A stretch of DNA of 40,568 bases from Nocardioides sp. (GTDB lineage Bacteria > Actinomycetota > Actinomycetes > Propionibacteriales > Nocardioidaceae), in assembly GCA_026786275.1 (NCBI GenBank), contig JAJAYJ010000056.1:1-40568 (forward strand), written 5' to 3'. The notes below the pieces were generated by a model, which had not been told where the DNA came from, did no database searches, and was given only the letters and a program-made list of their open reading frames with translations. The translations under genes were made by a program, and so were the position numbers. Positions within the stretch are counted from its first letter, which is position 1. Every line of letters begins with the position of its first letter. Below, in pieces: positions 1 through 40,568 of this stretch.

Positions 1-90
1 CCTTCACTGGTGTGGGTGGGCGGGGGGGGTTAGTTTTTAAAAAAGCCCTGCCGCCGCGGGGGGGGGGGGGGCGGCCGCGGGGCGGGGCCC
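1..90. other. Low-quality contig-edge sequence
   Basis: The first 90 bases do not read as sensible coding sequence. They contain a run of 14 G at positions 58-71, an A-rich patch near 37-45, and a TAG stop at 31-33 in the frame that becomes the LutB tail from position 91. The operon next to it should be coding here. The simplest reading is accumulated sequencing or assembly error at a contig end, not a real intergenic region. Confidence 0.6.
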
Positions 91-171
91 CGCGACCTGC
101 CGGCTCCGCCCCGCGAGTCGTTCCGGGCCTGGTGGGACCGGTCCGACGGTGGGCGGGGGCAGCAGTCGTGA
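91..171 (+). CDS. lutB: C-terminal end of LutB-like iron-sulfur protein (partial)
   Basis: From position 91 one frame reads 26 residues beginning RDLPAPPRESFRAWW and ending at a TGA at 169-171. A tail with a Pro-rich stretch and an FR.WW motif is characteristic of LutB/YkgF proteins, the iron-sulfur subunit of the LutABC complex that oxidises L-lactate to pyruvate. The TGA overlaps the GTG of lutC by four bases (GTGA), as expected for translational coupling. Everything upstream lies off the window or in the corrupted edge, so the N-terminal domain and the cysteine clusters cannot be checked. The assignment rests on the tail and on the neighbouring lutC. Confidence 0.6.
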   Translation, partial: RDLPAPPRESFRAWWDRSDGGRGQQS

Positions 172-770
172 GTGCCCGCGACGACATCCTGGGTCGGGTG
201 CGGGCCGCGCTCGAGGGTGTGGACCGGACCGGCACCGTGCCCCCGGCCCCCCGGGTCTCCCCGGTCGCCGACCTGGTCGGCCTGTTCGCCGAGCGGGTCG
301 CGGACTACCGGGCCGTGGTGGTGCGCTGCACGCCCGAGGACCTGGTGGCGACCGTGGCCGCCGCACTACCCGACGGTGCGTCGGTCGTGGTGCCGGCGGG
401 GCTCTCGGTGCCGGTGAGCGGAGCGCGGGTCGACGACGGGTCGAGCGCGGCCGAGCTCGACGCCACGGACGCGGTCGTGACCGAGGCCCGGGTCGGCATC
501 GCCGAGACCGGCACCATCGTGCTCGACCATGGGCCCGGCCAGGGCCGGCGCGCGATCTCGCTGGTGCCCGACCTGCACGTCTGCATCGTCCGTGAGGACC
601 AGGTCGTGGCCGACGTGCCCGACGCCGTGGCCCTGCTCGACCCGAGCCGGCCCCTGACCTGGGTCAGCGGTCCCAGCGCCACCAGTGACATCGAGCTGGA
701 CCGCGTCGAGGGCGTGCACGGGCCCCGCACCCTGCACGTGGTGATCGTGTCCTCGGGTCCTGCCGGGTGA
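168..770 (+). CDS. lutC: Lactate utilization protein C (LUD domain)
   Basis: This 200-residue protein is the LutC/YkgG subunit of the lactate-oxidising LutABC complex, a cytoplasmic system that converts L-lactate to pyruvate. The LUD domain fills almost the whole chain. Visible hallmarks are the IAETGTIVLDHGPGQGRRA stretch in the middle, followed by a SLVPDLHVCIV segment, and the C-terminal GPSATSDIELDRVEGVHGPR signature. The GTG start at 168 is chosen because it overlaps the upstream lutB stop by four bases, gives an N-terminus (SARDDILGRVRAAL) like other LutC proteins, and gives the usual family length. A longer in-frame reading back to position 12 runs through the corrupted edge and is rejected. 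Family assignment is firm. Lactate as substrate follows from family knowledge and the lutB tail. Confidence 0.9.
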   Translation: MSARDDILGRVRAALEGVDRTGTVPPAPRVSPVADLVGLFAERVADYRAVVVRCTPEDLVATVAAALPDGASVVVPAGLSVPVSGARVDDGSSAAELDATDAVVTEARVGIAETGTIVLDHGPGQGRRAISLVPDLHVCIVREDQVVADVPDAVALLDPSRPLTWVSGPSATSDIELDRVEGVHGPRTLHVVIVSSGPAG

Positions 771-881
771 GCTGAGCCCGCGCTCACAGCCCGCGTGACA
801 GGTCCGTGCCAGTCGCGTCAGGGCCCCTGTTTGACGCTTCGGGTGAGCGCCTCGCCGGGGGCGGCGGACCCGGAGGAGACG

Positions 882-1373
882 ATGACCATGAGGATGACGA
901 CCAGCAGGACCAGGGCAACGGTGGTGAGAGCCGCCCTGGTGCTGACCGGGTTCGGCGCCGGCGCGGCCGCGATGCTCTCGGGAGGCGGCCAACGCCGACA
1001 CCACGAGCCCGTCCGCCAGCCCGTCCGCCAGCGACACCCCTGACCCGCGCCAGAGCCGGCACCAGGGGGAGGAGTTGCTCACCGGCACCACGGCGAAGCA
1101 GGTGAGGGCGGCGGTCGAGGCGGCGTACCCGGACGCGGAGATCCCGCGGGTCGAGACCGAGCGGACGGCGTCTACGAGGCCCACGTCGTCACGGCCGACG
1201 GGCAGGACCTGGTGGTGCCGGTCGGGGTCGACTTCACGGTCACCGGCACCCAGGCCTTCGGCGGCCGCGACGGGGACTGCGATGGCCCCGGTCACCGCCC
1301 CGGCGACCGTGACGACGACGGTCGTGAGGACGGCAGCGGGACCTCCACGCCCACGCCCTCACTCGCGTCTTAG
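882..1373 (+). pseudogene. Secreted PepSY-like protein, broken by two compensating frameshifts
   Basis: A good ribosome-binding site (GGAGGAG, 872-878) precedes ATG 882. The first frame gives a signal peptide (RATVVRAALVLTGFGAG) and then runs off near position 990. Continuing one base later, a second frame reads a Ser/Pro-rich linker (SPSASPSASDTPDP) and an alpha-helical segment (GTTAKQVRAAVEAAYPDAE). Near 1165 the sequence returns to the first frame for a beta-rich part (DGVYEAHVVTADGQDLVVPV) and an Asp/Gly/Arg-rich tail to TAG 1371-1373. Read together these make a plausible exported protein of about 163 residues with a PepSY-like fold. The shifts cancel (frame 0 to 1 to 0), which fits two indel errors or a real decayed gene. 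Function is unknown; PepSY domains often bind or inhibit peptidases. Confidence 0.6.
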
Positions 1374-1482
1374 CCGCAGCCGACCTACCGCGTGGCCCTC
1401 ACGGGCCGGTCGGCGGGCCAGCGCGTACGGTTCTCCGGTGACCGGGACCGGTCGCGCTGAGTGAGAGGTCGGTATCCCCACG

Positions 1483-2970
1483 ATGGTCGATCAGGTGTCC
1501 CGAGAGTTGATCCTGCCGGCGATCCGCCTGGACGTGCCGCCCCGTCCGGTGGGCAAGCAGGTCGCTGCCCTGGCGGAGCGCAGCACGGAGCAGTGGACGA
1601 CGAGTCCGCTCGCCTGGGCGACCCAGCTGGTGACGCGGTTGGCCGTGGCCCAGGTGCTGGCGGCTCGGCTGCGTCCCGGCCCGGGGCGGGTCGAGACCGA
1701 CGCGCTGCCGACCGACCCCGAGCAGGTCACGCTGGCGCAGCTGGCGACGCTCTTCCGGCCCCACGTCGGGCTGTCCGGTCAGGCCTTCCAGCTCGCGCTG
1801 CTCGAGGCCGTGAACTCCGGCGTACCCGCCGCGGTGGATCCCGTCCACGAGGGTCTGCGCCGGGTTGGGGTGACCGGACGCGAGCCGTTGCGCATGGTTG
1901 CCCTCGGCCTCGACAAGCTGCCCCCGCGGGCCCGGGCGTCCTTCTGGGCCACGGCCCGCTCCTCCACCACCGTCACCGCCGTGGTCGACGCCCTCGCCGG
2001 TGGTCGGCGCGGTGACGGTCGATCCCACGACGTGAGCGGCCTCGACCGCGGCGAGCTGGCCCGCGCCGACGCGCTACTCCTCGGCGGTGGACGGATGACC
2101 CCCGTGGTGCTCTCGACCCGGCCCCAGGACGGTGCCGCGTCCTGGCTGTCGGTGCCGCTGTCGGTGACCCGTGCGCGTCGAAGCCAGACCAGGGACCCTC
2201 AGCGCCAGGGCGGCGAGCGGGCCGAGCGTGGGGTCGAGGTCACCGTGCGGGGCGAGGGCTGGCTGGAGGTGTTCGACACCGCGCTGGACGCCGTCGGCTC
2301 GGCCATGCAGCAGATCGATCAGGGCGGCCGCCCCCGCGGACGGGCTCCGGAGCAGGTCGACGGCCTCGCGACGCGGTTGGTGAGCGCCAAGGACCGCACG
2401 GTGGCCGACGTCTGCGGGTCGTTGCGGGCGATCGACCCGTTCGCCCTCGAGATGTTCGACCACCAGGTCACCACCTCGGCGGTGCCGGTGGCCGTGCCCG
2501 CAGTCGAGGACGACCTGTTCGTGCAGCTGTGGCTGCCGACGTCGGCACTGGCGGGACCGCTGTTCACCGGTGCCCCGGACCTGTTCCTCGGCGGCGCCCC
2601 GGAGATCCGCGGCCAGGTCGGCAAGCCCGCGGGTCGCCCGGGTGGCGGCTCGCCGTCCGGTCGGCGTCCCGGCGGCGAGGCACGACGTCCCCGGCCCGAG
2701 GGTCAGGGTGAGCAGTCCGGCGGTCAGCCAGGTGGTCGTCGCCGCAAGCCACGGCCCGCGCGGAACGGGCCGGTGCCCGACGCCCCGGCGCCCCCAGCGA
2801 CCCCAGCGACCCCCGAGACCCCCGAGACCCCCGAGACCCCGGTCACCCCGGCTCCCGGGCCTCCGGCTCTCGCCCCCGTCGCTCCGGCGGCGCCGGCCCA
2901 CGAGCCGACACCGGCCCCCGAGCGGACGCCCGCCACCCCGACCCCAGACGGCTCGACCTCGGCGGGGTGA
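1483..2970 (+). CDS. Large hypothetical protein with Pro/Thr-rich C-terminus
   Basis: I do not recognise this 495-residue protein. Residues 1-365 look folded and mostly helical, with no signal peptide, membrane segment or enzyme motif that I can identify. From about residue 375 the chain becomes low-complexity. It has first a Gly/Arg/Ser-rich basic stretch (GRPGGGSPSGRRPGGEARR), then Pro/Thr repeats (TPATPATPETPETPETP) encoded by a short tandem DNA repeat near 2800-2840, and finally an Ala/Pro tail. The basic and Pro-rich tail would be disordered and could bind nucleic acid or cell wall, but this is a guess. The ATG at 1483 follows a GAGAGG motif about 14 bases upstream, a little far. The gene converges on the flavoprotein gene with a 27-base gap. 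Confidence 0.75.
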   Translation: MVDQVSRELILPAIRLDVPPRPVGKQVAALAERSTEQWTTSPLAWATQLVTRLAVAQVLAARLRPGPGRVETDALPTDPEQVTLAQLATLFRPHVGLSGQAFQLALLEAVNSGVPAAVDPVHEGLRRVGVTGREPLRMVALGLDKLPPRARASFWATARSSTTVTAVVDALAGGRRGDGRSHDVSGLDRGELARADALLLGGGRMTPVVLSTRPQDGAASWLSVPLSVTRARRSQTRDPQRQGGERAERGVEVTVRGEGWLEVFDTALDAVGSAMQQIDQGGRPRGRAPEQVDGLATRLVSAKDRTVADVCGSLRAIDPFALEMFDHQVTTSAVPVAVPAVEDDLFVQLWLPTSALAGPLFTGAPDLFLGGAPEIRGQVGKPAGRPGGGSPSGRRPGGEARRPRPEGQGEQSGGQPGGRRRKPRPARNGPVPDAPAPPATPATPETPETPETPVTPAPGPPALAPVAPAAPAHEPTPAPERTPATPTPDGSTSAG

Positions 2971-2997
2971 CCCCGGGAGCGGCGTACCGCTGAGGGG

Positions 2998-4578
2998 TCA
3001 GCGGCGTCGGTGCGGCAGGCGGTGGTGCAGCAGCGCCGCACGGGCGGCGTTCATGCCTGCGGCCCCGTGCACACCGCCCCCGGGGTGGGCTGAGGACGAG
3101 GCGAGGTAGAGGCCCCGCACGCCGGTCTCGGCGCGGCCCAGACCGGGCACGGGTCGCAGCACCAGCTCCTGGTGCAGCTGTGAGGTGCCCCCGCCGACGG
3201 CGCCCCCGATGAGGCTGGCGTTGCGGGCTTCGAGCTCGTGGGGCCCGAGCACGCGCCGGGCCAGGACGCGCGAGCCGAAGCCGGGAGCCAGCTGCTCGAT
3301 CCGGGCCTGCATCCGGTCGGCGAAGCGCTCGCACTCGGACTTGTCCCAGCGGCCGGTCAGGCCATCGGGTCCCGCGTCGCCGGTGCTGCGCTGCGGCACG
3401 TGGGTGTAGGCCCAGACCGACTCCGTGCCGGCGGGGGAGCGGGTCGGGTCCGAGGTGGTCATCTGGCCCGCGAGCAGGAACGGCCGGGCCGGCACCGCCC
3501 CGGCGGTGACCTGCGAGAGCGCGGCGCTCATGTCCTCGACCGAGTCGGCGACGTGGAACGTGCCGGGGTCGTGTGCCGGCTCCACGGCCCACGGCATCCG
3601 TCCGTCGAGCGCCCAGTCGACCTTGACCGTGGAGGGGTCCATGGTGAAGGCCCGCATGCCCTTGACCACCCGCTGGGGCAGGTGCTCGTCGGGCACGAGC
3701 CGGCCGAAGAGCAGCGGCGCGGCCACGTCGGCCAGCACCGCCCGGCGCACGTCGCAGCGACCGCCGTCGCGGGTCCGCACGCCGACAGCGCGGCCGTTGA
3801 CGACCTCGATCCCCGTGACCTCGGCGTCACACCGGATCTCCCCACCGAGCGAGGTGAATCGGGAGGCCAGCGCCTCCGCCAGCCGCCCGGCCCCGCCCTC
3901 GGGCACGGGGAAGCCGACGGTCTGGCCGAGCATCGACATCAGCAGGCCCAGCAGGCCCGAGCCGGGTGCGTCGAGCGGGATGTCCGCATGACCGGCGTTC
4001 CCGGCCAGCAGCAGCCGGGGGCCGGTGCCCGAGAACCGGGTGCGGCCCAGCTCGGCCGCTGGCGTCAGGAGGGTCTTGACGAACCCCAGGCCGCCGGCAC
4101 GTCGGAGCCGGGCCAGCAATCCGAGGCTGGGCAGCACCGGCGGGAACGGCGTGAGCAGGGCCTTGACCAGCTGGTCACCCACGGCGTCCCACTGCGTGCA
4201 GAGGGCGAGCCAGGCCTCGCCGTCACCGGCCCGGGCCGTCTCCATCAGGGCGGCCGTGACCTGCCGGTCGCGGTGCAGGATGGCCCACTGGCCGTCCGGG
4301 GTGGGGTGGCCCAGCACCGCGGGAGCGTGACGCCAGCGCAGGCCGTGGTCCTCCAGCCGGAACGAGCGGATCGTCGCGGAGGCCGCGGCCAGCGGGTAGA
4401 ACGCGCTGAAGGTGTCGTGCACGAAGCCGGGGTGCACGTCGGTGTCGCTCTTCACGGCGCCGCCCACCTGGGCCTGCGACTCCAGGACCAGGACCGACCA
4501 GCCACGATCGGCCAGGTGGTTGGCCGCGACCAGGCCGTTGGGCCCGGCCCCCACCACCACCGCGTCGTACGTCGTCAC
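2998..4578 (-). CDS. FAD-dependent phytoene desaturase-like oxidoreductase (COG1233 type)
   Basis: A 526-residue flavoprotein of the phytoene desaturase/carotenoid oxidoreductase superfamily. The FAD-binding Rossmann motif GAGPNG is at residues 10-15, in the context YDAVVVGAGPNGLVAANHL, followed by the LES.AQVGG acidic strand end. Near the C-terminus the second FAD-contact signature reads GLYLASSSAHPGGGVHGAAG, typical of this superfamily. True carotenoid desaturases are similar in length, but no other carotenoid gene is adjacent, so the substrate is unknown; an isoprenoid or lipid is plausible. The GTG start at 4578 overlaps the stop of the upstream SRPBCC gene by four bases, so the two are translationally coupled. 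A longer in-frame extension to 5076 is rejected because it runs antisense through that gene. Confidence 0.87.
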   Translation of the reverse strand: MTTYDAVVVGAGPNGLVAANHLADRGWSVLVLESQAQVGGAVKSDTDVHPGFVHDTFSAFYPLAAASATIRSFRLEDHGLRWRHAPAVLGHPTPDGQWAILHRDRQVTAALMETARAGDGEAWLALCTQWDAVGDQLVKALLTPFPPVLPSLGLLARLRRAGGLGFVKTLLTPAAELGRTRFSGTGPRLLLAGNAGHADIPLDAPGSGLLGLLMSMLGQTVGFPVPEGGAGRLAEALASRFTSLGGEIRCDAEVTGIEVVNGRAVGVRTRDGGRCDVRRAVLADVAAPLLFGRLVPDEHLPQRVVKGMRAFTMDPSTVKVDWALDGRMPWAVEPAHDPGTFHVADSVEDMSAALSQVTAGAVPARPFLLAGQMTTSDPTRSPAGTESVWAYTHVPQRSTGDAGPDGLTGRWDKSECERFADRMQARIEQLAPGFGSRVLARRVLGPHELEARNASLIGGAVGGGTSQLHQELVLRPVPGLGRAETGVRGLYLASSSAHPGGGVHGAAGMNAARAALLHHRLPHRRR

Positions 4579-5021
4579 ACGTTCCCCTGTGACCGGTGCT
4601 CGACGACGTACCCCAGCCGCTGCAGTGCCTCGGCATTGCGCCACGTCAGCACCGGGTCCTGCAGCGGCTTGGGCAGCAGCGCCCCAGGTCCGCTGACCGC
4701 CTGTTCCTGCATCTCGATCTGGGTGCCGGCCCCGTGCGGGGTCATCCGCAGCACGACCTCGGCGGCCCCGAGCGGCCAGCCCCTGGCGCGCAGCCGCAGC
4801 AGCGTGAGGGCCCGCACCTCGAGCACCTCGGTCGTGTCGTCGAGCATCACCGGCCAGCTGCCCACCGAGTGGTGCAGGCGCGAGCCCACGGCGGGCCAGG
4901 TGTCGTCGACCTCCCGCATCCGGGTGGCACCGACCACCCACAGCGGGTAGAGCCAGCCGTCGCAGAGCACCTCCCAGACCTGCTCGGGCGTGGCGGCGAC
5001 GGTACGGGTGTTGGTGCTCAC
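4575..5021 (-). CDS. SRPBCC family protein (polyketide cyclase/START-like)
   Basis: A 148-residue single-domain protein with the START/Bet v1-like SRPBCC pattern. It opens with a first strand and the ATPEQVWEVLCDGWLYPLWV segment, has a middle W/L-rich barrel strand region (GSRLHHSVGSWPVML), and ends in a long C-terminal helix containing LTWRNAEALQRL. The fold forms a deep hydrophobic pocket for lipids or aromatic ligands. The first gene of a two-gene operon, it overlaps the flavoprotein gene by GTGA at 4575-4578. This pairing suggests that the SRPBCC protein binds or delivers the hydrophobic substrate or product of the flavoprotein (inference). A SigB-type promoter match lies at 5056-5080, and the ATG is preceded by a GGAGCC-like Shine-Dalgarno sequence. 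Confidence 0.85.
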   Translation of the reverse strand: MSTNTRTVAATPEQVWEVLCDGWLYPLWVVGATRMREVDDTWPAVGSRLHHSVGSWPVMLDDTTEVLEVRALTLLRLRARGWPLGAAEVVLRMTPHGAGTQIEMQEQAVSGPGALLPKPLQDPVLTWRNAEALQRLGYVVEHRSQGNV

Positions 5022-5055
5022 GGGGGGCTCCTCGGGTCGGCGGACGGGCGGACCG

Positions 5056-5080
5056 GTACCCAGAGGAATCTCTCACATCC
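5056..5080 (-). promoter_or_regulatory. SigB-type promoter candidate for SRPBCC/flavoprotein operon
   Basis: On the minus strand GGAT (5080-5077), a 15-base spacer and GGGTAC (5061-5056) match GNNT-N14-16-GGGTAY, the consensus described for Streptomyces SigB-type sigma factors. The predicted transcription start lies about 25-30 bases before the ATG at 5021. The window encodes a sigma factor of this family at 13283-14134, and two similar sites lie near it. Confidence 0.5.
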
Positions 5081-5122
5081 CCCCGGGCCAGCCCTGGCGT
5101 TCCCCACCCCGGTGGGGCCGGA

Positions 5123-6064
5123 TCAGGACCCGGTCTCCTCCGCGGCCTTGAGCTCGACCTCTGCCGTGGCCTGGATGAGGGCGAGCAGTTCCGGGTCGAG
5201 ACCGGGGCTGAACTCCTCCTTGCGCTCGGGCGAGATGGTGATCGGCACCCCCTCGGGCATGATCGCGGTGCTCAGCTCGGTGCCGTCGTTGGACGGGGAG
5301 GCGCCACGGTAGAGCTTGGCGGCCTGGCTCGTCTGCTCGGGGTTGAAGGTGTACTGAATGCTCTGAAGACCCCGGTCCAGCAGCTTCTTGACCTCGGGGA
5401 ACTGCTCGGCGTTGGTCTTCGGGATGGGCAGCAGCGGACCCCAGTTGACGCCCAGCGACTCGAGGGCCTTGGCGTAGGCGTTCTCGTGCGCCTGGTCGCG
5501 GACGATGAGGTAGGCCACGGTCGATCGCGCCGCCTTGTTGGCGGTCATCTCGTAGATCCGGCACTTCTGCAGGCGCCCTGTGGACTCCAGCATCAGGTTG
5601 TAGAGCAGGTCGAGCACGAGATTGCCGCTGTTGTACACGTAGGACCCGGACCATGGGTTGCCGGCGGCGTCGACGGGCAGCGCGCCCTGCGCCCCGACCA
5701 GGAAGTGGTGGATGTTGCCTTGGTCCAGGGCGATCTTGAGCGGGGTAGCGCCCGTGGCGCCGGGCTGGTCGATCGGGTCGGCTTTCTCGCCGTGGTATTC
5801 CGGGGAGCCGTCGAGCAGGCGCGAGATGGTCGTGCCGATGAGCTCGACGTGGCCGATCTCCTCGGTGCCGATGCCCTGGAGCAGGTCCTTGTACGGCTTC
5901 GAGGACGCATCGCCACGGAAGTTCATGGACTGGAAGAGGTACTGCATCATCGTGCGCATCTCGCCGAACTGACCGCCCAGACCTTCCTGCAGCGCGTTGG
6001 CCGCGGCGGGGTCGGGCTCGTCGATCGCGATCTCGTTGATGAGCTGTTCGGTGTACAGGTACAT
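5123..6064 (-). CDS. Manganese catalase
   Basis: A 313-residue non-haem catalase that disproportionates hydrogen peroxide at a dimanganese centre in the cytoplasm. The ferritin-like four-helix core carries the expected metal ligands: Glu35 in GQFGEMRTMM, Glu69 and His72 in GTEEIGHVEL, Glu160 in YNLMLES, and His193 in DQAHENAYAKAL. The N-terminus (MYLYTEQLINEI) is the usual one for the family. The ATG at 6064 has a GAAGGA ribosome-binding site seven bases upstream; an in-frame extension to 7021 runs antisense through other genes and is rejected. It shares a 177-base divergent spacer with the SRPBCC gene at 6242. Peroxide defence fits the stress theme of the neighbourhood. I saw no clear sigma site on its side of the spacer. 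Confidence 0.95.
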   Translation of the reverse strand: MYLYTEQLINEIAIDEPDPAAANALQEGLGGQFGEMRTMMQYLFQSMNFRGDASSKPYKDLLQGIGTEEIGHVELIGTTISRLLDGSPEYHGEKADPIDQPGATGATPLKIALDQGNIHHFLVGAQGALPVDAAGNPWSGSYVYNSGNLVLDLLYNLMLESTGRLQKCRIYEMTANKAARSTVAYLIVRDQAHENAYAKALESLGVNWGPLLPIPKTNAEQFPEVKKLLDRGLQSIQYTFNPEQTSQAAKLYRGASPSNDGTELSTAIMPEGVPITISPERKEEFSPGLDPELLALIQATAEVELKAAEETGS

Positions 6065-6229
6065 GGCGTGGTCCTTCGGTGGGCATGGGCGTACGGTCGA
6101 CGACCGATCGAGCCAAGCACGGGGGAGGGGGCGCCGGACCCACCCGTGCAGGTTGACGTCGAGGCCGTGCTCTCCTGGCCGGTCGCATACTCCGCACCTT
6201 GGGATGAGCCCGATGCCTGCGCGTGTACC

Positions 6230-6235
6230 TAGCGT
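6230..6235 (+). promoter_or_regulatory. -10 element of a leaderless promoter
   Basis: TAGCGT fits the actinobacterial TANNNT -10 pattern and ends six bases before the ATG at 6242, so transcription should begin at or next to the start codon. The gene has no Shine-Dalgarno sequence, consistent with a leaderless transcript. No convincing -35 was found. Confidence 0.4.
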
Positions 6236-6241
6236 CGGGGC

Positions 6242-6688
6242 ATGACCACCGTCAGCCGCACCTTCACCGTCACGCCCAGCCCCGCCGTCGTCATCGACTA
6301 CCTCAAGGACTTCACCAACGCCGAGGAGTGGGACCCCGGGACTGAGAAGTGCTCCCGCAACGACAGCGGTCCCGTCGTCGTCGGGTCGAGCTTCCACAAC
6401 GTCTCGAAGATCGCCGGGGTCAGCACCGAGCTGACCTACACCCTCGAGAAGCTGACCCACGACACCATCGTGCTCGTCGGCAAGAACGAGACGGCAACGT
6501 CCACCGACACGATGACCGTCGTGCCCGACCCCGACAACGCCTCCGGCAGTCAGGTGACTTACGAGGCCGTCATCGAGATGAGCGGCGCGGCCAAGCTCGC
6601 TGCCCCCCTCGTCAAGCTCGTGTTCGAGAAGATCGGTTCCGACACCGAGGACGAGATGACCCAGGCGCTGAACCGTCTGCACGGCTGA
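6242..6688 (+). CDS. SRPBCC family protein
   Basis: A 148-residue START/SRPBCC-type protein, distinct from the one at 4575. It shows the typical opening strand and helix (TVSRTFTVTPSPAVVIDYL) followed by the FTNAEEWDPGTEKC segment that lines the cavity. A central run of strands follows, with ELTYTLEKL and TVVPDP repeats, and it ends with a long C-terminal helix (GSDTEDEMTQALNRL). Actinobacterial proteins of this type are often annotated as polyketide cyclase/dehydrase and bind lipophilic ligands; the ligand here is unknown. It appears monocistronic: its ATG follows a -10-like TAGCGT by six bases and a hairpin terminator follows at 6732-6759. The divergent manganese catalase suggests a stress context, but no functional link is visible. 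Confidence 0.87.
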   Translation: MTTVSRTFTVTPSPAVVIDYLKDFTNAEEWDPGTEKCSRNDSGPVVVGSSFHNVSKIAGVSTELTYTLEKLTHDTIVLVGKNETATSTDTMTVVPDPDNASGSQVTYEAVIEMSGAAKLAAPLVKLVFEKIGSDTEDEMTQALNRLHG

Positions 6689-6731
6689 GCGTGGCGCGCC
6701 CGCGCCGACCCTGATCGCCGAGACGACACCG

Positions 6732-6759
6732 AGGGCCGCCCCCTTCCGGTGGCGGCCTT
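6732..6759 (+). terminator. Hairpin terminator after SRPBCC gene
   Basis: GGCCGCC (6734-6740) and GGCGGCC (6751-6757) form a perfect 7-bp stem, extendable to 9 bp with one G-T pair, around a 10-base loop. It lies 44 bases after the stop codon. There is no T-run, as is common in high-GC actinobacteria. Confidence 0.55.
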
Positions 6760-6960
6760 CGTCAGGGCACGGGTACGACGTCACGCGAAGATTGACGTCG
6801 GCGTCCCGGTGGGACGTCGAGATCTCGATCGTGCGTGGGCTGGCCTCCTCGGGCACCGGCGACCAGGAGCACCCCGCCCTCGTAGGCGGCGGCGATTCGG
6901 TGGTGTTCAGCCGCGGTGCGCCGGCGTCGCCGGCCGCCCTGCGCACGACCGAACCGGACC

Positions 6961-6986
6961 GCATGAACCCCGGTGCCCGCGGGTAC
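6961..6986 (+). promoter_or_regulatory. SigB-type promoter candidate for yihY-like gene
   Basis: GCAT (6961-6964), a 16-base spacer and GGGTAC (6981-6986) match GNNT-N14-16-GGGTAY. The -10 ends eight bases before the ATG at 6995, so the transcript would be leaderless or nearly so. Confidence 0.45.
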
Positions 6987-6994
6987 CGCACCTG

Positions 6995-8074
6995 ATGAGC
7001 CGGACATCCCACGACCCGCACGACACCCGGACCACCCGGGACGACAGGCCGGGCGAGGACATCGACCCGGACGCCGGCAAGGTGGACTCACCCACCGACC
7101 TGAGTAGACGCTCGTGGGCCTACGTGGCGCGCAAGACGGCCCGGGAGTTCCTGGACGACCAGTGCACCGACCTCGCGGCCGCGCTGACCTACTACGCGGT
7201 GCTGGCCCTCTTCCCGGCCGCGATCGCGCTGACCTCGCTGCTCGGTCTGGTGGGCCAAGGTGGCTCGGCGGTACGAACGCTGCTCGAGGTCGTGAGCGAC
7301 GTGGGTGGCGCCTCCGTCGTCGACAGCGTGCGGCAGCCGCTCCTGGACCTGAGCGGGTCGCAGGGCGCTGGGGTGGCCCTGGTCGGGGGCCTGCTCGGAG
7401 CCCTCTGGTCGGCCAGCGGATACGTCGGCGCCTTCGGCCGAGCCATGAACCGGGTCTACGAGATCCGGGAGGGACGGCCCATCTGGAAGCTGCGCCCGGC
7501 CATGCTGCTGCTCACCGCCGTGCTCCTGGTCCTGGTGGCGCTCGTCGTGTTCGCCCTGGTCGTTACCGGCCCCGTGGCCCAATCGGTGGGCGACGTCATC
7601 GGTCTGGGGTCCACCGCCGTCCTGGTCTGGAACATCGCCAAGTGGCCGGTCCTGCTGGTCGTGGTCGTGGTGATCGTGGCCCTGCTCTACTACGCCACCC
7701 CCAACGTGAAGCAGCCCAAGCTCCGCTGGGTCAGTGTCGGCGCCGTGCTGGCCATCGTGACCTGGATCCTGCTGTCGGTCGGCTTCGGCTTCTACGTCGC
7801 CAACGTCTCCTCCTACGACAAGACCTACGGCGCCCTCGGTGGTGTGATCGTCTTCCTGCTCTGGCTGTGGCTCACCAACCTCGCGCTGCTCCTCGGGGCC
7901 GAGCTGGACGCCGAGCTGGAACGGGGTCGCCAACTGCAGTCGGGCATCGCGGCCGAGCGCGACCTGCAGCTGCCGCCGCGCGACGAGAGCGGCATCGAGA
8001 AAGCGGAGCTCACAGAACGAGAGGACCAGCGCCGCGGCCGAGAGATCCGCGAGCAGCACCCGCACGACGCCTGA
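6995..8074 (+). CDS. YihY/virulence factor BrkB family membrane protein
   Basis: A 359-residue inner-membrane protein of the YihY/BrkB family. A charged, His/Asp-rich N-terminus of about 50 residues precedes the family opening (SWAYVARKTAREFLDDQCTD) and the first membrane segment with LAAALTYYAVLALFPAAIAL, a family hallmark. Further hydrophobic segments follow, including GVALVGGLLGALWSASGYVG, the MLLLTAVLLVLVALVVFALV helix, and a C-terminal GVIVFLLWLWLTNLALLLGAELDAELER signature region. The C-terminal 40 residues are charged and cytoplasmic. The family is often mislabelled ribonuclease BN; its molecular function is not established. ATG 6995 is chosen because the upstream in-frame sequence is not protein-like and a SigB-type promoter ends eight bases before it. 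Confidence 0.92.
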   Translation: MSRTSHDPHDTRTTRDDRPGEDIDPDAGKVDSPTDLSRRSWAYVARKTAREFLDDQCTDLAAALTYYAVLALFPAAIALTSLLGLVGQGGSAVRTLLEVVSDVGGASVVDSVRQPLLDLSGSQGAGVALVGGLLGALWSASGYVGAFGRAMNRVYEIREGRPIWKLRPAMLLLTAVLLVLVALVVFALVVTGPVAQSVGDVIGLGSTAVLVWNIAKWPVLLVVVVVIVALLYYATPNVKQPKLRWVSVGAVLAIVTWILLSVGFGFYVANVSSYDKTYGALGGVIVFLLWLWLTNLALLLGAELDAELERGRQLQSGIAAERDLQLPPRDESGIEKAELTEREDQRRGREIREQHPHDA

Positions 8075-8136
8075 ACGGCGCGGCGTACCCCCGATCACGA
8101 CGACGACCACGATCACCCCATCCACTGGAGGAACCG

Positions 8137-9318
8137 ATGAAGGCAGTGACCTGGCAGGGCAACCGGACGATGAGCGTGGAGGAGGTGCCCGACGCCGCGA
8201 TCATCGACCCGACCGACGCGGTGATCAGGGTGACCTCGACCGGGCTGTGCGGCTCCGACCTGCACCTCTACGAGCCGCTGGGAGCGTTCATGACGCCCGG
8301 CGACGTGGTGGGTCACGAGCCGATGGGTGTCGTGCAGGAGGTGGGCAGCCAGGTCCGCGACCTCCGGGTCGGCGACCGGGTCGTGGTGCCCTTCAACATC
8401 AGCTGCGGCTCCTGCTGGATGTGCACCCGCGGGCTGCACAGCCAGTGCGAGACCACCCAGAACCGGGACCAGGGCACCGGAGCCAGCCTGCTTGGCTATA
8501 GCAGCCTGTACGGCGCGGTGCCCGGCGGCCAGGCCGAGCTGCTGCGGGTCCAGTTCGCCGACTTCCTGCCGATCAAGGTGCCCGAGGGACCCTCGGACGA
8601 CCGGTTCGTCTTCCTCTCCGACGTGATCCCCACCGCCTGGCAGGCGGTCCGGTACGCCGACGTGCCGGCCGGCGGGACGCTGCTCGTCATGGGGGCCGGC
8701 CCGATCGGTGACATGGTTGCCCGGATCGCCCTGCTCGACGGCAACCGGGTGATCGTGGCCGACCGGGTGCCCGAGCGGCTGGCCCGGGTGCGCGCGATGG
8801 GGGCCGAGACCATCGACATCGACGCGGTCGACGACCTCGGGGCCGAGGTCCGCGACCGGACCGCGGGCCGGGGCGCCGACTCCGTGATCGACGCCGTGGG
8901 CATGGAGGCCCACGGCAACCCGGTGCTCGAGAAGGCGATCAAGATGGTCGGCCTGCTGCCCGACGCGCTCGCGAAGCCGCTGATGCTCAGCGTCGGCTTC
9001 GACCGGGTCGCGGCTCTGCACGCCTCCATCGAGTGCGTGCGCCGCGGCGGGACAGTCTCGATCTCCGGGGTGTACGGCGGCGCCACCGAGCCGATGCCGA
9101 TGATGCAGATGTTCGACAAGCAGATCCAGCTCCGGATGGGTCAGGCCAACGTACGCCGCTGGAGCGACGACATCATGCCCCTGCTCCTCGACGACAGCGA
9201 CCCGCTCGGCACCGAGACGTTCGCGACCCACCGGCTGCCGCTGGCGGACGCGCCCGCGGCCTACGCGTCTTTCCGGGACAAGGCGGACGGCATGATCAAG
9301 GTGGTGTTCGAGCCCTAG
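8137..9318 (+). CDS. Zinc-dependent alcohol dehydrogenase (formaldehyde dehydrogenase-like MDR)
   Basis: A 393-residue medium-chain dehydrogenase/reductase. Catalytic zinc ligands are visible as Cys38 in GLCGSDLHLYE and His60-Glu61 in VGHEPMG. The structural-zinc loop has four cysteines at 90, 93, 96 and 104. The NAD(P)-binding Rossmann motif is VMGAGPIGDM near residue 185. The long insertion containing EKAIKMVGLLPDALAK resembles glutathione-independent formaldehyde dehydrogenase and related threonine/sorbitol-type enzymes, so an alcohol or aldehyde substrate is likely but undefined. A strong GGAGG Shine-Dalgarno sequence at 8127-8131 supports ATG 8137. The gene follows the yihY-like gene by 62 bases. 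Its TAG stop overlaps the convergent phosphatase gene by four bases. Confidence 0.92.
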   Translation: MKAVTWQGNRTMSVEEVPDAAIIDPTDAVIRVTSTGLCGSDLHLYEPLGAFMTPGDVVGHEPMGVVQEVGSQVRDLRVGDRVVVPFNISCGSCWMCTRGLHSQCETTQNRDQGTGASLLGYSSLYGAVPGGQAELLRVQFADFLPIKVPEGPSDDRFVFLSDVIPTAWQAVRYADVPAGGTLLVMGAGPIGDMVARIALLDGNRVIVADRVPERLARVRAMGAETIDIDAVDDLGAEVRDRTAGRGADSVIDAVGMEAHGNPVLEKAIKMVGLLPDALAKPLMLSVGFDRVAALHASIECVRRGGTVSISGVYGGATEPMPMMQMFDKQIQLRMGQANVRRWSDDIMPLLLDDSDPLGTETFATHRLPLADAPAAYASFRDKADGMIKVVFEP

Positions 9319-11471
9319 GAGACTGCCGGGGCGGGCCCGCGCCGCAGAGCCAGCGCGAGCACGTCGTCGTCGCGCCGGAGCTCGCGCACCGCGTCGACCA
9401 CTCTCACCAGGGCGGCACCCAGGTCGGCGCCGTGCAGCTCGTCGGCCACTTCGAGCACCCGGCCCAATCCGGTGTCCAGGTTCTCGTCGCGACGCTCGAC
9501 GAGGCCGTCGGTGAACAGCAGCAGGCAGTCGCCGGGACCGAAGGGCTCGATGACCACGGTGCGGACGCCCCCGTCGACGCCCAGCAGCAGCGGGTCGCGG
9601 GCCGGCACCCACCGGGCGGGGCCGGAGGCGGGCCGCAGCAGCGGCGCAGGGTGGCCGGCGTTGATGACCGAGATTGTGCCCGCGGCCGGGTCGGCGACGG
9701 CGTACAACAGCGTCACCAGCGGCTCGAGCCGCCACAGGGTGAACACCCGGTCCAGGCCCCTCATCACCGCGTCGGGGGCGGGGTCGACCGCGATCAGGGT
9801 CCGCACCGAGGCCCGCAGCTGGGCCATCACCTCCACGGCCTGCACACCGTGACCCATCACGTCGCCGACGAAGACGGCCACCCGGCCGTCGTCGAGGGGC
9901 AGCAGGTCGTAGAAGTCGCCACCGGCACCGCCGCGTCCTGCCGGCAGGTGGCGCACGGCGGACTCCCAGCCCACGACGATCGGCAGCTGGTCGGGCAGCG
10001 CCGCCCGCCGGAGCCGCAGCGCCACGTCGCGCAGCTGGCTGTGGAGCTGGGAGGTGTCGATCGCCGCGGCGGCGCGTCGGGCCAGGTCCTCGGCGAACGC
10101 GAGGTCGGCCGGTCCGAAGCGCCGCCCGTCCTCGCCCGCGACCCAGGTGATCACGCCGATGGGTCGACCCTGCACGACCAGGGCCACGACCAGCGCGCTG
10201 CGGAAGTTCAGGGCCCGCAGCATCGCGAGGTGCTCGACGTCCTGGGCCGAAGCGGCCAGGAGCTCGTCGGGGATCTCGGGGTAGAGCTCGCTGGTCCCGG
10301 TCCGCAGCACCTGGTAGCTGCCGCGCGACGCGTCCGGCGAGGCCGGGTAGCGGGTCTGCAGGTCCTCGACGAGCGCTCCGTGCTGGGGGCTGCTGTGCGC
10401 GACCGACAGGGTGCGCAGCCGGCCACCCTCCTCCAGCGCGATCGTGCACCAGTCGGCGAACCACGGCACGGCCATCTCGGCGACCCGGCGCAGGGTGGCC
10501 TCGTGGTCGAGGTCGCTGGCCAGCTCGACGCTGGCCTCGGCGAGGAAGCGCAGCTTGGCCTCACGGTCCTCGGCGGCGTTTACGGCCCGGATCCGCTCGA
10601 TCGCCTGCGCACAGATGTCGGCCAACAGGGTCAGGAACCGCAGCTCCGCGGTGTCGAGCTCACGACGCCCGGGGAACGCGAGTCCGACGACGCCGGTCGT
10701 GCGCCCCGCGACCCTCAGCGGGAGGCAGGTGATCGAGCGCTCACCCGGTGCCCCGGTCTCCAGTCCCGGGTAGCGGCGGGCGATCTCGGCGCTGCCCACC
10801 AGCACCAGGGGGTGCCCGTTCCGCACGGTTTCCGCCGCGGGCGTGTTGCCCGCCACCGGGTACGTCGCCCAGCGCGACGCCGCGCCCTCGCGACCGCCGT
10901 ACAAGCCGCGCATCGCCAGCGTGGTCTCGTCGAGCAGCAGCGATAGCGAGCCCACCGTGGCCCCGGCGGCGCCGGCCAGGTTCTCGGTCACCACGCGGGT
11001 GACCTCGTCGAGGTCAGCGGCTGCCACCAGCTCGGCCGTCACGGCGGCCAGCTTGTGCAGGCGACCCGAGAGCGTGCGGCTCTCGGCGCCCGGCGCAGGG
11101 GAGGCGTCCTGCACCAGCAGCAGCGCACCGACGACCTCGGCACCGGCCCGCACCGGTGACCACGTCGTCTCCATCTCACGTCGGCGGGAGCTCGCGTCGC
11201 GCATCGCGAGCTCGCCGGTCCATCCCTCGCCGGACAGGACGTGCTGCAGCAGCCCGGTGACGACGCCCCGGTCGGCGTCCTCGGCGAGCAGGGACCGCAG
11301 GTCCTGGTCCTGCATGCCCGCCGACGCCCGGCCGAAGAGGCTCTCGGCGGCGGTGTTGGCGTAGCTGACACCACCCCGTACGTCCACGGCGAGCGCCGCG
11401 ACGCCGAGCCCGTCGAGGAAGCGCGCGTCGGGCCGCCAGCTCGCCCCGGCCGCGCCGTCGTCGCCCGTCAT
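9315..11471 (-). CDS. PAS-GAF-GAF-SpoIIE (PP2C-type) serine phosphatase
   Basis: A 718-residue cytoplasmic sensor phosphatase. An N-terminal PAS-like domain (about 15-125, VRGGVSYANTAAESLFGRA) is followed by two GAF domains (about 145-300 and 310-480; SELYPEIPDELLAASAQDVE lies in the second). The C-terminal SpoIIE/RsbU-type PP2C domain (about 500-710) carries the metal-binding motifs GGAGGDFYDLLPL, VGDVMGHG and DGLVERR. Such proteins usually dephosphorylate anti-anti-sigma factors in partner-switching circuits that release SigB-type sigma factors. A sigma factor of that family is encoded 1.8 kb away, but no anti-sigma kinase or antagonist gene is in the window. No histidine-kinase-like ATPase domain was found in this protein. 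It follows the response regulator gene by 39 bases, with a hairpin between. Confidence 0.92.
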   Translation of the reverse strand: MTGDDGAAGASWRPDARFLDGLGVAALAVDVRGGVSYANTAAESLFGRASAGMQDQDLRSLLAEDADRGVVTGLLQHVLSGEGWTGELAMRDASSRRREMETTWSPVRAGAEVVGALLLVQDASPAPGAESRTLSGRLHKLAAVTAELVAAADLDEVTRVVTENLAGAAGATVGSLSLLLDETTLAMRGLYGGREGAASRWATYPVAGNTPAAETVRNGHPLVLVGSAEIARRYPGLETGAPGERSITCLPLRVAGRTTGVVGLAFPGRRELDTAELRFLTLLADICAQAIERIRAVNAAEDREAKLRFLAEASVELASDLDHEATLRRVAEMAVPWFADWCTIALEEGGRLRTLSVAHSSPQHGALVEDLQTRYPASPDASRGSYQVLRTGTSELYPEIPDELLAASAQDVEHLAMLRALNFRSALVVALVVQGRPIGVITWVAGEDGRRFGPADLAFAEDLARRAAAAIDTSQLHSQLRDVALRLRRAALPDQLPIVVGWESAVRHLPAGRGGAGGDFYDLLPLDDGRVAVFVGDVMGHGVQAVEVMAQLRASVRTLIAVDPAPDAVMRGLDRVFTLWRLEPLVTLLYAVADPAAGTISVINAGHPAPLLRPASGPARWVPARDPLLLGVDGGVRTVVIEPFGPGDCLLLFTDGLVERRDENLDTGLGRVLEVADELHGADLGAALVRVVDAVRELRRDDDVLALALRRGPAPAVS

Positions 11472-11483
11472 GCGCGGGATCCT

Positions 11484-11506
11484 CCCACGCCCGGGCGGAA
11501 CGTGGG
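11484..11506 (-). terminator. Hairpin between response regulator and phosphatase genes
   Basis: CCCACG (11484-11489) and CGTGGG (11501-11506) form a 6-bp stem with an 11-base loop just after the response regulator stop. It could be a weak terminator or attenuate expression of the phosphatase gene. Confidence 0.3.
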
Positions 11507-11510
11507 GTGC

Positions 11511-12167
11511 TCAGGTCTGCAGGTAGCGGGCCCTGTCGGGTGTGAAGCCGTGGTCGATGCCCCACAGCACCGCTTGGGTGCGGCTCTCGACGCCGATCTT
11601 GCGGTAGAGGGTGCGGATGTAGGTCTTGACCGTGTTCATCCCGATGAACGCTCGCTCAGTCAGCTCCTGGTTGCTCAGGCCTTGGCAGATGAGCGCGAGC
11701 ACCTCCGACTCCCGGGGGCTCAGGCCTTCGAGCTCGCCGGGCCACCGTCCGAAGGCGTCGCCTTCCGGGCCGCTCGACGCCACCGGGGTCACCTGGTCAC
11801 CGGCGTGCACCCGCTCCAGGACCTCGACCAGCTCCTCGCCGGTGACCCCCTTGGAGACGTAGCCGCTCGCCCCCGCCCGCAGGGACGCGGCCACCAGCTC
11901 GTGGTCGGTGTTCCAGCTGATCACGACCAGCTTGGCCTGCGTGTTGGCCAGCACCTCGGCGACGGCGATCTGTTGGCCCTGGGCCTGGCCGAAGGAGTCG
12001 TAGAGCACCACGTCGACGTCGCTGACGACCGGACGTCGGGCGTCGAGCTCGACCACCGTGATCCGCTCGGAGAACGGGGACAGGACGGCGGCGATGCCCG
12101 CGACGACGATCTCGTAGTCGTTGACGATCGCGATCCGCACCGGTGTCGGCTCCATGGCGAGCAGCAT
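11511..12167 (-). CDS. LuxR/NarL-type response regulator
   Basis: A 218-residue DNA-binding response regulator. The receiver domain (about 8-125) has an Asn16-Asp17 pair where most regulators have two acidic residues. The phospho-acceptor candidate is Asp57 in VDVVLYDSFG, and the conserved lysine is Lys106 in SGYVSKG. The C-terminal LuxR helix-turn-helix reads LSPRESEVLALICQGLSNQE, then NTVKTYIRTLYRKIGV. ATG 12167 is preferred over the internal ATG 12155 because a GAGG sequence lies eight bases before it. No histidine kinase is encoded nearby, so the input is unknown. It may form an operon with the phosphatase gene downstream. The conserved acceptor suggests that phosphorylation is possible. 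Confidence 0.9.
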   Translation of the reverse strand: MLLAMEPTPVRIAIVNDYEIVVAGIAAVLSPFSERITVVELDARRPVVSDVDVVLYDSFGQAQGQQIAVAEVLANTQAKLVVISWNTDHELVAASLRAGASGYVSKGVTGEELVEVLERVHAGDQVTPVASSGPEGDAFGRWPGELEGLSPRESEVLALICQGLSNQELTERAFIGMNTVKTYIRTLYRKIGVESRTQAVLWGIDHGFTPDRARYLQT

Positions 12168-12225
12168 AGGGGTGCCTCGATCATCCCGGCGGACGGAGGT
12201 CCCCACCGACCACCGGTGCGGCGGC

Positions 12226-13227
12226 TCAGGCCGCGACGACGTCCTGCACCAGGTCCGCGAACCGGGCCGCGGCGGCCCCGTCGCACCACCGCTGCCACCG
12301 GCTCCCGTCGAGCGCCGCCACCTGGGTGAGCAGGTCGGCTGCGCCGGAGGAGGGGAGACGGTCCGCACACAGCACCGGATAGCCGCCGTGGGCCAGCTGG
12401 GCGGCGGTCGTGACCTGCTCCTCGAAGGGTCGCAACTCCGGTACGACGAGCGCGGGCACCCGGGCCGCAGCCACCTCGGCCAGCGCGTGCTGCCCGCCGT
12501 GGGTGACCACCACCCGCGCGGAGCGGATCAGGCACCACGGGTCCTCCGACCACTCCCTGTCCGTGTCGACCACGTGCAGCCGCCACGGCAGGGCGGAGGC
12601 GGTGAAGGCCCCTAGCTGCGCCTCGTCCCAGGCCGATCCGCGGGAGCTGCCGAGCACCACGGCGTCCAGGCCGTCCGGGTCCGAGCAGCTGGTGGCCGGG
12701 GTGGACCAGGAGAGCGCGCCGACCGGGAAGACTCGCTCGCGCAGCTCCCACGGCAGTCCGCGCAGCATCTGGTCGGCCTCGGCGGGCCAGAACCCGACGA
12801 CCCGCGCCGACAGGCCGAAGCCGAGCAGGTGCGCGGGGTCGGCCCGGTGCCCGGGCAGCGCCACCGAGACGACCGGCACACCGTGCAGGCGGCACAGGGC
12901 GGTCACCTCCTGGGAGGCGTCGCTGACCACGAGGTCGGGCTGCGCCTCCTGGATCCAGGCCGAGATCGCGGCCTGACGCGCCCGGAAACCACGGTGCCCA
13001 CGCGGCGCCCAGTGCAGCAGCCCGGCGGCGCCGGGGTCCCGGGCGCCGCCGTCGTCGTCGCGGGGGAGCTGGACCCAGCCGGTCCGGGTGTCGTCGTCCT
13101 CGCTGCCGGGGTCGGCCAGCGAGCTCAGCACGGTTACCTCGTGCCCACGTTGCAGCAGCTCGTGGCAGAGGCGCCGCGCCCGGTGCAGGTGGCCCTCGCC
13201 CTGGTGGTGCACGTAGTAGCCGATCAC
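12226..13227 (-). CDS. Glycosyltransferase, GT-B fold (MurG/UGT-like)
   Basis: A 333-residue GT-B glycosyltransferase. The N-terminal half begins MIGYYVHHQGEGHLHRARRL, the acceptor-binding pattern of MGT/UDP-glucuronosyltransferase-like enzymes. The C-terminal half holds the donor-binding motif SARVVVTHGGQHALAEVAAA followed by VPELRPFEEQ. The sugar donor and acceptor are unknown; a lipid, glycan or small-molecule acceptor is possible. The GTG start at 13227 lies inside a 12-base tandem repeat and has only a weak upstream GGGAC. The gene lies 55 bases downstream of the sigma factor gene on the same strand and may be co-transcribed with it. Confidence 0.82.
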   Translation of the reverse strand: MIGYYVHHQGEGHLHRARRLCHELLQRGHEVTVLSSLADPGSEDDDTRTGWVQLPRDDDGGARDPGAAGLLHWAPRGHRGFRARQAAISAWIQEAQPDLVVSDASQEVTALCRLHGVPVVSVALPGHRADPAHLLGFGLSARVVGFWPAEADQMLRGLPWELRERVFPVGALSWSTPATSCSDPDGLDAVVLGSSRGSAWDEAQLGAFTASALPWRLHVVDTDREWSEDPWCLIRSARVVVTHGGQHALAEVAAARVPALVVPELRPFEEQVTTAAQLAHGGYPVLCADRLPSSGAADLLTQVAALDGSRWQRWCDGAAAARFADLVQDVVAA

Positions 13228-13260
13228 CCGGTCGTCGTCCCGGTCGTCGTCCCGGTCGTG
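13227..13260. repeat. 12-bp tandem repeat at glycosyltransferase start
   Basis: The unit CCCGGTCGTCGT occurs twice (13227-13238, 13239-13250) followed by a partial copy to 13260. It overlaps the GTG start codon and ribosome-binding region of the glycosyltransferase gene. Changes in copy number would alter its translation signals but not its frame. Confidence 0.6.
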
Positions 13261-13282
13261 CGGCGCGCAGCCAACGGCGGCC

Positions 13283-14134
13283 TCACGCCGACATCGCCAG
13301 GTAGTCGGCCGCGACCAGGCCCTGCTCCGGTGCGAGCTGGCGGTGCAGGTCCCGCAGGATCCGGCTGAGCACCCGGGAGACCTGGGTCTGGGTCACCCCG
13401 AGCTCGTCGGCGATCTCCTGCTGGCTGCGGTCCTCGAAGTAGCGGCGCTGGATGACCAACCGGTCGCGCTCGCCGAGTCGGGCCAGCAGCGGCTGCAGCA
13501 GCACCCGGGTCTCGACCTCGTCCTGCTCGCGGCCGCTGTCGGGCACCGCGTCACCGAGGGTGAGCTCCGGTGCGGAGCGGACCGGCTGGTCGAGGGACGA
13601 GGGCTGGAAGCAGCCGAAGCTCTGCAGCGCCTCGCCGTACTCCTGGGTGCCGATCCCGACCGCGACCTGCACCTCGTCGGGCGACGGCTCACGTCCGAGC
13701 ACCCCGGCCAGGTCGGCGGTGGTGCGGTTGATCTGCCACTGCAGCTCCTGCAGGCGGCGGGGCGGGCGGACCATCCAGGCGTGGTCACGGAAGTACCGCT
13801 GGATCTCGCCCCGGATGGTCGGCACCGCGAAGCTCAGCAGGTCGTGGCGCAGGGAGGGGTCGAAGCGGGAGACCGCCTTGACCAGGCCCTCGTACGCCGC
13901 CTGCTCCAGGTCCTCGTCGGGCACACCCTTGTGCCGGTAGCGGGCGGCGACGGCCTGCGCGATCCGGCGGTTGAGCAGCACGACCTCGTTGAGCAGGTCG
14001 GCCTGGGCGTCGGCGTCGACCTGCTGGGCGCGGGCCAGCAGCACCCGGGTCTGCTCGGCCCGGTCGGTCCTGCTCAGGGTGGCGGCGGACGCGGACGCGG
14101 TCGACGTGGTGGAGGTGGTGCCCGTGTGCGACAT
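13283..14134 (-). CDS. RNA polymerase sigma factor, SigB/SigF/SigG family
   Basis: A 283-residue alternative sigma-70 factor. A Ser/Thr/Ala-rich N-terminus is followed by region 2, with DEDLEQAAYEGLVKAVSRFD (core binding and -10 recognition). A region 3 segment contains RPPRRLQELQWQINRTTADL. Region 4 has the helix-turn-helix QQEIADELGVTQTQVSRVLS. This layout is that of the general-stress/sporulation SigB/F/G family, normally held inactive by an anti-sigma kinase. No anti-sigma gene is adjacent. ATG 14134 has a GGGAC motif at suitable distance; the upstream in-frame extension to 14290 is not protein-like. An 8-bp inverted repeat at 14173-14196 lies in the promoter region. Three GNNT-N15/16-GGGTAY sites nearby are candidate targets. 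Confidence 0.92.
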   Translation of the reverse strand: MSHTGTTSTTSTASASAATLSRTDRAEQTRVLLARAQQVDADAQADLLNEVVLLNRRIAQAVAARYRHKGVPDEDLEQAAYEGLVKAVSRFDPSLRHDLLSFAVPTIRGEIQRYFRDHAWMVRPPRRLQELQWQINRTTADLAGVLGREPSPDEVQVAVGIGTQEYGEALQSFGCFQPSSLDQPVRSAPELTLGDAVPDSGREQDEVETRVLLQPLLARLGERDRLVIQRRYFEDRSQQEIADELGVTQTQVSRVLSRILRDLHRQLAPEQGLVAADYLAMSA

Positions 14135-14172
14135 GGTCGGTCCCGGTGACGTGAGGTACCCCGGCGATTTCC

Positions 14173-14196
14173 GAGGTGTGGACTGATTCACACCTC
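14173..14196. promoter_or_regulatory. Inverted repeat upstream of sigma factor gene
   Basis: GAGGTGTG (14173-14180) and CACACCTC (14189-14196) are perfect 8-bp arms around an 8-base spacer, 39 bases before the sigma factor ATG. It resembles an operator for a dimeric regulator. A GGGTAC lies next to it (14161-14156, minus strand), but no GNNT sits at the right distance, so autoregulation by a SigB-type site is not supported. Confidence 0.45.
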
Positions 14197-14320
14197 TAGT
14201 CAGCCACCGTTCTCGCCGGCCCGGATCCCCCTGTACGGGTGACGGCCCCGGATGGACGCCTGCGGCGGGCGTGTGGCCGGAAGTGTCCACTTTCAGGTGG
14301 TCGGGCGGCGGCGCCGTCGA

Positions 14321-14365
14321 CCCGGGTACGGGGCCGTCCCGAGCGAGACGGCCCCGTCACCCGGG
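14321..14365 (-). terminator. Strong hairpin terminator of DUF3618/holin operon
   Basis: ACGGGGCCGTC (14328-14338) pairs perfectly with GACGGCCCCGT (14347-14357) around an 8-base loop. CCCGGGT and ACCCGGG extend the stem by seven pairs after a one-base bulge. It starts eight bases after the DUF3618 stop and separates that operon from the sigma factor gene. Confidence 0.75.
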
Positions 14366-14372
14366 CGTGGGC

Positions 14373-14960
14373 TCAGGCCCCCGGTGCCTCGGACCGCACC
14401 GTCTCGATCGACGACGACCCCTCGTCCTTGACGCGCTGGGTCGACTCGGTCGCGGTCTGCTTGACCTGCTGGGCAGAGTCGGCCGCGGAGTCCTTGAGCT
14501 GCTGGCCCACGTCCTGCCCGACGGCCTTGGCCTCCTCGACCAGGGGCTGGGCGGCCTGCACGACCTTCTGCGAGGCCCGGGCCTCGACCCTGCTGGCCGG
14601 GAACAGGCCCGCGATCACCAGTCCGGCACCGAAGGCGACCAGACCCGCGGCGATCGGGCTGCCCTCGACGGCGTCGCCAGCCGAGGACACCGCGTCGGAA
14701 GCGGTGTCCTTGGCGCCGCCGACGGCACCCGTCACTGCCCCACCAGCACTGCTGGTGCCGGAGCCGACACCGTCCCTGGCGGAGTGCGCGGAGCCCATCA
14801 CCTTGTCCTTGACCGAGCGGGCTCGGCCCCTCGCGGCCTCCTTGCGGCGCTCTACGATCGCGGCCGGGCTGACCCGGTCCTGCAGGGCGTCCAGGTCGTT
14901 GGCCAACGACTCCCGGGTCCCGGCGATCTCGTTGCTCAGCTCTTCTGTGCTCTGGCCCAT
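14373..14960 (-). CDS. DUF3618 domain-containing protein
   Basis: A 195-residue protein with the DUF3618 N-terminal motif (STEELSNEIAGTRESLANDL, then DALQDRVSPAAIVERRK). Next come a Ser/Ala/Gly-rich linker and one hydrophobic segment near residues 110-130 (IAAGLVAFGAGLVIAGLF). A long amphipathic, possibly coiled-coil C-terminus contains QQLKDSAADSAQQVKQTA. The pattern is a membrane-anchored, LEA-like stress protein of unknown biochemical role. ATG 14960 has a GGAGG site seven bases upstream and overlaps the end of the holin-family gene by 25 bases. It is the last gene of a three-gene operon closed by a strong hairpin and preceded by a SigB-type promoter match. Confidence 0.88.
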   Translation of the reverse strand: MGQSTEELSNEIAGTRESLANDLDALQDRVSPAAIVERRKEAARGRARSVKDKVMGSAHSARDGVGSGTSSAGGAVTGAVGGAKDTASDAVSSAGDAVEGSPIAAGLVAFGAGLVIAGLFPASRVEARASQKVVQAAQPLVEEAKAVGQDVGQQLKDSAADSAQQVKQTATESTQRVKDEGSSSIETVRSEAPGA

Positions 14961-15364
14961 TGCGCGTCCTCCTTCAGTGTCTGCTGCGTCATCGGCAGCT
15001 GCGGGTTGCTCTCCTGGATGGCCTTCTTGCCGGTGAGGGCCAGGACGGCGGCCACGATGGCCCACACGCCCGTCACGATCAGCGCCGAGGCCCACAGGGG
15101 CAGTGCCTCGTCGAGGGCGAACAGACCGGTCAGCGACAGGAACAGCAGCACGAAGTAGCCGGCCAGACCGGCCCCACCGAGCAGTCCTGCACCCTTGCCG
15201 GCCTTGCCGACCTCCTCCTTCAGCTCGGTCTTGGCTAGGTCCATCTCCTGACGGATCAGGGTGGAGATGTCCTGGGTGACCGAGCTGACGATGTCGCCGA
15301 GGCTGCGCTGGTCCGTTGTCGGACGGTCCGCGTGCGCACCGGCGACGGTGGGTCGTTCGCTCAC
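14936..15364 (-). CDS. Phage holin family / putative actinobacterial holin-like membrane protein
   Basis: A 142-residue protein of the actinobacterial holin-superfamily type (commonly named phage holin family protein, though found in chromosomal stress operons with no phage). A soluble helical N-terminus (QRSLGDIVSSVTQDISTLIR, then QEMDLAKTELKEEVGKAGKG) precedes two membrane helices, LAGYFVLLFLSLTGLFAL and LWASALIVTGVWAIVAAVLA. A short charged tail with KKAIQESNPQLP follows. The GTG start at 15364 overlaps the upstream gene's TGA by four bases (GTGA), indicating coupling. The role is probably envelope structure or stress, in partnership with the DUF3618 protein; lysis is unlikely (inference). 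Confidence 0.88.
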   Translation of the reverse strand: MSERPTVAGAHADRPTTDQRSLGDIVSSVTQDISTLIRQEMDLAKTELKEEVGKAGKGAGLLGGAGLAGYFVLLFLSLTGLFALDEALPLWASALIVTGVWAIVAAVLALTGKKAIQESNPQLPMTQQTLKEDAQWARAQKS

Positions 15365-16050
15365 GGCTCGTACCTCCCGGTCGGGTTCGGCGGCACGGCG
15401 GCGCCCAGGGAGCCGTCCTGACCGCCGAGGGGGTCCTCGAAGCTCGCCGGGGACGTGACGGTCGGCTGGCCGGGCATCCGTTCCTCCGCCAGGGTGGGCT
15501 CCAGGACCGATGCCGGCCCGACCGGAGGCACGACTGGGGTCGAGGCGGTGCCCGTGGGCCCGGTCACCGTCGTGGGACCGGTGCTGGTGGATGCTCCGTC
15601 CTTGGCACCGCGGGCCAGGCGGCCCACGACGACACCAGCAGCGAGTGCCCCCAGCAGGAAGGTGCCGGGGCGCTCGCGCGCGAAGCGGCGTACGTCCTGC
15701 AGGATCTCGGTCGGCTCGCGACCGTCGAGGTGTTGGCCCAGCGCACGGGTGCGCTCGGCCGCCTGACGGGCCAGGTCGCCGGCGAGGCCCGGTCCGGCGC
15801 CCTGGGACGCCATCGAGTCCAGGTCGTCGCTCACGGTGTGCAGGGTGCCGACCAGGCGGTCCCGCTGGGTCCGGGTCTGGTCGTCGACCTGGGTGCGGGC
15901 GTCGTGCATCAACCCGCGCGCCTGGCTCTTCGCCTCGGCCGCCACCGTGGCGGCCTCGTCCGAGGCGACGCCGGCGACGTGGCGGCCCTCGTCGGCCGCG
16001 ATGCCCGCAGCCTGCTGTGCTTGGTCCTGAGTACTGGGAGTCGTGGTCAT
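15361..16050 (-). CDS. Hypothetical helical membrane-anchored protein
   Basis: A 229-residue protein. The N-terminal 110 residues are Ala/Asp/Gln-rich and helical (QDQAQQAAGIAADEGRHVAG, AAEAKSQARGLMHDARTQVD), resembling LEA-like or apolipophorin-like coils. A segment DGREPTEILQDVRRFARERP then leads into one membrane helix (GTFLLGALAAGVVVGRLA). The C-terminal 80 residues are a Pro/Thr/Gly-rich, likely disordered tail. It is the first gene of the operon with the holin-like and DUF3618 proteins. All three combine amphipathic coils with a membrane helix, which suggests a membrane-associated stress assembly. ATG 16050 has a GGAGAG Shine-Dalgarno sequence and lies 34 bases after a SigB-type -10. 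No closer family assignment is possible from sequence alone. Confidence 0.8.
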   Translation of the reverse strand: MTTTPSTQDQAQQAAGIAADEGRHVAGVASDEAATVAAEAKSQARGLMHDARTQVDDQTRTQRDRLVGTLHTVSDDLDSMASQGAGPGLAGDLARQAAERTRALGQHLDGREPTEILQDVRRFARERPGTFLLGALAAGVVVGRLARGAKDGASTSTGPTTVTGPTGTASTPVVPPVGPASVLEPTLAEERMPGQPTVTSPASFEDPLGGQDGSLGAAVPPNPTGRYEP

Positions 16051-16083
16051 GGCTCTCCTTGCTCGGTAGGGGTCTGCGCGCCG

Positions 16084-16108
16084 GTACCCGGACCGTTCCG
16101 TCCCAAGC
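16084..16108 (-). promoter_or_regulatory. SigB-type promoter candidate for envelope operon
   Basis: On the minus strand GCTT (16108-16105), a 15-base spacer and GGGTAC (16089-16084) match GNNT-N14-16-GGGTAY. The predicted start site is near 16077, giving a leader of about 27 bases with a Shine-Dalgarno sequence before ATG 16050. Confidence 0.55.
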
Positions 16109-16236
16109 GCCCAGGCGCACGATGCCGCGAGATATCACCCCCGCGGGTGGGACTCCGGTCTTCCACCTACCGGGGTGGCTGTTCGGCGGGCCGGCGGGCG
16201 GTGGACAGAGGGCACCCACGGCGAAAGAGAGGTCCG

Positions 16237-16953
16237 ATGGACCCGACCGGACCCACCCAGGAAGCGGCGGACGAGCACGGCCCCTTCAGCTACGAGGGCA
16301 AGAGCCTGCTTCCGCGTCTGGCCGCGTTCGCCGAGGAGGTGCAGCACCAGATCCCCTCCCTGGTGGGGTTGAGCCTGTCGCTGGTGGACATGGGTGTGAC
16401 GTTCACCTTCGTGGCCTCCGAGCGACGGATCGCCGTCCTCGACGCGATGCAGCACGCCGACCACGGACCCTGCGTCGACGCCGTCGACGCCGTCGACGCG
16501 CGGGAGGTGGTGGCGTTCACCTCGGCCGAGCACGGCGCGGGCGAGGACCGGTGGCGGCTCTTCGTCCGGGCCAGCCAGGCCCACGGGGTGGCGACCACCT
16601 TGTCGTTGCTGCTGGTCCGCGACGGCGCGGTCCTGGGCAGCTTCAACCTGTACGCCGCCTGGGAGCACGCGTTCGACGCTCACCACGACGAGCTCGCCCA
16701 GGTGCTCGGCGCGTGGGCGGGCGGCGCGGTCACCGACGCCGACCTTTCGTTCTCGAGCCGTGACGTCGTGGCCCGGGCCCCGGCGATCCTGCGCGGAGCC
16801 ACCCGGATCCTGGTGGCCCGGGCCCTGCTGGTGAAGCTGCGCGGCATCGAAAAGGACGAGGCCGAGCGCCGGCTCCGTGACACCGCCGTGCTGGCCGGCA
16901 TCCCTCTCGACGCCGTCGTCGACACCGTCATCGACGTGCTCGGAGCCGACTGA
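16237..16953 (+). CDS. GAF domain protein with C-terminal ANTAR-like region
   Basis: A 238-residue cytoplasmic protein. Residues about 25-165 form a GAF-like sensor (PSLVGLSLSLVDMGVTFTFV, GPCVDAVDAVDAREVVAF, GSFNLYAAWEHAFD). Residues about 185-235 (GATRILVARALLVKLRGIEK, DEAERRLRDTAVLAGIPLDA) have the three-helix spacing of an ANTAR RNA-binding domain, though the usual conserved residues are weak. GAF-ANTAR proteins bind paired stem-loops in mRNA leaders to antagonise termination. The CVDAVDAVDA segment comes from a short repeat of gccgtcgac. ATG 16237 follows a GAGAGG ribosome-binding site. It diverges from the envelope operon, sharing a 186-base spacer, and has a hairpin terminator downstream. 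Confidence 0.72.
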   Translation: MDPTGPTQEAADEHGPFSYEGKSLLPRLAAFAEEVQHQIPSLVGLSLSLVDMGVTFTFVASERRIAVLDAMQHADHGPCVDAVDAVDAREVVAFTSAEHGAGEDRWRLFVRASQAHGVATTLSLLLVRDGAVLGSFNLYAAWEHAFDAHHDELAQVLGAWAGGAVTDADLSFSSRDVVARAPAILRGATRILVARALLVKLRGIEKDEAERRLRDTAVLAGIPLDAVVDTVIDVLGAD

Positions 16954-16974
16954 GCCTGACTGCGGCACGGCGTC

Positions 16975-16998
16975 GAGCCCGGACCCGAGCCCGGACCC
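16975..16998. repeat. 12-bp direct repeat
   Basis: GAGCCCGGACCC occurs twice in tandem (16975-16986, 16987-16998) between the GAF gene and its terminator hairpin. Confidence 0.55.
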
Positions 16999-17036
16999 GA
17001 GGTCGGGCCGGGCCAGGACAGCTCGGCCCGGACCTC
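16999..17036 (+). terminator. Hairpin terminator after GAF gene
   Basis: GAGGTCGGGCCG (16999-17010) pairs with CGGCCCGGACCTC (17024-17036), leaving a single bulged base and a 13-base loop. It lies about 46 bases after the GAF gene stop. Confidence 0.55.
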
Positions 17037-17094
17037 CGGGCCCGTGGCGGGTCGCATGTGATTTATGGGGCTGATGTGGCTCACACTGGAGCGC

Positions 17095-18831
17095 ATGCCC
17101 CTCGAGCCCGTGGACCGTCGCCCCTTCCTCAAGGCCTTCGCCGGGGGTGCGGCGGCCCTCGCGGTCGTGGGAGGCGCTTCCCGCGTCTTCCTCAACCCCG
17201 ACGGCTCACCGGTGGGGCCCACCGGGCTGCCGGGCCTGCAGCTCTCGGCGGAGTCGGGCTCCGACGTGGACTCGCTCCACGTCATCCTGGGCGACGAGCT
17301 GCTGCCGGCCGCGGGACGCGGTCGCTGGCGCTCCGCGCGGTTGCCCACCTCCACCCACTCCATGGTCGCCTTGACCTGGACGGAGCCCGCGCCCACCCCG
17401 CTCGTGCACGTCCGGTCCCGGGTCTCCGGTGAGTGGGGGCCCTGGATGCGGCTGCCGGCGCTGCACGACGTGGCCGACCCGGACTCCGGTGAGGCGACCG
17501 ACGTCAGCGGTACCGACCTGGTGTGGATCGGGCGGGCCGACGGCATCCAGGTCCAGGTCCGTGGCAAGCGACCCGACGACCTGCGGCTGCTGCTGCTGCA
17601 CCCTCGGCCGCACGCCCGGGACCGGACCGCCGGCAAGGCGGCGCCCACGCTGCTGCGCCGGCGCGCCGGTGCGGTGCTCAGCACCCCCGAGATCCTGAAC
17701 CGGACCGCCTGGGGAGCCGACGAGTCGTGGCGTGGCAAGCCGACGTACATCGAGACCATCGACCAGGTGCACGTGCACCACACCGTGACCCGCAACGACT
17801 ACACGCCCGAGGACGTGCCCGCCCTGATCCGCGGCATGTACAGATACCACACCAAGACCCTGGGCTGGTCCGACATCGGCTACAACTTCCTGGTCGACCG
17901 CTTCGGCCGGACCTGGACCGGCCGGGCCGGCGGGGCGTCGCGGTCCGTCCGCGGGGCGCACACGCTCGGCTTCAACGCCCGATCGACGGGGGTCTCGGCG
18001 ATCGGCAACTACGACCAGGTGACCCCGTCGGGCGCGACCCTGGACGCGATCGCCGCGGTGGCCGCGTGGAAGCTGGATCTCTTCGGCCGTGATCCCCTCG
18101 GCACCACCACCGTCGTCTCCGAGGGCAGCGACCGCTTCCGGGGCGGGAAGAGCGTGAGCCTGCCCGTGATCGACGGGCACCGCGACACCAACCAGACGTC
18201 GTGCCCCGGCAGCCTGCTGTACGCCGCCCTGCCGGACATCCGCCAGCGGGCCCGGACCCGGCTGGACCAGGCCACCGCTGCTGCGCAGGCCCCGGTGGCG
18301 GTCGTCCGCGCGACCGCGGTGGCCGGTGCGGCCGTGATGGGTCAGAGCCTCACCGTGACCCCGGGCGCCTACACGCCGGGCGACGCGGTCGCCTCCTACG
18401 CCTGGACCTGCGACGGCGTCGCGGTCCCCGGCGCCACGGGGTCGAGCTACCAGGTCGGTGCAGCCGACGTGGGTCGCGTGCTGGCGCTGGTGGTGACCGC
18501 GGCTCGAGCCGGCCTGGCCAGCGGCACCGAGACCGTGGCTGCCGGCGGTCCGGTCACGGCCCCGCCCGTGATCACGATCGAGCCGGTCGGTCGCCGTCGC
18601 AAGGCCGTCGTCCGCGTCCGGGTGGCCGCTCCCGACGGCACCGGGCTGCCGGTGACCGGGCAGGTCGTGGTGGGCAGTCGCTCCCGCAACAAGACCCTGA
18701 CCCTGGTCGACGGCCAGGCCAGGACCCGGTTCACGCGGCTGAGACCCGGCCGGCACCCGGTGAAGGTCGACTACTCCGGCGGCGGGCTGCTGCTGCCGGC
18801 GCGGGCCCGCGCCTCGGTCAGGGTGTCCTGA
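17095..18831 (+). CDS. Tat-exported N-acetylmuramoyl-L-alanine amidase (PGRP/Amidase_2)
   Basis: A 578-residue secreted cell-wall amidase that should cleave the bond between muramic acid and L-alanine in peptidoglycan. The N-terminus has a twin-arginine signal (DRRPFLKAFAGGAAALAVVG). An N-terminal beta-rich region is followed by the PGRP/Amidase_2 domain (about 205-400). Its zinc ligands are visible as the histidine of VHVHHTVTRND, the histidine of IDGHRDTNQ and the cysteine of TSCPGSL, with DIGYNFLVDRFG between them. The C-terminal part holds an Ig-like or cell-surface repeat (SYAWTCDGVAVPGATGSSYQ) and a final beta-sandwich. ATG 17095 has GGAG three bases upstream and puts the twin arginines near residue 8; ATG 17065 would add ten residues and cannot be excluded. 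Confidence 0.88.
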   Translation: MPLEPVDRRPFLKAFAGGAAALAVVGGASRVFLNPDGSPVGPTGLPGLQLSAESGSDVDSLHVILGDELLPAAGRGRWRSARLPTSTHSMVALTWTEPAPTPLVHVRSRVSGEWGPWMRLPALHDVADPDSGEATDVSGTDLVWIGRADGIQVQVRGKRPDDLRLLLLHPRPHARDRTAGKAAPTLLRRRAGAVLSTPEILNRTAWGADESWRGKPTYIETIDQVHVHHTVTRNDYTPEDVPALIRGMYRYHTKTLGWSDIGYNFLVDRFGRTWTGRAGGASRSVRGAHTLGFNARSTGVSAIGNYDQVTPSGATLDAIAAVAAWKLDLFGRDPLGTTTVVSEGSDRFRGGKSVSLPVIDGHRDTNQTSCPGSLLYAALPDIRQRARTRLDQATAAAQAPVAVVRATAVAGAAVMGQSLTVTPGAYTPGDAVASYAWTCDGVAVPGATGSSYQVGAADVGRVLALVVTAARAGLASGTETVAAGGPVTAPPVITIEPVGRRRKAVVRVRVAAPDGTGLPVTGQVVVGSRSRNKTLTLVDGQARTRFTRLRPGRHPVKVDYSGGGLLLPARARASVRVS

Positions 18832-18878
18832 CCGGTCCCTTGACCGGTCCCGTGCCCGGTCCCGTGCCCGGTCCCGTG
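18831..18878. repeat. 12-bp tandem repeat after amidase gene
   Basis: Four copies of a 12-base unit (A/C)CCGGTCCC(G/T)TG run from 18831 to 18878, with degenerate copies to about 18900. The array fills the gap between the convergent amidase and lipoprotein genes and starts at the last base of the amidase stop codon. Confidence 0.7.
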
Positions 18879-18896
18879 CCCGGCTCAAGGCCCGGT

Positions 18897-19679
18897 TCAG
18901 TACGCGGCGACCTTGGCGACACCCGCGGTGAGCAGCTGGGCCAGCACCTCCTGGTCGATGGCGGCACCGGTCAGGGCGCTGCCGGACGCGATCACCGAGA
19001 CGCCGCGCAGCTCGGCGGCGTACACCACGGTCTCGACCGTCTGCTGCTGAGGGCCGAGCGAGACCGTGACCGACGTGCTCAGCGCCCGGGCCTCGTCGGC
19101 CTCGACGTCAGGCTCGGGCAGCACCTCGAGGGTGGCGTCGCCGGTCAGGTCGGAGCCGTCCGGTCCGGTCAGGCTGAACGTGAAGGAGGCGCACCGCTCG
19201 GCGAGCTCGTCGATGTCGACGTCCTGCTCGATCGCGGGCGACACGGCCGCCACGACGGTGCTCTGGGTGGCGGGGTCGTTCGCGATCGCGACCCCGGACT
19301 GGGAGAGGTCTGCTCCCTGGGTGGCTTGCGAGGCGTTCCCGCACTCCGCCGGGGAGTACCGGGCGCCGGCGAGCGCGCCGCCCACCGCGTCGTTGCCCTG
19401 CTCCAGCGCCCCCGGGGGCAGCTCGGCGTACTCGTAGGGCGCCGGGAAGTCGGCGGCACCCAGCGCCAGGGTCTTGACCTGGTCGGCCGGGATGTCGTCG
19501 CCCGAGCCGGCGTCGGCGTCCTCGGAGGGCGCTGCGGACGCGCCCTCCTCCTGCGTCGTCGCCGACGACGCGGCCACGGACGGCTCGCTCTCGTCGGTGG
19601 CGCGGCCCTCGTCCGTCGACGAGCAGGCGGTGAGGAGGAGGCTGGTGGTCAGGACGAGTGCCGCGGTGGTGCGTCGCAC
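18897..19679 (-). CDS. Hypothetical lipoprotein
   Basis: A 260-residue exported lipoprotein. The signal peptide (RRTTAALVLTTSLLLTAC) ends in a lipobox LTAC with the lipidated Cys19. An acidic Ser/Glu/Asp-rich linker of about 45 residues precedes a folded domain of about 190 residues (from ADQVKTLALGAADFPAPYEY). That domain has two cysteines, in SPAECGNASQ and LAERCASFTF, that may form a disulfide. The architecture resembles the sensor-domain or LppX/PknH-like lipoproteins of actinobacteria, but I cannot assign a family. GTG 19679 is chosen because GGGAG lies six bases upstream and the signal peptide starts there; the longer in-frame start at 19742 would add an Arg-rich stretch. Confidence 0.83.
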   Translation of the reverse strand: MRRTTAALVLTTSLLLTACSSTDEGRATDESEPSVAASSATTQEEGASAAPSEDADAGSGDDIPADQVKTLALGAADFPAPYEYAELPPGALEQGNDAVGGALAGARYSPAECGNASQATQGADLSQSGVAIANDPATQSTVVAAVSPAIEQDVDIDELAERCASFTFSLTGPDGSDLTGDATLEVLPEPDVEADEARALSTSVTVSLGPQQQTVETVVYAAELRGVSVIASGSALTGAAIDQEVLAQLLTAGVAKVAAY

Positions 19680-19799
19680 GGGGGTCTCCCTCGAGATCGG
19701 ACCGCGCCGAGATCGCCCGCGGTGTCGCCGCCACTGTGCCATCCCCGCGCCTGCCTCAGGCCACGAAACCTGCAGCGCGGTCCGTCGGTCCGCCGGACG

Positions 19800-21323
19800 T
19801 CAGCGCGCGGGCCAGAGCAGCCGACGCTCCGGCTCGGGGTCGCGCAGCACCTCGCCGTCGTGGTGGCCGCCGAAGCGACGGGTGTGCCGCTCGGGGCCGT
19901 ACGCCGGCCAGCCGGGGTCACCGTCGGTGACGAAGCGGACCCACGCCCGGTGCATGTCGTCGGCCAGCGCCTGCGGCGGGTCCTCGCCCAGCAGCGCGCG
20001 ACCCTCGGGCACCGCCAGGGTGTCGAAGGTGAACCCGATCTCCAGGGCGTGGCAGGACCCGAGCACGCCCCCCATGACCGGTGTGGGCCAGCCGAACTCG
20101 TAGACGTGGGTGTCCTGGCCGAGCGCCAGCCGGGCCTCGGCCAGCCGCAGCGCGGGCAGCCGGAAGAACCAGTCGCTCAGTCCGGCCACCATCACGTCGC
20201 CGGGCTGGGTCGAGCCGGTCCGCTCGACGTAGGTCTCCCAGGCTCCGTCCTCGGCCCCGAGGACCGCGAGCACCAGCCGCACCCTCTCCTCCTCGACGGC
20301 GTCGATCACCGGGTGCAGGAACAGGGCGTGCTCGTGGTCGTTGGAGCCGACCAGGACGTCGACGTCGGCTCCGTCGCCCGCGGCGATCACGGCGTGTGGC
20401 AGCCCGGGCAGGGACTCACCGTCGACGACGGGCTCGAACAGCATCATGTTGGTGGCCACCTCGCCCCACTTCGCCGGGTCCGGGTCGAGACCGACCTGCA
20501 GCACGAGGCTGTTGTGGGCCGCCAGCAGGTCCTCGAGGGGCACGCCGGCGAACGCCGTGGCGCTCGGCTCCACGCCGAGCAAACCGGCCAGCGCGGCGCT
20601 GATCTTGTCGGCGGTGCCGGTGCTGACCGCGTGGTGCCCAGCGCCGCTCTGCGCGATCACCCGGTGGAACAGGCCGCGGGCGGCCGGCATCGCGCTCAGC
20701 GTGGTCACGCCCATCGCGCCCGCGGACTCGCCGCAGATCGTGACCCGCTCCGGGTCGCCGCCGAAGGCCGCGATATTCTTGCGGACCCAGGCCAGGGCCG
20801 CGACCTGGTCGAGCAGGCCCCGGTTGTCCGGGGCGCCCGCGAGCCGGGCGAACCCATCGACCCCGAGCCGGTAGTTCACGCTCACCGCAACCACGCCGTC
20901 GCGCGCGAACGCCGCGGCGTCGTAGACCGGCACCGCGTTGGAGCCGTTCTGGAACGACCCGCCGTGGATCCACACGAACACCGGCCGTCCCGGTCCACCC
21001 TCTCTTTCCGGAGCCGCCTCGAGGGCCACCTCGGGCGTCCAGACGTTGACGTGCAGGCAGTCCTCGCCCACCACCACCGGCTCTGGCAGCAGGTGGGCGA
21101 CCACGGCGCGGTACGGCGGCTTGGGTGCGGTCGGACCCAGCACGAGGCAGTCGCGGACCTCGGTCCACGGCTGCGGTGGCGCAGGCGGGGCGAAGCGCAG
21201 CGGGCCGAACGGCGGCGCGGCGTACGGCACGGCGAGGAAGACGGCGACGCCGGCCTCGGTGCGGCCGCGCACGGGACCGGCGGTGGTGGTGACGACGGGG
21301 TCGGTCGCAGCGGTGGGCGTCAT
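19800..21323 (-). CDS. Type-B carboxylesterase/lipase
   Basis: A 507-residue alpha/beta hydrolase of the type-B carboxylesterase family, hydrolysing carboxylic esters. Family signatures are EDCLHVNVWTP near residue 90, the oxyanion-hole loop VWIHGGSFQNGS near 118-128, and the nucleophile elbow ICGESAGAMG with Ser200. The likely catalytic histidine is in GSCHALEIGF, and the acidic residue is in the SNDHEHALFLHP region. No signal peptide is present, so it is probably cytoplasmic. Length agrees with bacterial para-nitrobenzyl-esterase-like enzymes. The substrate is unknown. It is transcribed alone, with a terminator hairpin from the next upstream gene at 21416-21447. Confidence 0.93.
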   Translation of the reverse strand: MTPTAATDPVVTTTAGPVRGRTEAGVAVFLAVPYAAPPFGPLRFAPPAPPQPWTEVRDCLVLGPTAPKPPYRAVVAHLLPEPVVVGEDCLHVNVWTPEVALEAAPEREGGPGRPVFVWIHGGSFQNGSNAVPVYDAAAFARDGVVAVSVNYRLGVDGFARLAGAPDNRGLLDQVAALAWVRKNIAAFGGDPERVTICGESAGAMGVTTLSAMPAARGLFHRVIAQSGAGHHAVSTGTADKISAALAGLLGVEPSATAFAGVPLEDLLAAHNSLVLQVGLDPDPAKWGEVATNMMLFEPVVDGESLPGLPHAVIAAGDGADVDVLVGSNDHEHALFLHPVIDAVEEERVRLVLAVLGAEDGAWETYVERTGSTQPGDVMVAGLSDWFFRLPALRLAEARLALGQDTHVYEFGWPTPVMGGVLGSCHALEIGFTFDTLAVPEGRALLGEDPPQALADDMHRAWVRFVTDGDPGWPAYGPERHTRRFGGHHDGEVLRDPEPERRLLWPAR

Positions 21324-21415
21324 GTCAGCATCATCACCGATGCGTGCGCGGGCCGGTGGGCGGGCCCGGCGGCCCCTGCGTCACGACGTGCATGCGGACC
21401 GGGCGAGCAAAGCCG

Positions 21416-21447
21416 ACGGGCGGCCGCCCCGCAGGACGGCCGCCCGT
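21416..21447 (-). terminator. Hairpin terminator of membrane protein gene
   Basis: ACGGGCGGCC (21416-21425) and GGCCGCCCGT (21438-21447) form a perfect 10-bp stem with a 12-base loop. It lies about 30 bases downstream of the stop of the gene at 21476-22099. Confidence 0.7.
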
Positions 21448-21475
21448 GGCGGTGGTGCTGGTGAAGTGCTGGTGG

Positions 21476-22099
21476 TCAGCGGTGTGCGGCGCGGTCCACC
21501 TTGTCGTGGTAGCGGTGACCGATGATCCCGCCCAGCACGGCTCCGAGGAGCGTGAGCACGAGCACGGCCGCGGCCGTGATCAGTCCGCCGATGCCGGCCT
21601 CGTCGAGCGAGACCGGCAGACGCGGCAGGTCGACCCGGTCCAGGATGTTGTACTCCGATCCGAAGAGGGCGCCCAGACCCAGGGCGACCACCGTCACCAG
21701 CAGGCCGAGGACCCACACGCCGACGCCCTGACGGGCGCCGTCGAAGCGCGACATCCGGCCGGCGACGTACCCGCCGGTGTAGTAGGCCAGGGTCAGCACG
21801 ACGAGCAGGACCACGCCCGCGGCGATGCCGATGGTTCCGGCGGAGCGTTCTGCGTCGTCCTGGGTCACCGAGACCTGGGAACCGACGGCGGCCAGGACCG
21901 CACCGACGATGCTGGTGAGCAGGATCGCGACGGCGATCGCCACCAGCCAGCCGAAGAACGCGGCCCCGATGTTGAGCCCACCGAAGCGGTCCCGGGCCTC
22001 GCTGTCGTCGTGGAGCACGGGGCCGCTGTCGTCGTGGAGCACGGGGCCGTTGGTGGCCTGGTGATCGGTTGCCTCGTGATCGGGGTGTCGTCGAGCCAT
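21476..22099 (-). CDS. Hypothetical four-helix membrane protein
   Basis: A 207-residue integral membrane protein. A His/Asp-rich hydrophilic N-terminus contains an 8-residue duplication (GPVLHDDS twice, from a 24-base repeat near 22005-22055). Four hydrophobic segments follow: AAFFGWLVAIAVAILLTSIV, TIGIAAGVVLLVVLTLAYYT, GVWVLGLLVTVVALGLGALF and GLITAAAVLVLTLLGAVLGG. The loop GGYVAGRMSRFDGARQG recurs in actinobacterial membrane proteins of unknown function. GAGGAGG lies nine bases before ATG 22099. It sits next to the mechanosensitive channel gene on the same strand, with a 92-base gap. Confidence 0.82.
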   Translation of the reverse strand: MARRHPDHEATDHQATNGPVLHDDSGPVLHDDSEARDRFGGLNIGAAFFGWLVAIAVAILLTSIVGAVLAAVGSQVSVTQDDAERSAGTIGIAAGVVLLVVLTLAYYTGGYVAGRMSRFDGARQGVGVWVLGLLVTVVALGLGALFGSEYNILDRVDLPRLPVSLDEAGIGGLITAAAVLVLTLLGAVLGGIIGHRYHDKVDRAAHR

Positions 22100-22191
22100 G
22101 GTGTGACCTCCTCAGGTCGGGCGTGATGTGCCGTACAGCAGGTTAGGGCCTGCGTCGGTGCTGCCTCGGTACTGCGTCAGTCGGTGGTGGC

Positions 22192-22926
22192 TCAGTACTG
22201 GCTGCGGGCCTGGTCGGCCTGGACCTGGGCCCTGTCCGAGCCGGTGGCCAGGTCGTCCTTGACCTGGTCCTTGTGCTGCTGGCCCTTGCGGTAGGCGTCC
22301 TCCAGGAGGCGCTCGGCGACGCCGCGGCCGCCCAGGCCGAAGGCGAGCGCCAGGCCGAGGGCGAGAGCGCCCATGGTGGCCGCGAAGGCGATCGTGACGA
22401 TCTCCTCGGCGATCTTGAGCTGGTTGAGGATCATGAACATGGCGATGACCATGACGATGGCCGGCACGACGGTGGCGACGATCTTGCCGGTCGGGGTGTC
22501 CCCCATGACCTGGGTGACGCCGGGGGCGATGGCGCCGGCCACGAGGGCCGCGGCGACGAAGATGACGATGGCGACGATCACGTTGGGCAGGTAGGCCAGC
22601 ACCTGGTTCATGAACGTGGTGACGGCCGGGATCTTGAGGGCGCCGATGGCGCTGGTCAGGAAGAACACGAAGATCAGGAAGAAGACGACCTTCGCGATGC
22701 CCTTGCTGGGGCTGGCGCCGGGCAGCACCTTCTCGACGTACCGGTTGGCGTCGGAGTCGTGCAGGTGCCGGTCGAGGCCGACCTTCTGCAGGAGCTTGGT
22801 GACGATCCCGGCCACGACCTTCGCGACGACGTAGCCGACAAGCAGGATGACGAGGAAGGCGAGCAGGTTCGGCAGGAACCCGATCGCGGTGTCCAGGGCG
22901 TTACGGAAGCTGTCTTGGATGCGCAT
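22192..22926 (-). CDS. Small mechanosensitive ion channel-like protein (TM-helix repeat family)
   Basis: A 244-residue membrane protein of the MscS-related TM-helix/CmpX-like family. The opening helix FLPNLLAFLVILLVGYVVAK and a second similar unit FMNQVLAYLPNVIVAIVIFV show the duplicated family repeat. A further membrane helix and a glycine-rich pore-like segment (FAATMGALALGLALAFGLGG) come before a charged cytoplasmic tail. It lacks the large C-terminal beta domain of MscS, as expected for this family. These proteins are linked to osmotic or membrane-tension responses. ATG 22926 has no Shine-Dalgarno sequence. A TACGCT -10-like hexamer 13 bases upstream suggests a very short leader. An inverted repeat upstream is a candidate TetR operator. 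Confidence 0.88.
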   Translation of the reverse strand: MRIQDSFRNALDTAIGFLPNLLAFLVILLVGYVVAKVVAGIVTKLLQKVGLDRHLHDSDANRYVEKVLPGASPSKGIAKVVFFLIFVFFLTSAIGALKIPAVTTFMNQVLAYLPNVIVAIVIFVAAALVAGAIAPGVTQVMGDTPTGKIVATVVPAIVMVIAMFMILNQLKIAEEIVTIAFAATMGALALGLALAFGLGGRGVAERLLEDAYRKGQQHKDQVKDDLATGSDRAQVQADQARSQY

Positions 22927-22935
22927 AAGAGGAAC

Positions 22936-22982
22936 TTACAGCGTAAATTCTCACGGGAATTACCCCCCTAACGGTGTAATTC
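22936..22982. promoter_or_regulatory. Candidate TetR operator/promoter between tetR and channel gene
   Basis: In a 59-base AT-rich spacer, GAATTAC (22957-22963) and GTAATTC (22976-22982) form perfect 7-bp arms 12 bases apart. A smaller palindrome TTAC-AGC-GTAA lies at 22936-22946. On the minus strand TACGCT overlaps the small palindrome and could be the -10 of the channel gene. Repression by the adjacent TetR protein is an inference. Confidence 0.5.
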
Positions 22983-22985
22983 GGA

Positions 22986-23741
22986 TCAGTCGAGGTGCTC
23001 GACGCGGAGCCGGGCGATGCGGTCCAGCAGGTTCTCCAGCGACTCCTCGAACTCGACGACCGCGCGGTCCTCGGCGAGCTGGTCGGCGAGCCGGGCCACG
23101 GTCGGGAATTCGGCCAGCTCGCTCGCCTGGACATCGGGTTCCGGGTGGGTGGCCGTCTCGCTCACGTCGAGAGGGCCCACGTCGGCGCCCAGCGCCGAGA
23201 CCTCAAGGAGCAGGTGGCCGAGCAGGAAGCTGGTGAAGGCGCGGTACGCAGCGACGGCGCCCTCGTCGTTGAAGCCCTCGGCCTCGAGGCCCTGCAGGAA
23301 CATCTCCACCCAGTCGAGGCTGCGCAGCGGGGGCCGCAGCCACGGTGCGGCGGGGGGCCGGGACGCCACCAGCGGGAACGCCCTGGGATGGGCCAGGGCC
23401 ATCCGCCGGATGCCGTGCGCGAGTCGCTGCAGAAAGTCCTGCCACCCGTCGCGGGGGGTGTCCAGGACCTCACGGTCGCGCCGCATGTCGGACACGATGT
23501 GGTCGACCACGGCGTCGAGCAGCTCCTCGCGTCCCGGCACGTAGCGGTAGAGCGACATCGCCTCGACCCCGAGGGCCTTCCCGAGCCGGCGCATCGTGAG
23601 GCCCGGGAGGCCGAACTCCTCGATGTAGGCCACGGCGGTGGAGACGATCAGCTCCTGGCTGAGCGACGCCCGAGCCGCCGGCTTCCGGCGACCGACCGAG
23701 GCGGCGTCCGGGCCGACCTCGATGGATGTCCTGGGTCCCAT
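22986..23741 (-). CDS. TetR/AcrR family transcriptional regulator
   Basis: A 251-residue repressor. After a basic N-terminus the TetR DNA-binding domain spans about residues 25-75 (LSQELIVSTAVAYIEEFGLP, then LTMRRLGKALGVEAMSLYRY and VPGREELLDAVVDHI). The GLTMRRLGKALGVEAMSLYRYV part is the helix-turn-helix and matches TetR_C-type regulators. The C-terminal ligand domain is all-helical, with acidic stretches near the end. The ligand is unknown. ATG 23741 follows GGGAG at good spacing; the in-frame extension upstream is not protein-like. The channel gene lies 59 bases downstream on the same strand with operator-like repeats between, making it the likely target. Confidence 0.9.
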   Translation of the reverse strand: MGPRTSIEVGPDAASVGRRKPAARASLSQELIVSTAVAYIEEFGLPGLTMRRLGKALGVEAMSLYRYVPGREELLDAVVDHIVSDMRRDREVLDTPRDGWQDFLQRLAHGIRRMALAHPRAFPLVASRPPAAPWLRPPLRSLDWVEMFLQGLEAEGFNDEGAVAAYRAFTSFLLGHLLLEVSALGADVGPLDVSETATHPEPDVQASELAEFPTVARLADQLAEDRAVVEFEESLENLLDRIARLRVEHLD

Positions 23742-23826
23742 GCCGTCTCCCGTCGCGAGCACCCGGCCGGTGGGTTCCGGCCTCACCTGAGCGTAGGCCG
23801 AGCCTATGCCGAGACCGTGCCGGGCC

Positions 23827-24432
23827 TCAGGCCAGTGTCTCGGCCACGAAGTCGGCGGCGGCCCGCTCGAACGTGCGTCCGTGCGAGAGCATCGCGTGCT
23901 TGCCGCCCGGCACGTCGAGGAACTCCACGTCGGCACGCCGCGACAGCCGCTCCGCCATCGCCCGTGAGCGGACCGGGGAGGCGACCCGGTCCTCGGTGCC
24001 GTGCACCACCAGCACGTGGCGACCGCTCAGGTCGGCGTCGTCGTGCGGCTGCACCCACGGGTTGAGGGCTACCACGCTGCGCACCGCGGGGTCGGCGCCT
24101 GCGAGCAGGGCGGCCCGGCCACCGAGGGAGTGCCCGACCAGGGCGACCGGCACGTCGCCGAGCCGGTCGCACAGACGCTGGATCGCCCAGACGGCGTCAT
24201 CGACGGGCGTGAGGTCGGTGTCCCAGCCGCGCGCGGAGTTCAGCAGCCGGGTGACCGCGAGCCGCCGTCCTCCGGTGCGGGCGACGCGGCGGGCCACCGG
24301 GATCATCCGCAGCACCGACAGCTGGGCCGGGCTGACCACCGCCTGCCCCGGGCGGGAGGCGCCGCCGTGCATCACGACCACGGCCGCACGCGCGCCGTCG
24401 CGGACCTGCACGTCGACGAGGCGACGGGTCAC
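23827..24432 (-). CDS. Alpha/beta hydrolase (dienelactone hydrolase-like)
   Basis: A 201-residue alpha/beta hydrolase. The oxyanion-hole strand AAVVVMHGGAS opens the fold and the nucleophile elbow is VALVGHSLGGRAAL. The acidic residue is in VVHGTEDRVASP, and the catalytic histidine is in VPGGKHAMLSHG. This is a short, lid-poor enzyme similar to Mycobacterium-type hydrolases and dienelactone hydrolases; the substrate is unknown. The GTG start at 24432 overlaps the previous stop by four bases (GTGA). It is the last gene of a four-gene operon that starts at 25788 and includes a second, different alpha/beta hydrolase. Confidence 0.87.
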   Translation of the reverse strand: MTRRLVDVQVRDGARAAVVVMHGGASRPGQAVVSPAQLSVLRMIPVARRVARTGGRRLAVTRLLNSARGWDTDLTPVDDAVWAIQRLCDRLGDVPVALVGHSLGGRAALLAGADPAVRSVVALNPWVQPHDDADLSGRHVLVVHGTEDRVASPVRSRAMAERLSRRADVEFLDVPGGKHAMLSHGRTFERAAADFVAETLA

Positions 24433-24827
24433 GGCGCCGCCTGCACCAGCCGGTGCAGCTCCTCGGCCAGAGCCGCGGGGTCCTCGACCGTGAGCGTGGC
24501 GCCGGGGTGCCTGATCCGACGGGTCGGGTCGATCCCGACCACCGGGGTCCGGAACGAGAGGCAGACGGCCGAGTCGCCGTTGGTGGCGAAGGTGACGCCG
24601 CGGTCCGTGAACGAGAGGTGCGGTGGGCCGGCCGTCCGGAGGAACCTGAAGTCGCCGGTGATCGTGCTGCCCTCGATGTTGGCCAGCGGCGTGCGGAGCT
24701 GCCACGGCCCGAACCGCACGTGCAGCCCCCTCGGGCCGAGGTCGACGTACGACGTCCAGGGCGTCACCCCGGCCAGCAGGGCCGGGACGCGGTACGCGGT
24801 CGCGAAGGCGAAGCGGTGACGGGTCAT
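24429..24827 (-). CDS. Conserved hypothetical protein, PH-like fold suspected
   Basis: A 132-residue soluble protein without membrane segments. The pattern SYVDLGPRGLHVRFGPWQLR, TPLANIEGSTITGDF, then GVTFATNGDSAVCLSFRTPV and a final VEDPAALAEELHRLVQ helix resembles a family of small mycobacterial/actinobacterial proteins thought to fold like bacterial PH domains. There the central PLANIEG and CLSF elements are strands of a barrel. No catalytic motif is visible. ATG 24827 overlaps the upstream hydrolase stop by four bases (ATGA), and its own stop overlaps the next gene (GTGA). The conserved position between two hydrolases suggests a shared pathway, perhaps lipid-related (inference). Confidence 0.78.
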   Translation of the reverse strand: MTRHRFAFATAYRVPALLAGVTPWTSYVDLGPRGLHVRFGPWQLRTPLANIEGSTITGDFRFLRTAGPPHLSFTDRGVTFATNGDSAVCLSFRTPVVGIDPTRRIRHPGATLTVEDPAALAEELHRLVQAAP

Positions 24828-25639
24828 GCGGGCTCCTCGATGAGCAGGTGGTGCACGCGCAACCAGCGCAGCAGCACGTCGGCGACCCGGAACGGCTGCT
24901 CCAGGGCGGTCAGGTGGCCGGTGTCCTCGAGCACGACGAGGCCGGTGGTGGCGGCCGCGGGCCGCAGCGCCCGCATCGCCACCCCACGCTCGGGAGGCGT
25001 GCCGGTGTCCTCGGCGCCGAAGAGCAGCAGCACGGGTCGGTCGAGGTCGTGCAGGGCGGTGGCCGTGTCGGCCCGGGACGCGATCGCCCGCGCGATCCAC
25101 GCCACGCCAGCCGGGTCGGAGCCGCTGATCACCTGGCGCAGCAGGGGCAGCAGGTCCGGCTGCTCGTGCTGCGCGGTCGGGCCCAGCCCGTCGGCGGCCG
25201 AGTCGAGGACGCACCCGACGGACCCCGAGCGCTCCAGCTCGTCGGCGGTCGCCCGTCGTTCGTCCGGGTCGTCGGGCGGCACCAGCCAGCAGGTGGTGCT
25301 GCCCAGCACCAGCGCATCGACCCGCTCCGGCGCGGCGCGGGCCAGCTCGAGCGCGACGTACCCGCCGGTCGAGAGGCCGAAGAACGTGGCCGTGGCGAGG
25401 TCGAGGTGGTCCAGCACCCGGACCACGGCCGCGGCGACCTGCGTCATCTGCGGCTCGACGCCCGGGGTGGCGGACCTGCCGAGGCCGGGCAGGTCGACCA
25501 CGACCACGCGTGCGTCCGGGGCCACCAGCGGCACGAACCGGTCCCACACCAGCGAGGACAGCGGGAACGCGTGCAGCAGCACGAGGACCGGACCGGACCC
25601 GCCGTGGTCCTCGAACCACGGCAGCTCGGACCCGCTCAG
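24824..25639 (-). CDS. Alpha/beta fold hydrolase, probable CTG start
   Basis: A 271-residue alpha/beta hydrolase. The first strand and oxyanion loop read PVLVLLHAFPLSSLVWD and the nucleophile elbow is ATFFGLSTGGYVAL. The acidic residue is in LLFGAEDTGTP and the catalytic histidine in LEDTGHLTALEQ. The earliest conventional start, GTG 25582, falls inside the first core strand and would delete the N-terminal ELPWFEDHGGSGPV segment typical of the fold. No ATG, GTG or TTG exists further upstream in frame. A CTG at 25639-25637 overlaps the stop of the 50-residue gene as CTGA, the same four-base arrangement as the other two junctions in this operon, so I prefer it. The substrate is unknown. Confidence 0.8.
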   Translation of the reverse strand: MSGSELPWFEDHGGSGPVLVLLHAFPLSSLVWDRFVPLVAPDARVVVVDLPGLGRSATPGVEPQMTQVAAAVVRVLDHLDLATATFFGLSTGGYVALELARAAPERVDALVLGSTTCWLVPPDDPDERRATADELERSGSVGCVLDSAADGLGPTAQHEQPDLLPLLRQVISGSDPAGVAWIARAIASRADTATALHDLDRPVLLLFGAEDTGTPPERGVAMRALRPAAATTGLVVLEDTGHLTALEQPFRVADVLLRWLRVHHLLIEEPA

Positions 25640-25788
25640 AGCGGCTGCACCTGGGGCTGCACCTGGGGCTGCTCCTGCGGCTGCTCCTCGTCGGGCAGCG
25701 TGCCCGGGTCCTGACCGGGCCCCGGGTCGGGCGCGGTGTACGGCTGGGTCTGCGGGTCTTCCTGGGGCTGCATCGGGGTGGTGGTCAT
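25636..25788 (-). CDS. Small Pro/Gln-rich protein (50 residues)
   Basis: A 50-residue open frame starting at ATG 25788 and ending in TGA that overlaps the probable CTG start of the hydrolase gene. The product is hydrophilic and disordered, with MTTTPMQPQEDPQTQPYTAP at the start and repeating QPQ, QVQPQVQPL at the end. It has no signal peptide or membrane helix. AGGAT lies five bases upstream as a weak ribosome-binding site. Its best support is position: it is the first member of a four-gene chain in which every junction overlaps by four bases. It may serve mainly to couple translation of the hydrolase. No family is recognised. Confidence 0.55.
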   Translation of the reverse strand: MTTTPMQPQEDPQTQPYTAPDPGPGQDPGTLPDEEQPQEQPQVQPQVQPL

Positions 25789-25948
25789 ACCATCCTGTCT
25801 AGCGCGGTTCACCACCAGCCTTCTTCACCCGCAGCGGCGACGGACGCGGTGTCGTCATCCGCCGGCGGATCTGGGTCTCTGGGCCACTAGCATGACGGCA
25901 GCCCGGGGACCTGACCTCGGGTGCGGGTGCGGGAGCGAGGCGGCGGGC

Positions 25949-26842
25949 GTGGCGACGGACCAGGGCGACGTACGACGCTCCGCCGATCCCAGTGCCGATC
26001 CCAGTGCCGATCCCAGTGCCGGCCCCACCGCCGATCCCCCCGCCTTCTCCGCGCGGCTCCTGCTCCGGGCCGCCCACCCCGGTCCCGCGCTGGCGGTCAC
26101 GGTGCTGGCCGGGCTGCTCGCGGTCGCCTCCTCGATGCCCGGGTCCCGGGTCGTCCTGGTGGTGCTCGCGGTGCTTGCCGGGCAGCTGTCCATCGGCTGG
26201 TGCAACGACGTCGTCGACGTCGGGCGCGACCGTCTGGTGGGCCGGCTCGACAAGCCGCTGGCCACCGGGGCGCTGCGGGAGCGCTGGGCCCGGCTCGCCT
26301 GCACCGTGGCGGTGGTGGCCTGCGTGCCGCTCTCGCTGGCCTGCGGCTGGCAGGCGGGCCTGGTGCACCTGGTCTGCGTGGCCTCGGGCTGGGTCTACGA
26401 CGTCTGGGCCAAGTCGACCCTCTGGTCCTGGGCGCCGTACGCCGTCACGTTCGGCGCCCTGCCCGTCTTCGTCTCGCTCGCCGACGACCCCGCCGTGCTG
26501 CCTCCGCTCTGGTTGCCGCTGGCCGGGGCGCTCCTCGGGGTCGGAGCCCACCTGGTCAACGTGCTGCCCGACCTGGAGGACGACGCCGCTACCGGGGTAC
26601 GTGGGCTGCCGCACCGCGTCGGTGCCCGGTGGACCCCGGTACTGGCCGTGGCCGTGCTGGTGGCGGCGAGCCTGGCCGTCGTGCTGGGCTCCGACGACCT
26701 GGCGACCGGGGTCGCGGTCGCCGGGTTGGTCGTGGTGACCGTGCTGGGCGTGGCTGCGGTGCTGCTGCCGGGTCGGGCGCCGTTCCGGGCCGCGATCGGC
26801 ATCGCCCTGGTCGACGTGCTGATGCTGGTGGCCTCGCGGTGA
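25949..26842 (+). CDS. UbiA family prenyltransferase
   Basis: A 297-residue polytopic membrane enzyme of the UbiA superfamily, which transfers prenyl groups from isoprenyl diphosphates to acceptors. The first magnesium/diphosphate motif is NDVVDVGRDRLVGRLDKPLA. The second aspartate-rich motif is LPDLEDDAATGVRGLP. Seven or more hydrophobic segments are visible. The N-terminal 30 residues are a disordered SADPSADPSADPS stretch encoded by a 12-base tandem repeat. GTG 25949 with an upstream GAGGCGGCGGGC is preferred; ATG 25892 is an alternative. Idi, which makes the prenyl precursor DMAPP, overlaps by four bases downstream, so the two act together. The acceptor is unknown. Confidence 0.87.
   Translation: MATDQGDVRRSADPSADPSADPSAGPTADPPAFSARLLLRAAHPGPALAVTVLAGLLAVASSMPGSRVVLVVLAVLAGQLSIGWCNDVVDVGRDRLVGRLDKPLATGALRERWARLACTVAVVACVPLSLACGWQAGLVHLVCVASGWVYDVWAKSTLWSWAPYAVTFGALPVFVSLADDPAVLPPLWLPLAGALLGVGAHLVNVLPDLEDDAATGVRGLPHRVGARWTPVLAVAVLVAASLAVVLGSDDLATGVAVAGLVVVTVLGVAAVLLPGRAPFRAAIGIALVDVLMLVASR
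25983..26018. repeat. 12-bp tandem repeat inside ubiA-like gene
   Basis: Three perfect copies of CCGATCCCAGTG (25983-25994, 25995-26006, 26007-26018) and degenerate copies to about 26038 encode the repeated ADPS units at the N-terminus of the prenyltransferase. Confidence 0.75.
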
Positions 26843-27426
26843 GCGCACCGAGCGTTGAGCTCGTCGTGCTGCTCGACGAGGCCGGGCAGGCGACCGGCAC
26901 CACTCCCAAGGCCGACGTGCACCACCAGGACACCCCGCTGCACCTGGCGTTCTCCTGCTACCTCTTCGACGACCGGGGGCGGCTGCTGATGACCCGGCGC
27001 GCCCTCGACAAGCCGACCTGGCCCGGCACCTGGACCAACAGTGTCTGCGGTCACCCGGGCCCCGGTGAGGCCCTGGCCGACGCCGTACGCCGGCGGGTGC
27101 TGGCCGAGGTCGGGTTGCGGGCCGAGGGCGTGCGGCTGCTGCTGCCGGCGTTCCGCTACCGCGCGGTGATGGCCGACGGGGTGGTCGAGAACGAGATGTG
27201 CCCGGTCTTCGTCGCCACCGCGACCGGTGCGCCCGACCCCGACCCGTCCGAGGTGGCCGGCCTGGAGTGGGTGGACTGGGCCGACTTCCGCCGCGGCGTG
27301 CTGGACGGTAGCCGTGCGATCAGCCCCTGGTGCCGCGAGCAGGTCGAGCAGCTGCCCGCGCAGCCCTGGTCGGCCCCGGCCGCCTCTCCCGACGACCTGC
27401 CGCCGGCTGCGCAGGCCGCCGACTGA
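26839..27426 (+). CDS. idi: Isopentenyl-diphosphate delta-isomerase (type 1)
   Basis: A 195-residue Nudix-fold enzyme that interconverts isopentenyl and dimethylallyl diphosphate. The catalytic cysteine is Cys70 in TNSVCGHPGPGE and the catalytic glutamates are Glu117/Glu119 in VVENEMCPVF, matching the type 1 family. The metal-binding histidines are in ADVHHQDTPLHLAFS. After the Nudix core (about 30-165) there is an Ala/Pro-rich tail of some 20 residues. The GTG start at 26839 overlaps the UbiA gene stop by four bases, so isomerase and prenyltransferase are co-translated. The enzyme supplies DMAPP to start prenyl chains; the final product of this cluster is unknown. Confidence 0.95.
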   Translation: MSAPSVELVVLLDEAGQATGTTPKADVHHQDTPLHLAFSCYLFDDRGRLLMTRRALDKPTWPGTWTNSVCGHPGPGEALADAVRRRVLAEVGLRAEGVRLLLPAFRYRAVMADGVVENEMCPVFVATATGAPDPDPSEVAGLEWVDWADFRRGVLDGSRAISPWCREQVEQLPAQPWSAPAASPDDLPPAAQAAD

Positions 27427-27541
27427 GGGCCGCAACCGTGCGCCGAGGGGCACCCGGACCACATCCCGCGAGGTGAGCCGAGCCGTGAGAGCCCGGGTCT
27501 AGCGTCCGAGCGACCAGCCACACCACCACGGACGGACCGCC

Positions 27542-27616
27542 ATGCGCATCCTGATCATCATCCTCGTCGTGCTCGCCATCATCTTCGTCGCCCAGCTGGT
27601 GCTTCGCCGGCGCTGA
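27542..27616 (+). CDS. Tiny single-helix membrane peptide (24 residues)
   Basis: A 24-residue open frame, ATG 27542 to TGA 27614-27616, encodes RILIIILVVLAIIFVAQLVL followed by RRR. It has one strongly hydrophobic helix and a basic C-terminal end, as in many small bacterial membrane proteins. A TAGCGT -10-like element lies 36 bases upstream (27500-27505), and GGACGGA is a weak ribosome-binding site. It sits between idi and a flavin oxidoreductase gene. Translation is plausible but unproven, and no family is recognised. Confidence 0.5.
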   Translation: MRILIIILVVLAIIFVAQLVLRRR

Positions 27617-27642
27617 CCCACCCGACCAGCCCCCGACCAGCC

Positions 27643-27671
27643 GCTGACCTGGGCACACGCACGGATAGGCT
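27643..27671 (+). promoter_or_regulatory. Promoter candidate for flavin oxidoreductase gene
   Basis: GCTGAC (27643-27648), a 17-base spacer and TAGGCT (27666-27671) fit an actinobacterial sigma-70 promoter. The -10 ends six bases before ATG 27678 and no Shine-Dalgarno sequence is present, so the transcript is probably leaderless. Confidence 0.45.
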
Positions 27672-27677
27672 CGTGGC

Positions 27678-28985
27678 ATGGACCCGATGCGCTCGCCAAC
27701 GAGCAGCGGCAGCGACACCGACGTGGTTGTCGTCGGGGCCGGACTCGCCGGCCTGCGCTGCGCGATCGCGCTGCGCGGGGCCGGGCTCGACGTCCGGGTG
27801 CTCGAGGCCGCGGACGCCCCGGGCGGCCGGATCCGCACCGACGTGGTCGACGGCTTCCGCGCCGACCGCGGCTTCCAGCTGCTCAACCCCGCCTACCCCG
27901 CCGTGGGCCGTTGGGTCGACGTGCCCGCACTGCGGTTGCAGTCCTTCGCCGCCGGCGTGTCCGCACGCACCGACACCGGCCTGACCACGCTCGCCCACCC
28001 GCTGCGTGAACCCGGACTGATCGCCGCGACGGCCGGCGCCGGCGCACGCCGCCCGCGCGAGGTGCTCGCCACCGCCCGCTGGGGCCGAGCCCTGCTGACC
28101 CCCCGCCGTGGCCGGACCCTGTCGCAGGTGCTGGCGCAGCGCGGGCCCGACCAGGACCTTGGCTCCGCACTCGACGACGCCGGCCTCGGTGGCCTGCTGC
28201 GCACGGTGCTGGAGCGGTTCTTCGCCGGCGTCCTGCTCGAGGACGAGCTCAGCACCTCCTCCCGGTACGCCCTGCTGCTCACCTGGATGTTCGTGCGCGG
28301 CGTGCCCGGCCTGCCGTACGAGGGCATGCAGGCCCTGCCCGGACAGCTCGCCGACTCCCTGGGTGCGCGGGTGCGGCTCTCGACCCCGGTGGAGAGTGTC
28401 GTGGCCGCCGGCGCCGGCGTCACGGTCACCGCGGCCGGCCAGCAGCTCCACTCGCGTGCGGTGGTGGTGGCGACCGGTGCTCGACAGGCCCAGCAGCTGG
28501 TCGGCGTGACCGCGCCGGCGAGCAAGGGCGTCGTCACCACCTGGGGGTCCGCCCCCGAGGCGCCCACCGGCTCGGCGCTGCTGCACGTCGACGGCCGGGC
28601 CCGCGCTGGTGGCCCGGTGGTCAACTGTGCGGTGATCTCGAACGCGGCCCCCAGCTACGCCCCGCCCGGTCGGCACCTGGTGCAGGCCTCGGCGCTGCTC
28701 GACCCGGGCCGTGCTCCCCGCGAGGCCGACGTACGACGCCATGCCGGCGAGATCCTCGGCTGCAGCACCGCCGGGTGGCGTGAGCTCATCCGTCACGAGG
28801 TGCCGCATGCGCTGCCGGCCCAGCCCGCGCCGTACTCCGCCCAGCGGCCGGTCGCCCTGGGCGACGGCGTCTTCGTCTGCGGCGACCACCGCGACACCGG
28901 CTCCATCCAGGGCGCCTTGGTCAGCGGTCAGCGGGCGGCCGACGCCGTCCTGGCCAGCCTGGCCGGCCGGGAAGGCCACCCGTGA
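27678..28985 (+). CDS. FAD-dependent oxidoreductase (amine oxidase/phytoene desaturase-like)
   Basis: A 435-residue flavoprotein. The FAD motif GAGLAG is at residues 20-25 within DTDVVVVGAGLAGLRCAIAL, followed by VLEAADAPGGRI with the conserved RIRTD arginine segment. The C-terminal FAD contact reads GVFVCGDHRDTGSIQGALVS. Family members oxidise amines, isoprenoids or porphyrinogens; a nearby idi/UbiA pair makes an isoprenoid substrate plausible (inference). The cysteines and middle domain give no further clue. ATG 27678 follows a -10-like TAGGCT by six bases. The stop overlaps the start of the next membrane protein gene by four bases (GTGA). Confidence 0.88.
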   Translation: MDPMRSPTSSGSDTDVVVVGAGLAGLRCAIALRGAGLDVRVLEAADAPGGRIRTDVVDGFRADRGFQLLNPAYPAVGRWVDVPALRLQSFAAGVSARTDTGLTTLAHPLREPGLIAATAGAGARRPREVLATARWGRALLTPRRGRTLSQVLAQRGPDQDLGSALDDAGLGGLLRTVLERFFAGVLLEDELSTSSRYALLLTWMFVRGVPGLPYEGMQALPGQLADSLGARVRLSTPVESVVAAGAGVTVTAAGQQLHSRAVVVATGARQAQQLVGVTAPASKGVVTTWGSAPEAPTGSALLHVDGRARAGGPVVNCAVISNAAPSYAPPGRHLVQASALLDPGRAPREADVRRHAGEILGCSTAGWRELIRHEVPHALPAQPAPYSAQRPVALGDGVFVCGDHRDTGSIQGALVSGQRAADAVLASLAGREGHP

Positions 28986-29392
28986 GCGCCGTGGTCGCGT
29001 TCGCGCTGGCCTCGATGCTGCATGCCGGCTTCCAGGTCACCGTGACCGCGCTGGTCTACCCCGCCCTCGCGGCCGTCGAGCCGGCCCGCTGGACCCGGGC
29101 GCACGCCCTGCACTCGCGCCGGATCGTGGGCCTGGTCGTGCTCGTGTACGCCGCGCTGCTCGGGACCGGGGTCGCCCTGGTCGTCAGCGGCCCCCCGCTC
29201 GCGGGCTGGCTCGGCCTGGCCGGTGCCGCGGGAGCCCTGGTCGTCACCGCGACGCTGGCCGCGCCCGCCCACGGCCGGTTGCAGGCTCCCGACCCCGACC
29301 TGCTGCGCCGACTGCTGCGGGTGGACCGGTTGCGCCGTACCTGCGCGGTGCTGGGGGCGATCGCGGCCGTGGTGGCCGTCGCCCAGCCCTGA
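28982..29392 (+). CDS. Four-helix membrane protein
   Basis: A 136-residue integral membrane protein with four hydrophobic segments: the N-terminal AVVAFALASMLHAGFQVTVT, then RIVGLVVLVYAALLGTGVAL, WLGLAGAAGALVVTATLAAP and a C-terminal CAVLGAIAAVVAVA. The loop ARWTRAHALHSRRI between the first two helices carries two histidines and several arginines, recalling DUF1772-like proteins, but I cannot assign a family firmly. GTG 28982 overlaps the flavoprotein stop by four bases, so the two are coupled; a membrane partner for the flavoprotein is a reasonable guess. Confidence 0.8.
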   Translation: MSAVVAFALASMLHAGFQVTVTALVYPALAAVEPARWTRAHALHSRRIVGLVVLVYAALLGTGVALVVSGPPLAGWLGLAGAAGALVVTATLAAPAHGRLQAPDPDLLRRLLRVDRLRRTCAVLGAIAAVVAVAQP

Positions 29393-29422
29393 CCCGTCCC
29401 GGCTGCGGGCTCAGGATCAGGC

Positions 29423-30223
29423 TCAGCCGATCCGCACCAGCTGGTCGAGGTCGTCGGCGGGCAGGCCCTGGTCGGCGACCGCGGTCACGCTGGCCCAGTC
29501 GAGCATCAGGTTGCCGCCGTTGTTGGTCAGGAACGCGGTGTCGGCGGCGTCGCGACCGGTCGCGATCCGCACCAGCGACGAGCGCGGGGCCAGCGCCGAG
29601 GCGTCGACGACGTGCCAGCCGCCGCGGACCCACGCCTCGGCCACCGCATGGAAGTCCATCGGCACGCACCCCGGGGCGTAGACCGCGGTCAGCCGGGCCG
29701 GGACCCCGAGCGCGCGCAGCAGCGCGACGACGAGGTGCGCGTAGTCGCGGCATACCCCCGCCCCCTTGAGCAGGGTCTCGGTGGCGCCGTCGGTCGGACC
29801 GCTGCTGCCGGGCACGTAGGCCAGCCGGGTGCCGACCCAGGACGAGACCGCGGTCAAGAGGTCGCCGTCGTGCGCCGAGCCGAACTCGGAGAACGCGAAC
29901 CCCCCGAAGGTGTCGGACTCGACGTAGCGGCTGGGTCGCCGGTAGAGCGACAGGTCGGCCGGGGACGGCCCGGCCACCTCGGCCTCGCCCCGCACGGTCG
30001 CGGTGTACGTCAGCTGCATCCGGCCCGGGGGCACGTCGATGAGGTGCAGCAGACCGCCGTGCGGGGTGTGCACCTGCCGCGGGGTCAGCGCAGTGCCCTC
30101 GTGGATCAGGGTCAGGGTGTCCTCGACCTGCAGTCCGGGGGTGCGGGCCACCGCGATCTGGAGCTCGATCTCGCAGGGCTCGAGCGCGGTGAAGCCGAGA
30201 TCGGCACCCACGGTCCTGTCCAC
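29423..30223 (-). CDS. Transglutaminase-like cysteine protease-fold protein
   Basis: A 266-residue protein with an N-terminal beta-rich domain (about 1-105) and a transglutaminase-like core. The catalytic triad is visible: Cys158 in KGAGVCRDYAH, His192 in MDFHAVAEAW and Asp207 in WHVVDASA. No signal peptide is present, so it is likely cytoplasmic. Bacterial members of this COG1305-type family usually act as proteases or amidases; the substrate is unknown. The start is GTG 30223, with a GCGGGC just upstream. It lies 64 bases downstream of the GH15 gene on the same strand and may belong to the zwf/GH15 transcription unit. Confidence 0.88.
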   Translation of the reverse strand: MDRTVGADLGFTALEPCEIELQIAVARTPGLQVEDTLTLIHEGTALTPRQVHTPHGGLLHLIDVPPGRMQLTYTATVRGEAEVAGPSPADLSLYRRPSRYVESDTFGGFAFSEFGSAHDGDLLTAVSSWVGTRLAYVPGSSGPTDGATETLLKGAGVCRDYAHLVVALLRALGVPARLTAVYAPGCVPMDFHAVAEAWVRGGWHVVDASALAPRSSLVRIATGRDAADTAFLTNNGGNLMLDWASVTAVADQGLPADDLDQLVRIG

Positions 30224-30287
30224 GCCCGCAGCATGTCAGCCGCGGGCCACGGCGGGCGAACCGGGCACCCGGGCAGGTGGGCCGGCC

Positions 30288-32135
30288 TCAGCCCAGGGAC
30301 CGGTCCAGGTTCAGGGCCGCGCTGATCAGGCTCAGGTGCGTGAAGGCCTGCGGGAAGTTGCCGAGCTGCTCGCCGTTGAGACCGACCTGCTCGGCGTACA
30401 GGCCGAGGTGGTTGGCGTAGGTGAACATCTTCTCCAGGGCCAGCCTGGCCTCCTCCAGCCGGCCGGTGCGGGTCAGCGCCTCGACGTACCAGAACGAGCA
30501 GAGCGAGAACGTGCCCTCCTCACCGTCGACCCCGTCGCCGCTCTGCTCGTGGTCGTAGCGGAACACCAGGCTGTCCGAGACGAGCCGGTCCTCGATCGCG
30601 GCCAGGGTGGACAGGAACCGTGGGTCGTCGGGCGCGACGAACTTGACCATCGGCATCAGCAGCACCCCGGCGTCCAGGACGTCGGCCCCGACGTGCTGCA
30701 CGAACGCCCCGATCTCCTCGTCCCAGCAGTCGTCCATGATCCGGTGGTAGGCCTTGTCGCGGGCCTCGGCCCAGCGGGTCAGGTCGCCGGGCAGGCCACG
30801 CTGCCGCGCGATCCGCATCATCCGCTCCAGGGCCACCCACACCATCAGCAGCGACGTGGTGTGGTGACGGGGCTCGTCGCGGATCTCCCACATGCCGGCG
30901 TCCGCGTCGTCCCAGTGCTGCATCAGCCACTCGACGATGCGGGTCAGGTCCGCCCAGGCCTCGTGGCTGATGCCGGAGCCGTACTTGTTGAACAGGTAGA
31001 CCGAGTCGATCAGCTCGCCGTAGATGTCGAGCTGGAGCTGCTCGACCGCGGCGTTGCCGACCCGGACCGGGCGCGAACCCCGGTAGCCCGACAGGTGGTC
31101 GAGCTCGTTCTCCTGGGTCGGCACGTTGCCGTCGAGGTCGTAGAGCACCCGCAAGGGCCCCAGCGCGTGGTCGTCGGCCCCGGGGGTCTCCGACTGCTCC
31201 CCGAGACGTTCGGAGAGCCAGCGCACGAACGCCGCCGCCTCGTCGGTGAAGCCGAGCCGTAGCAGGGCGTAGAGGCTGAACGCCGCGTCCCGGACCCACA
31301 CGTAGCGGTAGTCCCAGTTGCGGGTGCCGCCGATGTGCTCGGGCAGGCTGGTGGTCGGTGAGGCGATCACCCCGCCGGTGGGCTCGTGGCACATCAGCTT
31401 CAGCACCAGCGCCGAGCGGTTGACCCGCTCGCGCCAGCGGCCCGTGTACGTCGACCGGCTCAGCCAGCCGCGCCAGAAGTCGGCCGTCTGGTCGAAGAGC
31501 CGGCCCACGTCCGCGGCGTCCAGGACCACCAGGTCCTCGTCGGGGTCGAGCACGTCGAGCACGAAGATCGCGACGTCGCCCTCGCTCATCGACAGGCTCG
31601 CGGTCACGTCGTCACCGTCGATGACCAGGTCGACGTCGGCGCTGAGACCCAGGTGCACCACGTCGTCGGCGATCCGGATGCCGTCCTCGAGCTGCTCCAA
31701 CACCGGGCGGGTCGCGCCGTAGTCGGGCCGCGCCGCGAGCCGCATCTCCAGCTCGGCGGTGCCCCGCACGGTGACCACCCGGCGTACGACGCGCTGACGG
31801 TGGGCCTCGTCGTGCGCCTTCAGCAGCGGCATGAAGTCGTGCAGCTCGCTGACGCCGTGCTCGGTCAGGAACCGGGTCACCAGGATGTTGGACTCGGGGA
31901 AGTAGTACTGCTGGGTCCGGGTCAGGTCACCGGCCGGCTTGATCTGCCAGGAGCCGCCCTTCTCCTGGTCCAGGATCGAGCCGAAGATGCTGGGGGAGTC
32001 GAAGCGGGGCGCGCAGAACCAGTCGATGCTGCCGTCGGTGCCGACCAGGGCGCAGGTGCGCAGGTCGCCGATCAGGCCGTGGTCGGCGATCGGCAGCCAG
32101 CCGTCGGCGTCGGTCCCGGAGGGCCCACGGCTCAT
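30288..32135 (-). CDS. Glycoside hydrolase family 15 protein (glucoamylase/trehalase-like)
   Basis: A 615-residue GH15 enzyme. The N-terminal super-beta-sandwich domain opens with the family signature [20 protein letters not shown] and [14 protein letters not shown]. The catalytic (alpha/alpha)6 barrel begins near residue 240 and contains [40 protein letters not shown] and [20 protein letters not shown], where the acid/base glutamates are expected. In actinobacteria such proteins include trehalases as well as alpha-glucan hydrolases, so trehalose is a serious candidate substrate. ATG 32135 overlaps the zwf stop by four bases (ATGA) and is preferred; ATG 32147 would add four residues. Pairing with zwf links glucose release to NADPH production (inference). 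Confidence 0.92.
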
Positions 32136-33553
32136 CGCAGCCGCCATCCGCCCTCAGGCAGGTCCACGGCGGCCCGGGGACCCCAGGAACCCTGCTCGTA
32201 GGTCTGCACCTGCGGCCGGTCGTCCAGCACCGGCTGGCAGATCTGCCACAGCCGGTCCACCTCGTCGGCGCGGGTGAACAGGGTCCGGTCGCCACGCAGC
32301 ACGTCGAGCAGGAGTCTCTCGTAGGCCTCGAGCGGCTGGTCGTCGGGCAGCTCCTTCTCGAAGTCGACCGTCATGGTGGCCTGCACCAGCTCCAGGTCGG
32401 GGCCGGGCCGCTTGGCCCGTACCGACACGTGGATCTCGGCCTCGTCGGTCAGCTCCAGCACCAGCTCGTTGGTGCCCGGCAGCTCTGCGGTGGGGGCTCC
32501 GAAGATCGTGGACTGCGGGGTCCGGAAGCGCAGCGTGATGGTGCGCCGGGTCTCGGCCAGGGCCTTGCCGGTGCGCAGGTAGAACGGCACACCCCGCCAG
32601 CGGTCGTTGTCGACGTAGGCCTCGAGCGCCACCATCGTCTCCACCTCGGAGTCCTCCGCGACGTCGTCCTCGTCGCGGTAGCCGTCGTACTGGCCGAAGA
32701 CGACCCGGGCGGGGTCCAGCGGTCGCATCGCCTCGAAGACCGCGGACTTGGCGTCGCGCACCGCACCCTCCTCGAAGGCCCCCGGGTCCTCCAGGGCGAC
32801 GAAGCCGAGCAGCTGGCACAGGTGGGTCGAGATCATGTCGCGCAGGCAACCGGTGGACTCGTAGAACGAGCCGCGGCCCTCCATCGCGAGCGTCTCGGGG
32901 ATGTCGATCTGCACCTGGCTGATGCTAGTGCGGTTCCAGGCCGGCTCGAAGATGCCGTTGGCGAAACGCAGGGCCAGGATGTTCTGCACCGCCTCCTTGC
33001 CCAGGAAGTGGTCGATGCGGAAGACCTGCTCCTCGTCGACCACGTCCTTCAGGGCGGCGTCGAGTTCGCGGGCCGACTCCAGGTCGAGACCGAAGGGCTT
33101 CTCCAGCACCAGACGGGCCCGGTCGGTCAGCTTCTCCCGGCCCAGCATCGCGATCATGCCCTGCATCGCGCCCGGCGGGACCGAGAGGTAGACCAGGCGT
33201 CGTACGTCGTCGCTAGACGTCTCCAGCCCCTCCTCGGCCCGGGCCACTGCGGCGGCCAGGTCGGCGCCGTCGTCGGCGTCGGAAACCTGGAAGCTGGTCC
33301 GCTCCAGCAACGCGTCGGCCACGTCGGGGTCCAGGTTCTCGACGCTCTCCTGCAGACCGTCGCGGACCTGGTCACGGAACTCCTCGTCGCTGCCGGGGGA
33401 GTGGCGCCCACTGCCGATCACGGCGTACTCCTCGGGCAGCCGGCCCGCGGCGGCGAGGTGGTAGAGGCCGGGGAAGAGCTTGCGCTGGGCGAGGTCGCCG
33501 GTGGCGCCGAACAGGACCAGGACGTGCGGCGCCAAGACGTCGGAGGAGGGCAT
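32132..33553 (-). CDS. zwf: Glucose-6-phosphate 1-dehydrogenase
   Basis: A 473-residue enzyme that oxidises glucose 6-phosphate to 6-phosphogluconolactone and yields NADPH, the first step of the oxidative pentose phosphate pathway. The coenzyme-binding motif is [13 protein letters not shown] (residues 16-28). The substrate-binding and catalytic motif is RIDHFLGKE, with His182 and Lys186. [12 protein letters not shown] and [12 protein letters not shown] are further family hallmarks. Length is typical. The start is ATG 33553. It is co-translated with the GH15 gene through an ATGA overlap. Neither opcA nor other pentose-phosphate genes are adjacent, so this may be a second zwf copy separate from the usual tal-zwf-opcA operon (inference). 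Confidence 0.95.
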
Positions 33554-33630
33554 GGGTCATGAGTACCCGACGGGTGCTCGGGGGGCCACGCCCCAAGGGG
33601 GGCAAGGCCCCACCACATTCACCGGGGTGG

Positions 33631-33659
33631 TTCGCGACGCTTGGCCGGTCTCCTATCTT
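33631..33659 (+). promoter_or_regulatory. Promoter candidate for DksA-like gene
   Basis: TTCGCG (33631-33636), a 17-base spacer and TATCTT (33654-33659) form a reasonable sigma-70-type promoter about 50 bases before GTG 33707. Confidence 0.35.
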
Positions 33660-33706
33660 CTGCACAGCACACCAACCACGCGCACGTGACCGAGGAGGCC
33701 GCAGCA

Positions 33707-34051
33707 GTGAGCGACCCCCTGGTGGACCCACGCAAGGAGCTCGTCGACGACCGCGACCGCACCGCCGCGTTCGTGACCCAGCTGCGCGAGGAGTACCGCG
33801 GCTTCGTGGAGGCCTCCCGCGACACCAACGCCGACGACGAGCACGACCCGGAGGGCTCGACGATCGCCTTCGAGCGGGCGCAGGTCGGGTCCGTGATCTT
33901 GGCGGCCGACCGTCGGCTCGAGGAGATCCAGTCCGCGCTCGAGCGCCTCGACGCCGGGGCCTACGGCGGGTGCGAGTGCTGCGGCAAGCCGATCCCGACG
34001 GCGCGGCTGGCCGTCCGGCCGGCGGCCCGCGCCTGTGTCGGCTGCGCCTAG
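33707..34051 (+). CDS. DksA/TraR-type C4 zinc finger protein
   Basis: A 114-residue protein of the DksA/TraR superfamily. The N-terminal part is a charged coiled-coil (RDRTAAFVTQLREEYRGFVE), followed by the helix RRLEEIQSALERLDAGAYG. The C4 zinc finger has the spacing Cys-Glu-Cys-Cys...Cys-Val-Gly-Cys, in GGCECCGKPIPTARL and ARACVGCA. Such proteins enter the secondary channel of RNA polymerase and modulate initiation; actinobacterial members are short and less studied. GTG 33707 is chosen because GAGGAGG lies eight bases upstream; earlier in-frame GTG 33686 lacks such a site. It diverges from zwf. Confidence 0.9.
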   Translation: MSDPLVDPRKELVDDRDRTAAFVTQLREEYRGFVEASRDTNADDEHDPEGSTIAFERAQVGSVILAADRRLEEIQSALERLDAGAYGGCECCGKPIPTARLAVRPAARACVGCA

Positions 34052-34148
34052 CACCTGGGCCGTCTTCGGGGCCACCCGCACGGCTACTTCTCGGCGTCCG
34101 GGCGGGTCGTCGGCCCCTTGGGGTGGACCGGGCCCGCGGGGGGCTGCC

Positions 34149-34154
34149 TAGCGT
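34149..34154 (+). promoter_or_regulatory. -10 element of a leaderless promoter
   Basis: TAGCGT ends seven bases before ATG 34162, and no Shine-Dalgarno sequence is present. The same CTAGCGTCGG context occurs before the SRPBCC gene at 6242. Confidence 0.4.
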
Positions 34155-34161
34155 CGGATCC

Positions 34162-34395
34162 ATGACCGACTCGAGCGACGACCAGGACCTCAGCAAGGGC
34201 GACCGCGTGGAGTGGAAGAGCCACGGCGGCACCGCCGAGGGCGAGGTCGAGAAGAAGATCACCTCCGACACCCACGCGGCCAAGCGCGACGTCAAGGCGT
34301 CCCAGGACGACCCGCAGTACCTGGTCAAGAGCGACAAGAGCGGTGGCAAGGCCGTGCACAAGCCGTCTGCGCTGACCAAGACCGAGAAGGACTGA
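34162..34395 (+). CDS. DUF2945 / hypervirulence-associated Tudor-like small protein
   Basis: A 77-residue, very hydrophilic protein. The motif GDRVEWKSHGGTAEGEVEKK near the N-terminus and DPQYLVKSDKSGGKAVHKPS at the C-terminus are the hallmarks of the DUF2945/HVA1 Tudor-like family, which folds as a small SH3-like barrel. Function is not established; some members are linked to stress and nucleic-acid binding. The ATG at 34162 lies seven bases after a TAGCGT -10, so the mRNA is probably leaderless. The PfpI-like gene follows after three bases, so the two form an operon. Confidence 0.88.
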   Translation: MTDSSDDQDLSKGDRVEWKSHGGTAEGEVEKKITSDTHAAKRDVKASQDDPQYLVKSDKSGGKAVHKPSALTKTEKD

Positions 34396-34398
34396 GGA

Positions 34399-34953
34399 AT
34401 GAGCACCGAGCTGACCGGCAAGAAGATCGCCTTCCTCGTGGCCAACTCCGGCGTCGAGCAGGTCGAGCTGACCCAGCCTTGGCAGGCCCTGCGGGCCGCC
34501 GGCGCCGAGACCGAGCTGATCGCCCCCGCGGCGGGCGCCGTCCAGGCCTTCACCCACGACGTCGAGAAGGCCGACACCTTCGAGGCCACCCTCGCGGTCG
34601 CCACGGCCACCGCCGCCGACTACGACGGCCTGGTCCTGCCCGGGGGTACCACCAACCCCGACGCGCTGCGGACGGACGCCGACGCGGTGGGCTTCGTCAA
34701 GGCCTTCGTCGACGCCGGCAAGCCGGTCGCGGCGATCTGCCACGGTCCGTGGACCCTGATCGAGGCCGACGTGCTGCGGGGCAAGACGCTCACCAGCTGG
34801 CCGAGCCTGCAGACCGACGTCCGCAACGCGGGCGGCACCTGGCAGGACCAGGAGGCGTTCACCTGCCCGGCGAACGGCTGGACCCTCGTCACCAGCCGCA
34901 ACCCCGGCGACCTCCCGGCGTTCAACCGGGCCACGATCGAGGCCTTCGCCTGA
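34399..34953 (+). CDS. DJ-1/PfpI family protein (type 1 glutamine amidotransferase-like)
   Basis: A 184-residue protein of the DJ-1/PfpI superfamily. The nucleophile elbow AAICHGPWTL holds Cys114 followed by His115, and Glu20 in NSGVEQVEL is the conserved acid next to it. The GLVLPGGTTNPDAL loop is also diagnostic. Bacterial members act as glyoxalases, deglycase-like enzymes, chaperones or proteases in carbonyl and oxidative stress; the exact activity here is not known. A GAGGA sequence before ATG 34399 sits in the short gap after the DUF2945 gene. The stop overlaps the next gene's ATG by one base (TGATG). Confidence 0.93.
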   Translation: MSTELTGKKIAFLVANSGVEQVELTQPWQALRAAGAETELIAPAAGAVQAFTHDVEKADTFEATLAVATATAADYDGLVLPGGTTNPDALRTDADAVGFVKAFVDAGKPVAAICHGPWTLIEADVLRGKTLTSWPSLQTDVRNAGGTWQDQEAFTCPANGWTLVTSRNPGDLPAFNRATIEAFA

Positions 34954-35555
34954 TGGGCGTGGGGACCCGGGGCCTGGAGCCCGGCGCGTACGGCGCGCTG
35001 GCCGGCGCGGGCGCGGGTCTGGGCATCGCGCTGCTGCCCAGGGGGATGCGCTCGATCGGCCTGCGGCTGCCGTTGCCGGCCGAGGCGGTCGTGGTCGGAC
35101 TCGGGGTCCCGGTCGGTGGCTCGCCCACCCGGCCCCGAGGCGTGCTGGGTCGCAGCCTCGTCCTCGGGCTGGCGACCGGTGCCCGCAGCACCCTCGCCCT
35201 GGTGCCGCCGGCCCTCGGCTCGGGCCGCACCGGGGTCGCCGTCGCCGTCGCCGGTCTGGTGGTGACGGAGCTGACGGTCGACAAGCTGCCCACGACGCCC
35301 AGCCGGCTGACCCGGGCCCCGCTGCTGGGCCGGCTCGTCCTGGGCGCGGTCGGTGGGGCGTCGCTGGCCCGTCAGCGCTCGCTCGGTGTCGCGGGTCCCG
35401 CCGTGGCCGGTGCTGTGGGGGCCGCCGTCGGCTCCCTGGCCGGCGCAAGGATGCGCGAGGTCGCCGCCGCCCGGGGCTGGACCTGGCAGGCCGCGGCGCT
35501 CGAGGACGGGGCGGCCCTGGCCCTGATCGCCCTGGCCTACCGCGGCGTGCGCTGA
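34953..35555 (+). CDS. DUF4126-like membrane protein
   Basis: A 200-residue hydrophobic protein rich in Gly/Ala/Leu, with several membrane segments ([56 protein letters not shown]). The [16 protein letters not shown] segment and the [20 protein letters not shown] motif match the arrangement of DUF4126-type proteins, where a DKLP motif follows a membrane helix. Function is unknown. ATG 34953 overlaps the PfpI-family stop (TGATG). It is the last gene of the three-gene operon starting with DUF2945 and the last intact gene before the breakpoint at 35.94 kb. Confidence 0.78.
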
Positions 35556-35579
35556 GGTCGACCGACCGCGAGGCCCCGG

Positions 35580-35935
35580 CTACTCCGGCAGCGGCTCGGC
35601 GGGCAGCGGGCCCAGCAGGGCGAACGCGGCCAGGTGCGGCTCCACGTCGCCTGCCACCACCCAGGACCGCAGCTCTGCGGCGCTGCGACGGGTGGTCAGC
35701 GCCCGGGTCAGGTCGTACGACGACGCGGCCAGCACCACGCCCGGCTCGCCGTCGTGCGACTGCCAGGTCCAGTCGTCGGCCCGCAGCCGGACCGGGGCCA
35801 GCGGCTCGACCCGGGCGGCCCGCCGGCCGGCCAGGGTGTCGCGCACATGGTGCATGCCGAGGGTGTCGCGGGCCCCGGGCACGCCCAGGGCGCCGCGCAG
35901 GTCCTGCTCGTGGATGATCACGTCGGCGTCGACCA

Positions 35936-35938
<3 letters not shown>
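35580..35938 (-). pseudogene. Maleylpyruvate isomerase family mycothiol-dependent enzyme, C-terminal fragment
   Basis: The minus strand encodes about 118 residues that match the C-terminal part of mycothiol-dependent maleylpyruvate-isomerase-like (DinB-fold) enzymes. The fragment starts [20 protein letters not shown] and continues through [20 protein letters not shown] and [20 protein letters not shown]. The first helices, with the metal-binding histidine of the first motif, are missing. The open frame continues upstream only as the antisense of the helicase gene. The true N-terminal half is lost at about 35.94 kb and was not found elsewhere in the window. Mycothiol use is known for the family, not shown here. 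Confidence 0.75.
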
Positions 35939-37095
<1,157 letters not shown>

Positions 37096-37257
37096 CCTTC
37101 AGCGCCCGTCACTCTGTTGATCAGGGGCTGCAGCATCTCGCCCGGCCCTGGCGTGAGTCCCTCAACGCTTGGGTCGACAAGGCGCCAACCGAGATCAAAT
37201 GGACCTGCGCCAACATGCTTGCAGGGTGGTACCTCTGACCACCAGGCCCCGCGCCGC

Positions 37258-37271
37258 CTCCCGGACGGGAG
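37258..37271 (-). terminator. Weak hairpin after acetoacetate decarboxylase-like gene
   Basis: CTCCC (37258-37262) and GGGAG (37267-37271) form a 5-bp stem with a 4-base loop, 30 bases after the stop of the gene at 37302-38078. The rest of the 206-base gap after the helicase fragment shows no recognisable gene. Confidence 0.25.
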
Positions 37272-37301
37272 ACGACCCGGGGCTTCCGAGCCAGCCGGGA
37301 C

Positions 37302-38078
37302 CTAGACCCGTTCAACCGGTTCGTCCACCAGGTAGTCATGGACGACTCGGCCCATCGAGTAGGTGAAGGTGACGTCGCCGTACAGGAGCGAGGTGATGTT
37401 CAGCGGATCGGTGGGTGCAAGTTTCTGCGCGGGATGCCCGTCCGGAAAGCTGAACGTGAGGTCGTCGACGGATGCATCGAACAACTTGACCGTGAACGGC
37501 AGAGGCAGCTCGATCAGCTGGCTCAGCGCGGCGTACCCGCCGAAAGGCTCCGGGATCTGACGGTGAGCGTAGTAGTTCAGGTGACCACCAAGGTCGCCGA
37601 CGTGATCGTCGGTGACGGAGGCGGTCAGGGTGATGACCTCGTGACCGTTCAGGTGCAGCGCGGAAGTCAGCTTCCCATCTTTCACCTCCGCCGTGCGAAC
37701 GCCCGGCATCGCGGGGATTCCGGCTCCTTCGCGCGCGTAGGCGGTCACTCGCGGGGAGCTCGTCCAGTAGTAGGCGAAGTATCGTCCGGGGATCGGGACT
37801 GTCCCATCGCCGGCAAGACTGTCGTGCCCATCGACCTCCACGGTGAGGTACGTCAGGGAGAAGGCTCCGAACCCACTGCTCTGGTCGGCTTCAATCTCGT
37901 ACATGTTCATCTGGACGGTGTTGTTGGCGTGGGGGCTCAACCCTGGGGGGAGCATCTCCTGGAGTGCTTCCCGCTCAGTCTCGTAGCCCACGATGCTCAT
38001 GCGTGCTTCACGGATGAGCTGGGGCGCTTCCGGTGCCCAGATCGTCGGGGGCATCCCTCGGTACGGAACCTTGTTCAT
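37302..38078 (-). CDS. Acetoacetate decarboxylase-like protein
   Basis: A 258-residue protein with the acetoacetate decarboxylase (ADC) fold pattern. It opens MNKVPYRGMPPTIWAPEAPQ, has EMLPPGLSPHANNTVQMNMY and GFGAFSLTYLTVEVDGHDSL in the middle, and PGRYFAYYWTSSPRVTAYAR before the usual active-site region. Classical ADC has a catalytic lysine in an EIxGxPKK motif; here the corresponding stretch reads GVRTAEVKDGKLTSALHLNG, so that motif is absent and decarboxylase activity is uncertain. Related proteins act as hydratases, aldolases or cyclases. ATG 38078 overlaps the stop of the truncated hydrolase gene upstream by four bases (ATGA), showing that they once formed an operon. Confidence 0.78.
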   Translation of the reverse strand: MNKVPYRGMPPTIWAPEAPQLIREARMSIVGYETEREALQEMLPPGLSPHANNTVQMNMYEIEADQSSGFGAFSLTYLTVEVDGHDSLAGDGTVPIPGRYFAYYWTSSPRVTAYAREGAGIPAMPGVRTAEVKDGKLTSALHLNGHEVITLTASVTDDHVGDLGGHLNYYAHRQIPEPFGGYAALSQLIELPLPFTVKLFDASVDDLTFSFPDGHPAQKLAPTDPLNITSLLYGDVTFTYSMGRVVHDYLVDEPVERV

Positions 38079-38371
38079 GTGAGCTGCCTTCCTTCTTCGT
38101 TAGTCAAGGCGTTCTCCCAGAGATCGACCGTCTGACGTGTCTGCTCGACCATCGGGTAGTGGCCGGCGGATGTGATCGCTACGAGGGTCGCGTTGCTGAG
38201 GGCCTGCACTGTTCCCTCCAGGTAGTCCTTCGTGACGAACGGGTCGCTGTCCCCGTACGCCAGCGTCACCGGGCCGCCGTAGAGGCTGAGGCTCTCGGCG
38301 AAGTCTGCAGCCGTCCAGTTCGCCCGGCAGCGGTCCCGCCCGCTGCCCCGTAGGACGTCCCGTAACGGAGG
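38075..38371 (-). pseudogene. Alpha/beta hydrolase, C-terminal fragment
   Basis: The minus strand encodes the C-terminal part of an alpha/beta hydrolase. YGGPVTLAYGDSDPFVTKDY contains the catalytic acid, and LVAITSAGHYPMVEQTRQTV the catalytic histidine with its GHYPMVEQ context. The frame stays open upstream through RDRCRANWTAADFAESLSL to about 38371 but then becomes unlike any hydrolase. The core with the nucleophile serine is missing, and only GTG 38269 offers a late start. Its TGA overlaps the start of the acetoacetate decarboxylase-like gene. I take it as a 5'-truncated relic. The 185 bases further upstream contain two TTGACAGCC copies and no gene that I can support. Confidence 0.6.
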
Positions 38372-38519
38372 CGGTTCGTCCTGGCCCGGTGAACTCGCCG
38401 TCGAGGAGGCCGGTCGTCCGTCAGACGTTCGGCCCGCGGGATAGCAATGGACACGAGCATCGGGCGCCAGCCTTGCTCTTGACAGCCATACGAGGTGGTA
38501 AGCGCGCAGCGCAGGAGGA

Positions 38520-38539
38520 CCGCGGGTTGACAGCCGCGG
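38520..38539 (-). terminator. Hairpin after 57-residue basic protein gene
   Basis: CCGCGG (38520-38525) and CCGCGG (38534-38539) can pair around an 8-base loop, about 18 bases downstream of the small gene's stop. A TTGACA lies in the loop on the plus strand, apparently by chance. Confidence 0.35.
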
Positions 38540-38556
38540 ACCCCTCGCCAGTACAC

Positions 38557-38730
38557 CTAGCGCTTGCGGTTGCGCAGCAGCTTCTTGACGCCGCGCACAA
38601 CTTCCTCGCTACCAGTGCCGGCGCTGCCGCCCCTGCGCCCTGTGGCGGGCGTGGGCGTGGTGCCCGTGCTTCTGCCCCTGCCCCTGCCCCTGCTACCACT
38701 GACCTGCTTGACGAGTCCCTTTAGGTTCAC
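38557..38730 (-). CDS. Small basic Arg/Gly-repeat protein (57 residues)
   Basis: A 57-residue frame with a strong AAGGAGG ribosome-binding site six to seven bases before GTG 38730 and TAG at 38557-38559. The product is very basic. NLKGLVKQVSGSRGRGRGRS begins it, followed by a Thr/Pro/Gly linker and a C-terminal helix EEVVRGVKKLLRNRKR. The GRGRGRG stretch and the Lys/Arg-rich helix suggest RNA, DNA or membrane binding. No family is recognised. A hairpin terminator follows and an inverted repeat at 38773-38792 precedes it, so it looks like an independently regulated gene in an otherwise decayed region. Confidence 0.6.
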   Translation of the reverse strand: MNLKGLVKQVSGSRGRGRGRSTGTTPTPATGRRGGSAGTGSEEVVRGVKKLLRNRKR

Positions 38731-39085
38731 GTGCCCCTCCTTGATGGGTGGGCATCAGCGTAGGCGCGTCCATCGAGGGTGACCACCCTCGAGGGCGGGG
38801 AATCGGAGCGCTGAGCGGTTGGCGTATCAGCACGGCCACCAACGCTTGGAGTCGGTCGACGGTCTGGACCCCGCGCGCAGCCTGGTGAGCACTTCGCGTC
38901 CCAGGGTGAGCATGACGCCCGAGCTAGTCCCATCGACAGCACGCACGCATCTCGGTAGACACCCGCATATCGACGATGTCCGCGATCATCGACGTGGTCG
39001 GGCGGGCGGAGGGCGGGGCGACACGGTCGGGGGCCAGAGGCACTCAGGCGTCTCGAGCGCCCGGTCCGTACCGCCCGGCTTGGAG
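38731..39085. other. Intergenic region with inverted repeat
   Basis: This 355-base stretch separates the small basic gene from the glutamine synthetase gene. It contains the inverted repeat at 38773-38792 and otherwise only short frames without recognisable features. I see no transposase, tRNA or integration site here. Confidence 0.5.
38773..38792. promoter_or_regulatory. Inverted repeat upstream of small basic gene
   Basis: TCGAGGGTG (38773-38781) and CACCCTCGA (38784-38792) are perfect 9-bp arms with a 2-base spacer, 43 bases before GTG 38730. The compact, near-perfect palindrome is typical of a dimeric repressor operator. The binding protein is unknown. Confidence 0.5.
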
Positions 39086-40564
39086 TCAGCCGACGTGCCA
39101 GTGGTGGCGCACGAGGTCCGCGCGCGCGTCGTCGTTCTTGGACACCTTCTTCATGAGCGCGGCGTCGTCGTCGGCACGCAGCCGGTCAAGGACTGTGTCA
39201 ATCAGGTCGCTGGGGAAGATGCCATCAGCCTCGAACGATGCACGCTCGCGCTCGAGCGCGTCAGCGGACTCGGTGCGCGAGGATGGCAACTGTTCGAATT
39301 CGTCGTGGTCGGCGGTGTTGAGCCGCTCGGCCACGTCCAGGCTGTCAGGGGCGCTCAGTCCGTGTCTGGCTGCGACGGCCATGCCGGCCAGGAGCAAGTG
39401 GACGTCGGCCGAGCCGTCGGCAAGCCGGAGCTCGATCGTCTGGGGGTGGATGTTCGGCTCGCTGATCGGCTCGGAGGTGTCGGGGTTGGCGTGGGCGACC
39501 ATCCCGGGCAGCACGTCACCGGCCCAGGCCAGCGGCACGCGAACGAGCCCGGTGCGGTCGGTCTCGCCCCAGCAGATCCCTTCGGGCGACTCCTCGCCGT
39601 CGGTGAAGCGCAGGTAGGACGTCGGCACGGTGTTGCCGAATGCGGCCAGGGCCTTGGCCGCCGAGAGGTACCCAGAGATCAACCGTCGTCCGGTGTCGTT
39701 GATGCCCTCCTTGTCCACAATCGCGCTGGCGCCGTTGCGCACCAGCCTGCTGTGGAGGTGTAGTCCGCTACTCGCTCCATGGCTGCTGACTGAAGGGGCG
39801 AAGGTCACCTCCAGGCCATGGGCGTAGGCGACCTCGCGCACCACCCACTTGGCGATAACCAGGGAGTCCGCGGCCTGCTCCAACGGCACCGGCCAGAACT
39901 CGATCTCGTGCTGCACTAGCTGCCGCTCGTCCTGCAGGATGTTCCCGACCTCGCCGTGGGCGTACTTCAGCTTGATGCCCATCGCGGAGAGGTGGCCCAG
40001 GACCTGCTCGCGTACTTGCTGGCCCTTGGAGAAGGGCGCCGACTCCTGGTAGCCGTGCTCCTCTTCCACCGGGTAGACCCGTTCGGCCTGGTCTATGAGG
40101 TAGTACTCCAGCTCTCCGAACGCCTCAAGGACCATCCCCGTCTCTTGGGCGAGAACCTCACTGGCCCGGCGGACCACCTGCTCGCGCGCGTAGGGCAAGG
40201 GTTTGCCGTCCTCGCCGTAGAAGGAGCAGAGCACGTCGAGAGAGAGGCAATGTCCGAACGGGTTCAAGAAGGCCGTGCGGTGGCGCGGCACGATGTAGAC
40301 GTCGCTGGTCTGGGTCGCGATGCCCTCGAAGATGCTGGATCCGTCCACCCGCTCACCGCGCGTCAGCACCTCGAGGAGGTGCTCGCGCGAATCGATCGGG
40401 AACGCGATCGTCTTAAGACGTCCGTCACCCCCGACATAGCGGAGGTTCACTTGGCGCAGACCCAGCTGCTCTGCGGCCTGGACCAGATCGTTGCCCGTGA
40501 ACTCGGCTGCCGGCTTCTCGAGCAAGCGAACGATCGGGTGGGGTTCGAAGGTGTCGATGGGCAT
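39086..40564 (-). CDS. Divergent glutamine synthetase family protein
   Basis: A 492-residue protein with the glutamine synthetase architecture: a beta-grasp N-terminal domain (to about residue 105) and a catalytic domain. Recognisable motifs are EAFGELEYYLIDQ (metal-binding glutamate), QLVQHEIEFWPVPLEQAAD (second metal site) and VSSHGASSGLHLHSRLV (ATP/glutamate region). GNTVPTSYLRFTDGEESPEG replaces the usual NPTxxSYKRL, and TIELRLADGSADVHLLLAGM is the C-terminal signature. The substitutions put it outside typical GlnA-I; it could be a GS-III-like or gamma-glutamylamide-type ligase. A helical tail of about 90 residues follows the signature. ATG 40564 lies at the window edge, so a longer N-terminus is not excluded. 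Confidence 0.85.
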   Translation of the reverse strand: MPIDTFEPHPIVRLLEKPAAEFTGNDLVQAAEQLGLRQVNLRYVGGDGRLKTIAFPIDSREHLLEVLTRGERVDGSSIFEGIATQTSDVYIVPRHRTAFLNPFGHCLSLDVLCSFYGEDGKPLPYAREQVVRRASEVLAQETGMVLEAFGELEYYLIDQAERVYPVEEEHGYQESAPFSKGQQVREQVLGHLSAMGIKLKYAHGEVGNILQDERQLVQHEIEFWPVPLEQAADSLVIAKWVVREVAYAHGLEVTFAPSVSSHGASSGLHLHSRLVRNGASAIVDKEGINDTGRRLISGYLSAAKALAAFGNTVPTSYLRFTDGEESPEGICWGETDRTGLVRVPLAWAGDVLPGMVAHANPDTSEPISEPNIHPQTIELRLADGSADVHLLLAGMAVAARHGLSAPDSLDVAERLNTADHDEFEQLPSSRTESADALERERASFEADGIFPSDLIDTVLDRLRADDDAALMKKVSKNDDARADLVRHHWHVG

Positions 40565-40568
40565 ACCC

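Follow-up and report, generated by a model that had tools for sequence, protein, structure and literature searches.

A join between two truncated genes in a Nocardioides draft contig, and the low-G+C mosaic beside it: edge of a decaying accessory island or assembly chimera

Two truncated genes at one join

The window analysed here is a stretch of 40,568 nucleotides that makes up the whole of contig C56 in a draft genome of Nocardioides sp. (2,717,492 bases in 189 contigs; completeness 77.62%, contamination 0.2%). Towards its right end lie two genes that point away from each other, a maleylpyruvate-isomerase-family (MPI) gene on the minus strand and a SNF2-type helicase gene on the plus strand, which a sequence-only reading of this DNA had described as both cut at about 35.94 kb. 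Comparison with relatives bears this out, C-terminal parts only being present, and it places the join at 35924/35926: homology of the MPI fragment to its two nearest relatives ends at 35924, and homology of the helicase starts at 35926. From the join to the contig end stretches what is called the right arm below, a mosaic of low G+C in which two more genes are truncated. The position of the join and the nature of the right arm are new here, as are the naming of the cassette from which the helicase came and the evidence against a simple frameshift.

The MPI fragment (35580 to 35924, minus strand) corresponds to the C-terminal half, ~114 residues, of a TIGR03083-like gene recognised by tblastn and NCBIfam, and its 5' half is missing. 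In tblastn, the minus-strand frame 35580-36074 is 61-62% identical over 114-115 residues to genes of the same genus (L066 and L060; E 2e-39 and 4e-39), in alignments that span frame residue 50 or 51 to the last residue, that is, base 35924 leftwards. The last residue in common is the D encoded at 35922-35924, and the window residues that precede it, AMVDA, are unlike the RPLN/RPLG of L066/L060. Three weaker matches (E 8e-12 to 8e-5) begin further right, at residues 46, 44 and 21 for L017, L021 and L025, and would count against a sharp MPI edge at 35924. The fragment scores 28.5 bits against TIGR03083 (E 1.7e-6, profile positions 104-202 of 202), below the curated cut-off of 50, as half a gene would be expected to, and a Pfam search of it at 0.001 gave no match. 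With its N-terminal half missing, this gene is unlikely to be functional.

The helicase fragment (35926 to 37095, plus strand) comprises, from its homology and a Helicase_C match, the last 389 residues and the stop codon of a SNF2-type defence helicase of ~1170 residues, the 5' two thirds of which are missing; 384 helicase residues are retained from 35941. The A-x-T-I-A of the helicase begins at window base 35926; in all 13 homologues compared the protein extends beyond it on the upstream side, through G-G-R, and these codons are missing from the window. In 10 of 17 loci the blastn match of the helicase region begins at 35922-35926, and in the other seven it begins later, up to 36011. Open frames of 1074-1220 residues occur in 16 of the 17 homologous loci, those of L070 and L072 extending to base 1 of their stretches; the helicase frame of L086, at 429 residues, also starts at a contig end. 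Identity to the window fragment reaches 85% over 382 residues in matches from Rhodococcus, Kribbella, Nocardioides, Mycobacterium and Promicromonospora (best 80 of 566). The Helicase_C match (E 1.7e-11) covers positions 60-106 of 110; the fragment would lack the first helicase lobe and is unlikely to be functional.

The sequence-only reading had also remarked that neither a tRNA nor a repeat marks the join and that the DNA to its right is less GC-rich. Both remarks hold: no tRNA was found in a scan of the window, no direct repeat family lies at the join among those listed by two scans (8 in one, 20 of 21 in the other), and G+C falls from 78.2% at 35001-36000 to 64.5% at 36001-37000. A 16-nt inverted match does touch the join (94%, 35913-35928 with 37595-37610), one of 14 such pairs in 5 kb, and is read as a chance match. 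An inversion between these two sites was considered and rejected, since the decarboxylase DNA of the right arm is continuous through 37595 in locus L186. By our reading of the alignments, the sequence common to both parents at the join amounts to anything from none to ~14 bases (35926-35939), which could belong to both if the residues encoded there are native to the isomerase. An 18-base word spanning the join has one exact occurrence in its own genome and matches four other places with two mismatches each, and a 34-base junction word was not found in viral contigs.

Contents of the right arm

From left to right, the right arm holds the helicase tail, ~16 codons of a third gene, an intact decarboxylase gene, a broken hydrolase gene and an intact synthetase gene. 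The ~16 codons (37098 to 37145, plus strand; tblastx and blastn) come from the start of a Swt1-like HEPN/DUF3320 gene of which the start codon is lost and the remainder is missing. Their tblastx match to the start of the third gene in L193 (69% over 16 residues; E 6e-4) is weak alone; the blastn match of the helicase region in L071 extends to 37147. In plasmid records, a large ATP-binding protein is also matched by the 44-residue peptide that follows the helicase (10 records; best E 2e-6, 52%). This match overlaps the first Swt1-like codons, and either gene may have supplied the rest of the peptide.

This arrangement recalls an actinobacterial cassette that consists of a type IIG restriction-methylase-like gene and a SNF2 helicase gene, sometimes with a Swt1-like HEPN/DUF3320 gene. 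With the query's own locus counted, the type IIG-like gene lies upstream of the helicase in 15 of 18 loci, with at least 1300 residues aligned; the L082 protein matches PADLOC REase_MTase_IIG at E 1.6e-232. A nearly whole Swt1-like gene follows the helicase in only 7 of the 18 loci, again counting the query's own (in L086 it is in two pieces), so this third gene is not a constant feature of the cassette. Directly upstream of the window helicase stands the MPI fragment, and the type IIG-like gene is absent. The window appears to hold a remnant of a mobile defence cassette, its helicase being a close relative of the one in the cassette.

Across several actinobacteria (L071, L073-L083 and L193; reference pair L082:3690-12285) the type IIG-like and helicase genes form a conserved pair, in which identity to the L082 proteins is 62-93% for the helicase and 57-75% for its partner, the helicase being the better conserved at every locus. 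Rhodococcus zopfii (L070:1-3322, a stretch with a contig end at its start) shows what looks like a deletion inside the cassette: residues 1093-1175 of the type IIG-like protein lead into the helicase at its residue 167 within a single open frame, and the third gene is down to residues 3-36.

The decarboxylase gene (37302 to 38078, minus strand; 62.7% G+C) is intact and belongs to the acetoacetate-decarboxylase family (PF06314, E 6.2e-18). At E 1e-20 it is matched in 2 of 341 genomes of the family of organisms, its own and G147 (a draft from a different genus, 6% contaminated), in which the corresponding gene on contig C164 is 86% identical in amino acids; among 72,556 plasmid records two matched (best 50%), neither of them a close carrier. 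Beside it lies the last third (~80 residues) of an alpha/beta-hydrolase gene (38084 to 38327, minus strand; tblastn to L186), which matches the C-terminal end of the hydrolase in L186 at 73% identity over 93 residues. The DNA of 37318-38327 is 81% identical to L186 and has no match to it past 38327, where the hydrolase gene ends in an abrupt second break. The L186 locus itself (G147:C164, 4719 bases) has 63.8% G+C against 68.7-72.1% in five other sampled contigs of G147, and represents either a catabolic island of accessory DNA or a contaminant in the draft. A genome of the same genus, G111, carries only the last 108 bases of a window-type decarboxylase gene (L037:1501-1608, 85% identical), cut beside other DNA.

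The glutamine-synthetase-family gene (39086 to 40564, minus strand; 66.3% G+C; PF00120, E 4.1e-43) is intact, with its start codon four bases from the contig end, and is 83% identical in amino acids and 85% in DNA to genes of two genomes of the same genus, G323 and G266. Genes of this family were found in 20 of the 341 family genomes, the window's own counted, and a plasmid search gave 275 records, all of them below 60% identity, and so no close carrier. In G266 the genes around the synthetase have 64-68% G+C, whereas six other 20-kb stretches of that genome have 70.5-71.7%. No integrase was found among the three right-arm proteins scanned.

Composition and the search for relatives

Composition was compared with a baseline of 20 stretches (266.8 kb) drawn from 19 of the 189 contigs of the same draft, after exclusion of L051, which is all N, ahead of counting. 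Of the 20 stretches, 16 were long enough for sliding 4.6-kb windows. A second baseline consists of 44 own segments of 4.6 kb from 15 contigs, contigs shorter than 4.6 kb giving none. At 65.7% G+C the right arm lies below the own segments (72.4 +/- 1.3%, minimum 69.1) and below every one of 1802 sliding windows, the lowest of which has 68.3%. Its tetranucleotide distance to the own mean is 0.092, against 0.017 +/- 0.005 (maximum 0.032) for the own segments and at most 0.033 for seven segments of the left arm. Low-G+C runs of similar length do exist in the same genome, although none sampled is as low: with overlapping runs merged, the run under 69% G+C in the window extends for 4.9 kb at 66.6%, and one in L057 for 4.8 kb at 68.6%. 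Two low-G+C stretches in the left arm, 4801-7000 (68.3%) and 21801-23600 (68.7%), are within the range of other own contigs.

The synthetase gene offers a second view of composition. In 16 relatives its G+C stays within ~2.5 points of that of the surrounding DNA, and the window gene falls below all 16 (67.9-74.8%). The gene thus tracks the DNA around it elsewhere, yet here it is 6 points under its own genome. A stretch under 69% G+C surrounds it in only one of the 16 relatives, which moved the odds towards a chimera.

No relative with the two arms adjacent was found in genome sets of 39 and 341, or among the matches listed in sets of 98 and 13. Genes of both arms are on one contig in G057, ~83 kb apart and in the opposite relative orientation. 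The G6PD/glycosidase pair of the left arm is in one piece in 10 of 13 genomes among the matches listed, and G323 and G266, the nearest genomes for the synthetase, show only weaker and scattered matches to it among those listed.

How the join may have arisen

The sequence-only reading had offered two explanations, an island border left by a deletion or an assembly chimera. This was the right pair of alternatives, and the second is nearly as likely as the first. The leading proposal, to which we give an even chance, is that the join marks the border of a genuine accessory island in the course of losing DNA. A mobile cassette and neighbouring low-G+C metabolic genes would have come to adjoin or enter an MPI-family gene, after which one end-joining deletion would have taken the 5' half of the MPI gene together with the 5' part of the helicase gene and whatever stood before the latter, the first cassette gene included. 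The ends would have been joined with little or no homology, leaving two 3' fragments that face away from each other, both presumably pseudogenes. End joining by Ku and LigD occurs in actinobacteria.

Several observations are consistent with a decaying island. Two more truncations within 2.4 kb of the join, the third gene reduced to ~16 codons and the hydrolase gene broken near 38327, show that the right arm is itself scarred, and so is decayed accessory DNA. The helicase belongs to a mobile cassette, which also occurs on a conjugative plasmid and appears decayed in at least one other genome (L070). Each of the two intact genes has a relative that lies in DNA of low G+C in a single genome (L186 and G266), and the presence of synthetase-family genes within the same family of organisms would fit an island as well. 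On our reading, ~14 common bases at most would be little for the usual graph misjoin. Against an island stand the lack of a relative with the arms adjacent in the sets searched, a composition more deviant than that of any own sample and lasting to the contig end, the synthetase G+C below that of all relatives measured with so few low-G+C surroundings among them, and the confinement of the decarboxylase, outside its own genome, to one contaminated draft of another genus. The truncations in the right arm are silent on which organism carries it.

The second explanation, to which we assign not quite an even chance, is a chimera of the assembly or library, in which C56 would be true chromosome up to 35924 and the last 4.6 kb would belong to a different organism, probably an actinobacterium of lower G+C in the same sample. 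The draft is fragmented and incomplete, the step in composition coincides with the join and persists to the contig end, and the tetranucleotide distance of the right arm is outside all own segments; the G+C of the synthetase, the scattered left-arm matches in G323 and G266, and the failure to find both arms adjacent in any relative searched also favour it. The higher identity of the synthetase to G266 and G323 was considered as a sign of a foreign donor and dropped: five pieces of one own core stretch are 78-84% identical to G266, near the 85% of the synthetase, so its kinship does not indicate another donor. Usual assembly k-mer sizes are 21 or more. In a report on metagenome assembly tests, chimeric contigs are described as common, and graph chimeras as arising where two species have a stretch in common (PMC8171044); the window resembles such contigs in its step of composition and gene content inside a draft contig, but differs in that little common sequence, and no stretch of graph-node length, is recognised at the join.

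It is very improbable that an element integrated site-specifically into the isomerase gene and that the join is its attachment site. The 15-base word at 35925-35939 could belong to both sides, as an attachment site would, but it is missing from 188 of 194 loci, the six carriers being stretches of contig C56, the junction lies inside the helicase coding sequence and not at the end of an element, and the right-arm proteins scanned include no integrase. That both genes are whole and appear cut through local sequencing errors, which the sequence-only reading had named as an outcome that would overturn it, can practically be dismissed, as no point in its favour was found and searches for the missing parts gave no credible match: at E 10 the N-terminal two thirds of the helicase (773 residues of L082) matched nothing in the own genome, with a query that had no positive control of its own while the C-terminal query matched, and an MPI relative matched the known C-terminal half and one 19-residue segment (E 0.025), nothing else. 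Because the genome is 77.6% complete, absence of these parts from it is weak evidence.

The last 4.6 kb of contig C56 should not be taken as safe gene content of the organism. A mobile defence cassette is recognisable here from its decayed remains; if the decaying island is real, it is another defence island that erodes without a visible recombinase. It is a long shot that nearly blunt joins of this kind, free of repeats and recombinases, may be the usual route by which actinobacterial mobile defence cassettes decay, leaving helicase 3' footprints that could be counted.

Relation to known systems

The component parts are all of known kinds. Of the marks of a genomic island, the right arm displays a deviant composition, as a chimera would too; an integrase is missing from the three right-arm proteins scanned, the window has no tRNA, the repeat scans showed no long flanking repeat, and the right border would lie beyond the contig end. 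In the NCBIfam and PADLOC libraries, the fragment and a complete homologue match DISARM DrmD, BrxH and HKD+Snf2 helicases best. The NCBIfam scores fall far short of the curated cut-offs, with 61.5 bits for the fragment and 143.4 bits for the L082 helicase against 610 for DISARM DrmD (NF038317), and judged by these scores the window helicase is a relative of DrmD and not DrmD itself. The closest parallel is the cassette of the conjugative plasmid pTC1 of Paenarthrobacter aurescens (CP000475). The window differs from that cassette in its losses, since the first gene is absent, the helicase is down to one third and almost nothing is left of the third gene; what it keeps is a helicase tail to which the pTC1 helicase is 84.5% identical in amino acids and which, as in cassettes of the pTC1 type, is followed by the first codons of the third gene.
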